The notes beneath the pieces are model-generated. The model did not search any database, had not been told where the DNA came from, and saw only the letters and a list, made by a program, of their open reading frames with translations. The translations under genes were made by a program, and so were the position numbers. Below are positions 1-64,000 of a stretch of DNA of 64,000 nt, piece by piece. Numbering within the stretch: the first letter of the stretch is position 1; each line of letters opens with the position of its first letter. This DNA comes from an uncultured Sphingomonadaceae bacterium. Its GTDB lineage: Bacteria; Pseudomonadota; Alphaproteobacteria; Sphingomonadales; Sphingomonadaceae. The stretch spans positions 124,001-188,000 of the forward strand of contig CAIQHF010000036.1 of NCBI GenBank assembly GCA_903871605.1. The letters are read 5' to 3'.

Positions 1-238
<238 letters not shown>

Positions 239-260
239 TCATTCCCTTTTCGGCGCTGTC

Positions 261-327
261 GTTCCCCCGCTAAAGCGGAGCCCCAGGCCCGGCCGTTGGA
301 TCTGGGCCCCCGCCTGCGCAGGGGTAC
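261..327. repeat. Imperfect palindrome in the ilvH-ilvC gap
   Basis: An arm reading gttcccccgctaaagcggag and a later arm ctgggcccccgcctgcgcag form an imperfect inverted repeat of the kind seen in other gaps here (11.5, 13.4, 21.2 and 34.2 kb). In RNA it would fold into a strong hairpin between ilvH and ilvC. Confidence 0.5.
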
Positions 328-341
328 AATGGATGGTGAAC

Positions 342-857
342 TCAGGCGGCCTCTCGTCCGCGCGACATCGCCGCGACACCGGTGCGCGCGACCTCGACCA
401 GGCCCACCTCGCGCATCAGCTCGCAGAACTTGTCGATTTTATCCGGATTTCCCGTAACTTCGAAGACGAAGCTCGAAATCGTACTATCGACGACGCGCGC
501 GCGATACACCTCGGCAAGGCGCAGCGCCTCGATACGATGATCACCCGTGCCCACCACCTTGACCAGCGCCAGTTCGCGCTCGATGTGCGGCCCGAGTTCG
601 GTGAGGTCGGTAACCCGGTGCACCGGCACCAGCCGGTCGAGCTGCGCGATGATCTGATCGATCACCGCGGGCGGCCCGTAGGTCACGATCGTGATCCGGC
701 TGACCGCATGATCCTCGGTGATGTCGGCGACGGTCAGCGACGAGATGTTGTAGCCGCGCGCGGTGAACATCCCCGCGATCCTCGCGAGGATCCCCGCCTC
801 ATTGTCGACGACGATCGACAGCGTGTGCCGCTCGGCGGCCTGTTCCGTGATATGCAT
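342..857 (-). CDS. ilvH: Acetolactate synthase small (regulatory) subunit
   Basis: The product is 171 residues, the normal length for the family. The N-terminal ACT domain (about residues 8-85) begins HTLSIVVDNEAGILARIAGMF and continues GYNISSLTVA, followed by the C-terminal regulatory half containing ELALVKV and DKIDKFCELM. It binds the IlvB catalytic subunit and by family knowledge confers valine feedback inhibition. I chose the ATG at 857 because GAAGGA sits 8 nt upstream, inside the end of the preceding 111-residue gene, and because the protein then begins MHITEQAAERHTLS like its homologues. A longer reading to 926 adds a low-complexity leader. The gene lies 4 bp after the unknown gene, so translation is probably coupled. 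Confidence 0.95.
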   Translation of the reverse strand: MHITEQAAERHTLSIVVDNEAGILARIAGMFTARGYNISSLTVADITEDHAVSRITIVTYGPPAVIDQIIAQLDRLVPVHRVTDLTELGPHIERELALVKVVGTGDHRIEALRLAEVYRARVVDSTISSFVFEVTGNPDKIDKFCELMREVGLVEVARTGVAAMSRGREAA

Positions 858-861
858 CGTT

Positions 862-1197
862 TCAATCCTTCTCGGGGGCGAGCAGGATGTTGCCGACCAT
901 GCCGAAATGCCAATAAGCGCGGCCATCCTCGTCGTGGCGGGGATAGCTGATATTCACCACGGTAAAACCGAATCCTTCGAGCACCTTGGATACCGTTTCT
1001 CCCGCATAGCGCGAGGATAGCTTGAGTTTGTCGAAGGACTCGTCGCCGATCGCCGCGGGCCGGTCGAGATGGACCACCCAGTCCGAGAAGGCGGGCGAGC
1101 CTTGCGCGGTCCAGCCTTCGAGGTCCGCCGTGCCGCCATTATAGCGCTGGAAGTCGAACGGCTCGGCGACGTGGACGATCAGGCGTGTGCGCGGCAT
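862..1197 (-). CDS. Conserved-looking 111-residue protein of unknown function inside the ilvB-ilvH operon
   Basis: I do not recognise a family. The ATG shares its A with the TGA stop of ilvB (1197-1199), and the stop lies 4 bp before the ilvH start, so the gene is translationally locked between the two acetolactate synthase subunits. The protein is soluble, with no signal peptide or membrane segment, and rich in aromatic residues and acid/base pairs (VAEPFDFQRYNGG, DWVVHLDRP, VVNISYPRHDEDG, YWHFGMVGN). Its codon use matches its neighbours. Position suggests a role linked to acetolactate synthase or branched-chain flux, but that is inference only. It could also be an unrelated gene captured by the operon. 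Confidence 0.8.
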   Translation of the reverse strand: MPRTRLIVHVAEPFDFQRYNGGTADLEGWTAQGSPAFSDWVVHLDRPAAIGDESFDKLKLSSRYAGETVSKVLEGFGFTVVNISYPRHDEDGRAYWHFGMVGNILLAPEKD

Positions 1198-2948
1198 CAG
1201 ACGAGCGCCTTCGCCTCGTCGCTCGCCTCGCCGATCACCTCTTCGGCGTGGAGGATCATGTCGGTATGCGCCGCGCCGCTCGGGATCATCGGGAAGCAGT
1301 TGGCGAGCTGCGCGACGCGGCAGTCGACCAGCACCGGACCGTCGGCGGCGAGCATCGCGGCGATGCCGTCGTCGAGGTCGCCCGGCTGCTCGATCCGCAT
1401 GCCGGTCCAGCCATAGGCCTCGGCGAGCTTGACGAAATCAGGCAATGCCTCGCTGTAGCTCTCTGAATAGCGGGACGCGTAGATCAGCTCCTGCCACTGG
1501 CGGACCATTCCCATATATTGGTTGTTGAGGATGAAGATCTTGATCGGCAGACGATATTGCGTCGCGGTCGACATCTCCTGGATGTTCATCATCACCGAGG
1601 CGTCGCCCGAGATGCCGATCACCAGCCGGCCCGGATAGGCGACCTGCGCGCCGATCGACGCGGGCAGGCCATAGCCCATCGTGCCGAGGCCGCCCGAGGT
1701 CAGCCAACGATTGGGCGCCTCGAAGCCGAAATGCTGCGCCGCCCACATCTGATGCTGGCCGACCTCGGTGGTGATCACGGGATCGAGGTGGCGGGTCAGC
1801 TCGTAGAGCCGCTTGACCGCCTGCTGCGGCATGATCTCGTGGTCCGAAGCGGGGAAGGAGAGCGACTTGCGCGCACGCCAGCCGGTGATCCGGCGCTGCC
1901 ATTCGCCGGTGTCGGCGGCCTTGTGTCCCTTTGCCTTCCACAGCGCGATCATGTCGTCGATCGCGCTGCCGACATCGGCGACGATGCCGAGATCGACGCG
2001 GACATTCTTGTTGATCGACGAGCGGTCGATATCGATGTGGATCTTCTGCGAGTCGGGCGAGAAGGCGTCGAGCCGGCCGGTGACGCGATCGTCGAACCGA
2101 GCGCCCAGGCAAAGGATCAGATCGGCCTGGTTCATCGCCATATTGGCTTCGTATGTGCCATGCATGCCGAGCATGCCGAGCCAATCGTCATGGCTTGCGG
2201 GAAAGGCGCCGAGACCCATCAGTGTCGAGGTGACGGGCGCGCCGGTCAGCGCCTGCAATTCGCGCAGGCCATCGGACGCGGCCGGGCCGGCATTGATGAT
2301 GCCGCCGCCGGTGTACAGGATCGGGCGCTCGGCCGCGGCGAGCATTGCCACCGCCGCCTCGATCAGCGTCGGATCAGCTTCGGTCTGCGGGCGATAGGTT
2401 TTGTGGCGCAGCGGCGAGGCGGGCTTGGCATAGCGCGCGCTGGCGATCTGGACGTCCTTGGGCAGGTCGATCACAACCGGGCCGGGCCGGCCCGACGTCG
2501 CGATGTGAAACGCCTCGTGGACGATCGCCCCAAGCCGCGCGGGATCCTGCACGAGATAATTATGCTTGGTGCAGTGGCGCGTGATGCCGACAGTATCGGC
2601 CTCCTGAAAGGCATCGGTGCCGATCAATTGGGTCGGAACCTGGCCCGTGATGACGATGATCGGGATCGAATCCATCAGCGCGTCGGCAAGGCCGGTGACG
2701 ACATTGGTCGCGCCCGGGCCCGACGTCACCAGCACGACGCCCGGCTTGCCCGTGGACCGCGCATAGCCTTCGGCGGCGTGCGCGGCGCCGCCTTCCTGGC
2801 GGACGAGGATGTGACGGATCTTGCCCTGGCGGAAGATGGCGTCGTAAATCGGCAGCACCGCGCCGCCCGGATAGCCGAACACGACCTCGACGCCGAGATC
2901 GGTCAATGCTTCCACCAATATGTCCGCGCCGCTTTTTTCGCTGCTCAT
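1197..2948 (-). CDS. ilvB: Acetolactate synthase large (catalytic) subunit
   Basis: A 583-residue thiamine-diphosphate enzyme that condenses two pyruvates, or pyruvate and 2-oxobutyrate, in the first common step of branched-chain amino acid synthesis. The N-terminal PYR domain has VFGYPGGAVLPIYD and the catalytic-glutamate region VRQEGGAAHAAEGYA. A central FAD-binding-like domain follows, then the C-terminal PP domain with GDASVMMNIQEM and FILNNQYMGMV for TPP and metal binding. I prefer the ATG at 2948 over a GTG one codon upstream. It is the first gene of the operon, 84 bp after miaA on the same strand, with a candidate promoter in the gap. Length and motifs are complete. Confidence 0.97.
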   Translation of the reverse strand: MSSEKSGADILVEALTDLGVEVVFGYPGGAVLPIYDAIFRQGKIRHILVRQEGGAAHAAEGYARSTGKPGVVLVTSGPGATNVVTGLADALMDSIPIIVITGQVPTQLIGTDAFQEADTVGITRHCTKHNYLVQDPARLGAIVHEAFHIATSGRPGPVVIDLPKDVQIASARYAKPASPLRHKTYRPQTEADPTLIEAAVAMLAAAERPILYTGGGIINAGPAASDGLRELQALTGAPVTSTLMGLGAFPASHDDWLGMLGMHGTYEANMAMNQADLILCLGARFDDRVTGRLDAFSPDSQKIHIDIDRSSINKNVRVDLGIVADVGSAIDDMIALWKAKGHKAADTGEWQRRITGWRARKSLSFPASDHEIMPQQAVKRLYELTRHLDPVITTEVGQHQMWAAQHFGFEAPNRWLTSGGLGTMGYGLPASIGAQVAYPGRLVIGISGDASVMMNIQEMSTATQYRLPIKIFILNNQYMGMVRQWQELIYASRYSESYSEALPDFVKLAEAYGWTGMRIEQPGDLDDGIAAMLAADGPVLVDCRVAQLANCFPMIPSGAAHTDMILHAEEVIGEASDEAKALV

Positions 2949-3000
2949 CACGCTTGCCTCGATATGATTCCGCGCGCCTAGCAGACATTGCGGAAGGGCG

Positions 3001-3029
3001 CAGCTAGTCGTAACAAACTAGCGTGTCAA
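3001..3029 (-). promoter_or_regulatory. Candidate sigma-70 promoter of ilvB with an inverted repeat in the spacer
   Basis: On the minus strand TTGACA (3029-3024) is followed by a 17-nt spacer and TAGCTG (3006-3001), 53 nt before the ilvB ATG. GCTAGT and ACTAGC (3003-3008 and 3017-3022) form a 6-bp inverted repeat across the spacer and -10 region, which could be an operator. The -10 box is a weak match. No leader peptide rich in Leu, Val or Ile codons was seen. Confidence 0.4.
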
Positions 3030-3032
3030 CTA

Positions 3033-3956
3033 TCAAAAATGGAATAAACTAACAATGTCGGCCTCGCAAACCTCATAAGGTTGCGAAATGCGCTGCCAAT
3101 TGGGGGGGAGCTGGTGCCGCAGCCAGGTTCGCTGGCGCTTGGCGTAGCGGCGGCTCGCGGCCTGTGCGCGCGCGATCATGCCGTCGTGCGTCAGCATGCC
3201 CGCGCGCCACGCCGCAATCTCGGGCACGCCGATCGCCCGCATCGCGGGAAGCGCGGGATCGAGGTGGCGCGAGACGAGCGCGTCGACCTCGTCCACCGCA
3301 CCCTGGGCGAGCATCGCGACGAAGCGCGCGTCGATCCGCTCGGCGAGCCAGTGCGCGTCGGGGATCAACAGCAGCGGGGCGAGCCGCACCGCGGCGCCGA
3401 TCCCGCCGACGCGCACGGTCTGCCAGTCGGCGAGCGTGCGACCGGTCGCGCGCACGACCTCGAGCGCGCGCGCGATACGGGTGGTATCGCTCGGGCGGAG
3501 GCGGTGCGCGGCTGCGGGATCTTCGCGGGCCAGCGCTGCATGGGCGGCCGCCGTCGCGAGCGCGCGCACCTCGACGCGTACTCCCGGTTCGATCTCGGGC
3601 ACCGGGGCGATCCCGTCGAGCAATGTGCGGATATAGAGCCCGGTCCCACCGACGAGGATCGGCGTGCGCCCCGTCGCCTGCACGGCGGCGATCGCGGCTT
3701 TCGCTTCCGCTGCCCAGGCCGCGGCATTATGCGCGACGGCGGCATCGACATGGCCGAACAGGCGGTGCGGTGCGCGCGCCTCGTCCTGTGGCGAGGGGCG
3801 CGCGGTCAGGATGCGCAGATCGGCATAGACCTGGCTCGCATCGGCATTGACGATCGTTCCGCCGATCCGCTCGGCGAGCATCATGCCAAGCGCGCTCTTG
3901 CCGCTCGCGGTCGGCCCTGCGATGAGCGCGAGCGGCGGCAATTCGGGAGTTTTCAT
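3033..3956 (-). CDS. miaA: tRNA dimethylallyltransferase
   Basis: A 307-residue enzyme that transfers a dimethylallyl group to A37 of tRNAs reading UNN codons. The P-loop GPTASGKS is at residues 14-21, followed by [12 protein letters not shown], which contains the conserved Asp and the S-Q-Y stretch. Further hallmarks are [23 protein letters not shown] and the C-terminal [13 protein letters not shown] chose the ATG at 3956, immediately before [15 protein letters not shown]; longer readings run antisense through serB. This start overlaps the divergent serB start within a CATG tetranucleotide, so each gene's promoter must lie in or very near the other's 5' coding region. The gene precedes ilvB on the same strand. 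Confidence 0.95.
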
Positions 3957-4833
3957 GTTCACAGCGACGCTGATAGCAGCGGGAAGGCTCTCGCGCGGCG
4001 ATATTTCGAGCGGGATCGATGCGCTGGCGCAGGCCGGCTGCCGCCCGGCGCAGGGCGCCTGGCTCGACGAGGGCGATGCGGCGGATCTGATCTTCGCGAC
4101 CGACCCGCAGGCCGCCCGCGACGCGCTCGAAACGCTCGCGGGGATCGATGTCGTCGTGCAGCCGTCGCTCGGCCGTGCGAAGAAACTGCTCGTCGCCGAC
4201 ATGGATTCGACGATGATCACGGTCGAGTGCATCGACGAACTCGCCGACTATGCCGGGATCAAGGCCGAGATCGCCGCGGTGACCGAGGCGGCGATGCGCG
4301 GCGAACTCGATTTTGAGGCGGCGCTCGACGCGCGCGTGGCGTTGCTGCGCGATCTCGACGCGAGCGCGATCGATCGCTGCCGCGCCGAGCGGGTGCGGAT
4401 CATGCCCGGCGCGATCGCGCTGGTCCGCACGATGCAGGCACATGGCGCGCGCTCGGTACTGGTCTCGGGCGGGTTCACCGTCTTCGCAAAACCGGTGGCG
4501 GCCGAGATCGGCTTCGATACCGCGATCGCCAACCTGCTCGGAATTGCGGACGGCAGGCTGGACGGCACCGTCGCCAGGCCGATCGTCGATGCGGCCACCA
4601 AGCGCGCGACGATCGATTCCGAGCGCACCGCGCTGAGGCTCGACGTCGCGGACACGCTCGCGGTCGGCGACGGCGCGAACGACATCCCGATGATCCAGGC
4701 GGCGGGGCTGGGCGTCGCCTATCATGCCAAGCCGCGGACGGCGGCGGCGGCGGGGGCGCGGATCGATCATGGCGATCTGACCGCGCTGCTCTGGGCGCAG
4801 GGCTATCCGCGATCGCGCTGGGTGGAGGCGTAG
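3955..4833 (+). CDS. serB: Phosphoserine phosphatase
   Basis: A 292-residue HAD-superfamily phosphatase catalysing the last step of serine synthesis. Motif I is DMDSTM (nucleophile and acid Asp), motif II is the serine in VSGGFTVF, and motif IV is [11 protein letters not shown]. An N-terminal part of about 80 residues precedes the HAD core, as in other SerB proteins. The start at 3955 gives [10 protein letters not shown] and leaves a normal length; extending further would need sequence antisense to miaA. Its ATG and that of miaA share a CATG. It converges on a PilZ gene. The usual upstream partner serA is not in the window. Confidence 0.95.
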
Positions 4834-4974
4834 GCCAGCTGCCACACCCGGCCCCGCCGAACGCTTGGGTCCAGGGTGATGCCTTCAGAAGACGGTGTCC
4901 CTATTGCGGAGGCGCGGGGATCTGACAGGCGATGCGGAAAGCCCTCTCGAGCCCGAAGCCCGGTCGACGCCGGG

Positions 4975-5292
4975 CTATCCCGCCGCCCGGCTCATATCCG
5001 CGGTGATGGCTGCCAGCGCGAACGCCACGGCGGATTCGCTGCGATCGAAGGCGAGGCGCAGCCCCTCCTTGTCGTGACCCACGACCTCGCCCGAGATCGT
5101 GCCCGCTTGCGGATGGCGCAACTGCACGGGCATCCCGCAGGCGAGACGCGCCGAGGTTTCGATCCACGCTCCCGCGCCCGACACCTCGCGCAGCGCGACG
5201 GGCATCGGCCGATCGGCGAGCAGCAGACATAGGGGCCTTCTGCCTGCAGGGCGCAGCCCTTCCGTCCTGGCAAGCCAAAGCCGCGACGCCAT
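4975..5292 (-). CDS. PilZ-like domain protein
   Basis: A 105-residue protein whose central part reads as a PilZ beta-barrel: MPVALREVSGAGAWIE, then GMPVQLRHPQAGTISGEVVG and GLRLAF. PilZ proteins usually bind cyclic di-GMP through RxxxR and [D/N]xSxxG motifs. Here the second motif is ExSxxG (EVSGAG) and no clear RxxxR precedes it, so c-di-GMP binding is doubtful. There is no signal peptide or membrane segment. The ATG at 5292 directly precedes ASRLWLART. It is convergent with serB, about 140 bp away, and separated by 58 bp from a SPOR-domain gene on the same strand. The family assignment rests on pattern only. Confidence 0.7.
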   Translation of the reverse strand: MASRLWLARTEGLRPAGRRPLCLLLADRPMPVALREVSGAGAWIETSARLACGMPVQLRHPQAGTISGEVVGHDKEGLRLAFDRSESAVAFALAAITADMSRAAG

Positions 5293-5350
5293 GTCGACCC
5301 TTCCACGTGACCCGGGGCCGGATCATAACGCGGCAAGCGCGAAGGAAGCG

Positions 5351-6337
5351 TTAAGGCGCGACCGGGAAGCAGGCCGCGCCGCCCGATTTGGCCGCGGCGC
5401 ATGCCTTTTCGGCCGCCGACTTGTCGGCCAGCGGGCCGGCGCGCAGGCGGACGATGGCGCCTGCCTTCTGATAGCTCGGGCTGAGACCGCCGAGCTTGCC
5501 GGCAAGCTTGTGCCAGGCGGCCGCTGCGCCGTCCTGCGATCCATAGGCGCCGAGCTGCACCTGCCACCGGCCGCCCGACGCGGCGACGACCGCCTCGGTG
5601 GCCTTGGGCGCCACTGGCTTGATGGTCGGCTTGACCGCCGCGGGTGCCGGGCCGGACTTGACCTTGACCGGCCTGAGCGGTGGGGGCGGGGCGGATAGGT
5701 CGCTGGGTTCGGCGGGCGTGGTCGGCCCGACCGCGATGTCCGTCCCCCCGGTGACGAGCTTGCGGCCGGTCGGTGGCACCGGCTGGCTCGCCATCTGGGT
5801 CGCGAGCTGCAGCCCTTTCTGGCGATCGTTGGCGCTCATATACTGGTCCATCTGCGCCAGGCTCGTGGTCGCCTGCGGGAGCCCCGCCGCGGCGGCGCGC
5901 GTCATCAGCGCATAGGCTTTGGGCCAGTCGCGCGCGGCGAGGTCGCCGTTGAACAGCGCCGTGCCGAAGACATATTGCGCGCGCGGATCGCCGGCGTTGC
6001 TCGCCTTTTCGATCCACGGCATCGCCGAGCGTCGATCGCCGTCCTGGAACAGCAGCAGCCCGTAATTGGCGGCGCCCTGGATGTGGCCGGCCTGCGCCGC
6101 CTTGCCGTACCAGGTCTTCGCCTGGCCAAGATCGGTGGGTACGCCGCGGCCGAGCTTATAGGCCTGTGCGAGATTGAACGCGGCGTCGCCGTCGCCGCCT
6201 TCGGCAAGCGGTCGCCAGATCGCGACGGCGCTCGCATAGTCGCCGCGCTGCCACGCATCGACGCCGTCCTTCACCGCCGCCATCGCCGGTGCCGCAACCA
6301 CGATCGCCACCAACGCCCCCGCAAACGCGCTTCGCAT
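5351..6337 (-). CDS. Secreted Sel1-repeat/SPOR-domain protein
   Basis: A 328-residue periplasmic protein. A signal peptide (MRSAFAGALVAIVVAAPAMAA) is followed by several Sel1-type TPR repeats (about residues 22-170), with markers such as GDGDAAFNLAQAYKLGRGV and GHIQGAANYGLLL. A proline/alanine-rich linker leads to a C-terminal SPOR domain (about residues 258-328) that starts GRWQVQLGAYGSQDGA. SPOR domains bind denuded septal peptidoglycan glycans by family knowledge. I chose the ATG at 6337 because it exposes the signal peptide. It diverges from a ParA gene 128 bp away, and another SPOR protein ends that operon, which suggests a shared role at the division site. Confidence 0.85.
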   Translation of the reverse strand: MRSAFAGALVAIVVAAPAMAAVKDGVDAWQRGDYASAVAIWRPLAEGGDGDAAFNLAQAYKLGRGVPTDLGQAKTWYGKAAQAGHIQGAANYGLLLFQDGDRRSAMPWIEKASNAGDPRAQYVFGTALFNGDLAARDWPKAYALMTRAAAAGLPQATTSLAQMDQYMSANDRQKGLQLATQMASQPVPPTGRKLVTGGTDIAVGPTTPAEPSDLSAPPPPLRPVKVKSGPAPAAVKPTIKPVAPKATEAVVAASGGRWQVQLGAYGSQDGAAAAWHKLAGKLGGLSPSYQKAGAIVRLRAGPLADKSAAEKACAAAKSGGAACFPVAP

Positions 6338-6465
6338 ATCATCCCTCCGCCGCAGCCCACCGTGCGCGACCAACTCGATAGCACGCGATTATCCGCGCCG
6401 TTAACTCGATCTTAGCCAGCGTCGTGGGATTTGATCGATCAATTCCGAGGGACGAAGGGTCAGGC

Positions 6466-7179
6466 ATGCGCGTACTCGCATTGGCATCGCAGAAGGGCGG
6501 ATCGGGCAAGACGACATTGTCCGGCCATCTCGCCGTGCAGGCGCAACGCGCCGGCGCGGGGCCGGTCGTGCTGATCGACATCGATCCGCAGGGCTCGCTC
6601 GCCGATTGGTGGAACGAGCGCGAGGCCGAAATGCCCGCCTTCGCGCAGACCACGGTGGCGCGGCTTTCCGCCGATCTCGAGGTGCTCCGCCAGCAGGGCT
6701 TCAAGCTGGCGATCATCGATACCCCTCCGGCGATCACCATGGCGATCCAGAGCGTCATCCAGGTCGCCGAGCTGATCGTGATCCCGACCAGGCCTTCGCC
6801 GCACGATCTGCGTGCGGTCGGTGCCACGGTCGATCTGTGCGAGCGTTCGGGCAAGCCGCTGCTTTTCGTCGTCAATGCCGCGACGCCCAAGGCGCGGATC
6901 ACGCACGAGGCCGCGATCGCGTTGTCGCAGCATGGTACCGTCGCGCCGATCACGGTCCACCACCGGACCGATTTCGCCGCCTCGATGATCGATGGCCGCA
7001 CCGTGATGGAGGTCGACGGCAAGAGCCGCTCGGCCAACGAAATCGTCGAGCTGTGGACCTATATCTGGGATCGGCTCGAGAAGAATTTTCGCCGCACCGT
7101 GTTCACCGCGCCGGCTGCCGGTGCTGCGATCATGGCGCCGCGGCCCGCCGGCGGCTTCGGCCGTCGCGTGGTCCAGTGA
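6466..7179 (+). CDS. Orphan ParA-family ATPase
   Basis: A 237-residue P-loop ATPase. The deviant Walker A motif QKGGSGKTT is at residues 9-17, the Walker A-prime region reads LIDIDPQGSLADWW, and Walker B is IIDTPPAI. It is of ParA/MinD type and should dimerise on ATP and bind DNA or a surface to position cargo. It is not followed by a parB gene. Instead it is followed within 12 bp by a gene with a ribbon-helix-helix-like C terminus, and then by a SPOR lipoprotein. I chose the ATG at 6466, which places the P-loop at the normal distance from the N terminus. The cargo is not known from sequence. Confidence 0.88.
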   Translation: MRVLALASQKGGSGKTTLSGHLAVQAQRAGAGPVVLIDIDPQGSLADWWNEREAEMPAFAQTTVARLSADLEVLRQQGFKLAIIDTPPAITMAIQSVIQVAELIVIPTRPSPHDLRAVGATVDLCERSGKPLLFVVNAATPKARITHEAAIALSQHGTVAPITVHHRTDFAASMIDGRTVMEVDGKSRSANEIVELWTYIWDRLEKNFRRTVFTAPAAGAAIMAPRPAGGFGRRVVQ

Positions 7180-7190
7180 GGAGCGGCGAG

Positions 7191-7850
7191 ATGCGCGACG
7201 CCAAGGCCTTCGCCTCGCTCACCTCCGGCCTGCTCGCCCGCAAGGGCCAGGCGCGGCCCGCGATGCGGCCGCAGGGATTCTCGCACGCGATGGGCCAAAC
7301 CGAGGATCTCGGCTGGAACGACATGGGGCACGACGTTCCGCGGATTTCGGGGGTCCGCCTCCCGGCAGGGCTTGCCGGCCCGCAGCCGGCGCCGCAGCCT
7401 GTGTCGGTCGACGCGCCCGCACCGCGGCCCGAGGTGCTCCGCCAGCAGGACGTGATCGCGCGCGAATTCGTCGAGCCCGCAGCGGTCGAGCGCTTCGTAC
7501 CCGCCGAGGAGATCGTGCCCGCCGAGGAGATTGCGGCCGCCGCTGAGCATGCGCCGATCGGGTTGGAGTCGCCGGCCGCCTTCCCGGGGGTGCCGGACGA
7601 GCCTGTAGCTGCTGCTGCGCGCAAGCGTCGTGCGCCCAAGGTCAGGCCGCCCGTCGCGGTGTCGCGCGAGGCGGGTCGCAAGGCGGCCTTCACGCTTCGG
7701 CTCGCGACCGATCGCCATCTTCTGCTTCGCCTCGCCTGCGCGGTCCAGAACCGGTCCGCGCAGCAGATCGTCACCGAAGCGCTGGACCGGTTGCTTGCTG
7801 ATTTGCCCGATGTCGCGCGGCTTGCTGCCAGCCTGCCGCACAAGGACTGA
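7191..7850 (+). CDS. Disordered protein with C-terminal ribbon-helix-helix-like segment
   Basis: A 219-residue protein. The first 150 residues are low-complexity, rich in Ala, Pro and Glu, with a tandem VPAEEIVPAEEI stretch. The C-terminal 60 residues (KAAFTLRLATDRHLLLRLAC, then NRSAQQIVTEALDRLL) look like a ribbon-helix-helix DNA-binding fold. It starts 11 bp after the ParA stop and ends 17 bp before the SPOR lipoprotein, so the three form an operon. By analogy with ParA partner proteins it could link the ATPase to DNA, or act as its regulator. That is inference from position and fold pattern. Confidence 0.75.
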   Translation: MRDAKAFASLTSGLLARKGQARPAMRPQGFSHAMGQTEDLGWNDMGHDVPRISGVRLPAGLAGPQPAPQPVSVDAPAPRPEVLRQQDVIAREFVEPAAVERFVPAEEIVPAEEIAAAAEHAPIGLESPAAFPGVPDEPVAAAARKRRAPKVRPPVAVSREAGRKAAFTLRLATDRHLLLRLACAVQNRSAQQIVTEALDRLLADLPDVARLAASLPHKD

Positions 7851-7867
7851 TTTCGAGGAATATGGAC

Positions 7868-9226
7868 ATGAACCGCAAGACGCTCGCCCGGATCGCGACG
7901 ATGTCGCTGATGCTCGGCGTATCGACGATCGGCTGCACGCCCGGCGGGCAGGGCGGCCACCCCGCCGCGCTCGCCGGACAGGCACCCAAGCCGGACAAGC
8001 CCGCGCTGCGTCTCGCGGCGCAGGCCCGCCTCGCGCTCGCCGCGCACAAGGGCGACGCCGCGGTGGCCGCGGCCGAACAGGCGGTCGCGCTGCAGCCGAG
8101 CGACGCCGGCTATCGCATGCTGCTCGGCCAATCCTATCTGGCCGCCGGACGGTTCGGTTCGGCCGAGACGGCCTTCCGCGATTCGCTGACGCTGTCGCCC
8201 GGCCAGTCGAAGGCGCAGTTCGATCTCGCGCTGGCGCAGATCGCACAGGGCCACGGCAGCGAGGCGCAGGCCGACCTCCATGCCTTGGGCGGCGCGATCC
8301 CGGCGGGTGACGTCGGCTTGGCGCTGGCGCTTGCCGGCGACCGTCAGGGCGCGATCACGATGCTCACCGATCTGGTCCGCAGCGGCAAGTCCGATCCCCG
8401 CTCGCGGCAAAATCTCGCGCTCACCTTCGCGCTCGACGGCCGCTGGCGCGAAGCCCGCGCGGTTGCGATGCAGGATACGGCGCCCGACAAGATCGATGCG
8501 CAACTCGCGGGTTGGGCCGAACTCGCCAAGCCGACCGCGACGGGCTCGGTGCAGATCGCCTCGATGCTCGGCGTGACGCCGGCCGCTGATCCGGGCCTGC
8601 CGACCGCGCTTGCGCTGGCGACGCCCGCGCCGGCCGTCACGCCGACCGCGCTTGCCAGCGCCGACGTCGCGCCGACCCCTGCGCCTGCAACTTCGGAAGC
8701 GCCCCGAGCCGAGACCGCGAGCAATGCCGTGACGGTGCCGCTCGACGATCCGATCCCGGCGGCGACGCCCGCCGACGCGCCGGCCACCGCGGTCATGCTC
8801 GCCGCGCAGGCGCATCAGGCGCGCAGCAGTCTCGCGCCGCCGCCGTTGCTCCGCGCGCCGGCGGGTCCGTTCCGCTCGGCGGTGCTCGTCCAGCCGACGC
8901 GTTCGCCGCTGTTCCGCTCGGGCGGTTATGTCGTCCAGCTCGGTGCCTACGCCCATGCCGGTGCGATCCAGACCGCCTGGTCGCAGGCGTCGAAACTAAT
9001 GCCGCGCCTTGCCGGTTTCTCTGCGGCGCGGGCCGAATTCAGCGTCTCGGGCGCGTCGCTTGTCCGACTGTCGGTATCGGGCTTCGCCGATCGCCCGAGC
9101 GCGGTGGGCCTGTGCGAGCAGATTCGCGTCAGGGGTGGCCAATGCTTCGTCCGCCAATTGGCCGGCGACTCGGCGATCCAATGGGCCAAGCGCGACACCG
9201 GCGTGCAACTCGCCTCGCGCGGCTAG
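7868..9226 (+). CDS. TPR and SPOR domain lipoprotein
   Basis: A 452-residue protein with a lipoprotein signal ending in a lipobox-like STIGC at residues 18-22. TPR-like helices cover about residues 40-210 (AGYRMLLGQSYLAAGRFGSAE and similar). A long Ala/Pro/Thr linker follows, then a C-terminal SPOR domain beginning GGYVVQLGAYAHAGA. I prefer the ATG at 7868 over 7862 because GAGGA lies 8 nt upstream, against 2 nt for the other. It is the third gene after parA and the ribbon-helix-helix gene. Septal peptidoglycan binding is expected from the SPOR domain, so the operon may couple a ParA gradient to division or envelope assembly. Confidence 0.85.
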   Translation: MNRKTLARIATMSLMLGVSTIGCTPGGQGGHPAALAGQAPKPDKPALRLAAQARLALAAHKGDAAVAAAEQAVALQPSDAGYRMLLGQSYLAAGRFGSAETAFRDSLTLSPGQSKAQFDLALAQIAQGHGSEAQADLHALGGAIPAGDVGLALALAGDRQGAITMLTDLVRSGKSDPRSRQNLALTFALDGRWREARAVAMQDTAPDKIDAQLAGWAELAKPTATGSVQIASMLGVTPAADPGLPTALALATPAPAVTPTALASADVAPTPAPATSEAPRAETASNAVTVPLDDPIPAATPADAPATAVMLAAQAHQARSSLAPPPLLRAPAGPFRSAVLVQPTRSPLFRSGGYVVQLGAYAHAGAIQTAWSQASKLMPRLAGFSAARAEFSVSGASLVRLSVSGFADRPSAVGLCEQIRVRGGQCFVRQLAGDSAIQWAKRDTGVQLASRG

Positions 9227-9258
9227 AGTCTTCCGGGGGGAAAGGACAATCGGGGCGG

Positions 9259-10518
9259 TCAGCCGAGCGGCTGGCCGCCCTTGATTGTCTTGAGCACGCG
9301 TCCCTGCACCGGCAAGCCGTCGAACGGCGTGTTGCCGGCATGCCCGGCAAGCGCCTCGGCGACGATCTTCCAGGGCGTGCCGTCGTCGACGAGGATGAGA
9401 TCGGCGACGGCGCCGCGCGTCAACGTGCCAAGCTCCAGCCCGAACAGCCGCGCGGGAGCGGCCGACAGCAGCTCGAACAGCCGCGGGAGGCTGACCACCT
9501 CGTCCTTGACCAGCGTCAGCGCCAGCGTGAGCAGCGTCTCGGCGCCCGCCATTCCCGGTTCGGCCGAGACATAAGGGAGGCGCTTGGCCTCAGGCCCTCG
9601 TGGATCGTGGCCCGAGCAGATCAGGTCGACCGTGCCGTCACGCACCGCCTCGATCGTCGCCTTGCGGTCGTCTTCCGAGCGCAGCGGCGGCGAGAGGCGC
9701 GCGAAGGTCTTGAACGGCCCGATCGCGGAATCGGACAGCAGCAGATGCGCAGGGCTGACGCCGCACGACACCTTGACCCCGCGTCGCTTCGCCGAGCGGA
9801 CCAGATCGAAGGCGCGCGCGGTGGTCAGCTGGCGGAAGTGGAGGCGGGCGCCGGTCTCCTCGGCGAGCATCAGGTCGCGCGCCACCGCCATCGCCTCGGC
9901 AACGGCAGGCGCCGAGGCGAGGCCAAGCCGCGTCGGCATCTCGCCGTCGGTCGCGACCGCGCCGTGGGTCAGCGCGCCATCCTCGGCATGCGTCACCACG
10001 ATCAGGTCGAACGCCGACGCATAGGTCAGCAGCCGGTGCATCAGCCCCGAATCGGCGATCCAGATCCGGCCGGTCGAGACCGCGACCGCACCGGCGCGTT
10101 TCATCAGCCCGATCTCGGCCATCTCCCGGCCGGCAAGCCCGAGCGTCGCGGCGGCGAACGGCACGACCGTCATCGCCTGGGCGGGGAAGGAGGCGGCCTG
10201 GCGGATCAGCGCGGGCGCGTCGAGCGGCGGCGCCTGGTCGGGCATCAGCAGGCTGGTGGTGATGCCGCCCGCCGACGCGGCCGCAGCGTCGATCGCGAAC
10301 ACGCCGACATCGACCAGCCCGGGCGCGATCAGCGCGCCCCGCGCGTCGGCCACCACGTCGGACTTGCGGAACAATCCGTGCTCGATGTCGCCGATCGCCT
10401 CGATCCGCCCGTCGCGGATCAGCACGCCGCCTTCGGTGATCGTTCCCGCGACGGGATCGACGATCCGACCGTTGCGGATCGCGAGCGTGCCGATGTCGGC
10501 CTTGGTCTTGATGCTCAT
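9259..10518 (-). CDS. Dihydroorotase-like protein lacking metal ligands (PyrX-type partner of PyrB)
   Basis: A 419-residue amidohydrolase-fold protein with the overall layout of type I dihydroorotase. Active enzymes have an HxH pair in PGxxDxHxH, a histidine in H(I/L)S and an Asp in TDHAP. Here these read [15 protein letters not shown] and SGHDPR, so the metal ligands and the catalytic Asp are lost, although THAED remains. By analogy with the inactive PyrC-prime subunits of Pseudomonas, it probably forms a structural complex with aspartate carbamoyltransferase. Its ATG overlaps the pyrB stop by 4 bp, which fits a fixed ratio with PyrB. An active pyrC is expected elsewhere in the genome. Confidence 0.9.
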
Positions 10519-11501
10519 GCCCAGCCCTCGATGCCGCGGCGGCGGCGGGTGAGCACGTCCAGGCAGGCCATGCGCACCGCGACCCCCATCTCGACCTGCT
10601 CGGTGATCGCCGAGACGCGCGGATCGTCGGCGACGTCGCTGGTGATCTCGATCCCGCGGTTCATCGGGCCGGGGTGCATGACCAGAGCATCCCTGCTGGC
10701 GCGGCCCAGCCGCTCGCGATTGAGCCCGTAGAAATGATGATATTCGCGGGCCGAGGGCACGAAGGCGCCGGCCATGCGCTCGAGCTGGAGGCGGAGCATC
10801 ATCACCACCTCCGCGCCCTCGAGCGCTGCGTCGAAATCGGTGAAGGCGGTGACGCCCATCCGCTCGACCGCGGGCGGCAGCAGCGTCGGCGGTGCAACCA
10901 CGCGCACCTCGGCGCCGAGCGTCGCGAGCAGCAGCATGTTCGAGCGCGCCACCCGGCTGTGCAGCACGTCGCCGCAGATCGTGACGATCGTACCGTTGAT
11001 CCGCCCGATCCGGCGGCGGATGGTGAGGGCGTCGAGCAGCGCTTGAGTGGGATGTTCGTGGCGGCCGTCGCCCGCGTTGAGCACGGGGCAGTCGACCTTG
11101 TCCGCGATCAGACCTACCGCGCCGCTCGCATCGTGGCGGATCACGATCACATCGGGACGCATCGCGTTGAGCGTCGCCGTCGTATCCAGCAGCGTCTCGC
11201 CCTTCTTCACGCTCGATTGCGCGGCGTGCATATTGACGACGTCCATGCCCAGCCGCTTGCCGGCGATCTCGAAGCTCAGCAGCGTGCGCGTGCTGTTCTC
11301 GAAGAAGGCATTGATCTGGGTGAGGCCGGCGAGCCGGTCGTCATGCTTGGCGGTGGCGCGGTTGAGCGCGATCCATTGCTCGGCCTCGTCGAGCAGGAAG
11401 CCGATTTCCCACGGCTGGAGCCCGGCGATGCCGACCAGATGGCGATGCGGGAAGGGGTGGACGCCTTGGGGCACGGCATATTCGGACGGCGTCTCGGACA
11501 T
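10515..11501 (-). CDS. pyrB: Aspartate carbamoyltransferase catalytic subunit
   Basis: A 328-residue enzyme that joins carbamoyl phosphate and aspartate in pyrimidine synthesis. The carbamoyl-phosphate loop [13 protein letters not shown], the [10 protein letters not shown] motif and the C-terminal [11 protein letters not shown] are all intact. I chose the ATG at 11501 (MSETPSEY); the longer reading to 11537 adds residues from a repeat region. The gene overlaps the dihydroorotase-like gene by ATGA, and no pyrI regulatory subunit is nearby. This matches the class in which PyrB needs an inactive dihydroorotase to assemble. Upstream lie a palindromic region and ruvX on the same strand. Confidence 0.96.
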
Positions 11502-11524
11502 GGAGAGGCTCCTAGTCTCGCAGC

Positions 11525-11655
11525 GTCCCGGGCTCAAGCTCTGGCGTTTTTGGGCGGATGGTCGAGGGTGGGGTCGGGACCCGGCCCGTGGTTCGTAGCG
11601 GACGCAGCGTCTGATGAAGCGACGTGGGGCCGGGACCCAGGCTTAGCCGGGAAAC
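11525..11655. repeat. Degenerate palindromic repeat between ruvX and pyrB
   Basis: GC-rich arms such as gtcccgggctcaagc, gtcgggacccggcccgtgg and ggccgggacccaggcttagc form imperfect inverted repeats. They resemble the palindromes at 13.4 and 21.2 kb. The whole 165-bp ruvX-pyrB gap is filled by this material, and no promoter was recognised in it. Confidence 0.45.
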
Positions 11656-11666
11656 GGGGAGGCCGT

Positions 11667-12131
11667 TCAGCCGATCCCGGCCAGCGAATCGATCGCGCCT
11701 TGCAGGATGTACGCCGCCGCCATCTTGTCGACCAGTTCGGCACGCCTGGCCCGTGAGGCGTCCGCTGCGATCAGGGTGCGGGTGACGGCGGCGGTCGACC
11801 AGCGTTCGTCCCATAGCAGGACTGGCACCGCGAGCGGCGCCAGATTGCGCGCGAAGGCGCGGATCGCCTGCGTACGTGGCGAGTCAGAGCCGTCCATGTT
11901 GAGCGGGAGGCCGAGCACCAGCCCGCGAATCGCCTGTTTCCCGATCAGGCCGGCGAGCGCGGCAAGATCGGCGCCGAATTTGGTGCGCCGGATCGTCTCG
12001 GCAGGCGTCGCGATCGTCCACTCCGAATCGCAATAGGCAACGCCGATCGTCTTGGTGCCGACGTCGAGCCCGGCAAGCCGCCCGCCGTCGGGGAGCGCGT
12101 CGCGAAAGTCGAGAGGGGCGGCGGTGATCAT
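11667..12131 (-). CDS. ruvX: YqgF/RuvX-type RNase H-fold nuclease
   Basis: A 154-residue protein of the YqgF family. The RNase H-fold motifs are present: [12 protein letters not shown], then [10 protein letters not shown], then [10 protein letters not shown], carrying the conserved Asp and Glu residues. Family members are proposed Holliday-junction resolvases and are also implicated in pre-16S rRNA 5'-end processing. Its ATG at 12131 overlaps the stop of the upstream DUF3089 gene (ATGA), so the two are translationally coupled. pyrB follows 165 bp downstream on the same strand, an arrangement often seen in alphaproteobacteria. Confidence 0.92.
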
Positions 12132-13246
12132 CGCCGGCGCGCCTGGAAGGCGGCGAGACGGTGCGCGGCGTCGGCGCGGATGTTGGCCCAGAACAGCGCA
12201 TAGTCGAAAACATGGAAATCATTGCCGGGCAGCACCGCAACACCGAATCCCGAGGGTGGATCGCCGATCAGAAGCAGGCCCCGATCATCGCACCGCGCGG
12301 GCACCAGATGCGGCACGAGCGTCGCCGAATGGTAGCCGGTGTCGGGAAGCAGCGCACCGAGATTGGCCGAGGCGGGTGCCGTGCCGTCGCGCGTGCCGGT
12401 GAGCGGATTGACGCACAAAGCCGGCGTTCCCTTGCGCGGAAAGCCCGCAAACCCGCGGCTGGCATCGTAGATCACGCGCAGTTGCGCCGGGTCGGCGGGC
12501 TCTCCGAAGCTTTCCCAGCTCAACAGGCAATGCGTTTGGCGGGCGGCGGTACAGGCTGGCATGCCGAGCGCGGGAAGATCTGCGGTGGTCGAGACCGGCC
12601 AGCCGACGAGATAGGCCGCGACAACGCGCCTGGCGACCGCGTGCCCCGCCACCTTGGCGCGCAGCAGCCGGAGCAGGTGGAAGCTGCCCTGGCTGTGGCC
12701 CGCAAGGATGATCGGCGCATCGGGGGGCACCTGCTGCACGAACGCCGCGAACGCGCGCGCGACATCCGAATAGGCGAGATCGAGCGCGTGTGCGGCGTCG
12801 GGTTTCGCCGACAGGAAGGCGCCCACGGTCGCCTCGCGGTAACGCGGTGCCCAAACGCGTGCGACGCCCGAGAAGGTGCTCGCCTGGCTCGACACCAGCA
12901 CGTGCGCGCGCGCGTCGGCGGCCTTGTCGTCGTACGGCGCGTTCCAGTGCAGCTTGTCGAGATAGGTGGTCGGCGGCACGAAGAAGACGACCGCGTCGGT
13001 CCGCGGCGTGCCGGGGATACCGGGGGGCAGCCAGTTCGCCGGATCGTTCGCCGCGCCCGGACGCGAAAGCCAGGCGTCGGGCTCGTTATAATCGGGCGCA
13101 CCGGCCGGCGGCGGCGGCGCGAAGGCGATCGAGGGAACGAACGTCATCCGCATCAGCGCCTGCGGAAACAGCGTCCACACCGCGCCCGCCGCCAGCAGCA
13201 GGAAGATGATCGTTGCGATCACGTAGAGGAAGCGGCGGGCGGCCAT
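12128..13246 (-). CDS. DUF3089 family alpha/beta-hydrolase-like membrane-anchored protein
   Basis: A 372-residue protein with one N-terminal membrane anchor ([21 protein letters not shown]), followed by a globular domain of the DUF3089 type. It carries the nucleophile elbow [13 protein letters not shown], and downstream TGTRDG and [11 protein letters not shown] in which acidic and histidine partners could lie. The substrate is unknown; an exported esterase or lipase-like activity is plausible. I prefer the ATG at 13246 over a TTG at 13282. The stop overlaps the ruvX start. The 329-bp upstream gap to gatC contains a palindromic repeat. Confidence 0.82.
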
Positions 13247-13429
13247 GGTGGTGGGCTTAGGGGCGGGCGCTTCGCTCGGCAAGGCGACGCCATGTCGTCC
13301 CTCGCGTCACCCCGTGTCGGTCCGCGCGCAGGCGGCGGCCTGGATGCGGGGCGCGGGGGGCGCGGCGCTCGAAAGGCGAGGCGGGTCGCGATCCCCACGG
13401 GCGCGGGGCTCCGAGCTGCCGATGATCTG

Positions 13430-13527
13430 TTCCCCGGCACACGCCGGCGCCGGGCCCGAGGCGCGTGGCGGGTGTATCGATCGGGAAGGGGAAGTGCGGC
13501 CTCGGCCCCGGCCTTCGCTGGGAACGG
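13430..13527. repeat. Palindromic repeat in the DUF3089-gatC gap
   Basis: Left arm gttccccggcacacgccggc and right arm ggccccggccttcgctggga form an imperfect inverted repeat of the same family as the perfect copy at 21.2 kb. It occupies the middle of the 329-bp divergent gap (13247-13575). The rest of that gap is GC-rich with no convincing gene. Confidence 0.55.
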
Positions 13528-13575
13528 GGTGACTCGCGCTTGAAGCCAAGCGGGGCGGGTGGTAGCGGCGCCTGC

Positions 13576-13863
13576 ATGTCCGTCGACCTCGCCACCGTCC
13601 GCAAGATCGCCAGCCTCGCACGCATCGCCACCAGCGATGCCGAGGCCGAGGCGTTGCTGCCCGAACTCAACAACATCCTCGGCTGGATCGAGCAACTGGC
13701 GCAAGTCGATACGACCGGCGTCGAGCCGCTCGCCGCCGTCATCCCCAACCATCTGCGACTGCGCGAGGACAAGGTTACCGACGGCGGCATTCGCGACGCG
13801 GTGCTCGCCAACGCGCCGCAGGCCGAGCACGGCTTCTTCGCCGTTCCCAAGGTGATCGAATGA
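13576..13863 (+). CDS. gatC: Glutamyl/aspartyl-tRNA amidotransferase subunit C
   Basis: A 95-residue protein of normal GatC length, starting [17 protein letters not shown] and containing [16 protein letters not shown], which matches the family's two helices and belt. It wraps around GatA and GatB and stabilises the GatCAB complex that amidates Glu-tRNA(Gln) and Asp-tRNA(Asn). I chose the ATG at 13576; longer readings come from the repeat region. A 130-bp gap with a palindrome separates it from gatA on the same strand. Confidence 0.94.
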
Positions 13864-13878
13864 CTTGCCTCCCCCTCC

Positions 13879-13967
13879 GTCATCCCAGCGAAGGCGGGGA
13901 TCCATACGCGCAGCGCATGATGATCGAGCGTGGCGTTTATGGATCCCGGATCAAGTCCGGGATGAGG
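13879..13967. repeat. Palindromic repeat between gatC and gatA
   Basis: Left part gtcatcccagcgaaggcggg and right part cggatcaagtccgggatgag form an imperfect inverted repeat. A relative with the same gtcatcccg start lies downstream of gatB at 17.2 kb. In the transcript it would give a hairpin between gatC and gatA. Confidence 0.6.
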
Positions 13968-13993
13968 GAAGAAGAGAATAGGGGAGCACGCGC

Positions 13994-15475
13994 ATGACCA
14001 ACCTCACCGATCTCGGCGTCGCCGACATCCGTGACGGCGTCGCCGCCGGCACCTTTTCCGCGCGCGACGTCGCAACCGCGTTCAATGCCGCGGTCGAGCA
14101 GGGGCGCGCGCTCAATGCCTGGCTGGTCGAGACCCCCGACCATGCGCTCGTCGCCGCCGACGCCGCCGACGCCGCCAGGGCGTCGGGCGATCTCAAGCCG
14201 CTGTCGGGCGTGCCGCTGGGCATCAAGGACCTGTTCTGCACCAAGGGCGTCGAGACCACCGCCGCCTCGGGAATGCTCAAGGGCTTCGTTCCGCCCTATG
14301 AATCGACCGTGTCGGGCAAGCTGCTCAACGCGGGCGCGGGGATGCTGGGCAAGCTCAACATGGACCAGTTCGCGATGGGATCGTCCAACGAGACCTCCGC
14401 GTTCGGCAACGTCGTCTCGCCGTGGAAGCGCAACGACGGCGGCAACGCCGCACTGGCGCCGGGCGGATCCTCGGGAGGTTCGTCGGCGGCGGTGTCGGCG
14501 CGGATGGCGCCGGGCGCGACGGGCACCGATACCGGCGGCTCGATCCGCCAGCCCGCTGCCTTCACGGGGATCTCGGGGATCAAGCCGACCTACGGCCGCT
14601 GCTCGCGCTGGGGAACGATCGCATTCGCCTCTTCGCTCGACCAGGCAGGACCCATGGCGCGCGACGTGCGCGACTGCGCGATCCTGCTCGAGGCGATGAG
14701 CGGATTCGACGCCAAGGATGCCACCTCGCTCGACCTCCCCGTGCCCGCGTGGGAGAAGGGATTGTCGGCCGATCTCAAAGGCAAGAGGGTCGGTGTTCCC
14801 AAGGAATATCGCGTCGATGGGATGCCGCCCGAGATCGAGGCGTTGTGGCAGCAGGGCATCGCATATATGAAGGATGCCGGCGCCGAGATCGTCGAGGTCT
14901 CGCTGCCGCACACGAAATACGCGCTGCCGACCTACTACATCATTGCCCCCGCCGAGGCCTCGTCCAACCTCGCTCGCTATGACGGCGTGCGCTACGGCCT
15001 GCGCGATCTGCCCGATGGCGCCAATCTGCAGGAAATGTATGCGGCGACTCGTGCGGATGGTTTCGGCGCCGAGGTCAAGCGTCGGATCATGGTCGGCACC
15101 TATGTGCTCTCGGCGGGCTTCTACGACGCCTATTTCACCAAGGCGCAGAAGGTGCGCGCGCTGATCGTGCGCGATTTCGAGCACGCCTTCACCCAGTGCG
15201 ACGTGCTGCTGACGCCGACCGCACCGTCCGCCGCCTTCGGCCTGGGCGAGAAGTCCGACGACCCGCTGGCGATGTATCTCAACGACGTGTTCACCGTGCC
15301 CTCGTCGCTGGCGGGTCTGCCTGCGATGTCGGTGCCGGGCGGGCTCGACACGCAGGGGCTGCCGCTCGGGCTGCAGATCATCGGCCGCGCGCTCGACGAG
15401 CAGGGCGTGTTGAATGCCGGGCTGGCGATCGAGGAGCGCGCCGGCTTCACGGCGCGCCCGGGGCAGTGGTGGTGA
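13994..15475 (+). CDS. gatA: Glutamyl/aspartyl-tRNA amidotransferase subunit A
   Basis: A 493-residue amidase that releases ammonia from glutamine for tRNA-dependent amidation. The amidase-signature Ser-cisSer-Lys triad is visible: the lysine in [10 protein letters not shown], the serines in [13 protein letters not shown], and the following [12 protein letters not shown] loop. It starts [15 protein letters not shown], with ggggag 8 nt upstream of the ATG. Length is normal. It lies between gatC and gatB with palindromic repeats in both gaps, an arrangement that could tune relative subunit expression. Confidence 0.97.
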
Positions 15476-15495
15476 GTATGCACGCCATCCTCACA

Positions 15496-15578
15496 CCGTT
15501 CGCACTGAGCGTAGTCGAAGTGCGTGTCCCGAACGCAGCGCTAGCTGCACGTCCTTCGACTTCGCTCAGGACGAACGG
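15496..15578. repeat. Palindromic repeat between gatA and gatB
   Basis: Left arm ccgttcgcactgagcgtagt and right arm cttcgacttcgctcaggacg form an imperfect inverted repeat. It belongs to the gttcg(t/c)nctgagcgaagtcgaag family, well known by eye from sphingomonad gaps. A second copy lies at 20.17 kb. Confidence 0.7.
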
Positions 15579-15598
15579 ATTTCTTGAGGCGGTTTGCC

Positions 15599-17062
15599 AT
15601 GACTGATTCACCCTATCGCATCCAGGGCGCCACGGGCGAGTGGGAGGTCGTGATCGGCCTCGAGGTCCATGCGCAGATCACCAGCCAGTCCAAGCTCTTT
15701 TCGGGCGCGGCGACCGCGTTCGGGGCCGAGCCCAATAGCCAGGTCAGCCTGGTCGACGCGGCGATGCCGGGCATGCTGCCCGTGCCCAATGGCGAGTGCA
15801 TCCGTCAGGCGGTGCGCACCGGGCTGGCGCTCGACGCGCAGATCAACCGCTGGTCGCGCTTCGACCGCAAGAATTATTTCTATGCCGATCTGCCGCAGGG
15901 CTACCAGATTTCGCAGCTGTACCATCCGCTTGTCGGCGAAGGCTCGCTGCTGATCGAGCCCGAGGACGCGGCGCCCAAGACGATCGGCATCGAGCGTATC
16001 CACGTCGAGCAGGACGCCGGCAAGTTGATGCACGACCAGCATCCGACGCGCTCCTACGTCGATCTCAACCGTTCGGGCGTCGCGCTCATGGAGATCGTCT
16101 CGCGCCCCGACATGCGCTCGCCCGCCGAGGCCGGTGCCTATGTCAAGAAGCTTCGCTCGATCCTGCGCTATGTCGGCTCGTGTGACGGCAATATGGAGCA
16201 GGGCTCGATGCGCGCCGACGTCAACGTCTCGGTGCGCAAGCCCGGCGGCGAGCTCGGCACGCGCACCGAGACCAAGAACGTCAATTCGGTGCGCTTCGTG
16301 ATGGCGGCGATCGAGCATGAGGCAAAACGCCAGGTCGCGGTGATCGAGGACGGCGGCACGATCATCCAGGAGACGCGGCTGTTCGATCCCGACAAGGGGG
16401 TGACGCGGTCGATGCGCTCGAAGGAGGATGCGCACGACTATCGCTATTTTCCCGATCCCGACCTGCTGCCGCTCGAATTGGACGAGGCATTCCTTGCGGA
16501 CGCTCTCGCCTCGCTGCCCGAGCTGCCCGACGCCAAGCGCGCGCGGTACGAGGGCGAACTGGGGCTGTCGGCCTACAATGCCGACGTGCTCACCGCCGAC
16601 GTCGAGACCGCGCGCTGGTTCGAGGCGATGCTGGCGGAGGGCGCGCCCGCCAAGGCGGGGGCCAACTGGCTGATCTCCGAGTTGTTCGGCGCGCTCAACC
16701 GGCTCGGCAAGACGATCGGCGAGAGCCCGGTGAGCCCCCGCCAGGCCGCCGAACTGGTCGCGCTGGTCGGCGACGGCACGCTGTCGGGGAGTCTGGCGAA
16801 GCAGGTGTTCGAGCTGATGCTCGAGACCGGCCAGGATGCGGGCGTGATCGTCGAGGAGCGCGGGCTCAAGCAGACCTCCGACACCGGCGCGATCGAGGCC
16901 GAGATCGCCAGGGTGATCGCCGCCAATCCCGACAAGGTCGCCGACTATAAGGGCGGCAAGGACAAGCTGTTCGGCTTCTTCGTCGGCCAGACGATGCGCG
17001 CGATGGGCGGCAAGGCCAATCCGGGGGTGGTCAACGATCTGCTCAAGAAGGCGCTGGAGTAG
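15599..17062 (+). CDS. gatB: Aspartyl/glutamyl-tRNA amidotransferase subunit B
   Basis: A 487-residue protein that activates the tRNA-bound Glu or Asp by phosphorylation and passes it ammonia from GatA. Hallmarks are [60 protein letters not shown] and RTETKNVNS. The C-terminal helical and YqeY-like domain ends [18 protein letters not shown] chose the ATG at 15599 ([10 protein letters not shown]) over one five codons upstream, because homologues begin near here. It is the last gat gene; repeats follow. Confidence 0.97.
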
Positions 17063-17068
17063 GCCGTC

Positions 17069-17145
17069 GTGCTCCGGTGGAGGCCGGAGCGTGGTGTGGC
17101 GGGGGTTATGCTATCTGCCAACGCTCCGGCTTGCGCCGGAGCACG
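17069..17145. repeat. Palindromic repeat downstream of gatB
   Basis: gtgctccggtggaggccgga and gctccggcttgcgccggagc form nested hairpins immediately after the gatB stop. This is a different family from the two repeats inside the gat operon. It may act as a 3'-end stabilising hairpin. Confidence 0.5.
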
Positions 17146-17168
17146 GGGGTGGGGCGACACCTCTTACC

Positions 17169-17293
17169 GTCATCCCGGACTGGATCCGGAATCCATGGAC
17201 GAGGCGCGTGAAGCGCACGCGTCGCATCCGACTATCGCGGTCGCGCCAACCTTCGAAGCTGCGCCTAGGGGTCCTGGCGTCCGCAGGGATGAC
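17169..17293. repeat. Second palindromic repeat between gatB and the epimerase gene
   Basis: The arms gtcatcccggactggatccg and tcctggcgtccgcagggatg form an imperfect inverted repeat of the gtcatccc family, also present at 13.88 kb. With the preceding repeat it fills most of the 254-bp convergent gap. Confidence 0.5.
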
Positions 17294-17316
17294 GGGGAGG
17301 GGGTGCCGCGCCCGCT

Positions 17317-18204
17317 TCAGATCATCGGCACCCCGAAGGTCAGCGCCATCGCGTAACGATGGCTCTCGCCTGGCGCCAACGTCACCACCCCCGGCTTGTC
17401 GGCGAATTCGCCCGCAAAGCCCTCGTCGTCGGCGCGGCTGTGCCACGGCTCGATGCACAGATAGCCAGCGCTCGGCTTGGTCCAGATCCCCAGCATCGGC
17501 ATATCGGGAAAGTCGACGCGCACCGCGGGCCCGTCTGGCACCCCGAAAAACAGGCCGCGGCTGTTCGGCGCCTCCCACACCAGCGCGTCATGCTCGAACA
17601 GCGAATCGTGCAGCTGGAGCTCATTGTCGTGAACCGGCGTAGCGCGCGCTGCCGGCGCAAACAGGCCGTCGGGCGAAATCTCGCGCAGCGGCTCGGGCTC
17701 ATCGGCGTCGAAGCGGACGACGTGGTGGAAGCGCGACGCACTCCCGGTGCGGGGCAGCGGCCAGCGCAGCGCCGGGTGAAAGCCGAATCCGACCGGCATC
17801 GGCACGGTGTCGAGATTGGTCGCTTGGGCCTCGAGCGTCAGCGTCGCGCCGTCGAGACGGTGGGTGACGTCGAGGCGGAAGGCGAACGGATATTGGTCGC
17901 GGCTGGCGGCGTCCGCCTCGAGCCGGAAAGTGACACGGTCCGTCGCGCTGTTCGCCACGGCGAAGATGCGCTCGCGGGCGAAGCCGTGTTTGCCGATCGG
18001 GAAGCGCCTGCCGCCGAAGCGAGCGCCGTCGGCGCTCATTCCCACGGTCGGGAAAAGGATCGGCGCTCTGCCCGTCCACCAGCGCGGGTCGCCGTCCCAC
18101 AGCCAGTCGTCGCCACGCGCGTCGGTGACCGATTGCAGCTCGGCGCCGCGCGGCGAAATGGTGACGGTGAGGTCGGGCGAAGCGATGGTGACGAGATCGG
18201 GCAT
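17317..18204 (-). CDS. Aldose 1-epimerase family protein (LacX/YeaD-like)
   Basis: A 295-residue protein with the galactose-mutarotase fold. The characteristic histidine lies in GFGFHPALRWPL and the catalytic glutamate in YLCIEPWHSRADD. Early conserved segments include SPRGAELQSVTDA and LFPTVG. It should interconvert sugar anomers or bind sugars; the substrate cannot be told from sequence. I chose the ATG at 18204 (MPDLVTIASP); the longer reading adds an unlikely leader. It is convergent with gatB and diverges from tRNA-Leu about 100 bp away. Confidence 0.88.
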   Translation of the reverse strand: MPDLVTIASPDLTVTISPRGAELQSVTDARGDDWLWDGDPRWWTGRAPILFPTVGMSADGARFGGRRFPIGKHGFARERIFAVANSATDRVTFRLEADAASRDQYPFAFRLDVTHRLDGATLTLEAQATNLDTVPMPVGFGFHPALRWPLPRTGSASRFHHVVRFDADEPEPLREISPDGLFAPAARATPVHDNELQLHDSLFEHDALVWEAPNSRGLFFGVPDGPAVRVDFPDMPMLGIWTKPSAGYLCIEPWHSRADDEGFAGEFADKPGVVTLAPGESHRYAMALTFGVPMI

Positions 18205-18309
18205 GTCGCCAGGATGCCCGCAAGCGACGCGCGGTTCCATCTTATTCGCGTCGCCCTTGCCCTTGCGCGCCCGACTGCTATAGACGCGCGCCGACCGGGG
18301 GTTGAGCTC

Positions 18310-18394
18310 GCGGGCGTGGCGGAACTGGTAGACGCAGCAGGTTTAGGTCCTGCCATCGCAAGATGTGGGGGTTCGAGTCCCTTCGCCCGCACCA
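18310..18394 (+). tRNA. tRNA-Leu (anticodon TAG)
   Basis: An 85-nt class II tRNA. The acceptor arms gcgggcg and cgcccgc pair, the anticodon loop is in caggtttaggtcctg (TAG), a long variable arm follows, the T-arm is gggttcgagtccc, and CCA is encoded. It lies 61 bp upstream of tig on the same strand, so a common promoter is possible. Confidence 0.95.
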
Positions 18395-18455
18395 GCCCTG
18401 CCGCCGTCCGCGGGGCTGACGCCACACACGAATTTCCGAGAAAAGAAGGCTGACC

Positions 18456-20141
18456 ATGCAGACTGTCGAGACGTTGAACGAGGGGCTCAAGCGTGGCTAC
18501 AAGCTCACGATCCCGGCCAAGGACATCGCCACCGTCGTCGATCGCCAGATCAAGGCGACAGCGCCGCAGATGAAGATGCCGGGTTTCCGCCCCGGCAAGG
18601 TCCCTGCCAACCTCGTCCGCAAGATGCATGGCCCGGCGATCCACCAGGATGCGCTCAACTCGGTGGTGCAGGACAGCGTCCAGTCGCTGCTCGCCGAGCA
18701 GAAGCTGCGCCCCGCGACTCAGCCCGCGGTCGAGCTCGACACCGGCTATGAAGAGGGCAAGGACGCCGAGCTGGCGGTGACGCTCGAAGTGCTGCCCGAT
18801 GTTCCCGCGCCGCAGATCGACGGCCTCAAGCTCGAGCGGCTGACCGTCGCCGCCGGCGACGACGAGATCGCCGAGCAGATCGGCAAGATCGCTGCGCAGT
18901 CCAAGCGCCACGAAGCCGCCGCCGAGGGGCATCCCGCGGTCGAGGGCGACCTCGTCGTGATGGATTACAAGGGCACGGTGAACGGCGTCGCCTTCGACGG
19001 CGGCACCGGCGAGGGCATGTCGGTCGAGCTCGGTTCGGGCCGGCTGATCCCGGGCTTCGAAGAGCAGCTCGAGGGCGTCAAGGTCGGCGAGAGCCGCGAG
19101 CTCAACGTCACCTTCCCCAAGGACTATCCCGCCAAGGAGCTGGCCGGCAAGGACGCCGTGTTCGCGGTCACCGTCACCGAGGTCAAGGTGCCGGCCGAAG
19201 GCGCGATCGACGACGAGTTCGCCAAGTCGCTGGGGCTCACCGGCCTCGACCAGCTCCAGGAGCTGATCAAGGGCCAGATCGAGCAGGAGCTCAACGGGCT
19301 CACCCGCACGCACATGAAGCGCAAGCTGCTCGACCAGCTCGCCGAAGGGCATGATTTCCCGGTGCCGCCGTCGATGGTCGAGGCCGAGTTCGCGCAGATC
19401 TGGCAGCAGCTCGAGCATGAGGCGACCCACGAGGCCGACGTCGAGGCTGCCAAGGCCGAGCTCGAGAAGGACCGCGACGATTATCGCGCGATCGCCGAGC
19501 GCCGCGTGCGCCTGGGCCTGCTGCTCTCCGAGATCGGCCAGGCCAATGGCGTCGAGGTGACGCAGGCCGAGATGCAGCGTCTGATCGCGCAGGCCGCGCA
19601 ACAATATCAGCCGGCCGACCGCGAGCGTTTTGCGCAGTACGTCCAGCAGGACGCGATGGCGGCCGCGCAGCTGCGCGCGCCGCTCTACGAGGACAAGGTC
19701 GTCGACTTCCTGTTCGGCAAGGCCGAGATCAGCGACCGTGCGGTAACGCGCGCGGAGCTCGAGGCCGCGATCGAGAGCGAGGACGGCTTCGCGTCGGGCA
19801 CGCATCATCACGACCATGGCGACCATGATCATGGCGCGCACGACCACGGTGATCACGACCATGGCGATCATGATCACGCCGGTCATGACCACGACCATGA
19901 TCATGCGCACCAGGCTCCCAAGCCCAAGGCGAAGAAGGCCGCCGCAAAGAAGGCTGCCGAGCCTGCCGATGACGCCGTGAAGGCCGATCCGGTTGCCGAG
20001 ACCGCTGAGGTCGAGGCCAAGCCCGCCAAGAAGCCTGCCGCCAAGAAGGCCGCCGCGCCCAAGGCCGAAAGCGAAGAGGCACCGGCAGCCGAAAAGCCCA
20101 AGGCTGCCAAGAAGGCTCCGGCTAAGAAGACCGAGGCCTGA
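18456..20141 (+). CDS. tig: Trigger factor with long histidine-rich and Lys/Ala-rich C-terminal tail
   Basis: A 561-residue ribosome-associated chaperone and peptidyl-prolyl isomerase. The ribosome-binding signature GFRPGKVP is near residue 45. The FKBP-type domain (about 155-235) has GDLVVMDYKGTVNG and LIPGFEEQLEGVKVGE, and a helical chaperone domain follows. Family members are usually about 430-450 residues long. Here residues 450-485 hold 17 histidines alternating with Asp and Gly (HHHDHGDHDHG-type repeats), and the last 75 residues are Lys/Ala/Pro/Glu-rich. The tail suggests metal binding, as in SlyD, plus a disordered basic-acidic end. It precedes glycosyltransferase, clpP and clpX genes; tig-clpP-clpX proximity is a common arrangement. 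Confidence 0.96.
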   Translation: MQTVETLNEGLKRGYKLTIPAKDIATVVDRQIKATAPQMKMPGFRPGKVPANLVRKMHGPAIHQDALNSVVQDSVQSLLAEQKLRPATQPAVELDTGYEEGKDAELAVTLEVLPDVPAPQIDGLKLERLTVAAGDDEIAEQIGKIAAQSKRHEAAAEGHPAVEGDLVVMDYKGTVNGVAFDGGTGEGMSVELGSGRLIPGFEEQLEGVKVGESRELNVTFPKDYPAKELAGKDAVFAVTVTEVKVPAEGAIDDEFAKSLGLTGLDQLQELIKGQIEQELNGLTRTHMKRKLLDQLAEGHDFPVPPSMVEAEFAQIWQQLEHEATHEADVEAAKAELEKDRDDYRAIAERRVRLGLLLSEIGQANGVEVTQAEMQRLIAQAAQQYQPADRERFAQYVQQDAMAAAQLRAPLYEDKVVDFLFGKAEISDRAVTRAELEAAIESEDGFASGTHHHDHGDHDHGAHDHGDHDHGDHDHAGHDHDHDHAHQAPKPKAKKAAAKKAAEPADDAVKADPVAETAEVEAKPAKKPAAKKAAAPKAESEEAPAAEKPKAAKKAPAKKTEA

Positions 20142-20170
20142 CGAGGCGAGGGGGCGGCATGCGCCCACAC

Positions 20171-20245
20171 CCGTTCGTGCCGAGCGAAGTCGAGGCACCG
20201 CGGCGAGACGCGTGGCGGCCCCTCGACTGCGCTCGGGGCGAACGG
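20171..20245. repeat. Palindromic repeat between tig and the glycosyltransferase gene
   Basis: The left arm ccgttcgtgccgagcgaagt and right arm cctcgactgcgctcggggcg form an imperfect inverted repeat. It is the second copy of the family at 15.5 kb and lies directly after tig, where it may work as a transcript-end hairpin. Confidence 0.7.
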
Positions 20246-20263
20246 AGATTGGGGGACGGCTAG

Positions 20264-21205
20264 ATGATCGACAGCAAGTCGGCCCCGCGCATCGCCGTGA
20301 TCCTGCCCTGCTATAATGAGGAGGCGGCGATCGGCCAGACCGTCGCCGCCTTCCGCACGGCGCTCCCAGGCGCGACGATCTATGTCTACGACAACAACAG
20401 CCGCGATCGCACGGCCGACTATGCGCGCGTCGCCGGTGCGACCGTCCGTACCGAGCGGATGCAGGGCAAGGGCCATGTCGTGCGCCGTATGTTCGCCGAC
20501 GTCGAGGCCGATATCTATGTGATGGCCGACGGCGATGCGACCTACGATGCGTCGGCCGCGCCCGCTTTGGTTGCCCGGCTGCTCGACGAGAAGCTCGATA
20601 TGGTGGTCGGCGCACGCCGCTCCGAGGTCGAGCTCGCCTACAGGCGCGGCCACCGCTTCGGCAATGCACTGCTCACCGGCATGCTCGCGCAGCTGTTCGG
20701 CCGCAGCTTCTCGGACATATTGTCGGGCTACCGCGTCTTCTCGCGGCGCTTCGTCAAAAGCTTCCCGATCCTCTCGGCGGGGTTCGAGATCGAGACCGAG
20801 ATCAGCGTCCATGCGCTCGAGCTGCGTATGCCCTGCGCCGAGATCGAGACCGACTATGGCGCGCGCCCTGAAGGCTCGGCGTCCAAACTCTCGACCTATC
20901 GCGACGGCTGGCGGATCCTGCGTACGATCCTCAACCTCTACCGGATCGAGCGGCCGGTGTTGTTCTTCGGGGTGATCGGCCTCGCGCTGCTTGCGCTGGC
21001 GTTCATGCTGACGCTGCCGCTGATCATCACCTACGCGCAGACCGGGTTGGTGCCACGCTTCCCGACCGCGATCCTGGCGACCGGGCTGGTGACGCTGGGC
21101 TTCCTCAACTTCTTCTCGGGCGTCATCCTCGATACGGTGACGCGCGGCCGGCGGGAGATGCGGCGGCTGGCCTATCTGCAGCTGCCGGCGCCGGGCGAGG
21201 GCTGA
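20264..21205 (+). CDS. Family 2 glycosyltransferase with two C-terminal membrane segments
   Basis: A 313-residue protein. The N-terminal GT-A domain has AVILPCYNEEAAIGQTV, the nucleotide-sugar region YVYDNNSRDRT, and the metal-binding DGDATYD. Two hydrophobic segments follow near the C terminus (FFGVIGLALLALAFMLTLPL and AILATGLVTLGFLNFFSGVI). This layout matches dolichol-phosphate mannosyltransferase-like enzymes that load a polyprenyl phosphate at the inner membrane. The substrate is unknown. It is flanked by palindromic repeats on both sides and is not obviously part of the clpP-clpX unit. Confidence 0.85.
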   Translation: MIDSKSAPRIAVILPCYNEEAAIGQTVAAFRTALPGATIYVYDNNSRDRTADYARVAGATVRTERMQGKGHVVRRMFADVEADIYVMADGDATYDASAAPALVARLLDEKLDMVVGARRSEVELAYRRGHRFGNALLTGMLAQLFGRSFSDILSGYRVFSRRFVKSFPILSAGFEIETEISVHALELRMPCAEIETDYGARPEGSASKLSTYRDGWRILRTILNLYRIERPVLFFGVIGLALLALAFMLTLPLIITYAQTGLVPRFPTAILATGLVTLGFLNFFSGVILDTVTRGRREMRRLAYLQLPAPGEG

Positions 21206-21211
21206 GCGCTC

Positions 21212-21292
21212 CAGTTCCCCGGCGAAAGCCGGGGCCGAGGGTTGCAGGCGCTGCGTTCGTAGCTCCGGGCCCCGGCTTTCGCCGGGGAACTG
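21212..21292. repeat. Perfect 25-bp inverted repeat between the glycosyltransferase gene and clpP
   Basis: Arms at 21212-21236 and 21268-21292 are exact reverse complements, each containing ttccccggcgaaagccgggg, and each arm is itself hairpin-forming. This is the best-preserved copy of the family also seen at 261, 11.5, 13.4 and 34.2 kb. Confidence 0.8.
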
Positions 21293-21391
21293 TTGCGCAT
21301 GCGGGCCGCAACCCGCCGCCAACCCCCCTTGAAGTCCTCCGGCGAAGCGCCGATGTTGGCGACCTAGAGGGCAGAAGGGACGCCGATTTCC

Positions 21392-22048
21392 ATGACTGGG
21401 TTCACACCTGAAGGCATCTACCACAATGACGCGGCGGCGGGGCTGGTGCCGATCGTCATCGAGCAATCGAGCCGCGGCGAGCGCAGCTTCGACATTTATT
21501 CGCGTCTGCTCCGCGAGCGTATCGTTTTCATCAACGGCGGTGTCGAGGACCATATGGCCTCGCTGATCGTCGCGCAGTTGCTCTTCCTCGAGTCCGAGAA
21601 CCCGAAGAAGGACATCTTCATGTACATCAACTCGCCGGGCGGCGTGGTGACCGCGGGCCTCGCGATCCACGACACGATGCAATATATCCGGCCGCGTGTC
21701 GGCACGGTCTGCATCGGCCAGGCCGCCTCGATGGGGAGCTTCCTGCTTGCCGCGGGCGAGCCGGGCATGCGCATCGCGATGACCAATGCGCGGATCATGA
21801 TCCACCAGCCGTCGGGCGGTGCGCAGGGCATGGCGGCCGACATCGAGATCCAGGCGCGCGAGATCCTGCGCATGCGCCACCGGCTCAACACGCTGTATGC
21901 CAAATATACCGGCAAGCCGATCGGCGAGATCGAGCATGCGATGGATCGCGACAAATTCCTTGAGGCCGACGAGGCGAAGGAATTTGGCCTGATCGACGAG
22001 GTCTACGACAAGCGCCCCGCGCCCACCGAGGAGAAGGCGGCGGCCTGA
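21392..22048 (+). CDS. clpP: ATP-dependent Clp protease proteolytic subunit
   Basis: A 218-residue serine peptidase. The catalytic Ser is in [14 protein letters not shown] and the His in [13 protein letters not shown], with the Asp further on in the C-terminal part. [12 protein letters not shown] forms the oxyanion-hole region. By family knowledge it forms a tetradecamer that degrades substrates fed by ClpX or ClpA. The ATG at 21392 begins MTGFTPEG. clpX follows 144 bp downstream. The C terminus ends in a short acidic and Ala-rich tail ([10 protein letters not shown]). Confidence 0.97.
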
Positions 22049-22192
22049 CCCGCCGCGTCGGGCTCGATCGAGCCATGGCCCCGACCTGACACATACCTGC
22101 GCCGGGCGGTGGCGATTAGGCCATTGCCCGGCGCGCCCGAGTAGCTAGACTGTCACAGATTGCCGGCCACAGCCGGCGCCAAGGAATCGACT

Positions 22193-23461
22193 ATGCCAAA
22201 TTTGAGCGGCGGTGACAGCAAGAGCACCCTGTATTGCTCCTTCTGCGGCAAGAGCCAGCATGAGGTGCGTAAGCTGATTGCCGGACCGACCGTGTTCATC
22301 TGCGACGAGTGCGTCGAACTGTGCAACGACATCATCCGCGAGGAGACCAAGTCCGCCTTGGTGTCCAAGAAGGATGGCGGCGTGCCCACGCCGCAGGAGA
22401 TCTGCGACGTCCTCGACGACTACGTCATCGGCCAGAAGCAGGCCAAGCGCGTGCTCTCGGTGGCGGTGCACAACCATTACAAGCGGCTCAACCACGGCGC
22501 CAAGGGTGCCGATGTCGAACTCGCCAAGTCGAACATCCTGCTCGTCGGCCCCACCGGCTGCGGCAAGACGCTGCTCGCGCAGACGCTTGCGCGCATCCTC
22601 GACGTGCCGTTCACCATGGCAGACGCGACGACGCTCACCGAGGCGGGCTATGTCGGCGAAGATGTCGAGAACATCATCCTCAAGCTGCTCCAGGCGTCCG
22701 ACTACAACGTCGAGCGTGCGCAGCGCGGCATCGTCTATATTGACGAGATCGACAAGATCAGCCGCAAGGCGGACAACCCCTCGATTACGCGCGACGTGTC
22801 GGGCGAGGGCGTCCAGCAGGCGCTGCTCAAGCTGATGGAGGGCACCACCGCGTCGGTGCCGCCGCAAGGTGGGCGCAAGCATCCGCAGCAGGAGTTTCTG
22901 CAGGTCGACACGACCAACATCCTGTTCATCTGCGGCGGCGCCTTCTCGGGTCTCGAGAAGATCATCGCCGACCGTCTGCAGGGCAAGTCGATCGGCTTCG
23001 GCGCGTTCGTCGCCTCGCCCGAGGAGCGCCGCGTCGGCGAAACGCTGCGCCAGTGCGAGCCCGAGGATCTGCTCAAGTTCGGGCTGATCCCCGAGTTCGT
23101 CGGCCGTCTGCCGGTGATCGCGACGCTCGAGGATCTCGACGTCGGCGCGCTGGTCAAGATCCTGTCCGAACCGAAGAACGCGCTGATCAAGCAGTATGGC
23201 AAGCTGTTCGAGATGGAGGGGGTCAAGCTCTCCTTCACCGACGAAGCGCTTGTCGCGGTCGCGCGCAAGGGCATCGATCGCAAGACCGGGGCGCGCGGGC
23301 TGCGCTCGATCCTCGAATCGATCCTGCTCGATACGATGTTCGAGCTGCCCTCGATGGAGGGCGTCGACGAGGTCATGATCGACAAGGACGTGGTCGAGGG
23401 CCGCAAGGAGCCGATTCGGGTGTTCGCCAAGAAGCAGAAGGAAGCGCCCGGCGCCGCCTGA
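22193..23461 (+). CDS. clpX: ATP-dependent Clp protease ATP-binding subunit ClpX
   Basis: A 422-residue AAA+ unfoldase. An N-terminal four-cysteine zinc finger (YCSFCGK and [10 protein letters not shown]) is followed by Walker A GPTGCGKT, Walker [10 protein letters not shown], a RKHPQQEF pore-region segment and sensor motifs ending [11 protein letters not shown] chose the ATG at 22193 because AAGGA lies 7 nt upstream and the protein then begins [10 protein letters not shown]; an alternative 11 codons earlier is less likely. A strong hairpin terminator follows 24 bp after the stop. Confidence 0.97.
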
Positions 23462-23484
23462 GGTTTCTCGACGCTGAGATAGAG

Positions 23485-23514
23485 GGGCGTCCGGAGCGAT
23501 CCGGGCGCCCTTTT
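23485..23514 (+). terminator. Rho-independent terminator of clpX
   Basis: A 10-bp stem (gggcgtccgg paired with ccgggcgccc, one G-T pair) with a 6-nt loop is followed by TTTTCTTT. It is a textbook intrinsic terminator. Confidence 0.9.
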
Positions 23515-23533
23515 CTTTGGCGATGGGGTGGAT

Positions 23534-24025
23534 CATCCTCCCTCGCCAGGGGGAGGTGGCGCCCGCAGGGCGTCGGAGGGGGAGGACATCGATGCGCCTC
23601 GGAGGTTCGCAAAGCGGCGCGCGAAACGCCAAGCGCCTGCGTCAGCAGATGACGCCGCCCGAGATCGCGCTGTGGCTGGCGCTACGCCGCAACTGCGCCG
23701 GCCTGCGCTTTCGGCGCCAGCATCCGGCCGGCGACTATGTCCTCGACTTCTACTGCGCCCCCGCGAAGCTCGTGATCGAGATTGATGGCGAAGCGCACAA
23801 TCGCGGCGACCGCCCGGCACGCGACAAGACTCGCGACGCTTGGCTTGGCTCGCGGGGCCTGCAGGTTCTGCGCTATCCGGCCGGCGATGTGCTGTCGAAT
23901 CTCGACGGCGTGGTTCGCCAGATAAGGATCATCGCGGCCGAGCGCCGGAACGAGATAGCGGGCCGACCGCCGTCCGCCCCCTCCGTCAGCCTGCGGCTGC
24001 CACCTCCCCCTGGCGGGGGAGGATG
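23534..24025. mobile_element. Putative inverted-repeat-bounded element carrying a DUF559 nuclease gene
   Basis: The outer 27 bp at each end (23534-23560 and 23999-24025) are inverted repeats with one mismatch, each an internal palindrome around gccagggggaggtggc. The single gene inside has its Shine-Dalgarno sequence in the left repeat and its stop codon in the right repeat. A short copy with the same ends and no gene lies at 24557-24695. Mobility is inference; no target-site duplication was established. Confidence 0.5.
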
Positions 24026-24026
24026 A
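23592..24026 (+). CDS. DUF559-domain protein (Vsr-like PD-(D/E)XK endonuclease fold)
   Basis: A 144-residue protein. The core reads [13 protein letters not shown], then [19 protein letters not shown], then [11 protein letters not shown], giving the D...ExD pattern of the DUF559/Vsr nuclease fold, and ends [21 protein letters not shown] cleavage or nicking is expected but no specific substrate is known. I prefer the ATG at 23592, with ggggagg upstream; the longer reading to 23517 translates the palindrome. The final residues ([12 protein letters not shown]) are encoded by the right-hand repeat, so gene and repeat have evolved as one unit. It lies just beyond the clpX terminator. Confidence 0.85.
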
Positions 24027-24046
24027 TGATCCTCTATAAGTGGTGG

Positions 24047-24501
24047 TTAGCGGATCGTCTGCTTCCGGAGAACCGCCGCCCGCATAATCGCTAACCAGAG
24101 TAGGACTATCAGGGTGTAGGGCAACCATGCCCACCCATACCAACCGCGTGGTGCTGCGATCTCTTCCTCGATCAGGAAGAGAGCAAGGAAGGCCGGTACA
24201 GCCGCGCAGACCGTCACCGCAACGCTTGTGATAGGCCGGTCACTCCGCCACGCTGCCATGTCGATTGGACTTGCCCAACACCGTGTACAGAGCCACGTAA
24301 TGAGGCCCACAGCCGGCGCGACGAGCGCGGCCAGTACTGCGCTCTCGAACATCGGAATGATAATCGAGTCAGCGTCAGGCGAGAGAACACCTGCTTCAAG
24401 TACCGCGGGCCAGTAAAGCCAACTTGTAAACGGAAGACCGAGCACAAAAAAAGGCTGAGCACCCAGATCCACTTTGCTGAGAGCCGCAGCTTCATGCTCA
24501 T
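24047..24501 (-). pseudogene. Small four-helix membrane protein gene, apparently frameshifted at a T7 run
   Basis: Two overlapping reading frames look like one gene. From the ATG at 24501 the frame gives MSMKLRLSAKWIWVLSL, then meets seven T residues (24452-24446 on the minus strand). Past the run the other frame continues FFVLGLPFTSWLYWPAVLEAG to the stop at 24047. With one extra T the product would be about 150 residues with roughly four hydrophobic segments and a C-terminal RKQTIR. The intact downstream part could also start at a GTG at 24472, giving 141 residues. I do not recognise a family. The DNA is visibly less GC-rich than its surroundings, which suggests transfer. A sequencing error in the run is possible. 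Confidence 0.55.
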
Positions 24502-24556
24502 GCCACCATCATACCGCTATTTAGCATGTCCGCAACTGGGCGAAAGCGGCACCCTT

Positions 24557-24695
24557 CATCCTCCCCCGCCAGGGGGAGGTGTCGCCCGCAGGGCGTCGGA
24601 GGGGGCGGGTGGCGAGACGCTTTCGATCGCAGGCCTGTCGTCAACTTCCCCTCCGCCACGCTTCGCGTGCCACCTCCCCCTGGCGCGGGAGGATG
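24557..24695. mobile_element. Short gene-less copy of the DUF559 element ends
   Basis: The first 27 bp (24557-24583) and last 27 bp (24669-24695) are inverted repeats, and both match the ends of the element at 23534-24025. The similarity on the left extends about 50 bp. Only about 85 bp separates the ends and no gene fits, as in a non-autonomous derivative. It sits in the 321-bp gap before lon; the rest of that gap shows no gene. Confidence 0.5.
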
Positions 24696-24822
24696 AGCGG
24701 TCGGCCGTTGCCGCGAAGCATCCCGTTTGCGCACTCAAAATCCCCGCATTGATGCGCGGCCCCGGCGTCGCCATATTGTCATCGAACCGGGCGGCATCCA
24801 TCGCCGTCCGCACGGAGATTGC

Positions 24823-27228
<2,406 letters not shown>

Positions 27229-27357
27229 TTCGGGCGGTCTGTCGCAAGTCGGGCGCGTCTGCGCTTGACTTGCCTCAGATTGTGATCGTTTCTTGGGACG
27301 GCCTGACCGTGCGCGTGGCGCGCAGTCGGATCCGTATCTGAACAGGGGGCGTCTCGG

Positions 27358-27630
27358 ATGAACAAACAGGAGCTTATCGGTGCGGTCGCTGAGACCGCCG
27401 GCTTGACGCGGAGCGATGCGAGCAAGGCGGTGGAAAGCGTGTTCGACGCGATCGGCGGTGCGCTGACCAAGGGCGACGAGGTTCGTCTCGTCGGGTTCGG
27501 CACCTTTTCGGTGAGCAAGCGCAAGGCGTCGACGGGTCGCAATCCGCGCACCGGCGAGCCGATGTCGATTGCCGCCTCGAGCCAGCCCAAATTCAAGGCG
27601 GGCAAGGGGCTCAAGGACGCGGTCAACTAG
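27358..27630 (+). CDS. hupB: DNA-binding protein HU
   Basis: A 90-residue histone-like protein of standard length. It starts MNKQELIGAVAETAGL, and the DNA-binding arm contains GFGTFSVSKRKASTGRNPRTGE with the conserved RNPRTG motif and intercalating proline region. It ends PKFKAGKGLKDAVN. HU bends DNA and compacts the nucleoid as a dimer. It sits downstream of lon with a 129-bp gap that contains ttgact (27266-27271), a possible -35 box without a clear -10, so an own promoter is likely but not proven. A hairpin terminator follows. Confidence 0.97.
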   Translation: MNKQELIGAVAETAGLTRSDASKAVESVFDAIGGALTKGDEVRLVGFGTFSVSKRKASTGRNPRTGEPMSIAASSQPKFKAGKGLKDAVN

Positions 27631-27641
27631 GCGGGCAAAGG

Positions 27642-27672
27642 GACGACGCGAGCCGGGGGGCCGTCGTCTTTT
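27642..27672 (+). terminator. Rho-independent terminator of hupB
   Basis: gacgacg (27642-27648) pairs with cgtcgtc (27662-27668), followed by TTTT, 11 bp after the hupB stop. Confidence 0.75.
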
Positions 27673-27772
27673 CGACCTGTCGCATCGATCGGACGCTGGA
27701 CAGACCCGGTCGGGCAGGCTAACCGCGCCACCTCCGGCGGGTAATTCCTGTCATGACGCCGGTGTCGGACGT

Positions 27773-27847
27773 GGGCGCGTAGCTCAGCGGTAGAGCACAC
27801 CCTTCACACGGGTGGGGTCACAGGTTCAATCCCTGTCGCGCCCACCA
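27773..27847 (+). tRNA. tRNA-Val (anticodon CAC)
   Basis: A 75-nt tRNA. The acceptor arms gggcgcg and cgcgccc pair, the anticodon stem-loop is cacccttcacacgggtg (CAC), the T-arm is caggttcaatccctg, and CCA is encoded. Confidence 0.95.
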
Positions 27848-28109
27848 CGTCCTGCTTCGCGCACCGAAATGGAGCGCGTTTCCCGGCGCTGCGCAATCTG
27901 CCTGCTGTCGCCGCCGGACCGGCGTTCCGCCCTCGAGACTGCCCGAGCGCTCGATGACCAAACCGGTCGGGACGGGAGGGGCATATTCCTCGTCCGACGA
28001 TCAGGCCAAGGGCACTCGCCAGCGGGCTCGGCGTGCCCCGACGAGCACATGCCTTGACGCATCGCCCCATGCGCTCCTATGGGGGCGCACGCTGCCGTGG
28101 ACGGCTTGT

Positions 28110-28187
28110 GGCGACCGTAGCTCAGTTGGTTAGAGCGCCGGTTTGTGGTACCGGAGGTCGCGGGTTCAAGACCCGTCGGTCGCCCCA
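28110..28187 (+). tRNA. tRNA-His (anticodon GTG)
   Basis: The acceptor arms gcgaccg and cggtcgc pair, and the extra 5' G typical of tRNA-His lies at 28110 opposite C73. The anticodon stem-loop is ccggtttgtggtaccgg (GTG). The T-arm is cgggttcaagacccg and CCA is encoded. The 262-bp gap back to tRNA-Val shows no convincing gene. Confidence 0.95.
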
Positions 28188-28277
28188 TCGTCCCCAGCGG
28201 AAATAAGCGTGATCGGGGATGGATGAGCCGGGCTCCCATGGTCAACCGGAAGGACCGGCCATGAGGTTGCACGCGTA

Positions 28278-29327
28278 ATGGCCCCCTGGGACTATCCTGA
28301 TTTCGACGACCATGAAGGTGTCCACTTCTTCCGGGATGCCGCGTCGGGCCTGTCTGCGATCATCGCCATCCATTCGACCAAGCTCGGCCCCGCGGCCGGC
28401 GGCTGCCGCTACTGGACCTATGCACAGTCGGGCGAGGCGATCACCGACGCGCTGCGCCTGTCGCGCGGGATGAGCTACAAGAATGCGATGGCGGGGCTGC
28501 CGATGGGGGGCGGCAAGGCCGTGATCCTCGCCGATCCTCGGCGCGGCAAGACGCCCGAGCTTCTCGCCGCCTTCGGTCGCGCGGTGGACAGCCTCGGTGG
28601 CCGCTACGTCACCGCCGAGGACGTCGGGATTTCGGACGCCGACATGGTGGAGATGGCCAAGCAGACGCGCCATGTCTCGGGCCTGCCGGTTGCGGGCAAG
28701 GGCGATGCCGGCGGCGATCCCGGTCCGTTCACCGCGCAGGGTGTTTATCTGGGTGTCAAGGCGGCGGTACGGCACGGCCTCAAGCGCGACGACATGGCCG
28801 GCGTGCATGTCGCGATCCAGGGCGTCGGCAGCGTCGGCGGCGGTCTGGCGCGGCTGCTTGCCAGGGACGGCGCGAGACTGACGCTGGCAGACGTCGACAG
28901 CGACCGCGCGCAGGCGCTCGCGATCGAACTCGGCGGCGAGGCGGTGCCCGCGGATTCGATCCTGGCGATCGCGGCCGATGTTGTCAGCCCGTGCGCGCTC
29001 GGCGCGATCCTCACCGCCGAGACGATCGCCGCGCTGCGGACGCCGATCGTCGCGGGCGGCGCGAACAACCAGCTTTCGACCCCCGAGGATGGCTGGCGGC
29101 TGTACGCGCGCGGTATCGTCTATGCGCCTGATTATGTCATCAACGCCGGCGGGATCATCAATGTCGGGCTCGAATATCTGGGGCATGGCGACCGCGCCGA
29201 GGTGGAGAAGCGCATCGCCGAGATCCCCGGCCGGCTCGACCAGATCTGGGCGGAAAGCGCGGCGAGCGCCGAGCCGTCGTCGATCGTCGCCGATCGGATG
29301 GCGCAACGGCTGATCGGACGCGGCTGA
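28278..29327 (+). CDS. Glu/Leu/Phe/Val dehydrogenase family enzyme, probably leucine dehydrogenase
   Basis: A 349-residue NAD-dependent amino acid dehydrogenase. The catalytic lysine is in AGLPMGGGKAVILAD and the second active-site region is YVTAEDVGISDADM. The Rossmann motif is VAIQGVGSVGGGLARLL, and GGANNQL and YVINAGGIINV follow. Its short length and the GGGK motif fit leucine/valine/phenylalanine dehydrogenases rather than glutamate dehydrogenase. It would deaminate branched-chain amino acids. It lies 78 bp upstream of ccmC on the same strand, with no terminator seen between them, so co-transcription with the ccm genes is possible. Confidence 0.9.
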   Translation: MAPWDYPDFDDHEGVHFFRDAASGLSAIIAIHSTKLGPAAGGCRYWTYAQSGEAITDALRLSRGMSYKNAMAGLPMGGGKAVILADPRRGKTPELLAAFGRAVDSLGGRYVTAEDVGISDADMVEMAKQTRHVSGLPVAGKGDAGGDPGPFTAQGVYLGVKAAVRHGLKRDDMAGVHVAIQGVGSVGGGLARLLARDGARLTLADVDSDRAQALAIELGGEAVPADSILAIAADVVSPCALGAILTAETIAALRTPIVAGGANNQLSTPEDGWRLYARGIVYAPDYVINAGGIINVGLEYLGHGDRAEVEKRIAEIPGRLDQIWAESAASAEPSSIVADRMAQRLIGRG

Positions 29328-29405
29328 GCGCGGCTGCCGTCATGTCGGCATTGCCATAAAGCCTGCTTCCCCGCCGCCGCCGCGCCGCGTAAAGCGATCC
29401 CGATC

Positions 29406-30125
29406 ATGCATGCCTTCGCCAACCCGACCCGTTTCCTGAGCCTCGCGCGTCCGCTCACCGGCTGGCTCGGCTGGGCGGGCGCGGTGCTGGCGCTCGTCGG
29501 TATCATCGCAGGCCTCACGCTTACCCCGCGCGACTATCTGCAGGGGGAGACCGTGCGGATCATGTACATCCATGTCCCAGCCGCCTGGCTGGGCATGGCG
29601 GGGTGGGGCGGGATCGCCGCGGCGAGCGTCGCCGAGCTTGTCTGGCGGCACCCGCTGGCCGCGATCGCAGCGCGCGCGACGGCGGTGCCGGGCGCGGTGT
29701 TCGCCGCGATCTGCCTGGCGAGCGGGTCGATCTGGGGACGCCCGACCTGGGGCACCTGGTGGGAGTGGGACGGGCGGCTGACCTCGATGTTGGTGCTGTT
29801 CTTCCTCTACATCGCCTATATCGCGCTGGCCGATGCCTCGGCCGATCGCGGCGGCGGTGCGCGTGTGGCGGCGATCTTCGGGCTGGTCGGCGCGATCAAC
29901 CTGCCGATCATCCACTTCTCCGTGCTGTGGTGGCGGACGCTGCACCAGGGCCAGTCGATCGGCTTCACCGGCTCGACGATCGCGCCCTCGATCCTGTGGC
30001 CGCTACCGCTCACGACGATCGGTTTCACGCTGCTCTTCACCGCGATCATTCTGATGCGGATGCGCATGCTTCTCGCCAATGCCAAGCTCGAGGCGCGGCA
30101 GCGCCGGATGGGGGGCGCGGCATGA
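29406..30125 (+). CDS. ccmC: Haem exporter/chaperone protein CcmC
   Basis: A 239-residue inner-membrane protein with about six hydrophobic segments. It has the WWD-type haem-handling motif WGTWWEWDGRLTS, conserved histidine-containing regions around MYIHVPAAWLG and NLPIIHFSVLWWRTLH, and an overall match to CcmC. It delivers haem to CcmE at the periplasmic face during cytochrome c maturation. Its stop overlaps the ccmD start. The ABC transporter genes ccmA and ccmB, often just upstream, are absent here. Confidence 0.95.
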   Translation: MHAFANPTRFLSLARPLTGWLGWAGAVLALVGIIAGLTLTPRDYLQGETVRIMYIHVPAAWLGMAGWGGIAAASVAELVWRHPLAAIAARATAVPGAVFAAICLASGSIWGRPTWGTWWEWDGRLTSMLVLFFLYIAYIALADASADRGGGARVAAIFGLVGAINLPIIHFSVLWWRTLHQGQSIGFTGSTIAPSILWPLPLTTIGFTLLFTAIILMRMRMLLANAKLEARQRRMGGAA

Positions 30126-30250
30126 ACCCGTGGCTGTTCGTGGTCGCGGCCTATGCGGTCGCCTGCCTCGGCACGCTCGGGCTGACGCTCGCCAGCCTTG
30201 TCGCCATGCGCAGGGCCGAGCGCGCGGCCGAAAGCCTGAAGCGCCGGTGA
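30122..30250 (+). CDS. ccmD: Haem exporter protein CcmD
   Basis: A 42-residue protein with one membrane helix (LFVVAAYAVACLGTLGLTLA) followed by a basic tail (MRRAERAAESLKRR), typical of CcmD. It helps release holo-CcmE from the CcmABC complex. Its ATG overlaps the ccmC stop and its TGA overlaps the ccmE GTG start, so its identity is strongly supported by position. Confidence 0.88.
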   Translation: MNPWLFVVAAYAVACLGTLGLTLASLVAMRRAERAAESLKRR

Positions 30251-30681
30251 AGGCCAAGAACCAGAGATTGGTGCTGACGCTCGCTGCGCTCGGCGCGCTC
30301 GTCGCCGCCGCGTTGCTGGCGATGTCGGCGCTGCGCAACCAGGCGAGCTTTTTCTATAGTCCCGCGGACGCGCTGAGAGATCATGTCCGCCCCGGGCAGG
30401 CCATCCGGCTCGGCGGAATGGTCGAGAAGGGGTCGCTGGTCCGCGAACCCGATGGCGTCACGATCGACTTCCGGGTCACCGACGGCGCAGCCTCGGTCGC
30501 CGCGCGCTATACCGGCATCGTCCCGGACCTTTTTCGCGAAGGATCGGGTGTCGTCGCTGAGGGGCGCTTCGTTGCCCCCGGCACGTTCGTCGCCGACACG
30601 ATCCTCGCCAAGCATGACGAGAAATACATGCCGCCCCAAATTGCAGGCAGCATGCACGAGACCAAGAGCCTCAAGCCATGA
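30247..30681 (+). CDS. ccmE: Cytochrome c-type biogenesis protein CcmE (haem chaperone)
   Basis: A 144-residue membrane-anchored haem chaperone. An N-terminal anchor (LVLTLAALGALVAAALLAM) is followed by an OB-fold domain with RLGGMVEKGSL and GIVPDLFREG. The covalent haem-binding histidine is in AKHDEKYMPP. It starts with GTG at 30247, in a GTGA overlap with the ccmD stop. The ccmF start overlaps its stop by ATGA. The length is normal. Confidence 0.95.
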   Translation: MKAKNQRLVLTLAALGALVAAALLAMSALRNQASFFYSPADALRDHVRPGQAIRLGGMVEKGSLVREPDGVTIDFRVTDGAASVAARYTGIVPDLFREGSGVVAEGRFVAPGTFVADTILAKHDEKYMPPQIAGSMHETKSLKP

Positions 30682-32609
30682 TCGCCGAGACTGGGCTGAT
30701 CGCGCTGCTGATCGCCGCCGCCCTGGCGTTGTTGCAGGCGGCGATGGGCTTCGGCGCACTCAGGCCGGACGGCGAGTCGCTGCTCCGCGCAGTGCGGCCG
30801 GTTGCGGTCGTGCAGGCCGCGATGACGGTCACTGCCTTCGCGATGCTGCTGCTGCTTTTCTCGCAGACCGACCTGTCGGTGAAGCTGGTCGCCGAGGACA
30901 GCGCGACGACGCTGCCATTGCTCTACCGGATCACCGGCGCGTGGGGAAACCACGAAGGCTCGATGTTGATGTGGGTGACCATTCTCGCGGTCGCCGGGGC
31001 TGCGGTCGCGATGTTCGAGCGGCGGCTGCCCGAACGCACGCTCGCCGCGACGATCGGCGCGCAAGGCCTGATCGCGATGGGCTTCTTCGCCTTCCTGCTG
31101 TTCTCGTCCAACCCGTTCGAGCGGCTCCCCGTCCCGCCCGTCGAGGGTAGCGGCTTCAACCCATTGCTCCAGGACCCGGGCTTGGCCTTCCACCCGCCGA
31201 CGCTTTACGTCGGCTATGTCGGATTGTCGGTCGCCTTTTCCTTCGCGGTCGGCGCTTTGCTGACGCGCGACGTCAGCCCGGCCTTCGCGCGCGCGATGCG
31301 CCCGTGGGTGCTGGGCGCGTGGATCTTCCTGACGCTCGGCATCACCGCGGGCAGCTACTGGGCCTATTACGAACTCGGCTGGGGCGGCTGGTGGTTCTGG
31401 GACCCGACCGAAAACGCCTCGCTGATGCCCTGGCTCGCCGCGACCGCGCTGCTCCATTCGGTGAGCGTGCTGGCGACGCGCGACGGGTTGCGCGCCTGGA
31501 CGGTCATGCTCGCCGTCGTCGCCTTCTCGATGAGCATGGTCGGCACCTTCCTCGTGCGATCGGGCATCCTCACCAGCGTCCACGCCTTCGCGCTCGACCC
31601 GCGGCGCGGCGCGTTCATCCTGATCCTGCTCGCGCTCTACATCGGCGGCGCGCTCGCGCTGTTCGGCGCGCGGATCGCGACGGTGGCCGAGGGCAATCGC
31701 TTCGATCCGGTCAGCCGCGAGGGTGCGCTGGTCGCGAACAACCTCTTGCTGTCCGCGATCCTCGGCGTGGTGCTGATCGGCACGCTCTATCCGCTGCTGG
31801 TCGAGAGCGCGACGGGCGACAAGCTGTCGGTCGGCCCGCCCTATTTCAACGCAGCGGCGGGCCCGCTGGCGCTGATCCTGGTGGCGATCATGGCGGGGGG
31901 GCCGATGATGCGCTGGCGGCGCGACCGGCTGGTCACTGTCGGCCGGCGCGTCGCGATCCCGGCTGCGGTCGTCGTCGTCGCGCTGGTCGCGGTTCTGGGT
32001 GCCTTGCCCGGCCTGCGCATCCTGCCGCTGCTCGGTCTCGTGCTCGCGGCCGGTGCCGCGGCGGCGAGCGTGGCACCGCTGTGGAAGCGCAACCTGCGCC
32101 GCACCCCGCTGTTCACCTGGGGGATGGTGGTGGCGCATCTCGGCATTGCGGTCAGCCTTGCCGGCATGGCGTCGGAGAGCGCATTCAGCCAGGAGACGCT
32201 GATCGCGGCACGTCCGGGCGAGACGGTGCATGTCGGTCCCTATGCGATCCGCTTCGCCGCGATCGATCCGATTGCGGGGGAGAATTATACCGCGGTGAAG
32301 GCGACTCTGGTCGCGACGCGCGGGGCCAGCACGCCGATCACGCTGAGCCCCGAGCAGCGCACCTTCGACAATCCGCCGCAACAGACCGCCGAAAGCGCGA
32401 TCGCGACATTGGTCGACGGACAACTCTATACAGTCGTCGGCGAGCCGGTGCCGGGCGGACGCTGGCAGCTGAGACTGTGGTGGAAGCCGTTCGTCACGCT
32501 GATCTGGGCGGGGGGCGTGCTGGTTGCGGTGGGCGGCGCGTTGTCGCTGATCGGTCGCGTGCGGCCGCGCCGACAGGTGCGCGCCGAGCGCGACGGCTAT
32601 GCGAGATAG
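30678..32609 (+). CDS. ccmF: Cytochrome c-type biogenesis protein CcmF
   Basis: A 643-residue multi-spanning membrane protein, the core of the haem ligase. The tryptophan-rich WWD motif reads YELGWGGWWFWDPTENASLMPW, preceded by the HPPTLYVGYVG loop and an early GNHEGSMLMW. There are about 14-15 hydrophobic segments with a large periplasmic loop near the C terminus. With CcmH it attaches reduced haem to apocytochrome c. It overlaps ccmE by ATGA and is followed 3 bp later by the thioredoxin-like gene. Confidence 0.96.
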   Translation: MIAETGLIALLIAAALALLQAAMGFGALRPDGESLLRAVRPVAVVQAAMTVTAFAMLLLLFSQTDLSVKLVAEDSATTLPLLYRITGAWGNHEGSMLMWVTILAVAGAAVAMFERRLPERTLAATIGAQGLIAMGFFAFLLFSSNPFERLPVPPVEGSGFNPLLQDPGLAFHPPTLYVGYVGLSVAFSFAVGALLTRDVSPAFARAMRPWVLGAWIFLTLGITAGSYWAYYELGWGGWWFWDPTENASLMPWLAATALLHSVSVLATRDGLRAWTVMLAVVAFSMSMVGTFLVRSGILTSVHAFALDPRRGAFILILLALYIGGALALFGARIATVAEGNRFDPVSREGALVANNLLLSAILGVVLIGTLYPLLVESATGDKLSVGPPYFNAAAGPLALILVAIMAGGPMMRWRRDRLVTVGRRVAIPAAVVVVALVAVLGALPGLRILPLLGLVLAAGAAAASVAPLWKRNLRRTPLFTWGMVVAHLGIAVSLAGMASESAFSQETLIAARPGETVHVGPYAIRFAAIDPIAGENYTAVKATLVATRGASTPITLSPEQRTFDNPPQQTAESAIATLVDGQLYTVVGEPVPGGRWQLRLWWKPFVTLIWAGGVLVAVGGALSLIGRVRPRRQVRAERDGYAR

Positions 32610-32612
32610 ACG

Positions 32613-33152
32613 ATGACGCTGCGCACCGTCCGTATCCTGCTCTGGTTGCCGCTGGCGGCATTCCTGCTGATTCTCGCGCTGGTGGCGGGGGGATTGATCA
32701 AGCCGCACGACGCTGCGATCCGCTCGCAGATGGTGGGCCGGCCGCTGCCCGCATTCGATCTCGCCTCGGCCCGCGGCGACGCGACGCGGATCCGAGCGCA
32801 AGGCTTCGCCGACGGCAAACCGCGTCTGCTCAATTTCTTCGCGAGCTGGTGCATCCCCTGCGTCGGCGAGGCACCGCAGCTGCTGGCGCTCAAGCGGGCG
32901 GGCGTCGCGATCGAGGGAATCGCCGTGCGGGACCGTCCGGCCGACCTTGCCGCCTTCCTGCAGCAGAACGGCGATCCCTACGAGCGGATCGGGCTCGACG
33001 ACAGCTCGGGCGTGCAGATGGCGCTGGGCTCATCCGGCGTGCCTGAAACCTTCCTGATCGACGGCAGGGGCATCGTCCGGTCGCAACATATCGGCGCGAT
33101 CGGACCGCAGGATGTCGGCGACATGCTGGCCGCGGTGAGGGCGGCGCAATGA
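32613..33152 (+). CDS. ccmG: Thiol:disulfide interchange protein CcmG/DsbE
   Basis: A 179-residue periplasmic thioredoxin-fold protein with an N-terminal anchor (LLWLPLAAFLLILALVAGGL). The active-site motif is WCIPC in NFFASWCIPCVGEAPQL, followed by GSSGVPETFLIDGRGI with the conserved cis-proline. It reduces the haem-binding cysteines of apocytochrome c. It starts 3 bp after ccmF and overlaps ccmH by ATGA. The length is normal. Confidence 0.95.
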   Translation: MTLRTVRILLWLPLAAFLLILALVAGGLIKPHDAAIRSQMVGRPLPAFDLASARGDATRIRAQGFADGKPRLLNFFASWCIPCVGEAPQLLALKRAGVAIEGIAVRDRPADLAAFLQQNGDPYERIGLDDSSGVQMALGSSGVPETFLIDGRGIVRSQHIGAIGPQDVGDMLAAVRAAQ

Positions 33153-33559
33153 GGCAGTTGCTGGCACTCGCGCTTCTGGTCGTGCCCGTCGCGCTCTACG
33201 CCGATCCGGTGATGGCGCCCGAGCCGCTCTCCTACACGCAATTGCCCGATCCAGCTGCCGAAGCGCGGGCTCAGGCGCTGATGCAGACGATCCGCTGCGT
33301 CGTCTGCCAGGGCCAGTCGATCGCCGACAGCGACGCCGATCTCGCCGGCGACATGCGCGCGATCATCCGCCAGCGAATTGCGGCGGGCGAGAAACCCGAG
33401 GCGATTCGCGCCTGGATGATTGCGCGCTACGGGCGCTGGGTGAGCTACAAGCCGCCGCTCGATCCGCTGACATGGCCGCTCTGGGCGGCGCCGGTCGTGC
33501 TCGTCGCGATCGGCCTGCTGATCGCGCGGGGCACGCTGCGTCGGCGGCGCGCGGCATGA
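33149..33559 (+). CDS. ccmH: Cytochrome c-type biogenesis protein CcmH (CcmL-like subunit)
   Basis: A 136-residue protein with a signal peptide (MRQLLALALLVVPVALYADP), the redox motif RCVVCQGQSIADSDA (family pattern LRCxxCQ) and one C-terminal membrane helix (LWAAPVVLVAIGLLIA). It holds apocytochrome cysteines for haem ligation. ATGA overlaps join it to ccmG and to the TPR gene downstream. Confidence 0.95.
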   Translation: MRQLLALALLVVPVALYADPVMAPEPLSYTQLPDPAAEARAQALMQTIRCVVCQGQSIADSDADLAGDMRAIIRQRIAAGEKPEAIRAWMIARYGRWVSYKPPLDPLTWPLWAAPVVLVAIGLLIARGTLRRRRAA

Positions 33560-34191
33560 CCGGCTGGGCGATCTTTGCCGGTTTCGGGCTGGTGGCGCTG
33601 CTGCTGCTGTGGCGTCCGGGGCGGCTCGACCCGGCGGCGCTGATGCTTGTCGGCGCCGCGCTGTTCGTCGCGGCGGCAGGCTATGCCTGGATGGGTAGCC
33701 CGGGCGAGCCTGGCGCGCCGGCGGCAGGCCGCGACAAGCCGATGCGGCCCGACACGCTCTTCGCGAGCGAGCGCATGCAGTTTCTCAACAAATATGGCGA
33801 GACAGGCACGGTGCTCGCCACCGCCGATGCGTTCAACCGGATGGGGGAGGACGCAAGCGCGGTCGGGCTGCTCGCCAACATGATCGCCCGGCACCCGCGC
33901 GATATCGATCTGCGCATCGCCTATGCGCATGCGCTGCTGGTGGTCGCGAACGGCACCATGACCCCGGCTGTCCGGCTTGCCTATGATCGCGCCGAACAGA
34001 TCGCGCCCACCCATCCCGCGCCCCGCTATTTCCGCGGGCTGGCGCAGGTCGAGACGGGGGATATGGCCGGGGCCGAGCAGACATGGCGCGCGCTCGACGC
34101 CAGCCTTCCCCCGGGCTCGCTGTGGAAGGCGCCGCTGGAGAAGCGGCTGTTGATCTTCGCCTTTATGCGGGCGCAGCGCGCGGCTCGATAG
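33556..34191 (+). CDS. ccmI: CcmI-like TPR cytochrome c assembly protein
   Basis: A 211-residue protein with two N-terminal membrane helices (GWAIFAGFGLVALLLLW and ALMLVGAALFVAAAGYAW) and a periplasmic TPR-like domain with DIDLRIAYAHALLV and HPAPRYFRGLAQVETGD. By family knowledge it chaperones apocytochrome c to the CcmFH ligase. It is shorter than the fused CcmI proteins of some alphaproteobacteria. It is the last gene of the operon and is followed by a palindromic repeat. Confidence 0.88.
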   Translation: MTGWAIFAGFGLVALLLLWRPGRLDPAALMLVGAALFVAAAGYAWMGSPGEPGAPAAGRDKPMRPDTLFASERMQFLNKYGETGTVLATADAFNRMGEDASAVGLLANMIARHPRDIDLRIAYAHALLVVANGTMTPAVRLAYDRAEQIAPTHPAPRYFRGLAQVETGDMAGAEQTWRALDASLPPGSLWKAPLEKRLLIFAFMRAQRAAR

Positions 34192-34202
34192 GTTGCCGAT
34201 TC

Positions 34203-34288
34203 CTCGGCAATAGCCCGGGGCCCAGGCCCAGCTCGCTATGGGAACATAGCGTCCGCCAAAGACTCGGGCCTGGGCGCCGGGAAACAGC
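34203..34288. repeat. Palindromic repeat after the ccm operon
   Basis: Outer arms around gcccggggcccaggcccag and ctcgggcctgggcgccggga enclose a perfect inner hairpin (cgctatg, loop ggaa, catagcg at 34234-34251). It lies between the convergent ccmI and DUF3072 genes and may end transcripts from both sides. Confidence 0.6.
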
Positions 34289-34293
34289 TGCTG

Positions 34294-34512
34294 CTACGCC
34301 CCGCGGCCGGTCTGCTGTTGCAGCGCGTCGATCCGCCGCGAGGCATCTGCCTTGCTCAGCGTCTCGTCGAAACCCTCGCCAGCTTCCTCGCTCAAGGTCT
34401 TGAGGTAGCTCGCCTGCGCGCCGGTCATCGGCTCGTCGCCGGTTGTCCAGTCGGCAGGGTCCTTCTCGGCGTTGCCGGTCGGGTGATCCTTGGGATTGGC
34501 GGCGTCGGTCAT
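34294..34512 (-). CDS. DUF3072 family small protein
   Basis: A 72-residue acidic soluble protein. The conserved core MTGAQASYLKTLSEEAGEGF followed by DETLSKADASRRIDALQ matches the DUF3072 family, a small domain of unknown function found in many alphaproteobacteria. The N terminus (MTDAANPKDHPTG) is disordered. It is separated from the ald gene by 46 bp on the same strand and could be its upstream neighbour in an independent transcript. The function is unknown. Confidence 0.85.
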   Translation of the reverse strand: MTDAANPKDHPTGNAEKDPADWTTGDEPMTGAQASYLKTLSEEAGEGFDETLSKADASRRIDALQQQTGRGA

Positions 34513-34558
34513 GGAACTCTCCTTCCCTGCACCAACGCCGACGTTCCCCTTGCGTTCC

Positions 34559-35653
34559 CTAGTTCATCGGGAGGCCGAGCGCATCCGCCACCGCCTGGTG
34601 GCGGATCTTGCCGCCCGAAACGTTGAGCCCCGCGGCCAGATGCGGGTCCGACGCCATCGCCGCCTCGGCACCCAGCGAAGCGAGTCGCAGCGCGTAGGTC
34701 AGCGTCGCGTTGTTGAGCGCGAACGCCGAGGTACGCGCCACTGCGCCGGGCATGTTGGCGACGCAATAGTGGATCACGCCGTCGATCTCGAACACCGGAT
34801 CGTCGTGCGTGGTGGCATGGCTGGTCTCGAAGCAGCCGCCCTGGTCGATCGCGATGTCGACCAGCACCGAGCCGCGCTTCATCGTCCTGAGCATCTCGCG
34901 CGTGACCAGCTTGGGCGCGGCGGCGCCAGGGATCAGCACCGCGCCGATCACCAGATGCGCGTTCCTCACCGCCGCCGCGATCGCTGCCTTGGACGCGTAG
35001 GCGGTCTTGATCTGGCTCGAGAAGAACATGTCGAGCTCGGCGAGGCGATCGTTGTTGATGTCGTAGATCGTCACGTCGGCGCGCATCCCGACCGCCATCT
35101 GTGCGGCATTGACACCCGCGATACCGCCGCCGAGGATCGCGACCTTGGCCGGTGCGACGCCGGGCACGCCGCCGAGCAGCACGCCGCGGCCGCCCTGTTC
35201 CTTTTCGAGATAATGCGCGCCGACCTGCACCGACATGCGCCCCGCCACCTCGGACATCGGCTTGAGCAGCGGCAGCCCGCCGCGCGCGCTGGTCACGGTC
35301 TCATAGGCGATGCAGGTCGCGCCCGACTTCATCAGCCCCTCGGCCTGGGGCTTGTCGGCGGCGAGATGGAGATAGGTGTAGAGCAGGTGGTGCGGGCGCA
35401 GCATCGCGATTTCCTGCGGCTGAGGCTCCTTCACCTTGACGATCATCTCGGCGGTCTCGAACACCGCAGCCGCGTTGGGCAGGATCCGCGCGCCGACGTC
35501 GACATAATCCTGATCTTCGAAATCGATCCCCTTGCCGGCCTGAGTCTCGACCACGACCTCATGACCCGCCGCGACGAGTTCGGCGACCGACGACGGCGTC
35601 AGCCCGACCCGATATTCGTGATTCTTGATTTCCTTGGGGACGCCGACGCGCAT
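34559..35653 (-). CDS. ald: Alanine dehydrogenase
   Basis: A 364-residue NAD-dependent enzyme that interconverts alanine and pyruvate plus ammonia. It begins MRVGVPKEIKNHEYRVGLTP, carries VKVKEPQ with the catalytic lysine region and LLYTYLHLAADKP with the catalytic histidine. The Rossmann motif is VAILGGGIAGVNAAQ, with DQGGCFETSHATTHDDP beyond it. I chose the ATG at 35653 because AAGGAG lies 6 nt upstream; an ATG five codons earlier contains this Shine-Dalgarno. It diverges from an Lrp/AsnC-type regulator gene, the usual arrangement for regulation by that protein. Confidence 0.96.
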   Translation of the reverse strand: MRVGVPKEIKNHEYRVGLTPSSVAELVAAGHEVVVETQAGKGIDFEDQDYVDVGARILPNAAAVFETAEMIVKVKEPQPQEIAMLRPHHLLYTYLHLAADKPQAEGLMKSGATCIAYETVTSARGGLPLLKPMSEVAGRMSVQVGAHYLEKEQGGRGVLLGGVPGVAPAKVAILGGGIAGVNAAQMAVGMRADVTIYDINNDRLAELDMFFSSQIKTAYASKAAIAAAVRNAHLVIGAVLIPGAAAPKLVTREMLRTMKRGSVLVDIAIDQGGCFETSHATTHDDPVFEIDGVIHYCVANMPGAVARTSAFALNNATLTYALRLASLGAEAAMASDPHLAAGLNVSGGKIRHQAVADALGLPMN

Positions 35654-35785
35654 GTTCCGCTCCTTCATGACAAGCCATCATAGTAGCCCAGTGACGGGTC
35701 GGCGATTTCCCGTAATGTCGCATCCAGCATGCAGATCGCCGGACGGTCTTGCGTGTCATCCGTCGCGATCGCAATATCATCCCAC

Positions 35786-36229
35786 ATGAATGCGATCGAC
35801 CAGAAAATCCTCCGACAGCTTGCCCGCGATTCGGCACTCACCAATGAGGAACTCGGCGGCAAGGTGGGTCTGTCTGCGTCTGCTGCGCATCGCCGCGTCA
35901 AGGCACTGGAACAGGCCGGGCTGATCCAAGGCTATCGTGCCCGGCTTTCGCGCGAGGCCGAGGGCAATCCCTCGACCGTCTTCGTCCAGGTGACGCTGGT
36001 CGATCAGCGCCGCGCGACGATGGAAGGGTTCGAGGCGGCGCTCGCGCGAACCGCGCCCGTCCACGAGGCGCATCTCATGAGCGGCGAATCGGACTATCTG
36101 CTCAAGGTGCTCGTTCCCGAACGCGACAGCTACGAGCGCATCCACCGCGAGATCCTCGCGGCGCTTCCGGGTGTCCATCGTCTCGTCACCCAATTCACGA
36201 TCCGCACGCTTGCCTCGTCCGGGAACTGA
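35786..36229 (+). CDS. Lrp/AsnC family transcriptional regulator
   Basis: A 147-residue regulator. The N-terminal helix-turn-helix reads MNAIDQKILRQLARDSALTN and VGLSASAAHRRVKALEQAGLI, and the C-terminal RAM effector domain includes AHLMSGESDYLLKVLVPE. It diverges from ald across a 132-bp gap and probably senses alanine or a related amino acid to control ald. The gap contains short near-palindromes, but I could not define an operator with confidence. The ATG at 35786 gives a normal Lrp start. Confidence 0.92.
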   Translation: MNAIDQKILRQLARDSALTNEELGGKVGLSASAAHRRVKALEQAGLIQGYRARLSREAEGNPSTVFVQVTLVDQRRATMEGFEAALARTAPVHEAHLMSGESDYLLKVLVPERDSYERIHREILAALPGVHRLVTQFTIRTLASSGN

Positions 36230-36432
36230 CGGCGCGTCTGCCGCGCGACGCCCCGATAGGCGCGATGATCGCGGTTCGAGCATTTGCGCAAGATCGCTGT
36301 CGACGAGCCGACGTTGCAGGAGCAGGAGGGGCCATGCTAGGGGCCGCCGCGAGTTGCGTCGTGGGCGCGACACGTCACGGGATTTGGCTAAGTGGCCCAT
36401 ATGCGTCATAATCGTCGTCCCCTGACCATCCG

Positions 36433-38385
36433 ATGAACGACCCCGAAGACACGGCGCTGCCGACCCCGCCGGGGGACGAGTCGCTGCTGCCGCAGGAAGG
36501 CGGGGTGCACAAGCGCGACGGGTTGCTCAAGCTCGCGACGGGTGCGGTCGGCGTCGTGTTCGGCGATATCGGCACCAGCCCGATCTACGCCTTTCGCGAG
36601 ACCTTCGCGGGGCACCACCCGCTGCGGCCGGACAGCCTGCACGTGATGGGCGTACTGAGCCTGATCTTCTGGTCGATGATGGTGGTGGTGACGGTCAAAT
36701 ACGTCACGATCATCATGCGCGCGGACAACAAGGGCGAGGGCGGGAGCCTGGCGTTGCTCGCCCTGGTCTCGCGCTCGATCCACTCGGAGAAACGCTGGAC
36801 GCGTGGGCTGGTGCTGCTCGGCGTGCTGGCGACCGCACTGTTCTTCGGCGATTCGATGATTACGCCGGCGATCTCGGTGCTGTCCGCCGTCGAAGGCTTG
36901 AGCGTGGTCGAACGCGGCCTGACGCCGCTCGTCATCCCGATCGCGATCGGGATATTGATCGGCCTGTTCGCGCTTCAAGCGCGGGGCACGGCGCGCATGG
37001 GGGCGCTCTTCGGCCCCATCATGCTCGTCTATTTCGCGACGCTGGCGGTGCTCGGTATCGTCAATATGGCGAAGATGCCGGTCGTGCTGTTCGCGCTCAA
37101 CCCTTGGCATGCGGCGATCTTCTTCGCGGAGGAGCCGCTGCGCGCGTTTCTCGCCATGGGTTCGGTGGTGCTCGCGGTGACTGGCGCCGAAGCGCTCTAC
37201 GCCGACATGGGGCATTTCGGCCGCAAGCCGATCCGCCTGTCCTGGCTCGTCTTCGTGCTGCCCGCGCTGATGCTCAACTATCTTGGCCAGGGTGCGATGA
37301 TCCTATCCGCGGCGCCCGAACATGCGATCCACATGATCCGTTCGCCGTTCTTCCTTCTCGCGCCGGACAGCCTGCGTCTGCCGCTGGTTATCCTCGCGAC
37401 GCTGGCAACGGTCATCGCGTCGCAGGCGGTGATCTCGGGCGCCTTCTCGGTCACGCAGCAGGCGATCCAGCTCGGCTTCATGCCGCGGCTCAAGATCACG
37501 CACACGAGCGCGAGCGCCGCGGGGCAGATCTACATTCCCGTCATCAACTGGACGCTGATGGTGATGGTGATCCTGCTGGTGTTCGGCTTCCGTACATCGA
37601 CCAACCTCGCCGCCGCCTATGGCATCGCGGTGACGGGGGCGATGCTGATCGATACCTGCCTGCTCGCGGTGCTGCTGTTCTCGCTGTGGAAGTGGAACAA
37701 GCTCGGCGCCGGCGCGCTGATCGGGCTCTTCCTGTGCGTCGATCTCGCCTATTTCTCGGCCAATCTCACCAAGGTGCCCGACGGTGGCTGGTTCCCGCTG
37801 CTCGTCGGGCTGGTCGCATTCACGCTGCTCACCACCTGGGCCAAGGGGCGCGAACTGATGATCAAGCGATTGAGCGAGGTCGCGATGCCGATCACGGTGT
37901 TCGTCAAGTCGGCGGCCAACTCAGCCGAACGCGTCCCCGGCACCGCGGTGTTCATGACGACCGCCAAGGACGGCGTGCCGCACGCGCTGCTCCACAATCT
38001 CAAGCACAACAAGGTGCTCCATGAGCGCGTGATATTGCTGACGGTGCGGATCGAGGACGTGCCCTATGTCCCGCAGTCGCATCGCACCAAGGTCAAGTCG
38101 TTTGATCAGGGCTTCTACCGAATCGTCGTCCATTACGGCTTCATGCAGGAGCCCGACGTGCCTGCGGCGCTCTCCAACGTGCATGGCATCGGTGCGCCGC
38201 TGCGCATGATGGACACCAGCTTCTTCCTCGCGCGGCAGACACTGATCGCGGCGGCGCGGCCGGGCATGGCGATCTGGCGCGAGAAGCTCTTTGCCTGGAT
38301 GCTGCGCAACGCGGAAAGCGCGATGGAATTTTTCAAACTGCCTTCGAACCGCGTCGTCGAACTGGGCAGCCAGGTCGAGATTTGA
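36433..38385 (+). CDS. kup: Potassium uptake transporter Kup
   Basis: A 650-residue membrane protein of the KUP/HAK/KT family. After a short N-terminal tail come [19 protein letters not shown] and the conserved DNKGEGG loop. About 12 hydrophobic segments and a C-terminal cytosolic domain ([20 protein letters not shown], then a VHYGFMQEP-type stretch) follow. It is a low-affinity proton-coupled potassium importer in the inner membrane. Its stop overlaps a possible TTG start of the next gene. The length is typical. Confidence 0.96.
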
Positions 38386-38945
38386 GCGGGGTCGCGGGTC
38401 CCCGCGGCGCCTTGGGCCATGGGACGCTCGTGGCCGACCCGGCACCGATCATCGTCGCGGCGGAGTTCGGCGGGGCGGATTTTGCCTGGCTCGACGGCCT
38501 GCGCCGTGCGCACTTCCCGCCCGAACGCAACCAGATCGCCGCGCACCTCACGCTTTTCCATCACCTCCCGCCCAGCCTGATCGGCGAGCTCGACGCGCGG
38601 CTCAGGGCGGCGACGCAGCGAACGTCACCGCCGGCCGCTACGATAGAGGAGGCGATGCTGCTCGGGCGTGGCGTCGCTTTACGTGTCCGTAGCGCCGCGC
38701 TGGCCCAGATCCGGGACCAGCTTGCAGATGCCTTCGACGGCGTCTTGACGCCGCAGGACCGGGCGGGATGGCGGCCCCATGTGACCATCCAGAACAAGGT
38801 CGACCCCGCCGTAGCGCGCCGGCTTCATGCCAGTCTCTCCGGCGATCCATCGATCGCCCGCCCGCTTTGCATCGCCGGCCTTGCAGCGCATTTTTACCGC
38901 GGCGGGCCCTGGGAGCTGATCGCGCGATATCGCTTCGCGCGCTGA
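38382..38945 (+). CDS. 2H phosphoesterase / 2'-5' RNA ligase-like protein
   Basis: A 187-residue protein with two HxT/S-type motifs, HLTLFHH and HVTIQNK, spaced as in 2H phosphoesterases (LigT/ThpR-like). Family members act on 2',3'-cyclic or 2'-5' phosphodiester bonds in RNA or nucleotides. The start is uncertain: a TTG at 38382 overlaps the kup stop, and a GTG at 38430 or a TTG at 38412 would also keep the domain whole. It is convergent with a DUF3775 gene 3 bp away. Confidence 0.82.
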
Positions 38946-38948
38946 GGC

Positions 38949-39359
38949 TCAATCGATCTGGCCGACGCCCGTGCAGCTCATATCGAATGCCGCGAGCCCG
39001 GCCTCGAGATTTTCGGATAGCGTCGGCATGTCGAGCAGCAGGTCGGCGACCGACTCATTGTCGGGGTCGTTTGCCTCCTCGAGCGCGTCGTCCCATTCGG
39101 TCGCGTCGTAGGTCCCCTGGCCGACCATCGCGAGCGCCAGGATCTCGGCCTGCTGGTCCTCGGCGAGATCGTCGATCGTCGTACGCAGCTCGTCCTGCAC
39201 CGTGTCGTCGTCGAGTTCGTCCTCAAGCACGTCGCGCTCGTCGTCCGAATCGTTGACGGGATCGTCGTTGTCGGGATCGATGCCGGGCACCGACGCCTCG
39301 AGCTCGCGGGCGCGCTGGATGATGCGGCAGATGATGTCGAGCGGGGTTGCGAGGTCCAT
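38949..39359 (-). CDS. DUF3775 family acidic protein
   Basis: A 136-residue, very acidic soluble protein. It starts MDLATPLDIICRIIQRAREL and continues VPGIDPDNDDPVNDSDDE, DVLEDELDDD and LALAMVGQGTYD, which matches the DUF3775 pattern. There is no signal peptide or membrane segment. The function is unknown. It lies between the convergent 2H-phosphoesterase gene and the divergent tRNA-Met. The clustered Asp and Glu residues could bind divalent cations, but that is only a guess. Confidence 0.82.
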   Translation of the reverse strand: MDLATPLDIICRIIQRARELEASVPGIDPDNDDPVNDSDDERDVLEDELDDDTVQDELRTTIDDLAEDQQAEILALAMVGQGTYDATEWDDALEEANDPDNESVADLLLDMPTLSENLEAGLAAFDMSCTGVGQID

Positions 39360-39527
39360 CTTATATTCCTGATCTGCGGCAAGGCGTGTCCGGCGAAACG
39401 AGGTGACGGGGTGGGGGTTCCGCGAAATCGCACCGCCATCCCGCTTGCGGTTGACCGCCCGGCGGTGCCTGCCTATAGGCCGCGCTTCCGAAGCGGGCGC
39501 CCAGCGCCGCGCCGAACGGGATGGCGG

Positions 39528-39604
39528 GGCGGAGTAGCTCAGCTGGTTAGAGCACGGGAATCATAATCCTGGGGTCGGGGGTTCAAGTCCCTCCTCCGCT
39601 ACCA
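39528..39604 (+). tRNA. tRNA-Met (anticodon CAT, elongator type)
   Basis: A 77-nt tRNA. The acceptor arms ggcggag and ctccgct pair (one G-T). The anticodon stem-loop is cgggaatcataatcctg (CAT), the T-arm is gggggttcaagtccctc, and CCA is encoded. The first base pair is formed (G-T), unlike the unpaired end of initiator tRNAs. A tRNA-Ile with modified CAT cannot be fully excluded. Confidence 0.9.
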
Positions 39605-39710
39605 TCCCGCCAAGAAAATCGATGTCCCGATCGATCGCCCGGAGCGGTTGCGCTGGGGGGCATCGACATCCTATCTCGGCCATGACCTTCACCCCGAAAG
39701 CTTCACGCCC

Positions 39711-41454
<1,744 letters not shown>

Positions 41455-41458
<4 letters not shown>

Positions 41459-42108
41459 GCCATTGCCCAAATGGCGATATCGTCGCTCAGCAATCTTGCC
41501 AGTGCAAGGTTCTGCTCGGGCTCGGGGCGACGCCAGACGGGCACGCCCTCTATGTGACGGTCGGCGGGCCGGTCGTCCGAGACGAGCCGAATTGTACGCG
41601 CATTGTCGTCTGCGCCGACATCGGCGGTCGAGAGCGGCCCCGTGAGGCCCGGCGCAAGGTGATAGCCGGCCGGAGTGGCCGGATCGCTGCCGCTCGCCAG
41701 CGCGCTGCGCCTCAGGTCGCTGAGCAGCGAACGACCCGCGGTCGGCGCGAAACGCCAGCGGCGTCCAGGGACGGCATGATCGAGCAACACACCGCCGCGG
41801 AATCCGACGCTGCCCGTGAATCCGCCGCCGATCGCCGCGACGGCCAGTGGGACAGCGTCGCACCAGTCTTGCCAGGACGTCGTGTCGAGCGCGGTCAGGC
41901 TCTCGCCGGTGCCGGGCAGGTCGGGCAACCAGCATCCGATGCCGCGCTCGCCGAGGGCGCGGCAGATCGCGACGATGAGCGCGCGCGCGCGGTTCATCTC
42001 TTCGAAAAGCGGCTGGAGCACCAGCAGTTGCGGGCCGGTCTGCGGCCCGAAGGCGAGCATCGCCTCGCCCGCGCCATAGAGGTGGACGCGCGGCGCGCCC
42101 GGGCTCAT
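41455..42108 (-). CDS. Exosortase A system-associated hydrolase 2
   Basis: A 217-residue alpha/beta-hydrolase-fold protein. The conserved segments LVLQPLFEEMNRARALI, WLPDLPGTGES and SVGFRGGVLLD match the second hydrolase type of XrtA loci. The usual GxSxG nucleophile is replaced here by GFRGG, so hydrolysis by the standard triad is unlikely. It may be a binding or structural subunit with hydrolase 1, with which it overlaps by ATGA. Its start overlaps the ACP stop by ATGA as well, giving a three-gene coupled unit. Confidence 0.85.
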
Positions 42109-42371
42109 GCGCCGCTCTTGGCGCGCACGAACGCGGCGAGGCGGCCGAAGCTGCCGAGCATGTCGCCGTCGACCTCGTCGTCGTCGATCAGGATGTGCAG
42201 CCGATCCTCGATCTCGGTGAGCAGGCCGGCGACCGCCATCGAATCGAGCTCGGGCATTGCGCCGAACAGCGGCGTGTCGTCGTCGATCGCATCGGCCCGC
42301 GCCGCATCGACGCCGAGCACGTCGCGCAGGATCGCGCGCAGCTGGTCTTCGATCGTCACGGCACCGGGCAT
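42105..42371 (-). CDS. Acyl carrier protein of the XrtA locus
   Basis: An 88-residue acyl carrier protein with the phosphopantetheine attachment serine in MPELDSMAVAGLLTEIED (DSM motif). It starts MPGAVTIEDQLRAILRDVLG at 42371; a longer reading adds basic residues. It lies between the acetyltransferase-like gene and hydrolase 2 in the minus-strand arm. It probably carries an acyl group supplied by the adjacent acyl-CoA/ACP ligase, though the acyl chain is unknown. Confidence 0.9.
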   Translation of the reverse strand: MPGAVTIEDQLRAILRDVLGVDAARADAIDDDTPLFGAMPELDSMAVAGLLTEIEDRLHILIDDDEVDGDMLGSFGRLAAFVRAKSGA

Positions 42372-42396
42372 CGTTATTCTCCGTTTTGCGCGTCGC

Positions 42397-43392
42397 CTAG
42401 TCGAGCGGGCGGCGGCGGGCAAGACGGGCCGCGGTCTCCTGCGCGATACCTACGAGACCGCGCAGGCGGGTCGGGCGGTAGAGATCGGTCCGCCAAACGG
42501 ATCGCGGTGTATCGACCCAGTCGGCCTTGTAGGGTTCGTTGCCGAGCCCGAAATCGATCCGGCGAACGCGATCCTCGTCTATCGCCGAGCGGAACATCGC
42601 CTGGCTGAGCAGCGATCCGGGCGAGCCCGCCTTGGCATCCTCGCGGTGCGCCAGCTTGTGGATCGTGGCGACGCCGTTCTCGACCAGCCAGAATTGCGCG
42701 GCGACCGCGCGACCAGCGGCATCGTGGCCGAGGCCGAGGCGCAACGTACCCGCCGCAGCCTCCTGCTTCGCCAGCGCGCGCAGAAATGGCAGCGAGCCTT
42801 CGGCGGGCTTCCAGCTCGCGGCATAAATGTCTTCATACGCGCGCCAGACGTCCGCATCGACGTCGCGGTGGATGCGGATCTCGAGCGGGTGGCTGCGGCT
42901 GCGGCGCGCGACCGTGTTCCGCACCTGCTTTGGCCGAGCAGCCCAATAGGATTTGAAATCGGGCAGCGGCAGATCGATCGTCCAGTTGGTCGAGGCACGG
43001 TCCGAATAGCCGCGCCACCCGGCCCCCGACAGCGGCGTCGCCAGCGGATGCAGCGCGATCGTATCGAAGCGCGAGGCGGCGGCGTCCAGCAGCGCGGGCA
43101 AGAGCGTCGCAGAATCGCGCCCGGCGAGGATCGGAGCGAAGCGCAGCGTGTACCAGCTGGCCAGCGGTGCGGCGGCGCGGCGCCCCGTCTCGACCAGGAA
43201 CAGCCAGGCGGCGGCTTCGCGTTGACGTACGCGCAAGATCGCCAGCCGAGCCGCTGGCGCGATGTGCGTAACGGTCAGGCGGAACCAGTCGATCCGGTCG
43301 TAAAGCCAGGGCTGTGCCGCGCGATCGAGCGCGCCGGCGGCATCGGCGGCCACCGCGTCGATCGAGCTGAACCATTCCACCGAGACCGGCAT
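42397..43392 (-). CDS. GNAT/CelD-like acetyltransferase of the XrtA locus
   Basis: A 331-residue soluble protein of the CelD/BcsL-like acetyltransferase type. SLPFLRALAKQEAAAGTLRL, RAVAAQFWLVENGVATIHK and the final RRIDFGLGNEPYKADWVD fit the GNAT-fold C-terminal half. I chose the ATG at 43392 (MPVSVEWFSS); an ATG-free longer reading to 43443 is less likely. It heads the minus-strand arm, 45 bp from the divergent acyl-CoA ligase start. It may acylate sugars or peptides in exopolysaccharide assembly, using the neighbouring ACP. Confidence 0.83.
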   Translation of the reverse strand: MPVSVEWFSSIDAVAADAAGALDRAAQPWLYDRIDWFRLTVTHIAPAARLAILRVRQREAAAWLFLVETGRRAAAPLASWYTLRFAPILAGRDSATLLPALLDAAASRFDTIALHPLATPLSGAGWRGYSDRASTNWTIDLPLPDFKSYWAARPKQVRNTVARRSRSHPLEIRIHRDVDADVWRAYEDIYAASWKPAEGSLPFLRALAKQEAAAGTLRLGLGHDAAGRAVAAQFWLVENGVATIHKLAHREDAKAGSPGSLLSQAMFRSAIDEDRVRRIDFGLGNEPYKADWVDTPRSVWRTDLYRPTRLRGLVGIAQETAARLARRRPLD

Positions 43393-43437
43393 CGCGCTAT
43401 CCCCCGCTGCGATGCTGTGGCGTGCGAAGGGGCGAAT

Positions 43438-44970
43438 GTGCAAGCGTTGAGCTTCTGGAGCGGGCTAGACGCCACGCCGCGCCGCCTGGATCATCTCGTT
43501 CTGCGTGGCGCGCCGGGTGACGTCGCGTTGCTCGATCGCTCGGGAACCCTCGATTTTGCGGGTCTCGATGCCGCGGTGGGCGCGCTCGCGGCGCATCTGG
43601 CCGAGCACGCCGAACCCGGCGACCGTGTCGCAAGCTGGCTCCCCAAGACGCGCGTCGCCTGCCTGATCGCGCTGGCCTGCGCGCGGGCGGGACTGATGCA
43701 CGTGCCGGTCAATCCGTTGCTGAAGCGCGCGCAGCTGGCACACATCCTTGCCGACAGCGGCGCGCGGCTGCTCGTCACGCAACCCGCGCGTGCGGCGCTG
43801 CTCGAACCCGGCGACCGCCCTGACGGGTGCGATCTTATCGTCGAGGAACGGCTTGGCGAGCCGCATGCGCGGCCGTTGCCGCCGTCGACGGGCCCGACCG
43901 ACACGCTTGCCGCGCTGCTCTACACCTCGGGTTCGACCGGGCGGCCCAAGGGCGTGATGCTCAGCCACGCCAATCTCTGGCTCGGTGCGGTGGCGGTGGC
44001 GCATTATCTGCGGCTGTCGGCCAGCGACCGGACGCTGGCCGTGCTGCCGCTGAGCTTCGATGCGGGGCTCAATCAGCTGCTGTCGACATGGGCGGCGGGC
44101 GGCTCGGCGACTCCGCTCGACTATCTCGTCGCAGGCGATGTGGCGAAGGCGGTCGGGCGGCATGGCGTCACGGTGATCGCAGGAGTCCCGCCGCTGTGGA
44201 TGCAGATTGCCGAGGCGCGCTGGCCCGCCGAGACCGCCGCACGGCTGCGCATCCTGTCGGCGACGGGTGGACGGATGCCGGTTCCGCTCGTTCGGCGCTT
44301 GCGCGCGCTCTTCCCGCAGGCCAGCCTGCATCTGATGTACGGCCTCACGGAAGCCTTCCGCTCGACGAGCCTCGATCCCGCGCTGGTCGACGCACACCCC
44401 GAATCGATCGGCAGGGCGATACCCTTTGCCGAAATACTGGTCGCGAGGCCCGACGGACGCCTTGCCGCTCCTGGCGAAGCCGGCGAACTCGTCCACGCCG
44501 GTCCACTGGTCGCGCAAGGCTATTGGCGCGATGCCGAGCGGACCGCCCTGCGCTTCAGGCCGGCCCCGGCGAGCTCGCGGCTGGGTGGCATCGCGGTGTG
44601 GTCGGGCGACAGCGTCGTTCGCGGCGCCGACGGGCTGCTGCGCTTCGTCGGGCGCGACGACGAGATGATCAAGGTCTCGGGCAACCGCATCAGCCCGACC
44701 GAGATCGAGGAGGCGGCGATCGCCAGCGGTGCGGCGAGCGAGGCGGTCGCGTTCGGCGTCCCCGATGCGCGGATGGGGCAGGCGATCCGGCTGGTCGTGC
44801 GGGGGGCGCGGGACGAGGCGCGGCTACGCGCGCATTTCAGGGCGGAATTGCCCAATTTTCAGCAGCCTCGCGACATTCTGTGGGTCGATACGCTGCCGCG
44901 CACGCCCAATGGCAAGCTCGATCGGGTCGCGATCGCCAAGGCACATGCCGCGCCGGAGCATGGCGCATGA
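43438..44970 (+). CDS. Acyl-CoA ligase (AMP-forming), exosortase A system-associated
   Basis: A 510-residue adenylate-forming enzyme. The AMP-binding motif LLYTSGSTGRPKGVMLSH is intact, as are LMYGLTEAFRSTSLDP, the hinge region GRDDEMIKVSGNRISPTEIE and the catalytic lysine segment RTPNGKLDR. It should activate a fatty or other carboxylic acid and load it on CoA or on the adjacent ACP. I chose the GTG at 43438 because the divergent gene starts 45 bp away; a TTG at 43447 is also possible. The ATGA overlap with the next gene shows coupling. This ligase and the decarboxylase form a standard pair in XrtA loci. Confidence 0.92.
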   Translation: MQALSFWSGLDATPRRLDHLVLRGAPGDVALLDRSGTLDFAGLDAAVGALAAHLAEHAEPGDRVASWLPKTRVACLIALACARAGLMHVPVNPLLKRAQLAHILADSGARLLVTQPARAALLEPGDRPDGCDLIVEERLGEPHARPLPPSTGPTDTLAALLYTSGSTGRPKGVMLSHANLWLGAVAVAHYLRLSASDRTLAVLPLSFDAGLNQLLSTWAAGGSATPLDYLVAGDVAKAVGRHGVTVIAGVPPLWMQIAEARWPAETAARLRILSATGGRMPVPLVRRLRALFPQASLHLMYGLTEAFRSTSLDPALVDAHPESIGRAIPFAEILVARPDGRLAAPGEAGELVHAGPLVAQGYWRDAERTALRFRPAPASSRLGGIAVWSGDSVVRGADGLLRFVGRDDEMIKVSGNRISPTEIEEAAIASGAASEAVAFGVPDARMGQAIRLVVRGARDEARLRAHFRAELPNFQQPRDILWVDTLPRTPNGKLDRVAIAKAHAAPEHGA

Positions 44971-46208
44971 AACCAACCGGGGCGATCCCACCCGGCTATG
45001 GCGCGGATGCACGGGGACGACTGGTCATCGGCGGCCATGACGTCGATTCGCTGATCGCGACGACTGGCGACACGCCGCTTTTCGCCTACGACCTCGCGAT
45101 GGTGCGGGCACGAATCGCGCGATTGCGTGCGGCGATGCCGGCCAGGCTCGCCATCCACTATGCGATCAAGGCCAACCCCTACCCACCGCTGCTCGCCGCC
45201 ATGATAGAGCTCGTCGATGGTTTCGACGTCGCCTCCGAAGGCGAGCTCGCAACCGCGATCCATGCCGGAATGGCGGGCCGGCAGATCAGCTTGGCGGGCC
45301 CGGGCAAGCGCTCGCGCGAGCTCGAGGCCGCGATCCGCGCGGGCGCGACGATCAACCTCGAATCCGAGCGCGAGGCGGACCGCGCGCTGTCGGCCGCCGA
45401 GGCGCTGGGGCTGACGCCGCGGCTTGCGGTACGCGTCAATCCCGACTTCGAGCTGCGCGGGTCGGGCATGCGGATGGGCGGCGGCGCCAAGCCGTTCGGA
45501 ATCGACGCGGCGCGCGTCGTTCCGCTCGTCCAGCGTCTGGTCGGGGCGGGCGCCGACTATCGCGGGCTGCATATCTTCGCGGGCTCGCAATCGCTCGACG
45601 GCGCGGCGATCATGGAGACGCAGGCCAATACGGTCGCACTGGCGCGCCAGATCGATGCAGAAAGCGGCACGCGCGCGCCGCTGGTCAATCTCGGCGGCGG
45701 CTTCGGCATCCCCTACTTTTCGGGCGACACGGCGCTCGACGTCGAGGCCATAGGCGCGGCATTGGCGGGGGAGATCGAGGGCGAAGCCGAGCGCTATGCG
45801 ATCGAACTCGGCCGCTGGATCGTCGCCGAGGCCGGCGTCTACCTCGCGCGGATCGTCGATCGCAAGGATAGCCACGGAAAGACCTTCCTCGTCACCGACG
45901 GCGGTCTCCACCATCAACTCGCCGCGTCGGGCAATTTCGGCACGGTGGTACGGCGCAATTATCCGGTCGCGGTCGCGACGCGGTTCGCGGCGCCCCCCGG
46001 CGAGGAGGTCAGCGTCGTCGGCTGCCTTTGCACGCCGCTTGACCGGCTCGCCGACGACGTGCTGTTGCCGCCCGCGGACGTGGGTGACGTCATCGCTGTC
46101 TTCCTCGCCGGCGCCTATGGCGCGACGGCGTCGCCCGCGGGGTTCCTCGGGCATGCACCGGCACGCGAAATTGCCGTTTCCGGTCCCGATGATGCTGTCC
46201 TAACGTAA
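44967..46208 (+). CDS. Pyridoxal-dependent decarboxylase, exosortase A system-associated
   Basis: A 413-residue fold-type III PLP enzyme of the diaminopimelate/ornithine decarboxylase superfamily. The PLP lysine is in AIHYAIKANPYPPL, the phosphate-binding glycine loop is VNLGGGFGIPYFSG, and the second active-site segment is SVVGCLCTPLDRLADD. The substrate is unknown but is expected to be a D-amino acid carboxylate. Its ATG overlaps the ligase stop. A 99-bp gap to the export gene follows, which may hold the promoter of the downstream operon. Confidence 0.92.
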   Translation: MKPTGAIPPGYGADARGRLVIGGHDVDSLIATTGDTPLFAYDLAMVRARIARLRAAMPARLAIHYAIKANPYPPLLAAMIELVDGFDVASEGELATAIHAGMAGRQISLAGPGKRSRELEAAIRAGATINLESEREADRALSAAEALGLTPRLAVRVNPDFELRGSGMRMGGGAKPFGIDAARVVPLVQRLVGAGADYRGLHIFAGSQSLDGAAIMETQANTVALARQIDAESGTRAPLVNLGGGFGIPYFSGDTALDVEAIGAALAGEIEGEAERYAIELGRWIVAEAGVYLARIVDRKDSHGKTFLVTDGGLHHQLAASGNFGTVVRRNYPVAVATRFAAPPGEEVSVVGCLCTPLDRLADDVLLPPADVGDVIAVFLAGAYGATASPAGFLGHAPAREIAVSGPDDAVLT

Positions 46209-46307
46209 AATTCACCTCTCCCGGCGTAGGTCGACATCCGAAAGACTTACGAGCGCGTATCCACTCCCGGGTGATACCATGCTCGCGACGGCACAAGGGG
46301 ATAGACG

Positions 46308-46952
46308 ATGCGGTTCGATGGGGCTTCGAAGACGGTGCTGGCGGTGACGCTCGCCGGAGTCGCTGTATCGGGTTGCGCCGGCGGCGCGGACGGCCCCGCG
46401 CTGCCGCCTGCCACGTTCGTGTCGCAGCAGGAGCAGCCCGGCGAGCAATATGTCATCGGGCCGCTCGACCAGCTCACCATCTTCGTGTGGCGCAATCCCG
46501 AGCTTGGTGCCAAGGTCCAGGTCCGCCCCGATGGCCGCATCACCACGCCGCTGATCGCCGACCTGCCCGCCACGGGCAAGACCCCGGCACAGCTTGCCGA
46601 GGACATCAAGGCCAAGCTCTCCACCTATGTCAGCGACCCGCTGGTCTCCGTGATGGTCGACAATTTCTCCGGCACCTTTTCGCAGCAGGTGCGCATCGTG
46701 GGCGCCACCGAGAAGCCGGCGAGCCTGCCGTTCCGCGCCAACATGACGCTGCTCGATGCGATGATCGCGGTCGGCGGACTGTCCCAATATGCGGCAGGTG
46801 ATCGCGCAAAGCTCGTGCGCTACGACAAGGCGACGGGTAAGCAGCACGAATACCCGCTCCAGATCGCGAAGCTGCTGAAGCATGGGGACGTGAAGGCGAA
46901 CGTCAAGCTTGAGCCCGGCGACGTCATCATCATTCCCGAGAGCCTGTTCTGA
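46308..46952 (+). CDS. XrtA-associated polysaccharide export lipoprotein (Wza-like)
   Basis: A 214-residue outer-membrane export protein. A lipoprotein signal ends in VAVSGC, followed by the polysaccharide biosynthesis/export domain with YVIGPLDQLTIFVWRNPEL and RPDGRITTPLIADLPATGKT. A SLBB-like segment (VRIVGATEKPASLPF, then MTLLDAMIAVGGLS) follows, and the end is KLEPGDVIIIPESLF. The ATG has aggggat 6 nt upstream. It starts the long plus-strand operon for export and chain-length control. Confidence 0.93.
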   Translation: MRFDGASKTVLAVTLAGVAVSGCAGGADGPALPPATFVSQQEQPGEQYVIGPLDQLTIFVWRNPELGAKVQVRPDGRITTPLIADLPATGKTPAQLAEDIKAKLSTYVSDPLVSVMVDNFSGTFSQQVRIVGATEKPASLPFRANMTLLDAMIAVGGLSQYAAGDRAKLVRYDKATGKQHEYPLQIAKLLKHGDVKANVKLEPGDVIIIPESLF

Positions 46953-46977
46953 TTATCCGGACCCGGGGCACCAAGCG

Positions 46978-48519
46978 ATGAACGCTATTCTCGACCAGGT
47001 TCGAGTCGGCATCCACGACATCTCGCGCCGTCGCTGGTTGGCGCTTGCCGTCGCGTGGGCGATCGCGCTGGTCGGCTGGCTGGTCATCTCGCTGATCCCC
47101 AACACCTATCAGAGCGTGGCTCACGTCTATGTCGAGCCGCAGTCGATCCTTCCCCAGGCCGTCGGGATCAATCCCAACGACCAGGCACAGGACATCGATA
47201 CGGTCCGCCAGACGCTGCTGTCCGACGACAATATCGCCGCGATCATCCGCACCACCCCGCTCGCACGACAGGCCTCGACGCCGCGCGACATGGCGCTCGC
47301 GGTCGCTCGGGTGCAGAACGCCGTGACGATCAAGAGCACGACGGACAATTTCTACGAGATCGGCGTCGCGCTTTCGGGCGGCGGGTTCTCCGATTCCCAG
47401 AATGCGCATCTCGCGCAGCAGATCGCCGGCAAGCTGACCGACCTGTTCGTCTCGAGCAGCGGCGCGGGCAGCGCCGACGAGGCGAAGCGCTCGCTCGTCT
47501 TCCTCGACCAGCAGCTTGCCCAGCGCGGCGCGCAGCTTCAGGACGCCGAGCAGAAGCAGCAGGCATTCGACCAGAAATATATGGGTTCGCTGCCCGGCAC
47601 GGGCTCGATCGAGCAACGCATGGATGCGTCGCGCGCGCAGCTTCAGGACGTCGAGTCGAACCTGGCCGCGGCGCAGAGCGCACTGGCAGCGGTCAACGGC
47701 CAGCTCGCGGGGACGCCTGCGACGATCCCCGGCCCGCCGATCCCGGGGACGACGGGTGGCGCGCGCCAGCAGATCGCGGCCCTGCAGGGCCAGCTCGCGC
47801 AGGATCAGGCGCAGGGCTGGACCGACAAGCATCCCGATGTCATCGCGGTGAAGAGCCAGATCGCGCGGCTTGCCGGTGCCGCCGCTGCCGAGCCCGCCGG
47901 CGGGAGCACCAGCACCAGCCAGCCCAACCCCGCCTATATGTCGATGCGCGCGATGGTCGCCGAGAAGCAGGCGACCTATGCGGCGCTGGCGACACGCCAC
48001 GCGCAGATCCAGGCGGATCTTGCCGCCTTCGCGGCCAAGCAGGCGGGCGATCCCGACATCACTGCGCAGCAAGCCAAGCTCGCGCGCGACCATGACGTCC
48101 TGCAGGCGGCATATGACAAGCTGCTCACCGACCGCGAGGCGATCAAGCTGCGCGCCGACGCGCAGAATTCGGCGGGCAGCACGCAGGTGCGCGTCGTCGA
48201 CGGGCCGAGCCTGTCCAGGGTTCCGGCCAAGCCCAAGCGGCCGCTGCTGCTCTCGGGCGTGCTGCTGCTCGCGCTGATCGGCGGAGCGGGCGCGGCGTTC
48301 CTGCGTGCCAAGCTGCAGTCCAGCTATTCGACGCCGGCGGCATTGGCCGCGGCGAGCGGCCTGCCCGTGCTGGGCGCGGTCAGCTACGTCCGCGGTCCGA
48401 AACAGAAGGCGCTCGAGGCGCAGCAGATCAAATGGTTCGCGGGTGCGGGCGGCGCGCTGGTCGGGGCCTATGTGCTCCTGCTCGCGGTCGAGTTCGTCCA
48501 GCGGGGGTTGATGGCGTGA
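46978..48519 (+). CDS. XrtA system polysaccharide chain length determinant
   Basis: A 513-residue inner-membrane protein of the Wzz/Wzc N-terminal type. The first membrane helix is RWLALAVAWAIALVGWLVISL, followed by a long periplasmic coiled-coil region (about residues 150-400, rich in Gln, Ala and Glu). A second helix lies near residue 420 (PLLLSGVLLLALIGGAGAAF), and there is another hydrophobic stretch at the C terminus. No kinase domain is attached; the ATPase follows as a separate gene. It sets polymer length for the exopolysaccharide. I chose the ATG at 46978 (MNAILDQVRV). Confidence 0.93.
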   Translation: MNAILDQVRVGIHDISRRRWLALAVAWAIALVGWLVISLIPNTYQSVAHVYVEPQSILPQAVGINPNDQAQDIDTVRQTLLSDDNIAAIIRTTPLARQASTPRDMALAVARVQNAVTIKSTTDNFYEIGVALSGGGFSDSQNAHLAQQIAGKLTDLFVSSSGAGSADEAKRSLVFLDQQLAQRGAQLQDAEQKQQAFDQKYMGSLPGTGSIEQRMDASRAQLQDVESNLAAAQSALAAVNGQLAGTPATIPGPPIPGTTGGARQQIAALQGQLAQDQAQGWTDKHPDVIAVKSQIARLAGAAAAEPAGGSTSTSQPNPAYMSMRAMVAEKQATYAALATRHAQIQADLAAFAAKQAGDPDITAQQAKLARDHDVLQAAYDKLLTDREAIKLRADAQNSAGSTQVRVVDGPSLSRVPAKPKRPLLLSGVLLLALIGGAGAAFLRAKLQSSYSTPAALAAASGLPVLGAVSYVRGPKQKALEAQQIKWFAGAGGALVGAYVLLLAVEFVQRGLMA

Positions 48520-48529
48520 GGAACCTGGG

Positions 48530-49453
48530 ATGAGCAAGCACAGCGCGATCACGCCCGGTCCCGACGATCACGGCCGGCCCAGGGGGCCGCGTGGCCCGTC
48601 GCTCGTCGAGCGTGCGGCGAACGTCTATGATTTCGGATCCGTCCTGCGTGGCCCGGGAATGCCCGACGAATCGCAGCCGGTCGGCTATACCCCCGCAGCG
48701 TCCGTCGCGGCGGGATTCGACGCGCCCGCGGCCGAAGCGCGCCATGGCCGCGTCGCGATCGAGGAGCTGCGCGACGGTGGCTTCGTCCTGCCCGACAGCG
48801 GCCCGAGCGCGCTCGCCGAGGAGTTTCGTATCGTCAAGCGCCAGCTGCTGCGCGGCGCCGACGATCAGCCCAACGGCCGAACCATCCTGGTCTGCTCGGC
48901 GCGTCCCGACGAGGGCAAGACCTTCTGCGCGGTCAATCTCGCGATCAGCCTCGCCGCCGAGAAGGACGTCGAGGTAATCCTGATCGATGCCGATGTCGCC
49001 AAGCCCGAGATTCTCTCGACGCTCGGGCTCGAGGCTGGCCCCGGCCTGATCGATGCGATCGCCGACGCGCATGTCGATGTCGAGGCCTGCCTGATCCGCA
49101 CCGATATTCCAGGGCTGACCGTGCTTCCCGCCGGCCGACAGACCAACGAGGCGACCGAGTTGCTGGCGTCGGCGCGAACGAGCGTGGTGCTCGATCGGCT
49201 GCGTGCGCGCGATCCTCGCCGCGTGATCGTGTTCGATTCGTCGCCCGCACTCGCGGCATCGTCGGCGTCCGCTCTCGCGATGCATTGCGGCCAATTGCTG
49301 TTCGTCGTGCGCGCCGAGAAGACCGGCGAGAGCGACCTGCGCGAGGCACTCGAGCTGCTGTCCGCCTGTCCGCGACCGCAATTGTTGTTGAACGGCGTCG
49401 AATTCGGCAGCGCAAGCCGGCGCTTTGGCCGCTATTACGGGATCGACGGATGA
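48530..49453 (+). CDS. XrtA-associated tyrosine autokinase-like ATPase (Wzc C-terminal type)
   Basis: A 307-residue cytosolic P-loop ATPase. After a disordered N terminus comes EEFRIVKRQLLRGAD and the Walker A-like SARPDEGKTFCAVNLA. The Walker A-prime region is EVILIDADVAKPEI and the Walker B region is RVIVFDSSPALA. The C terminus ends RRFGRYYGIDG with only two tyrosines, rather than the tyrosine cluster of classical BY-kinases. It acts with the chain-length determinant encoded upstream. Its stop overlaps the next start by ATGA. Confidence 0.92.
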   Translation: MSKHSAITPGPDDHGRPRGPRGPSLVERAANVYDFGSVLRGPGMPDESQPVGYTPAASVAAGFDAPAAEARHGRVAIEELRDGGFVLPDSGPSALAEEFRIVKRQLLRGADDQPNGRTILVCSARPDEGKTFCAVNLAISLAAEKDVEVILIDADVAKPEILSTLGLEAGPGLIDAIADAHVDVEACLIRTDIPGLTVLPAGRQTNEATELLASARTSVVLDRLRARDPRRVIVFDSSPALAASSASALAMHCGQLLFVVRAEKTGESDLREALELLSACPRPQLLLNGVEFGSASRRFGRYYGIDG

Positions 49454-51057
49454 GCACCGCCCCTCACAAAGCGCTGATGCTGTTGATCGCGACGGTCGCG
49501 ACTCCGGCCGCCGCGCGCACCACGATCACGCCCTATATCGAGGTCCAGCAGGTCTTCACCGCGGACCTCAGCGGGCATCAGCAGGACGCCGTGACCTATA
49601 CGGGCGCCGCCGCCGGGGTCGACATCGTCCTCAACAATCCGCACCTCCACGGTCGGATCGATTATCGCTACGATCATTATTTCTCCTGGTCGAACAAATA
49701 TCAGGATACCGACATCCACAACGGCCTCGCGTCGGTCGTGTACCAGCCGACGCCGGAGATCTCGCTCAACGCCGGCGGGATCGCGACGCGCGCGCGCGGG
49801 ACGCTGGGCCGCGAGACTCCGGGCTTCCTGGTTGGCGATCTGACCAACACGACGCAGGTCTACGCCGCCGAAGCGGGGCCGAGCTACGCGGGCCACATCG
49901 GCGAGCTGTCCTTCAACGCGGACTATCGGTTCGGCTGGACCAAATCGACCGACAGCACGGGCGGCTTCGATCTCGGTCCTGGTCAGCCCGTCCTCGAGGA
50001 CAATTTCACGACCACGGATCAGGTGCTCGACGCGGCGGTCGGCATGGCGCCGGGTTCCGGCAAGCTGCCCTTCGGCTGGCAGCTCTCGGGCGGCTGGAAC
50101 CAGGACAATGTCCATTTTCTCGATGCGCGGCTGCGCGGCTATTTCGCCCGGCTCGACGTTACCGTGCCGGTCAGCAGCACGCTCGCGCTCGAGGCCGGCG
50201 CGGGCTATGGCGGCGACCGCGCCAGCCAGGCCGCGATCCTCACCGATGCGGACGGCAATGCGATCCTCACCAGCAGTCGCCATCTCCAGGCCGACAAGAG
50301 CAAGCCCCGGCTGCTCTCCTACGATCAGGACGGGCTGATCTGGGACGTCGGGGTGCTCTGGCGCCCGAGCGCGCGGACCACGCTCGAGGTTCGCGGCGGG
50401 CAGCGCTTCGGCCAGACTGTCGTGACCGGCCACTTCTCTCATCAGATATCGCCCGAAGCCAGCGTCGAGGTCGTCGCCTATGACGACATTGAGAGCTTCG
50501 GGCGCCAGCTGACCAGCGAGGTCGGCGCGCTGCCGACGGCGTTCGACAGCCTCGCCCCGGCGATCCCGACGACGCTGTCGGGCTGCGTGTTCGGCACCAA
50601 TGGCGGGCAGGGCGCCTGCATCCCCGCATTGCAATCGGTCAACTCAAACTTTTATCGTTCGCGCGGCGTCTATGCCAATTATTCGAGCTCGCATGGGCCG
50701 TGGATCTACGGCCTCGGCATCGGCTATGAGAACCGCCATTATCTTGCGCCCGATTTCGGCCCGGCGGCGTTCAACTTCAGCCGCGAGGTCGACCAGAGCG
50801 TGACCATCGACGGCGTCGTCGTCCGCAAGCTTTCGCCGGTTTCGAGCCTGACGCTCAATGCGCTTGGTGCCTGGTACGACAGCAATGCGTTCAACTCGCA
50901 CGGCTATTACAGCTATGGCGGCGCGGCCGCTTACAACCGGTCGTTCTCGAACCATCTCTCAGGCATGGCCTCGCTCGGCATCTTCTCGGGTTCGGGCGGC
51001 AATTCCACCAACGACGTGATCGGCACCGGGCTGGTCTCGCTGCGTTACCAACTGTAA
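49450..51057 (+). CDS. XrtA-associated outer-membrane protein (TIGR03016-like)
   Basis: A 535-residue protein with a signal peptide (MSTAPHKALMLLIATVATPAAA) and repeated amphipathic beta strands, ending in the aromatic-type C terminus GTGLVSLRYQL typical of outer-membrane barrels. This is the usual outer-membrane protein family of PEP-CTERM exopolysaccharide loci. No PEP-CTERM motif is seen at its own end. It overlaps the ATPase gene by ATGA and is followed 14 bp later by the ExeA-like ATPase. Confidence 0.88.
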   Translation: MSTAPHKALMLLIATVATPAAARTTITPYIEVQQVFTADLSGHQQDAVTYTGAAAGVDIVLNNPHLHGRIDYRYDHYFSWSNKYQDTDIHNGLASVVYQPTPEISLNAGGIATRARGTLGRETPGFLVGDLTNTTQVYAAEAGPSYAGHIGELSFNADYRFGWTKSTDSTGGFDLGPGQPVLEDNFTTTDQVLDAAVGMAPGSGKLPFGWQLSGGWNQDNVHFLDARLRGYFARLDVTVPVSSTLALEAGAGYGGDRASQAAILTDADGNAILTSSRHLQADKSKPRLLSYDQDGLIWDVGVLWRPSARTTLEVRGGQRFGQTVVTGHFSHQISPEASVEVVAYDDIESFGRQLTSEVGALPTAFDSLAPAIPTTLSGCVFGTNGGQGACIPALQSVNSNFYRSRGVYANYSSSHGPWIYGLGIGYENRHYLAPDFGPAAFNFSREVDQSVTIDGVVVRKLSPVSSLTLNALGAWYDSNAFNSHGYYSYGGAAAYNRSFSNHLSGMASLGIFSGSGGNSTNDVIGTGLVSLRYQL

Positions 51058-51071
51058 CGGGACAGGCTCGC

Positions 51072-52133
51072 ATGTACGAAAGCCATTACGGATTTAGCGA
51101 TCGCCCCTTCCAGCTGACGCCAGATGCGCGTTTCTGGTTCGAGAGCAAGACCCACCGCACCGCGATGGCCTATCTGGGCTACGGATTGGCACAGGGGGAG
51201 GGCTTCATCGTCATCACCGGCGACGTCGGCGCGGGCAAGACCACGCTCGTCGGCCATCTGATGGCCTCGGTCGACCCGCAGCGGTTGAACGCGATCCGTC
51301 TGGTCTCGACGCAGGTCGAGGACGAGGACATGCTGCGGCTCACCGCCCAGCAGCTCGGCCTCGCGACCGAAGGACTCGCCAAGGCGCAGCTGCTCGAGCG
51401 GATCGAGCGCACGCTGCGGCTCCACGCCAACGAGGGCCGGCAGACGCTGCTGATCGTCGACGAGGCGCAGAACCTGCCGCTCTCGGCGCTCGAGGAGCTT
51501 CGCATGCTCTCGAACTTCCAGAATGGCGGCAAGTCGCTGCTCCAGATCTTCCTGCTCGGCCAGCCCGAGTTTCGCGATCGCCTGCAGCGCTCCGAACATC
51601 TCGAGCAGCTTCGTCAGCGCGTGATCGCGACACATCATCTTACCCCGATGGAGGAGGCCGAGGTCGGCCCCTATATCGCGCACCGGCTGTCGCTGGTCGG
51701 CTGGGTGGGCAATCCCGACTTCGCCGACGACAGCATCGCGGCGCTCTACCGCCATTCCGCGGGCGTTCCGCGGCGGCTCAACCTGCTCGCCGGACGCGTG
51801 CTGATGCACGGTGCGATCGAAGGGCTGAGCCGCATCGATGCCGCAACTGTCGATCTCGTCGCCGCCGACATGGCCGATGAACGCGCGACCGCGGAACCGA
51901 TCGCCGACGTCGAACAGCGCCGTCGCATTGCCGACGCCGCGCCACCGACCGAGGCGGCGCCCGCCGTGCGAATCGTCACGCAACAGGATCCCGAGCTGCT
52001 CGATCGTATCGCGGTGCTCGAGGAGCGGCTCGACGAGCAAGAAGCGGCGATCCGCCGCGTGCTGTCGCTCTTGATCGACTGGATCGAGACCGAAGAGTCG
52101 GTCGGCGCCGAGACGCGTTACGGCGCGCACTAG
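51072..52133 (+). CDS. XrtA-associated AAA ATPase (ExeA/GspA-like)
   Basis: A 353-residue AAA ATPase that begins MYESHYGFSDRPFQLTPDAR, the standard start of ExeA-like proteins. Walker A is ITGDVGAGKTTLVGHLM, Walker B is LLIVDEAQNLP, and the region RRLNLLAGRVLMHGA follows. The C terminus contains a coiled-coil-like segment (RIAVLEERLDEQEAAIRRV). The role in XrtA loci is unproven; it may help assemble an envelope-spanning complex. It sits within the operon between the outer-membrane protein and the deacetylase. Confidence 0.92.
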   Translation: MYESHYGFSDRPFQLTPDARFWFESKTHRTAMAYLGYGLAQGEGFIVITGDVGAGKTTLVGHLMASVDPQRLNAIRLVSTQVEDEDMLRLTAQQLGLATEGLAKAQLLERIERTLRLHANEGRQTLLIVDEAQNLPLSALEELRMLSNFQNGGKSLLQIFLLGQPEFRDRLQRSEHLEQLRQRVIATHHLTPMEEAEVGPYIAHRLSLVGWVGNPDFADDSIAALYRHSAGVPRRLNLLAGRVLMHGAIEGLSRIDAATVDLVAADMADERATAEPIADVEQRRRIADAAPPTEAAPAVRIVTQQDPELLDRIAVLEERLDEQEAAIRRVLSLLIDWIETEESVGAETRYGAH

Positions 52134-52144
52134 GTCGGCCGGCG

Positions 52145-52984
52145 ATGCGCAACGCGCTCTCGGTCGATGTCGAGGACTGGTTCCAGGTCGGCGCCTTCGA
52201 GAAGGTGATCGACAAGGCTGACTGGCCGCGCCTGCAGAGCCGCGTCGCGCGCAACACCGATGCCGTGCTCGATCTGTTCGCGCGGGCGAAGGTCAAGGCG
52301 ACCTTCTTCACGCTCGGCTGGGTGGCGGAACGTTGCCCCGAGCAGATGCGTCGGATCGTTGCCGACGGCCACGAGATCGCCAGCCATGGCTGGGACCATG
52401 ACCGCGTGTTCACGATGACTGCCGAGCAATTCCGTGCCGATCTGCGTCGCGCCAGGACGGCGATCGAGGATGCGGCAGGGCAGGCGGTCACCGGCTATCG
52501 CGCGCCGAGCTTCTCGATCGATGCGCGCACGCCCTGGGCGCATCTGATCCTCGCCGAGGAGGGCTATGCCTATTCGTCGAGCGTCGCGCCGGTTCGCCAC
52601 GACCATTATGGCTGGCCCGAAAGCCCGCGCTTCGTGTGGAAGCCCGTGCCCGGCAGCGCGATCGTCGAGCTGCCGGTCACGACCGCCAAGCTTGGCTCGC
52701 GAACGCTTGCCGCGGGGGGCGGGGGCTTCTTCCGGCTGCTTCCCTATCGGTTCAGTCACTGGGCGATCCGGCAGGTCAATATCGATGCCGAGCGTCCCGC
52801 CGTATTCTATTTCCATCCCTGGGAGATCGACCCCGCCCAGCCGCGCGTCGCGGACGCGCCGTTGAGGTCGAAGCTGCGCCACTACAGCCGGCTTTCGGCG
52901 ATGGAGCGCAAGCTCGAGCGGCTGCTCGGGGATTTCGCCTGGGATCGCGTCGATCATGTCGTCGCGGGCCAGGTGCCGGCGTGA
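52145..52984 (+). CDS. XrtA-associated polysaccharide deacetylase
   Basis: A 279-residue NodB-homology deacetylase. The early metal-binding motif SVDVEDWFQVGAFE is followed by ATFFTLGWVAERCPEQ, the HxxxH-like EIASHGWDHDRV and GYRAPSFSIDARTPWAH. It should remove N-acetyl groups from the exopolysaccharide. No clear signal peptide is present, so it may act on lipid-linked or cytosolic intermediates or use an atypical route. The stop overlaps the next GTG start. Confidence 0.93.
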   Translation: MRNALSVDVEDWFQVGAFEKVIDKADWPRLQSRVARNTDAVLDLFARAKVKATFFTLGWVAERCPEQMRRIVADGHEIASHGWDHDRVFTMTAEQFRADLRRARTAIEDAAGQAVTGYRAPSFSIDARTPWAHLILAEEGYAYSSSVAPVRHDHYGWPESPRFVWKPVPGSAIVELPVTTAKLGSRTLAAGGGGFFRLLPYRFSHWAIRQVNIDAERPAVFYFHPWEIDPAQPRVADAPLRSKLRHYSRLSAMERKLERLLGDFAWDRVDHVVAGQVPA

Positions 52985-54039
52985 ATCCGGCCGAGGCGGT
53001 GCTGCCGCTCGTCATCCGCACAGATGCCGATCCGGCGGCGACCGACGCGTTCGTTCGCGCGCGTCCCGACGGCACGCCTTTCCACCTGCAGGCCTGGCTC
53101 GACGCGATCGAGGCGGGCACGCGCCAGCGCGCGCATATGCTCGCGGCCGAGCGCGGTGGCCGGATCGTCGGCGTCTTGCCGCTGACCGCGATGCGCTCGA
53201 TGCTGTTCGGCAAGGCGATGGTCTCGTCGGGATTCGCGGTCGGCGGCGGCGTGCTCGCGGACGAGGCTGGGGTCGCCGGGGCGCTGATCGACGCAGGCTG
53301 GGCACTCGCCGAAAGGCTCGGCTGCCCGAGCCTCGAATTGCGCGGCGGATCGCTTCCGGAAGGCGCTGGCTGGCAGCACAAGACCGAGAGCCATGCCGGC
53401 TTCGTTCGCACCCTCGCCGCCGACGACGACAGCGAGCTCAAGGCGATACCGCGCAAGCAGCGCGCCGAGGTGCGCAAGGCGCTGGCGAGCGATATGACGG
53501 TCGATCTCGGCACCGGCCGCGCCGAGCGCGCCGCGCATTATGCCGTCTATGCGGAGAGCGTGCGCAATCTCGGCACGCCGGTATTCCCCGCACGGCTGTT
53601 CGCAGCGGTGCTCGACCGTTTTGGCGACGACGCCGATATCTTGACCGTACGCCATCGGGGCAAGCCGATTGCCTCGGTGCTCAGCCTGTACCACAACGGG
53701 ACCGTGATGCCCTATTGGGGTGGCGGCACGCGGGAGGCGCGGACGGTGCGGGCGAACGAGCTGATGTATTTCGCGCTGATGCGACATGCGCGCGGACGCG
53801 GCTGCACCGCCTTCGATTTCGGGCGATCCAAATTCGGCACCGGGCCGTTCGCGTACAAGAAGAATTGGGGGTTCGAGCCGCAACCGCTCGCTTATGCGGT
53901 GCGTAGCGCGGACGGCGTCGAGGCACGCGAGATCAACCCGCTCAGCCCCAAATATCGCGCGCAGATCGCGGTGTGGAAGAAGCTGCCGCTGTGGCTTGCC
54001 AACCGGCTGGGGCCACCGCTCGCGCGCGGGCTCGGCTGA
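52981..54039 (+). CDS. FemAB family protein, XrtA/PEP-CTERM-associated
   Basis: A 352-residue FemAB/GNAT-like protein. FHLQAWLDAIEAGT, RKQRAEVRKALAS, GTPVFPARLFAAVLDRFGDD and FDFGRSKFGTGPFAYKKNWGFE match the FemAB-type family of XrtA loci. By analogy it may transfer an amino acid or acyl group to a cell-envelope precursor. It starts with GTG at 52981, overlapping the deacetylase stop by GTGA, which indicates coupled translation. It is a second GNAT-fold gene in the locus, besides the CelD-like one on the minus strand. Confidence 0.92.
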   Translation: MNPAEAVLPLVIRTDADPAATDAFVRARPDGTPFHLQAWLDAIEAGTRQRAHMLAAERGGRIVGVLPLTAMRSMLFGKAMVSSGFAVGGGVLADEAGVAGALIDAGWALAERLGCPSLELRGGSLPEGAGWQHKTESHAGFVRTLAADDDSELKAIPRKQRAEVRKALASDMTVDLGTGRAERAAHYAVYAESVRNLGTPVFPARLFAAVLDRFGDDADILTVRHRGKPIASVLSLYHNGTVMPYWGGGTREARTVRANELMYFALMRHARGRGCTAFDFGRSKFGTGPFAYKKNWGFEPQPLAYAVRSADGVEAREINPLSPKYRAQIAVWKKLPLWLANRLGPPLARGLG

Positions 54040-54043
54040 GGTT

Positions 54044-55222
54044 ATGGGCGACCTGCTGTTCCTCGCCCACCGCGTTCCCTATCCCCCCGATCGCGGCGAT
54101 AAGATCCGCTCGTACAACATACTCAAGCACCTCGCCGAGCGGCACCGCGTTCATCTCGCGACCTTCGCCGACGACGAGGCGGACGTCGCCGCCGCCGAAG
54201 CGTTGCGGCCGCTCGTCGCGACGATGCATGTCGAGCTGCGCCGGCGCTCCAAGGCCATGGCCGCGGCGCTCGGGCTGCTCAAGCGTTCGGCGATGTCCGT
54301 GGCTGCGTTCGGCAGCCGGGACATGTCGGGCTTCGTGGATCGCGTGCTGGCCGACGAGCCGATCGAGCAAGTCTATGTCTTCTCCGGCCAGATGGCGCAA
54401 TATGCGCCCGCCGACCGGCCGTTCGTGATGGATTTCGTCGATATGGACTCGCGCAAATTCGCCGATTACGCGGCGCGGGAAAGCGGGCCGATGCGCTGGG
54501 TGTGGCAGCGCGAGGCCAAGCGGCTGTTTCGCTTCGAGCGCGAGACGGCGCGCCGCGCGGTCGTCTCGCTGTTCGTCACCGAAGCCGAGGCGGCGCTGTT
54601 TCGCGAGCGCTCCGATCTCTCGGCGGATTGCGTGCAGGTGCTCGAGAACGGAATCGATCTTGCCGCTTACCGACCTGTTCCGCATCTGCCCGATACCGCG
54701 CCACTGCTCGTGTTCACGGGGCAGATGGACTATCTGCCCAATGTCGATGCCGCCTTCGGTTTCGCACGAGACGTGCTGCCGCTGATCCGCGCGCGCCATC
54801 CAACGGTGCGCTTCGCGATCGTCGGTCGCAATCCGACCGCGGCATTGACAGCGCTCGACGGTCGCGACGGCGTGACCGTGACGGGCGGCGTCCCCGAGGT
54901 GCAGTCCTGGCTGGCGCGTGCCGATGTCGTCGTGGCGCCGCTCGCGATCGCGCGCGGGGTGCAGAACAAGGTGCTCGAGGCGATGGCGATGGCGCGCCCG
55001 GTGGTCGCCAGCCCGCAAGCCTATCAAGGCATCGATGCCGAGCCCGGTCGCGATCTGATCGTTGCCGAAGGGAGCGCGGCGCAGGCCGGCGCGATCGCCG
55101 GATTGCTGGACGATCCGCTGCGAGCCGAGGCGCTCGGCGCGGCCGCGCGCGCGCGGGTCGAGGCGCGCTATGCTTGGGACGCGCGGCTCGCTCCGCTCGA
55201 CGCGATGCTGGTGCGCGTGTGA
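54044..55222 (+). CDS. Glycosyltransferase, XrtA/PEP-CTERM locus-associated
   Basis: A 392-residue GT-B glycosyltransferase of the type labelled sugar transferase, PEP-CTERM/EpsH1 system associated. It starts MGDLLFLAHRVPYPPDRGDKIRSY. The acceptor/donor-domain features VFTGQMDYLPNVDAAFGF and VVVAPLAIARGVQNKVLEAMAM are characteristic of group 1 glycosyltransferases. It should add a sugar to the growing repeat unit on the cytosolic face. It starts 4 bp after the FemAB gene and overlaps the exosortase start by GTGA. Confidence 0.92.
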   Translation: MGDLLFLAHRVPYPPDRGDKIRSYNILKHLAERHRVHLATFADDEADVAAAEALRPLVATMHVELRRRSKAMAAALGLLKRSAMSVAAFGSRDMSGFVDRVLADEPIEQVYVFSGQMAQYAPADRPFVMDFVDMDSRKFADYAARESGPMRWVWQREAKRLFRFERETARRAVVSLFVTEAEAALFRERSDLSADCVQVLENGIDLAAYRPVPHLPDTAPLLVFTGQMDYLPNVDAAFGFARDVLPLIRARHPTVRFAIVGRNPTAALTALDGRDGVTVTGGVPEVQSWLARADVVVAPLAIARGVQNKVLEAMAMARPVVASPQAYQGIDAEPGRDLIVAEGSAAQAGAIAGLLDDPLRAEALGAAARARVEARYAWDARLAPLDAMLVRV

Positions 55223-56757
55223 GCAGCGAGACGATGATCGACGCGTTTGCGCTGCATCCCGCCTCGCGCGCCTGGCGGACCCATGCCGTCGTGCTCGGCC
55301 TCGCCGCCGCGGCGTTGCTTCTCCTGTTTGCCCGCGACGCGGCCGACATGGCGACGATCTGGTGGACGAGCTCGACCTACGAACATTGTCTGGTGATCGT
55401 GCCGATCATCGGTTGGCTGGTCGTGCAGCGGAGGCCGGTGATCGTCGATGTTCAGCCGTCCGGATGGCCGCCGGCGCTCGCCTGGGTGGGGATCGGTGCA
55501 CTGTCTTGGCTGCTCGGAGACGCCGCCGGCGTCGCGATCGCCCGGCACCTCGGGCTGGTGCTGATGCTGCAGGGGCTGATCGCCGCGATCTTGGGGCGCG
55601 GCGTTACCGCGGCATTGCTGTTTCCCTTGTTCTACGCCGTGTTCCTGGTTCCGGCCGGCGACGCCTTGGTGCCTCCGCTCCAGACGATCACCGCATGGAT
55701 GTGCCTCGGGCTGCTTCATCTGATCGAGGTGCCGTCGACGCTCGACGGCGTGTTCATCACCACGCCGGTCGGATGGTTCAAGGTCGCCGAGGCCTGTTCC
55801 GGCGCCAAGTTCCTGATCGCGATGATCGCGCTCGGCGTGCTGGTCGCGCATCTCGGCTTCCGGAGCTGGTGGCGGCGCGCGGCTTTCATGGCGGTGTGCG
55901 TCGCGGTGCCGATCCTCGCCAACGGCGCACGTGCGTTCGGGACGATCTGGGTGGCGCAATATCGCGGCGTTCAGGCGGCCGACGGCTTCGATCACGTCGT
56001 CTATGGCTGGTTCTTCTTCGCGGCGGTCATCGCGACCGTGCTCGCGCTGAGCTGGCGCTTCTTCGATCGCCCGGCCGATGCGCCCGCGGTCGATCGCGAC
56101 GCCGTGCTGCGCGAGGCGGGGCGACAGCGGACGGCGTGGCCCGCGATCCCGTCGGCGTTCGCTGCGCTGGCGATCGCCGCGGCCGCACCGTCGTGGGCGA
56201 CGCTCGTCGTCGCCACCGGCGTGACGCCGATCGCGCTCGCTGCGCCTCTTCCGCCGGTGCCGGGCTGGACGCCGGTCCCGGCGGACAGCGGCGCCCCCTG
56301 GACGCCGCGCTTCGATGGCGCGGATCGGCTATTGCTCCAGCGCTATCGTGATCCGAGCGGCGCGCAGGTCGATCTCGCGGTCGCGCTTTATTCCGACCAG
56401 CGGCGCGGGCGATCGCTGGTCGGTTACGGACATGGCGCGGTCGACCCCGATGGTGCCTGGTCGTGGGCGGCGGACACGACGCCTCCCGCCAATGGCAACG
56501 CAGAGCGCATCGTCGCGCCCGGCGATGTCTCGCGCGAGGTGGTGGGTTTCTATAGGGTAGGGACGATGGATACCGGCAGCCCCGCGCGCGTGAAGATCGA
56601 GACGCTGCGACGTCATCTGTTCGGAGGCGGCCAGCGCGCATCGGCATTGCTCGTCTCGGCGGAGGACGCCCGCGGTGGCCGCGCCGCGATCGATCGGTTC
56701 GTGGCTGCGCTGGGGCCGACGGGGCCGCTGATCGATCGTATCGCGGAAGGCCGCTGA
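55219..56757 (+). CDS. xrtA: Exosortase A fused to an EpsI domain
   Basis: A 512-residue inner-membrane protein. The first about 300 residues form the eight-helix exosortase with catalytic Cys193 in VAEACSGAKFLIAM, Arg238 in NGARAFGTIW and His259 in GFDHVVYGWFFF. After a hydrophobic stretch, the last about 180 residues form an EpsI-like periplasmic domain (VPGWTPVPADSGAPWTPRF, then VDLAVALYSDQRRGRSLVG). Exosortases cleave and transfer PEP-CTERM proteins. The fusion with EpsI is a known form of XrtA. It starts with GTG at 55219 overlapping the glycosyltransferase stop; an ATG at 55234 is the alternative. Confidence 0.95.
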   Translation: MSSETMIDAFALHPASRAWRTHAVVLGLAAAALLLLFARDAADMATIWWTSSTYEHCLVIVPIIGWLVVQRRPVIVDVQPSGWPPALAWVGIGALSWLLGDAAGVAIARHLGLVLMLQGLIAAILGRGVTAALLFPLFYAVFLVPAGDALVPPLQTITAWMCLGLLHLIEVPSTLDGVFITTPVGWFKVAEACSGAKFLIAMIALGVLVAHLGFRSWWRRAAFMAVCVAVPILANGARAFGTIWVAQYRGVQAADGFDHVVYGWFFFAAVIATVLALSWRFFDRPADAPAVDRDAVLREAGRQRTAWPAIPSAFAALAIAAAAPSWATLVVATGVTPIALAAPLPPVPGWTPVPADSGAPWTPRFDGADRLLLQRYRDPSGAQVDLAVALYSDQRRGRSLVGYGHGAVDPDGAWSWAADTTPPANGNAERIVAPGDVSREVVGFYRVGTMDTGSPARVKIETLRRHLFGGGQRASALLVSAEDARGGRAAIDRFVAALGPTGPLIDRIAEGR

Positions 56758-56760
56758 ACG

Positions 56761-58656
<1,896 letters not shown>

Positions 58657-58842
58657 ACGTCCCATGCGTTAGCGTCCAAAGCCAACGCCGACGCGGCCGG
58701 ACCTTCGCGGGGTGCACGATCCGACCGGCCGTCCCCAATTTTCGGTTTTCTTACGCAACCTTTCGGCGCTTGCGCAGTTTGCTCCTCACCTTGGAAGAGC
58801 GTCGTCGGCGCTCGGTGGCCGGCGTGCGGGAGTTACTGGGCG

Positions 58843-60093
58843 ATGCAGGATAAAAGCCCGAGCTCGGACACCGCTACGTCACGGACGCTCGCCCGGCTGG
58901 TGATCGGCCTGTTCTTCATCTGGGGCGGCGCGACCAGCCTCAACGATGTGCTGATCCCGAAGCTTCGGGGGCTTTATGCGCTCAGCCATGCCGAGGGGAT
59001 GCTGACCCAGTTCGCCTTCTTCACCGCCTATTTCATCGTATCGATCCCGGCTGGCACGCTGGTCGCGCGGATCGGCTATCTGCGCGGCATCGTCAGTGGG
59101 CTGATCGTCACCGCGATCGGGGCGCTATTGTTCTGGCCTGCGGCATTGTCGGGCCATTATGCCGGGTTCCTGGTCGCATTGTTCGTCCTCGCCGCGGGGA
59201 TCACGATCCTGCAGGTCGCGGCCAACCCGTTTATCGCGCTGCTTGGCGACGAGAAGACCTCGAGCAGCCGGCTGACCTTCGCGCAGGCGTTCAATTCGCT
59301 GGGTACGACGGTCTGGCCCTATATCGGATCGACATTGATCCTGGGCGCCGCGGCGACGAGCCCCGCGACATTGTCGGGCGCCGCGCTGGTTGCATCCCGC
59401 GAGGCGGAGAGTGCCGTCGTCGCGCACATCTATATCGGGATCGCGATCGTGCTTCTCGTCGTCGCGATGATCTTCTGGGCCCGCCGGAACGCGGTGCGCG
59501 ACGAACGGCCCGCGGCCGTCAGCTTCCTCGACAGCCTCCAACTGCTCTCTCGGCGGCGCGTTCTTTTCGGCATCGGCGCCTTGTTTGCCTATGTCGGTGC
59601 CGAGGTCTCGATCGGCAGCCTCATGGTGAACTATCTGCAACAGCCGAGCGTCATGGGCCTCGACGCACAGGCCGCCGGGCATCGCCTCTCGCTCTATTGG
59701 GGTGGCGCGATGGTCGGGCGTTTCGTCGGCGCCGCGCTGCTCCGGCGGGCGCCGGCCGGCAAGCTGTTGGCGGTCTTCGCCGGCTGCGCGGGGCTCTTGG
59801 TCGCGGGCTCGATGGCAAGCGGCGGCGCCGTCGCCGGCTGGGCGCTGCTCGCGGTCGGGTTGTTCAACTCGATCATGTTCCCGACCATCTTCTCGCTGTC
59901 GCTCAAGGGGCTTGGCGCCAAGACCGCTGAGGGCTCCGGGCTGCTCTGCATGGCGATCGTCGGCGGTGCGGTCCTCCCGCTGGCGACGGGCGCGCTCGCA
60001 GACGCGACGACGATCGCCACCGCTCTGGCCATTCCGATCATCTGTTATGTCGTTATCGCGATATTCGGATTGCTCGATCCGGCGGAGGATTGA
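58843..60093 (+). CDS. FucP/GluP-type sugar:proton symporter (MFS)
   Basis: A 416-residue major facilitator with about 12 hydrophobic segments. FFIWGGATSLNDVLIPKL and FFTAYFIVSIPAGTLVARIGY, then LQVAANPFIALLGD and LTFAQAFNSLGTTVWPYIG, match the FucP/GluP family of fucose, glucose or galactose transporters. The sugar cannot be told from sequence. The porin gene follows 3 bp later, so the pair would take a sugar through the outer and then the inner membrane. It is 186 bp after the XrtA locus and probably independent of it. Confidence 0.93.
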   Translation: MQDKSPSSDTATSRTLARLVIGLFFIWGGATSLNDVLIPKLRGLYALSHAEGMLTQFAFFTAYFIVSIPAGTLVARIGYLRGIVSGLIVTAIGALLFWPAALSGHYAGFLVALFVLAAGITILQVAANPFIALLGDEKTSSSRLTFAQAFNSLGTTVWPYIGSTLILGAAATSPATLSGAALVASREAESAVVAHIYIGIAIVLLVVAMIFWARRNAVRDERPAAVSFLDSLQLLSRRRVLFGIGALFAYVGAEVSIGSLMVNYLQQPSVMGLDAQAAGHRLSLYWGGAMVGRFVGAALLRRAPAGKLLAVFAGCAGLLVAGSMASGGAVAGWALLAVGLFNSIMFPTIFSLSLKGLGAKTAEGSGLLCMAIVGGAVLPLATGALADATTIATALAIPIICYVVIAIFGLLDPAED

Positions 60094-60096
60094 GCA

Positions 60097-61443
60097 ATGT
60101 TCCGTCTTACCTCGGCAGCCGTCGGCCTCGTCGTGCTGTTTGGCCCTGCGGCACCCGCATGGGCACAGCGCGCCAATCAGGTGCCCGCGACCGCGACGCA
60201 GGATGCGGACACGCAGCAGCAGCCACAGAGCCCTGCCACGCTGACCGGGGAGTGGGGTGGCCTGCGGACGAAGCTGCGCGACGACGGCATCGACATCACC
60301 GCCGGTTATACGAGCGAGTTTGCCGCCAACGTCCAGGGCGGTCTGCGTCACGACGCGACCGAAACGGGGCAGTTCACCTTCGGCGCCAAGATCGACACCG
60401 GTACGCTGTTCGGCCTCCAAGGCGGAACGATCCAGGCGAGCATCACCTATCGGCGAGGCAAGGATCTCGGCGATGATGCACATGCCGGGCTGGGCAATCT
60501 GCAACAGGTTCAGGAGGTCTATGGGCGTGGCCAGACATGGCGGCTGACCGAGCTCTGGTACCAGCAGCAACTGGGTGGCGGGTTCGACCTCAAGCTCGGC
60601 CGCCTTGCGCAGGGCGCCGATTTCTCGAGCTTCTCGTGCAGTTTCGAAAATCTCTCCTTCTGCGGCGCGCCGGTCGGCAACATTGCGGGCGACTATTGGT
60701 ATAATTGGCCCGTCGCGCAATGGGGGGCACGACTGCGGCTCAAGCATCCCGGCTGGTATGTCATGGTCGGCGCATTCGAGAATAATCCGAACAATCTCGA
60801 CAATGATTTCGCGATCAGCCACGGCGGCGCGACGGGGGTGCTCGTCCCGGTCGAGGCCGGTTGGACCCCGCATCTGGGCCCGCATCATCTGCCCGGCAGC
60901 TACCGCATCGGCGGGTGGTACAACAGCTCAAACGCCCCGGATGTGCTGACCGGCACCGATCGGCGACCCTTCGCGATCACGGGGCTCGATCCACTGCAGC
61001 GCACGGGTCGCTATGGCGGGTATATCCTGCTCCAGCAGCAGCTGACGGGTACCTATAAAGACGATCCCGACGGCCCCAAGGCCACGCACGGGCTCAGCGT
61101 CTTTCTCAACCTGACGCAGACCGATCGCCAGACCGAGCGCACCGACAACCAGATCGCCGCAGGCCTGTTCTATGTCGGTCCGCTGGCGCAGCGTCCGCAG
61201 GACGACGTCGGGCTCGCCGTCGCGCGTACCCACGTCAATTCGCGCGCCGCGGACGCCGAATTGCTCGCTGCACCGACGAGCGAGCGGGCACGTTCCGAAT
61301 ATGATGCCGAGCTTTACTACAGCATAGCGGTGCGCAAGTGGCTGATTGTCCGGCCGAACGTGCAATATGTGATCGATCCGGGCGGCTATGACAGCGCCAC
61401 CGCTCTCGTCATCCTCGGGATAAAGAGCGCGATCACCTTCTGA
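60097..61443 (+). CDS. OprB-type carbohydrate-selective porin
   Basis: A 448-residue outer-membrane protein with a signal peptide (MFRLTSAAVGLVVLFGPAAP, then AWA). The OprB-type start LTGEWGGLRTKLRDDGIDIT is followed by alternating beta strands, and the end (ATALVILGIKSAITF) finishes in phenylalanine, as outer-membrane barrels do. It should admit sugars by diffusion. Its Shine-Dalgarno gaggat lies in the end of the MFS gene, 3 bp upstream, so the two are co-expressed. Confidence 0.93.
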   Translation: MFRLTSAAVGLVVLFGPAAPAWAQRANQVPATATQDADTQQQPQSPATLTGEWGGLRTKLRDDGIDITAGYTSEFAANVQGGLRHDATETGQFTFGAKIDTGTLFGLQGGTIQASITYRRGKDLGDDAHAGLGNLQQVQEVYGRGQTWRLTELWYQQQLGGGFDLKLGRLAQGADFSSFSCSFENLSFCGAPVGNIAGDYWYNWPVAQWGARLRLKHPGWYVMVGAFENNPNNLDNDFAISHGGATGVLVPVEAGWTPHLGPHHLPGSYRIGGWYNSSNAPDVLTGTDRRPFAITGLDPLQRTGRYGGYILLQQQLTGTYKDDPDGPKATHGLSVFLNLTQTDRQTERTDNQIAAGLFYVGPLAQRPQDDVGLAVARTHVNSRAADAELLAAPTSERARSEYDAELYYSIAVRKWLIVRPNVQYVIDPGGYDSATALVILGIKSAITF

Positions 61444-61529
61444 ACAGGTCGCGCCGCCGGCGACGCGCGCGACGGCACAAGCGCGATATCGCCGCGTTTA
61501 CCCGCGATGGCGAAGAGAGGGAGCGGACG

Positions 61530-61739
61530 ATGACGCGTTTTCGGATCGACACGGTGGAAGATCCCGCAAGCGGCATGATCTTCGCGGAGATATATCAGGA
61601 GCCCGGCGACCAACTGATCGCGCGATCGGAAGCGATCTATCGCTCGCAGGAGGAGGCGAGCCGGGATGTGATCGAGACGATGCGGCGTTTCTGGCCCGAC
61701 AAGTCGCCCTTCGCGGTGGATCCGTCGATCGGCGTCTGA
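61530..61739 (+). CDS. Small conserved-looking protein of unknown function
   Basis: A 69-residue soluble protein with a good start (gagagggagcgg upstream of the ATG). It reads MTRFRIDTVEDPASGMIFAE and then VIETMRRFWPDK. I do not recognise a family, but codon use is normal and there is no competing gene. It lies between the porin and a convergent DUF6629 gene. Confidence 0.65.
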   Translation: MTRFRIDTVEDPASGMIFAEIYQEPGDQLIARSEAIYRSQEEASRDVIETMRRFWPDKSPFAVDPSIGV

Positions 61740-61762
61740 GGGACGCCTGTCGTCGCGAGCGA

Positions 61763-62434
61763 TCAGGCCGGGCAGGCCGCGTCGCTCTTCGACAGCGTTA
61801 CGGTCAAGGCCTGACGGCGGAATTGCCAGTAGATCATCGCGCTCATGATCGCGGCATAAAAGCACCAGACCGAGGCAAAGGCATAGGCCCGGACGAGCTG
61901 CACGATGCTCAGCACGATGACATTGAGGATCCCATAGGTGCGAACGACCCGGTGGCTCGACAGCAGCAGCGATCCGCACGTCGCCAGTATGTAGAGCAGC
62001 GATATCGACAGGTTACCGGTCAGGGGATTGCGGTAGGCGATCGAGAAATGGTCGACGAACACCCGGCTGGGCACGAAGATCAACCCGTAGGCGTCCCAGG
62101 CACAGACGATCGCGCCGATCGCGGTCAGCCCGACGATCGCATTACGCCGCCAGCCGCGCGGCTCCATCAGCGCCACGGCGGCGGGCATGAGCAGCGGCAG
62201 GATGCCCTGCGCATAGAGCGTGAACAGGAAGGCGAAATGATCGCGCGCGAGCGGGCCGATCCGCCCGTCGAGACCGAGCCAGACCATGCCCTCGCAAAAT
62301 TGGTGCAGCGCGAACAGCATCGGCACCGAGGCGAACAAAAGCGTCCGCGGCTCGCGGACGTGGCGCCAGGTCGCGCCCCCGATCGATGCGAGCAGGCCGG
62401 CGGAGACGAAGCTGGCGGTCGGCGAAAAGCACAT
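61763..62434 (-). CDS. DUF6629-like membrane protein
   Basis: A 223-residue membrane protein with about seven hydrophobic segments. It starts MCFSPTASFVSAGLLASIG, the signature opening of the DUF6629 family, followed by LLFASVPMLFALHQFCEGMVWLGL. The function is unknown. I chose the ATG at 62434 for this start; the reading to 62485 adds a basic leader. It diverges from a small unknown gene and converges with the 69-residue gene. Confidence 0.82.
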   Translation of the reverse strand: MCFSPTASFVSAGLLASIGGATWRHVREPRTLLFASVPMLFALHQFCEGMVWLGLDGRIGPLARDHFAFLFTLYAQGILPLLMPAAVALMEPRGWRRNAIVGLTAIGAIVCAWDAYGLIFVPSRVFVDHFSIAYRNPLTGNLSISLLYILATCGSLLLSSHRVVRTYGILNVIVLSIVQLVRAYAFASVWCFYAAIMSAMIYWQFRRQALTVTLSKSDAACPA

Positions 62435-62544
62435 GCGAATCTCACGATCGGGGCGGATCACCACCCTGTGCCGTGCTTCGCGCATCGTGGCCAGCCGGCT
62501 CGTCGCGCTGGCGGCGCGTTCGATCAGCCGATAGGCTACCGCGC

Positions 62545-62907
62545 ATGAGAATCATCGATCGCTCCGCCTTCCTCGCGCTGCCTGCGGGCACCGTCTTCGC
62601 CAAATATGAACCGCACTTCTTCGCGCCGCTGACGATCAAACAGGCGAACGAGGGCGGGGATTTCTACGTTCAGGATCTGATCCCCGAATTCGTCGGTAAC
62701 GAAAGCGAGGATGACTGGACCGCGACGCTCGACGCGGTGGAGCAGGGCGAGCGCTCGCCGCCGCTCGACTATGAACTGATCGGCCTCGACGGCCTGCTCG
62801 ATCGCGATCAGCTGTTCGCCGTGTTCGAACCGCATGATGTCGAGGCGCTCATCGCGCGTCTGCAGCAAGCGTTGCTCGACAGCACCGCGGGACCCGTCGG
62901 CCGTTGA
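62545..62907 (+). CDS. Small acidic protein of unknown function
   Basis: A 120-residue soluble acidic protein that starts MRIIDRSAFLALPAGTVFAK. Later come YEPHFFAPLTIKQANEG, DFYVQDLIPEFVGNESEDDW and FAVFEPHDVEALI. I do not recognise a family. The ATG at 62545 is 110 bp from the divergent DUF6629 gene. No signal or membrane segment is visible. Codon use matches its neighbours. Confidence 0.72.
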   Translation: MRIIDRSAFLALPAGTVFAKYEPHFFAPLTIKQANEGGDFYVQDLIPEFVGNESEDDWTATLDAVEQGERSPPLDYELIGLDGLLDRDQLFAVFEPHDVEALIARLQQALLDSTAGPVGR

Positions 62908-63019
62908 TCGCCGGCGCGGGCATGCGTTTGTCGCGCGCAGTGGAACGGCGCGATGTCGATGAGTTCGCGCGTTACGGATGGCGCCGTGCCGTCGTCTCGG
63001 GTTTGGGATCGGCGGTTCG

Positions 63020-63802
63020 ATGCGGCTCGCGATAGATGCCCAGCTGGATTACGGCCTCGCGGCCCCGGCCGACCTGCTGCTCGCGCTCGAGGTGGCGCAG
63101 ATGCACGACCAATTGCTCGTCACCGACCGGCTCGGCGTCGCGGGGGTGGGCCCGATGCGGCCGATCGCGGCCGACGAGAGCCTCGGTCGTCGTACCTGGG
63201 CGCACGCCACCGGCCGCGTAACCGCGCATTATACCGCGATCGTCGACATCGTCCGCGCGCCGGTTGTGATCACCGGGCTCGCCGCAGACGCGCTGATGGA
63301 TTTGCCGTCGCTCGTCGTCCCGTATCTGTTCCCGAGCCGCTACTGCGAGGCGGACCGCTTCGAGACCGCGGTGCGGCGCGAGTTCGGCGATCTTGGTGGC
63401 GGAGACAAGATCCAGGCGATGGCCGACTGGATTCACCATCATCTCGATTATGTCCCGGCCTCGAGCAACGGCGACACGACCGCGGCCGACACCTTCGTCG
63501 CGCATCGCGGGGTGTGCCGCGACTTTGCCCATCTGCTGATCGCGATGGCGCGCGCAGCGGGAATTCCCGCGCGGATGGTCGGCGCCTATGCGTGGCGGCT
63601 CGATCCGCAGGATTTCCATGCAGTCGTCGAGGTCTGGCTCGCTGGCGGCTGGCATCTGGTCGATGCGACGAGGCTCGCGCCGACGGAGGGGATCGTCCGG
63701 ATAGGCGTTGGGCGCGATGCCACGGATATCAGCTTTCTGACCGTCTTCGGTCAGGCGCATTTTATCGGGCAGCAGGTCCGGGTCGAGCGGATAGACGGCT
63801 GA
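63020..63802 (+). CDS. Transglutaminase-like cysteine protease family protein
   Basis: A 260-residue protein with a transglutaminase core in its second half. The catalytic Cys is in AHRGVCRDFAHLLIAM, the His in DFHAVVEVWL and the Asp in HLVDATRLAP. The N-terminal half (LAIDAQLDYGLAAPADLLLA and a VTDRL stretch) matches the beta-rich region of bacterial proteins of this type. It is probably a cytosolic protease or amidase of unknown substrate. I chose the ATG at 63020 (MRLAIDAQLD). A convergent gene overlaps its 3' end. Confidence 0.88.
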   Translation: MRLAIDAQLDYGLAAPADLLLALEVAQMHDQLLVTDRLGVAGVGPMRPIAADESLGRRTWAHATGRVTAHYTAIVDIVRAPVVITGLAADALMDLPSLVVPYLFPSRYCEADRFETAVRREFGDLGGGDKIQAMADWIHHHLDYVPASSNGDTTAADTFVAHRGVCRDFAHLLIAMARAAGIPARMVGAYAWRLDPQDFHAVVEVWLAGGWHLVDATRLAPTEGIVRIGVGRDATDISFLTVFGQAHFIGQQVRVERIDG

Positions 63803-63992
63803 TCGCCCCCGGCCGAGCACGCTCGATGTCGGCAGCATCGATCGCGCGCAGCAGATCATCGAAGCGCGGACCCATGTCGACCGGATAGACGCGCTGGAAA
63901 TCCCAGCCGAGCGCGTCGAGATCGCGCGGCGCCGCGGGGCCGATCGAGGCGAGCGCACCGCCGGTGCTGCTGATGTGGATTTGCGCGTCCAT
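63762..63992 (-). CDS. Small protein of unknown function at the window edge
   Basis: A 76-residue soluble reading frame that begins MDAQIHISSTGGALASIGPA and continues DALGWDFQRVYPVDMGPRFD. It looks protein-like, but its last 41 bp overlap the 3' end of the convergent transglutaminase-like gene. I do not recognise a family. A longer or different start beyond the right edge cannot be excluded. Confidence 0.5.
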   Translation of the reverse strand: MDAQIHISSTGGALASIGPAAPRDLDALGWDFQRVYPVDMGPRFDDLLRAIDAADIERARPGAISRLSARPGPAAR

Positions 63993-64000
63993 CAGGGGTC

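Follow-up and report, generated by a model that had tools for sequence, protein, structure and literature searches.

A small gene of the DUF559 family lies in this DNA between two inverted palindromic repeats, close to a second pair of the same ends that encloses no gene, and the locus raises the question of whether the encoded nuclease spreads the repeats or gene and repeats have come together in some other way. DUF559 is still called a domain of unknown function in Pfam, and BoxC/PIT repeats, to which the repeats of this locus are compared below, were found in Escherichia coli in the 1990s. The window, as we call the whole stretch of 64,000 nucleotides that was analysed (G000:C36:124001-188000), comes from a genome of 4.28 Mb and probably carries one copy of a dispersal system that resembles REPIN/RAYT and is driven by a nuclease of the Vsr fold. 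Sequence comparison finds gene and repeats paired, co-diverging, and co-occurring; it also finds units with sharp ends, several near-identical units within one genome, sites filled in one genome and empty in another, and purifying selection on the nuclease. The original prediction of a nuclease-driven dispersal of palindromes is supported by the flanking repeats, by the co-occurrence, and by the insertion-site differences, and it is the enzymatic step that we infer.

A nuclease gene and a gene-less doublet with shared ends

Both units lie between two ORFs that we take, by eye from their translations, to be clpX and lon. The left repeat of the gene-bearing unit spans about 52 bp of the forward strand (23534..23585) and reads as a pyrimidine tract Y (CCTCCCTC, 23537-23544), a loop (GCCA, 23545-23548), a purine tract R1 (GGGGGAGG, 23549-23556), a further small hairpin (about 23560-23572), and another purine tract R2 (GGAGGGGG, 23575-23582) that mirrors R1. 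Within this repeat, a G-rich Shine-Dalgarno-like stretch (23580..23586) is followed directly, five bases on, by the ATG at 23592, the start codon chosen for an open frame that extends further upstream. The DUF559 gene (23592..24026, forward strand, 144 amino acids), recognised as an ORF with a PF04480 match and a fitting predicted fold, runs into the right repeat (23977..24025, reverse strand; R2 at 23977-23984, hairpin at 24003-24022), an inverted copy of the left repeat that encodes the last residues and whose end overlaps the stop codon TGA (24024-24026). As originally claimed, the gene takes its Shine-Dalgarno-like stretch from one repeat and its stop from the other, and the outer 27 bp of the left end (23534-23560, CATCCTCCCTCGCCAGGGGGAGGTGGC) differ by a single base from the reverse complement of 23999-24025; the repeat itself, at about 50 bp, is longer than the 27 bp first described. 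The internal palindromes noted at the time were located as hairpins within every end of both units (23537-23556, 24003-24022, 24560-24579, and 24673-24692). The outer two bases of the DUF559 unit are AT on both sides.

The gene-less unit, a REPIN-like doublet at 24557..24695 to which no strand is assigned, begins 531 bp beyond the DUF559 unit and consists of an inverted repeat pair around an unrelated spacer. Its ends, 24557-24583 and the reverse complement of 24669-24695, differ by two bases and enclose exactly 85 bp, in agreement with the approximate length given before. Relatives with about 70-82% identity over most of its length occur at many places in genome G005. The earlier comparison of the pair to an autonomous element and its derivative, as in REP/RAYT systems, holds for the shared ends and the REPIN-like form of the doublet; the derivation of the gene-less copy from the gene unit by internal deletion was rejected, the spacers being unrelated by eye. 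Between the units, an ORF on the reverse strand (24047..24472, 141 amino acids) looks by eye like a membrane protein and returned no match in a Pfam search, and elsewhere in genome G001 a stretch has 66% DNA identity to it; the ORF is probably a separate passenger or insertion.

The encoded protein has a predicted Vsr-like nuclease fold

The window protein matches Pfam DUF559 (PF04480, E 1.7e-29) and, besides, only weakly MTES_1575 and DUF2726. Its AlphaFold2 model (pLDDT 88, pTM 0.76) resembles Neisseria gonorrhoeae ngo0050 (3hrl, E 2.7e-6) and the catalytic domain of the homing endonuclease I-Bth0305I (3r3p, E 7e-5), both of which were also returned by a profile search, and resembles E. coli Vsr weakly (E 0.15). 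Profile match and predicted fold together place the protein among the DUF559, PD-(D/E)XK Vsr-like nucleases, so that the fold first proposed for it finds support in the model, more from ngo0050 and I-Bth0305I than from Vsr itself. Asp-52, Glu-63, Asp-65, and His-69 (window numbering) are among the residues invariant over 51 family members. Selection on the nuclease is purifying: of 11 pairs of coding sequences, nine were usable, and their dN/dS is 0.06-0.30. No gap alignment preceded the comparison of these nine, two of which have saturated dS; the pairs L040-L055 and L074-L098 were discarded for unaligned frames. An anti-phage role was considered and rejected, the DpdF match in 28 of the 51 members and three rarer matches all being weak.

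E. coli YcjD is listed among PD-(D/E)XK members with a match to Vsr (PMC1189080), and Caulobacter VsrA, a member of the same superfamily as the very-short-patch-repair endonuclease Vsr and itself the bearer of a DUF559 domain, has been reported as indispensable to the SOS response in a mutant that lacks a methyltransferase, a result that the authors read as mismatch repair; a second Vsr-like gene is described there as having no effect. Segments that combine a transposase with DUF559 have been reported as recombination hotspots during experimental evolution of Legionella (PMC12308824).

Pfam found no DDE transposase in the protein of the unit, and because this protein matches DUF559, with weak MTES_1575 and DUF2726 matches besides, the system stands outside the RAYT and DDE-type IS families by its enzyme. 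The nearest functionally characterised fold, by the model, is that of a homing endonuclease, and one paper counts a DUF559 gene among the EDxHD homing endonucleases (PMC9403480), the family of I-Bth0305I. Both observations favour the main rival to a dispersal system, namely that the nuclease cuts pre-existing repeat doublets, that homologous repair copies the gene into them, and that the repeats spread by other means. The likeness to I-Bth0305I lies in the fold alone, and 3r3p was deposited as a mobile intron protein, whereas the gene studied here is free-standing, enclosed by inverted repeats, and accompanied by gene-less units elsewhere.

The repeats have the layout of BoxC/PIT triplex motifs

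In the window and in its relatives, a pyrimidine arm is followed by a complementary purine arm and then by a second purine tract that mirrors the first. Of the 162 sides of 81 scored DUF559 loci, 119 have such a Y-R hairpin; there, R1 and R2 stand in a mirror relation with at most one mismatch in 112 cases and exactly in 72, an exact direct copy occurs in 39, and an exact complement in 4. Shuffled tails gave an expectation of 29.8 mirror matches within one mismatch against the 112 observed, the best hairpin per side having been picked by fit, which favours matches, and the shuffle having been made without that choice. Mirror symmetry described the tracts better than direct repetition on 54 sides and worse on 16, with 49 ties; given the near symmetry of many tracts, only 70 sides decide the comparison.

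Pyrimidine arm, purine arm, and mirrored second purine tract are the layout of the BoxC/PIT motif (TM_ECO) of E. coli, and judged by this architecture the window repeat belongs to that known triplex-motif class, which had not been named before for this locus. The likeness extends to inverted pairs, present among E. coli BoxC/PIT motifs and window-type repeats alike, and to the tracts GGGAGAGGG..GGGTGAGGG, common to the E. coli motif and the D-type repeat of relatives of the window. A survey of 2015 describes the E. coli motifs as intrastrand-triplex repeats, counts G/C-rich triplex motifs of one class over more than 260 genomes, links the repeats to genome instability in E. coli, and reports triplex formation in vitro together with a failure to find footprint support in vivo; it also states that activities providing mobility were never found in the gene contexts of the motifs (PMC4666352). 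A term search of its text returned neither "Vsr" nor "endonuclease". Compared with that survey, the present analysis connects these motifs with DUF559/YcjD and extends the class by further repeat families. In the open-licence literature searched, no report of the pairing of DUF559 with these repeats was found; repeat and enzyme were each already known.

Some variants of the layout were also seen. The third tract is placed outside the hairpin at three Deinococcus plasmid loci (L368-L370), in the reverse of the order found in relatives of the window; at two of the three, the inverted repeats have scores of about 50 or higher. A DUF559 locus of Legionella anisa (L245) stands out by the length of its inverted repeat (score 125), which is of another sequence type.

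DUF559 genes lie between inverted repeats in several phyla

A PF04480 profile search of 60 genomes, that of the window included, gave 99 places in 43 genomes, with 12 in G007 and 5 in the genome of the window (G000). Flanks were scored at 81 of the 99, the others being second gene pieces, fragments, domains in very long proteins, contig ends, or places not fetched (e.g. G050:C3). An inverted flanking pair with a score of at least 18 was present at 56 of the 81 loci and in 1 of 1745 control windows matched in geometry and taken at the same loci; these controls, together with repeat patterns read backwards, rule out chance or composition as the source of the pairs. All of the flanked loci are canonical (56 of 70, leaving 14 at which an inverted pair was not detectable), whereas none of 11 loci of a paralogous GSAIVDF/GSAVVDF subfamily is flanked. 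Since the repeats are palindromic, direct matches also occur, with a direct-orientation score of at least 18 at 26 of the 70 canonical loci and a direct score exceeding the inverted one at 9 of the 56 flanked ones.

The non-flanked subfamily (L072, L075, L081, L085, L087, L094-L096, L099, L101, and L111) occurs in the family of the window. Twelve proteins carry its motif; L102 was not counted, since the domain scored there is canonical and the motif sits in the second one, which leaves 11. As judged by eye from the alignment, its active-site motif is changed, and its members are possibly domesticated, non-cutting relatives.

A second, named set was drawn with a profile of the "FWNN" clade, as the best 80 of 545 loci, 2 of which had too little flank. 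Inverted pairs flank 62 of the remaining 78 as against 2 of 787 controls, the direct score being the higher in 13 of the 62. These 62 flanked loci among the best 80 of 545 come mostly from Alpha-, Beta-, and Gammaproteobacteria; the titles Marinimicrobia, Gastranaerophilales, Doudnabacteria, Anaerolineales, and Syntrophales occur with one record each. Inverted scores of 48.5, 20.5, and 57 were obtained for three copies on Deinococcus plasmids and a score of 63 for one Pseudanabaena copy; a Picosynechococcus locus has direct flanks, and at the Synechocystis B12 locus, with a score of 12.5, a clear pair was not found. Flanking repeats are present on most DUF559 genes elsewhere, as the original prediction would have it, and by this comparison several bacterial phyla have a DUF559 gene between two inverted hairpin repeats of the BoxC type.

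Repeat type follows enzyme type

Across genera, protein similarity and repeat similarity are correlated (Mantel rho 0.23, p<=0.001; 58 loci, 1340 pairs, 0 of 999 permutations as high). Sorting the repeats by fixed patterns into families A, B, and D assigned a single family at 50 of the 70 canonical loci. For 34 of these 50, the nearest protein in another genus has the same repeat family, against a null of 16.6+-3.7 and a maximum of 31 in 5000 shuffles, and the protein clusters are likewise sorted by repeat family (14/14 A, 11/11 B, 6/6 B, 14/18 D, and one single B). This match of enzyme type and repeat type suggests, at the level of sequence, that the enzyme spreads these repeats. A strict rule joining A-clade genes to A repeats is broken by G002, G005, G010, and G020, which hold many family-A repeats without an A-clade gene, and was rejected.

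The three patterns were then counted over the same 60 genomes that had been searched for PF04480. At least one repeat match was present in 37 of 37 genomes with a canonical gene and in 1 of 23 without (Fisher p 1.6e-15), canonical status having been assigned by hand and the gene of G004 being a partial match; with two repeats per gene set aside, the counts are 26/37 and 1/23 (p 4e-7). The Spearman correlation for this co-occurrence is 0.84. Backwards patterns served as a control that for pattern A is sometimes nonzero (e.g. 13+13 in G021), and 34 of the 37 genomes with a canonical gene exceed it as against 1 of the 23 without, while G004, G014, and G016 have one repeat match each and do not. 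The one exception among genomes without a canonical gene, G008, has no DUF559 match but 23 repeat matches in a fragmented assembly of 880 contigs with 7% contamination. Kinship is allowed for only by a split into the family of the window (30/30 versus 1/6) and genomes outside it (7/7 versus 0/17). The repeats are not equally common in genomes without DUF559, an outcome that would have told against the prediction.

In their palindromic repeats, gene-less inverted doublets, and many dispersed copies, as in a nuclease gene flanked by its own repeat family and co-diverging with it, these systems share the anatomy of REPIN/RAYT. This general likeness, together with the presence of CGTC inside three of the four window repeats, is what speaks for regarding the repeats as ordinary REPs moved by a Y1 (HUH) or other transposase, with DUF559 hitch-hiking. 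REPs are defined by a tag, GTAG or CGTC, that is conserved at one of their ends (PMC3733652). In the repeats studied here, such a tag is neither constant nor absent: 19 of 116 repeat strings, at 14 of 58 loci, contain CGTC or its complement, and 4 of 116 contain GTAG or its complement. The systems studied here differ from REPIN/RAYT by the third, mirrored purine tract and by an enzyme that is a PD-(D/E)XK Vsr-like nuclease and not an HUH/Y1 transposase. A transposase survey, which covered the Y1 family, found matches in 7 of the 38 genomes that carry repeats, leaving 31 without any, and in 4 of the 22 that carry none, and the genome of the window has no match to the Y1 profile (PF01797). With neither a match in the window's own genome nor an association with the repeats, the Y1 transposase was rejected as the mover, and clade-specific pairing with DUF559 also argues against ordinary REPs, which we consider a very improbable account.

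Units are dispersed, and their sites differ between genomes

G007 holds four units that are 90-94% identical, one with an internal stop, in which similarity stops near the repeats and gives way to unrelated DNA; two of the four share about 40 bp more on one side. In G009, two units are 96.5% identical, and similarity again ends near the repeats. Among 40 doublet stretches fetched from G005, G010, and G025, 28 are full pairs with sharp ends and unrelated flanks, and 12 of the 20 family-A stretches of G005 show one hairpin or none by the pattern used. The 18 family-A pairs among the 28 all carry AT as the outer two bases on the left, and 15 of them do so on the right. Inverted doublets are here dispersed as units, as in REPIN/RAYT.

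Sites that are filled in one genome and empty in another were found in several places. The clpX-lon matches lie 78 bases apart in G002 and G009 as against about 1.2 kb in the window, and the flanks of another unit of the same genome, L041, lie 22 bases apart in G001, which has no DUF559 match and no match to the three repeat patterns. Of two Deinococcus plasmids, with genes identified by product names, that of NW-56 has a unit separating hpaE from an oxidoreductase gene, two genes that overlap in D. proteolyticus; the D. proteolyticus plasmid carries its unit beyond the oxidoreductase gene, at the place where a VOC gene directly adjoins in NW-56. These three junctions provide the insertion-site differences that the prediction called for; as species-level comparisons they show absence and not one clean event, because some of the places carry other inserts too. 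No target-site duplication was established at the sites compared, and for one G005 doublet the flanking genes were not conserved in an empty-site comparison. As a separate observation, a stretch of about 78 bp (gctcctgcggaagcaggagc...) in the L041 region (G000:C26, query 490-575) recurs at many places on both strands in G000 and G006 and looks like another, separate repeat family.

The ends shared by gene units and doublets also speak for homing of the gene into pre-existing repeats. Against it stand the spread of the doublets, for which homing gives no account even though the repeats go with the nuclease gene, and the two G007 units that share about 40 bp beyond the common end; we regard it as unlikely, if still the main rival. 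The possibility that DUF559 is a structure-specific or mismatch repair nuclease of the host, which processes stalled folded repeats and whose own gene is regulated by the flanking ones, would account for purifying selection, for the mismatch-repair interpretation given to VsrA in the passages available, and for the reported instability linked to the repeats in E. coli (PMC4666352). The marks of a mobile element, namely dispersed multicopy units (12 matches in G007), patchy presence, filled and empty sites, and packaging in inverted repeats, make this host function improbable and leave a dispersal system driven by the nuclease as the reading that we prefer.

A proposed mechanism for nuclease-driven dispersal

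The proposed system would have two parts, a small Vsr-fold nuclease of the DUF559/YcjD family and the nuclease's own family of palindromic Y-loop-R1...R2 repeats, which in principle could form an intrastrand triplex when single-stranded. A nuclease gene between two inverted repeats would be the autonomous unit, and two inverted repeats with a short spacer, as at 24557-24695, the non-autonomous REPIN-like unit on which the nuclease would act in trans. The nuclease may recognise the repeat once folded, probably while the DNA at a replication fork is single-stranded, and cut at the repeat ends (AT|CCTCCCC in family A), after which host replication or repair would copy the unit to a new site. Recognition, cutting, and copying, by or after the nuclease, are steps that we infer. 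The joining step would come from the host, because to our knowledge no ligation or strand-transfer activity is known for this fold.

For bacteria at large, we give an even chance to the proposal that DUF559/YcjD proteins are the missing spreading enzymes of BoxC/PIT-type triplex repeats, reading folded DNA (a hairpin plus a third strand), with each clade having its own repeat family in gene-carrying and gene-less units. If this is true, DUF559 gains a role, and a nuclease of the Vsr or homing type joins the enzymes that spread repeats; if the joining is plain homing, the system is less new. With BoxC/PIT tied to one small nuclease family, the question of how these repeats spread can be tested in E. 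coli K-12, which carries ycjD.

The E. coli counterpart: ycjD and BoxC

YcjD is the DUF559 protein of E. coli, and its gene was found in 3365 of 5426 genomes, with clear repeats downstream of it only. A 44-base repeat query matched 5377 genomes with a median of 19 places at a loose limit of E 10. In a spread sample searched with ycjD plus its repeats, 37 ycjD-positive genomes had 15-30 places (median 23) and 22 ycjD-negative chromosomes 2-23 (median 6; p 4e-9), 1 plasmid row of 60 having been left out; this difference is confounded by phylogroup, because ycjD has been reported from groups A, B1, and C, as well as from two more STs (PMC12817139).

The alx locus holds a full doublet in a ycjD-positive strain and a remnant hairpin in EC32, one of a group of strains with a shorter site; NEBExpress, a derivative of BL21, has other DNA there and no doublet, BL21 itself carrying ycjD. 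The difference in EC32 is, from the sequences, best explained by a deletion between two direct GGGAGAGGG tracts, and the alx site was for that reason rejected as a new insertion. In BL21, ycjD lies between sapF and fabI, and in three E. coli genomes without ycjD the efflux genes of the eef operon follow sapF; in this interval (L256-L260), one site is occupied either by ycjD or by the eef efflux operon, as PMC12817139 also describes.
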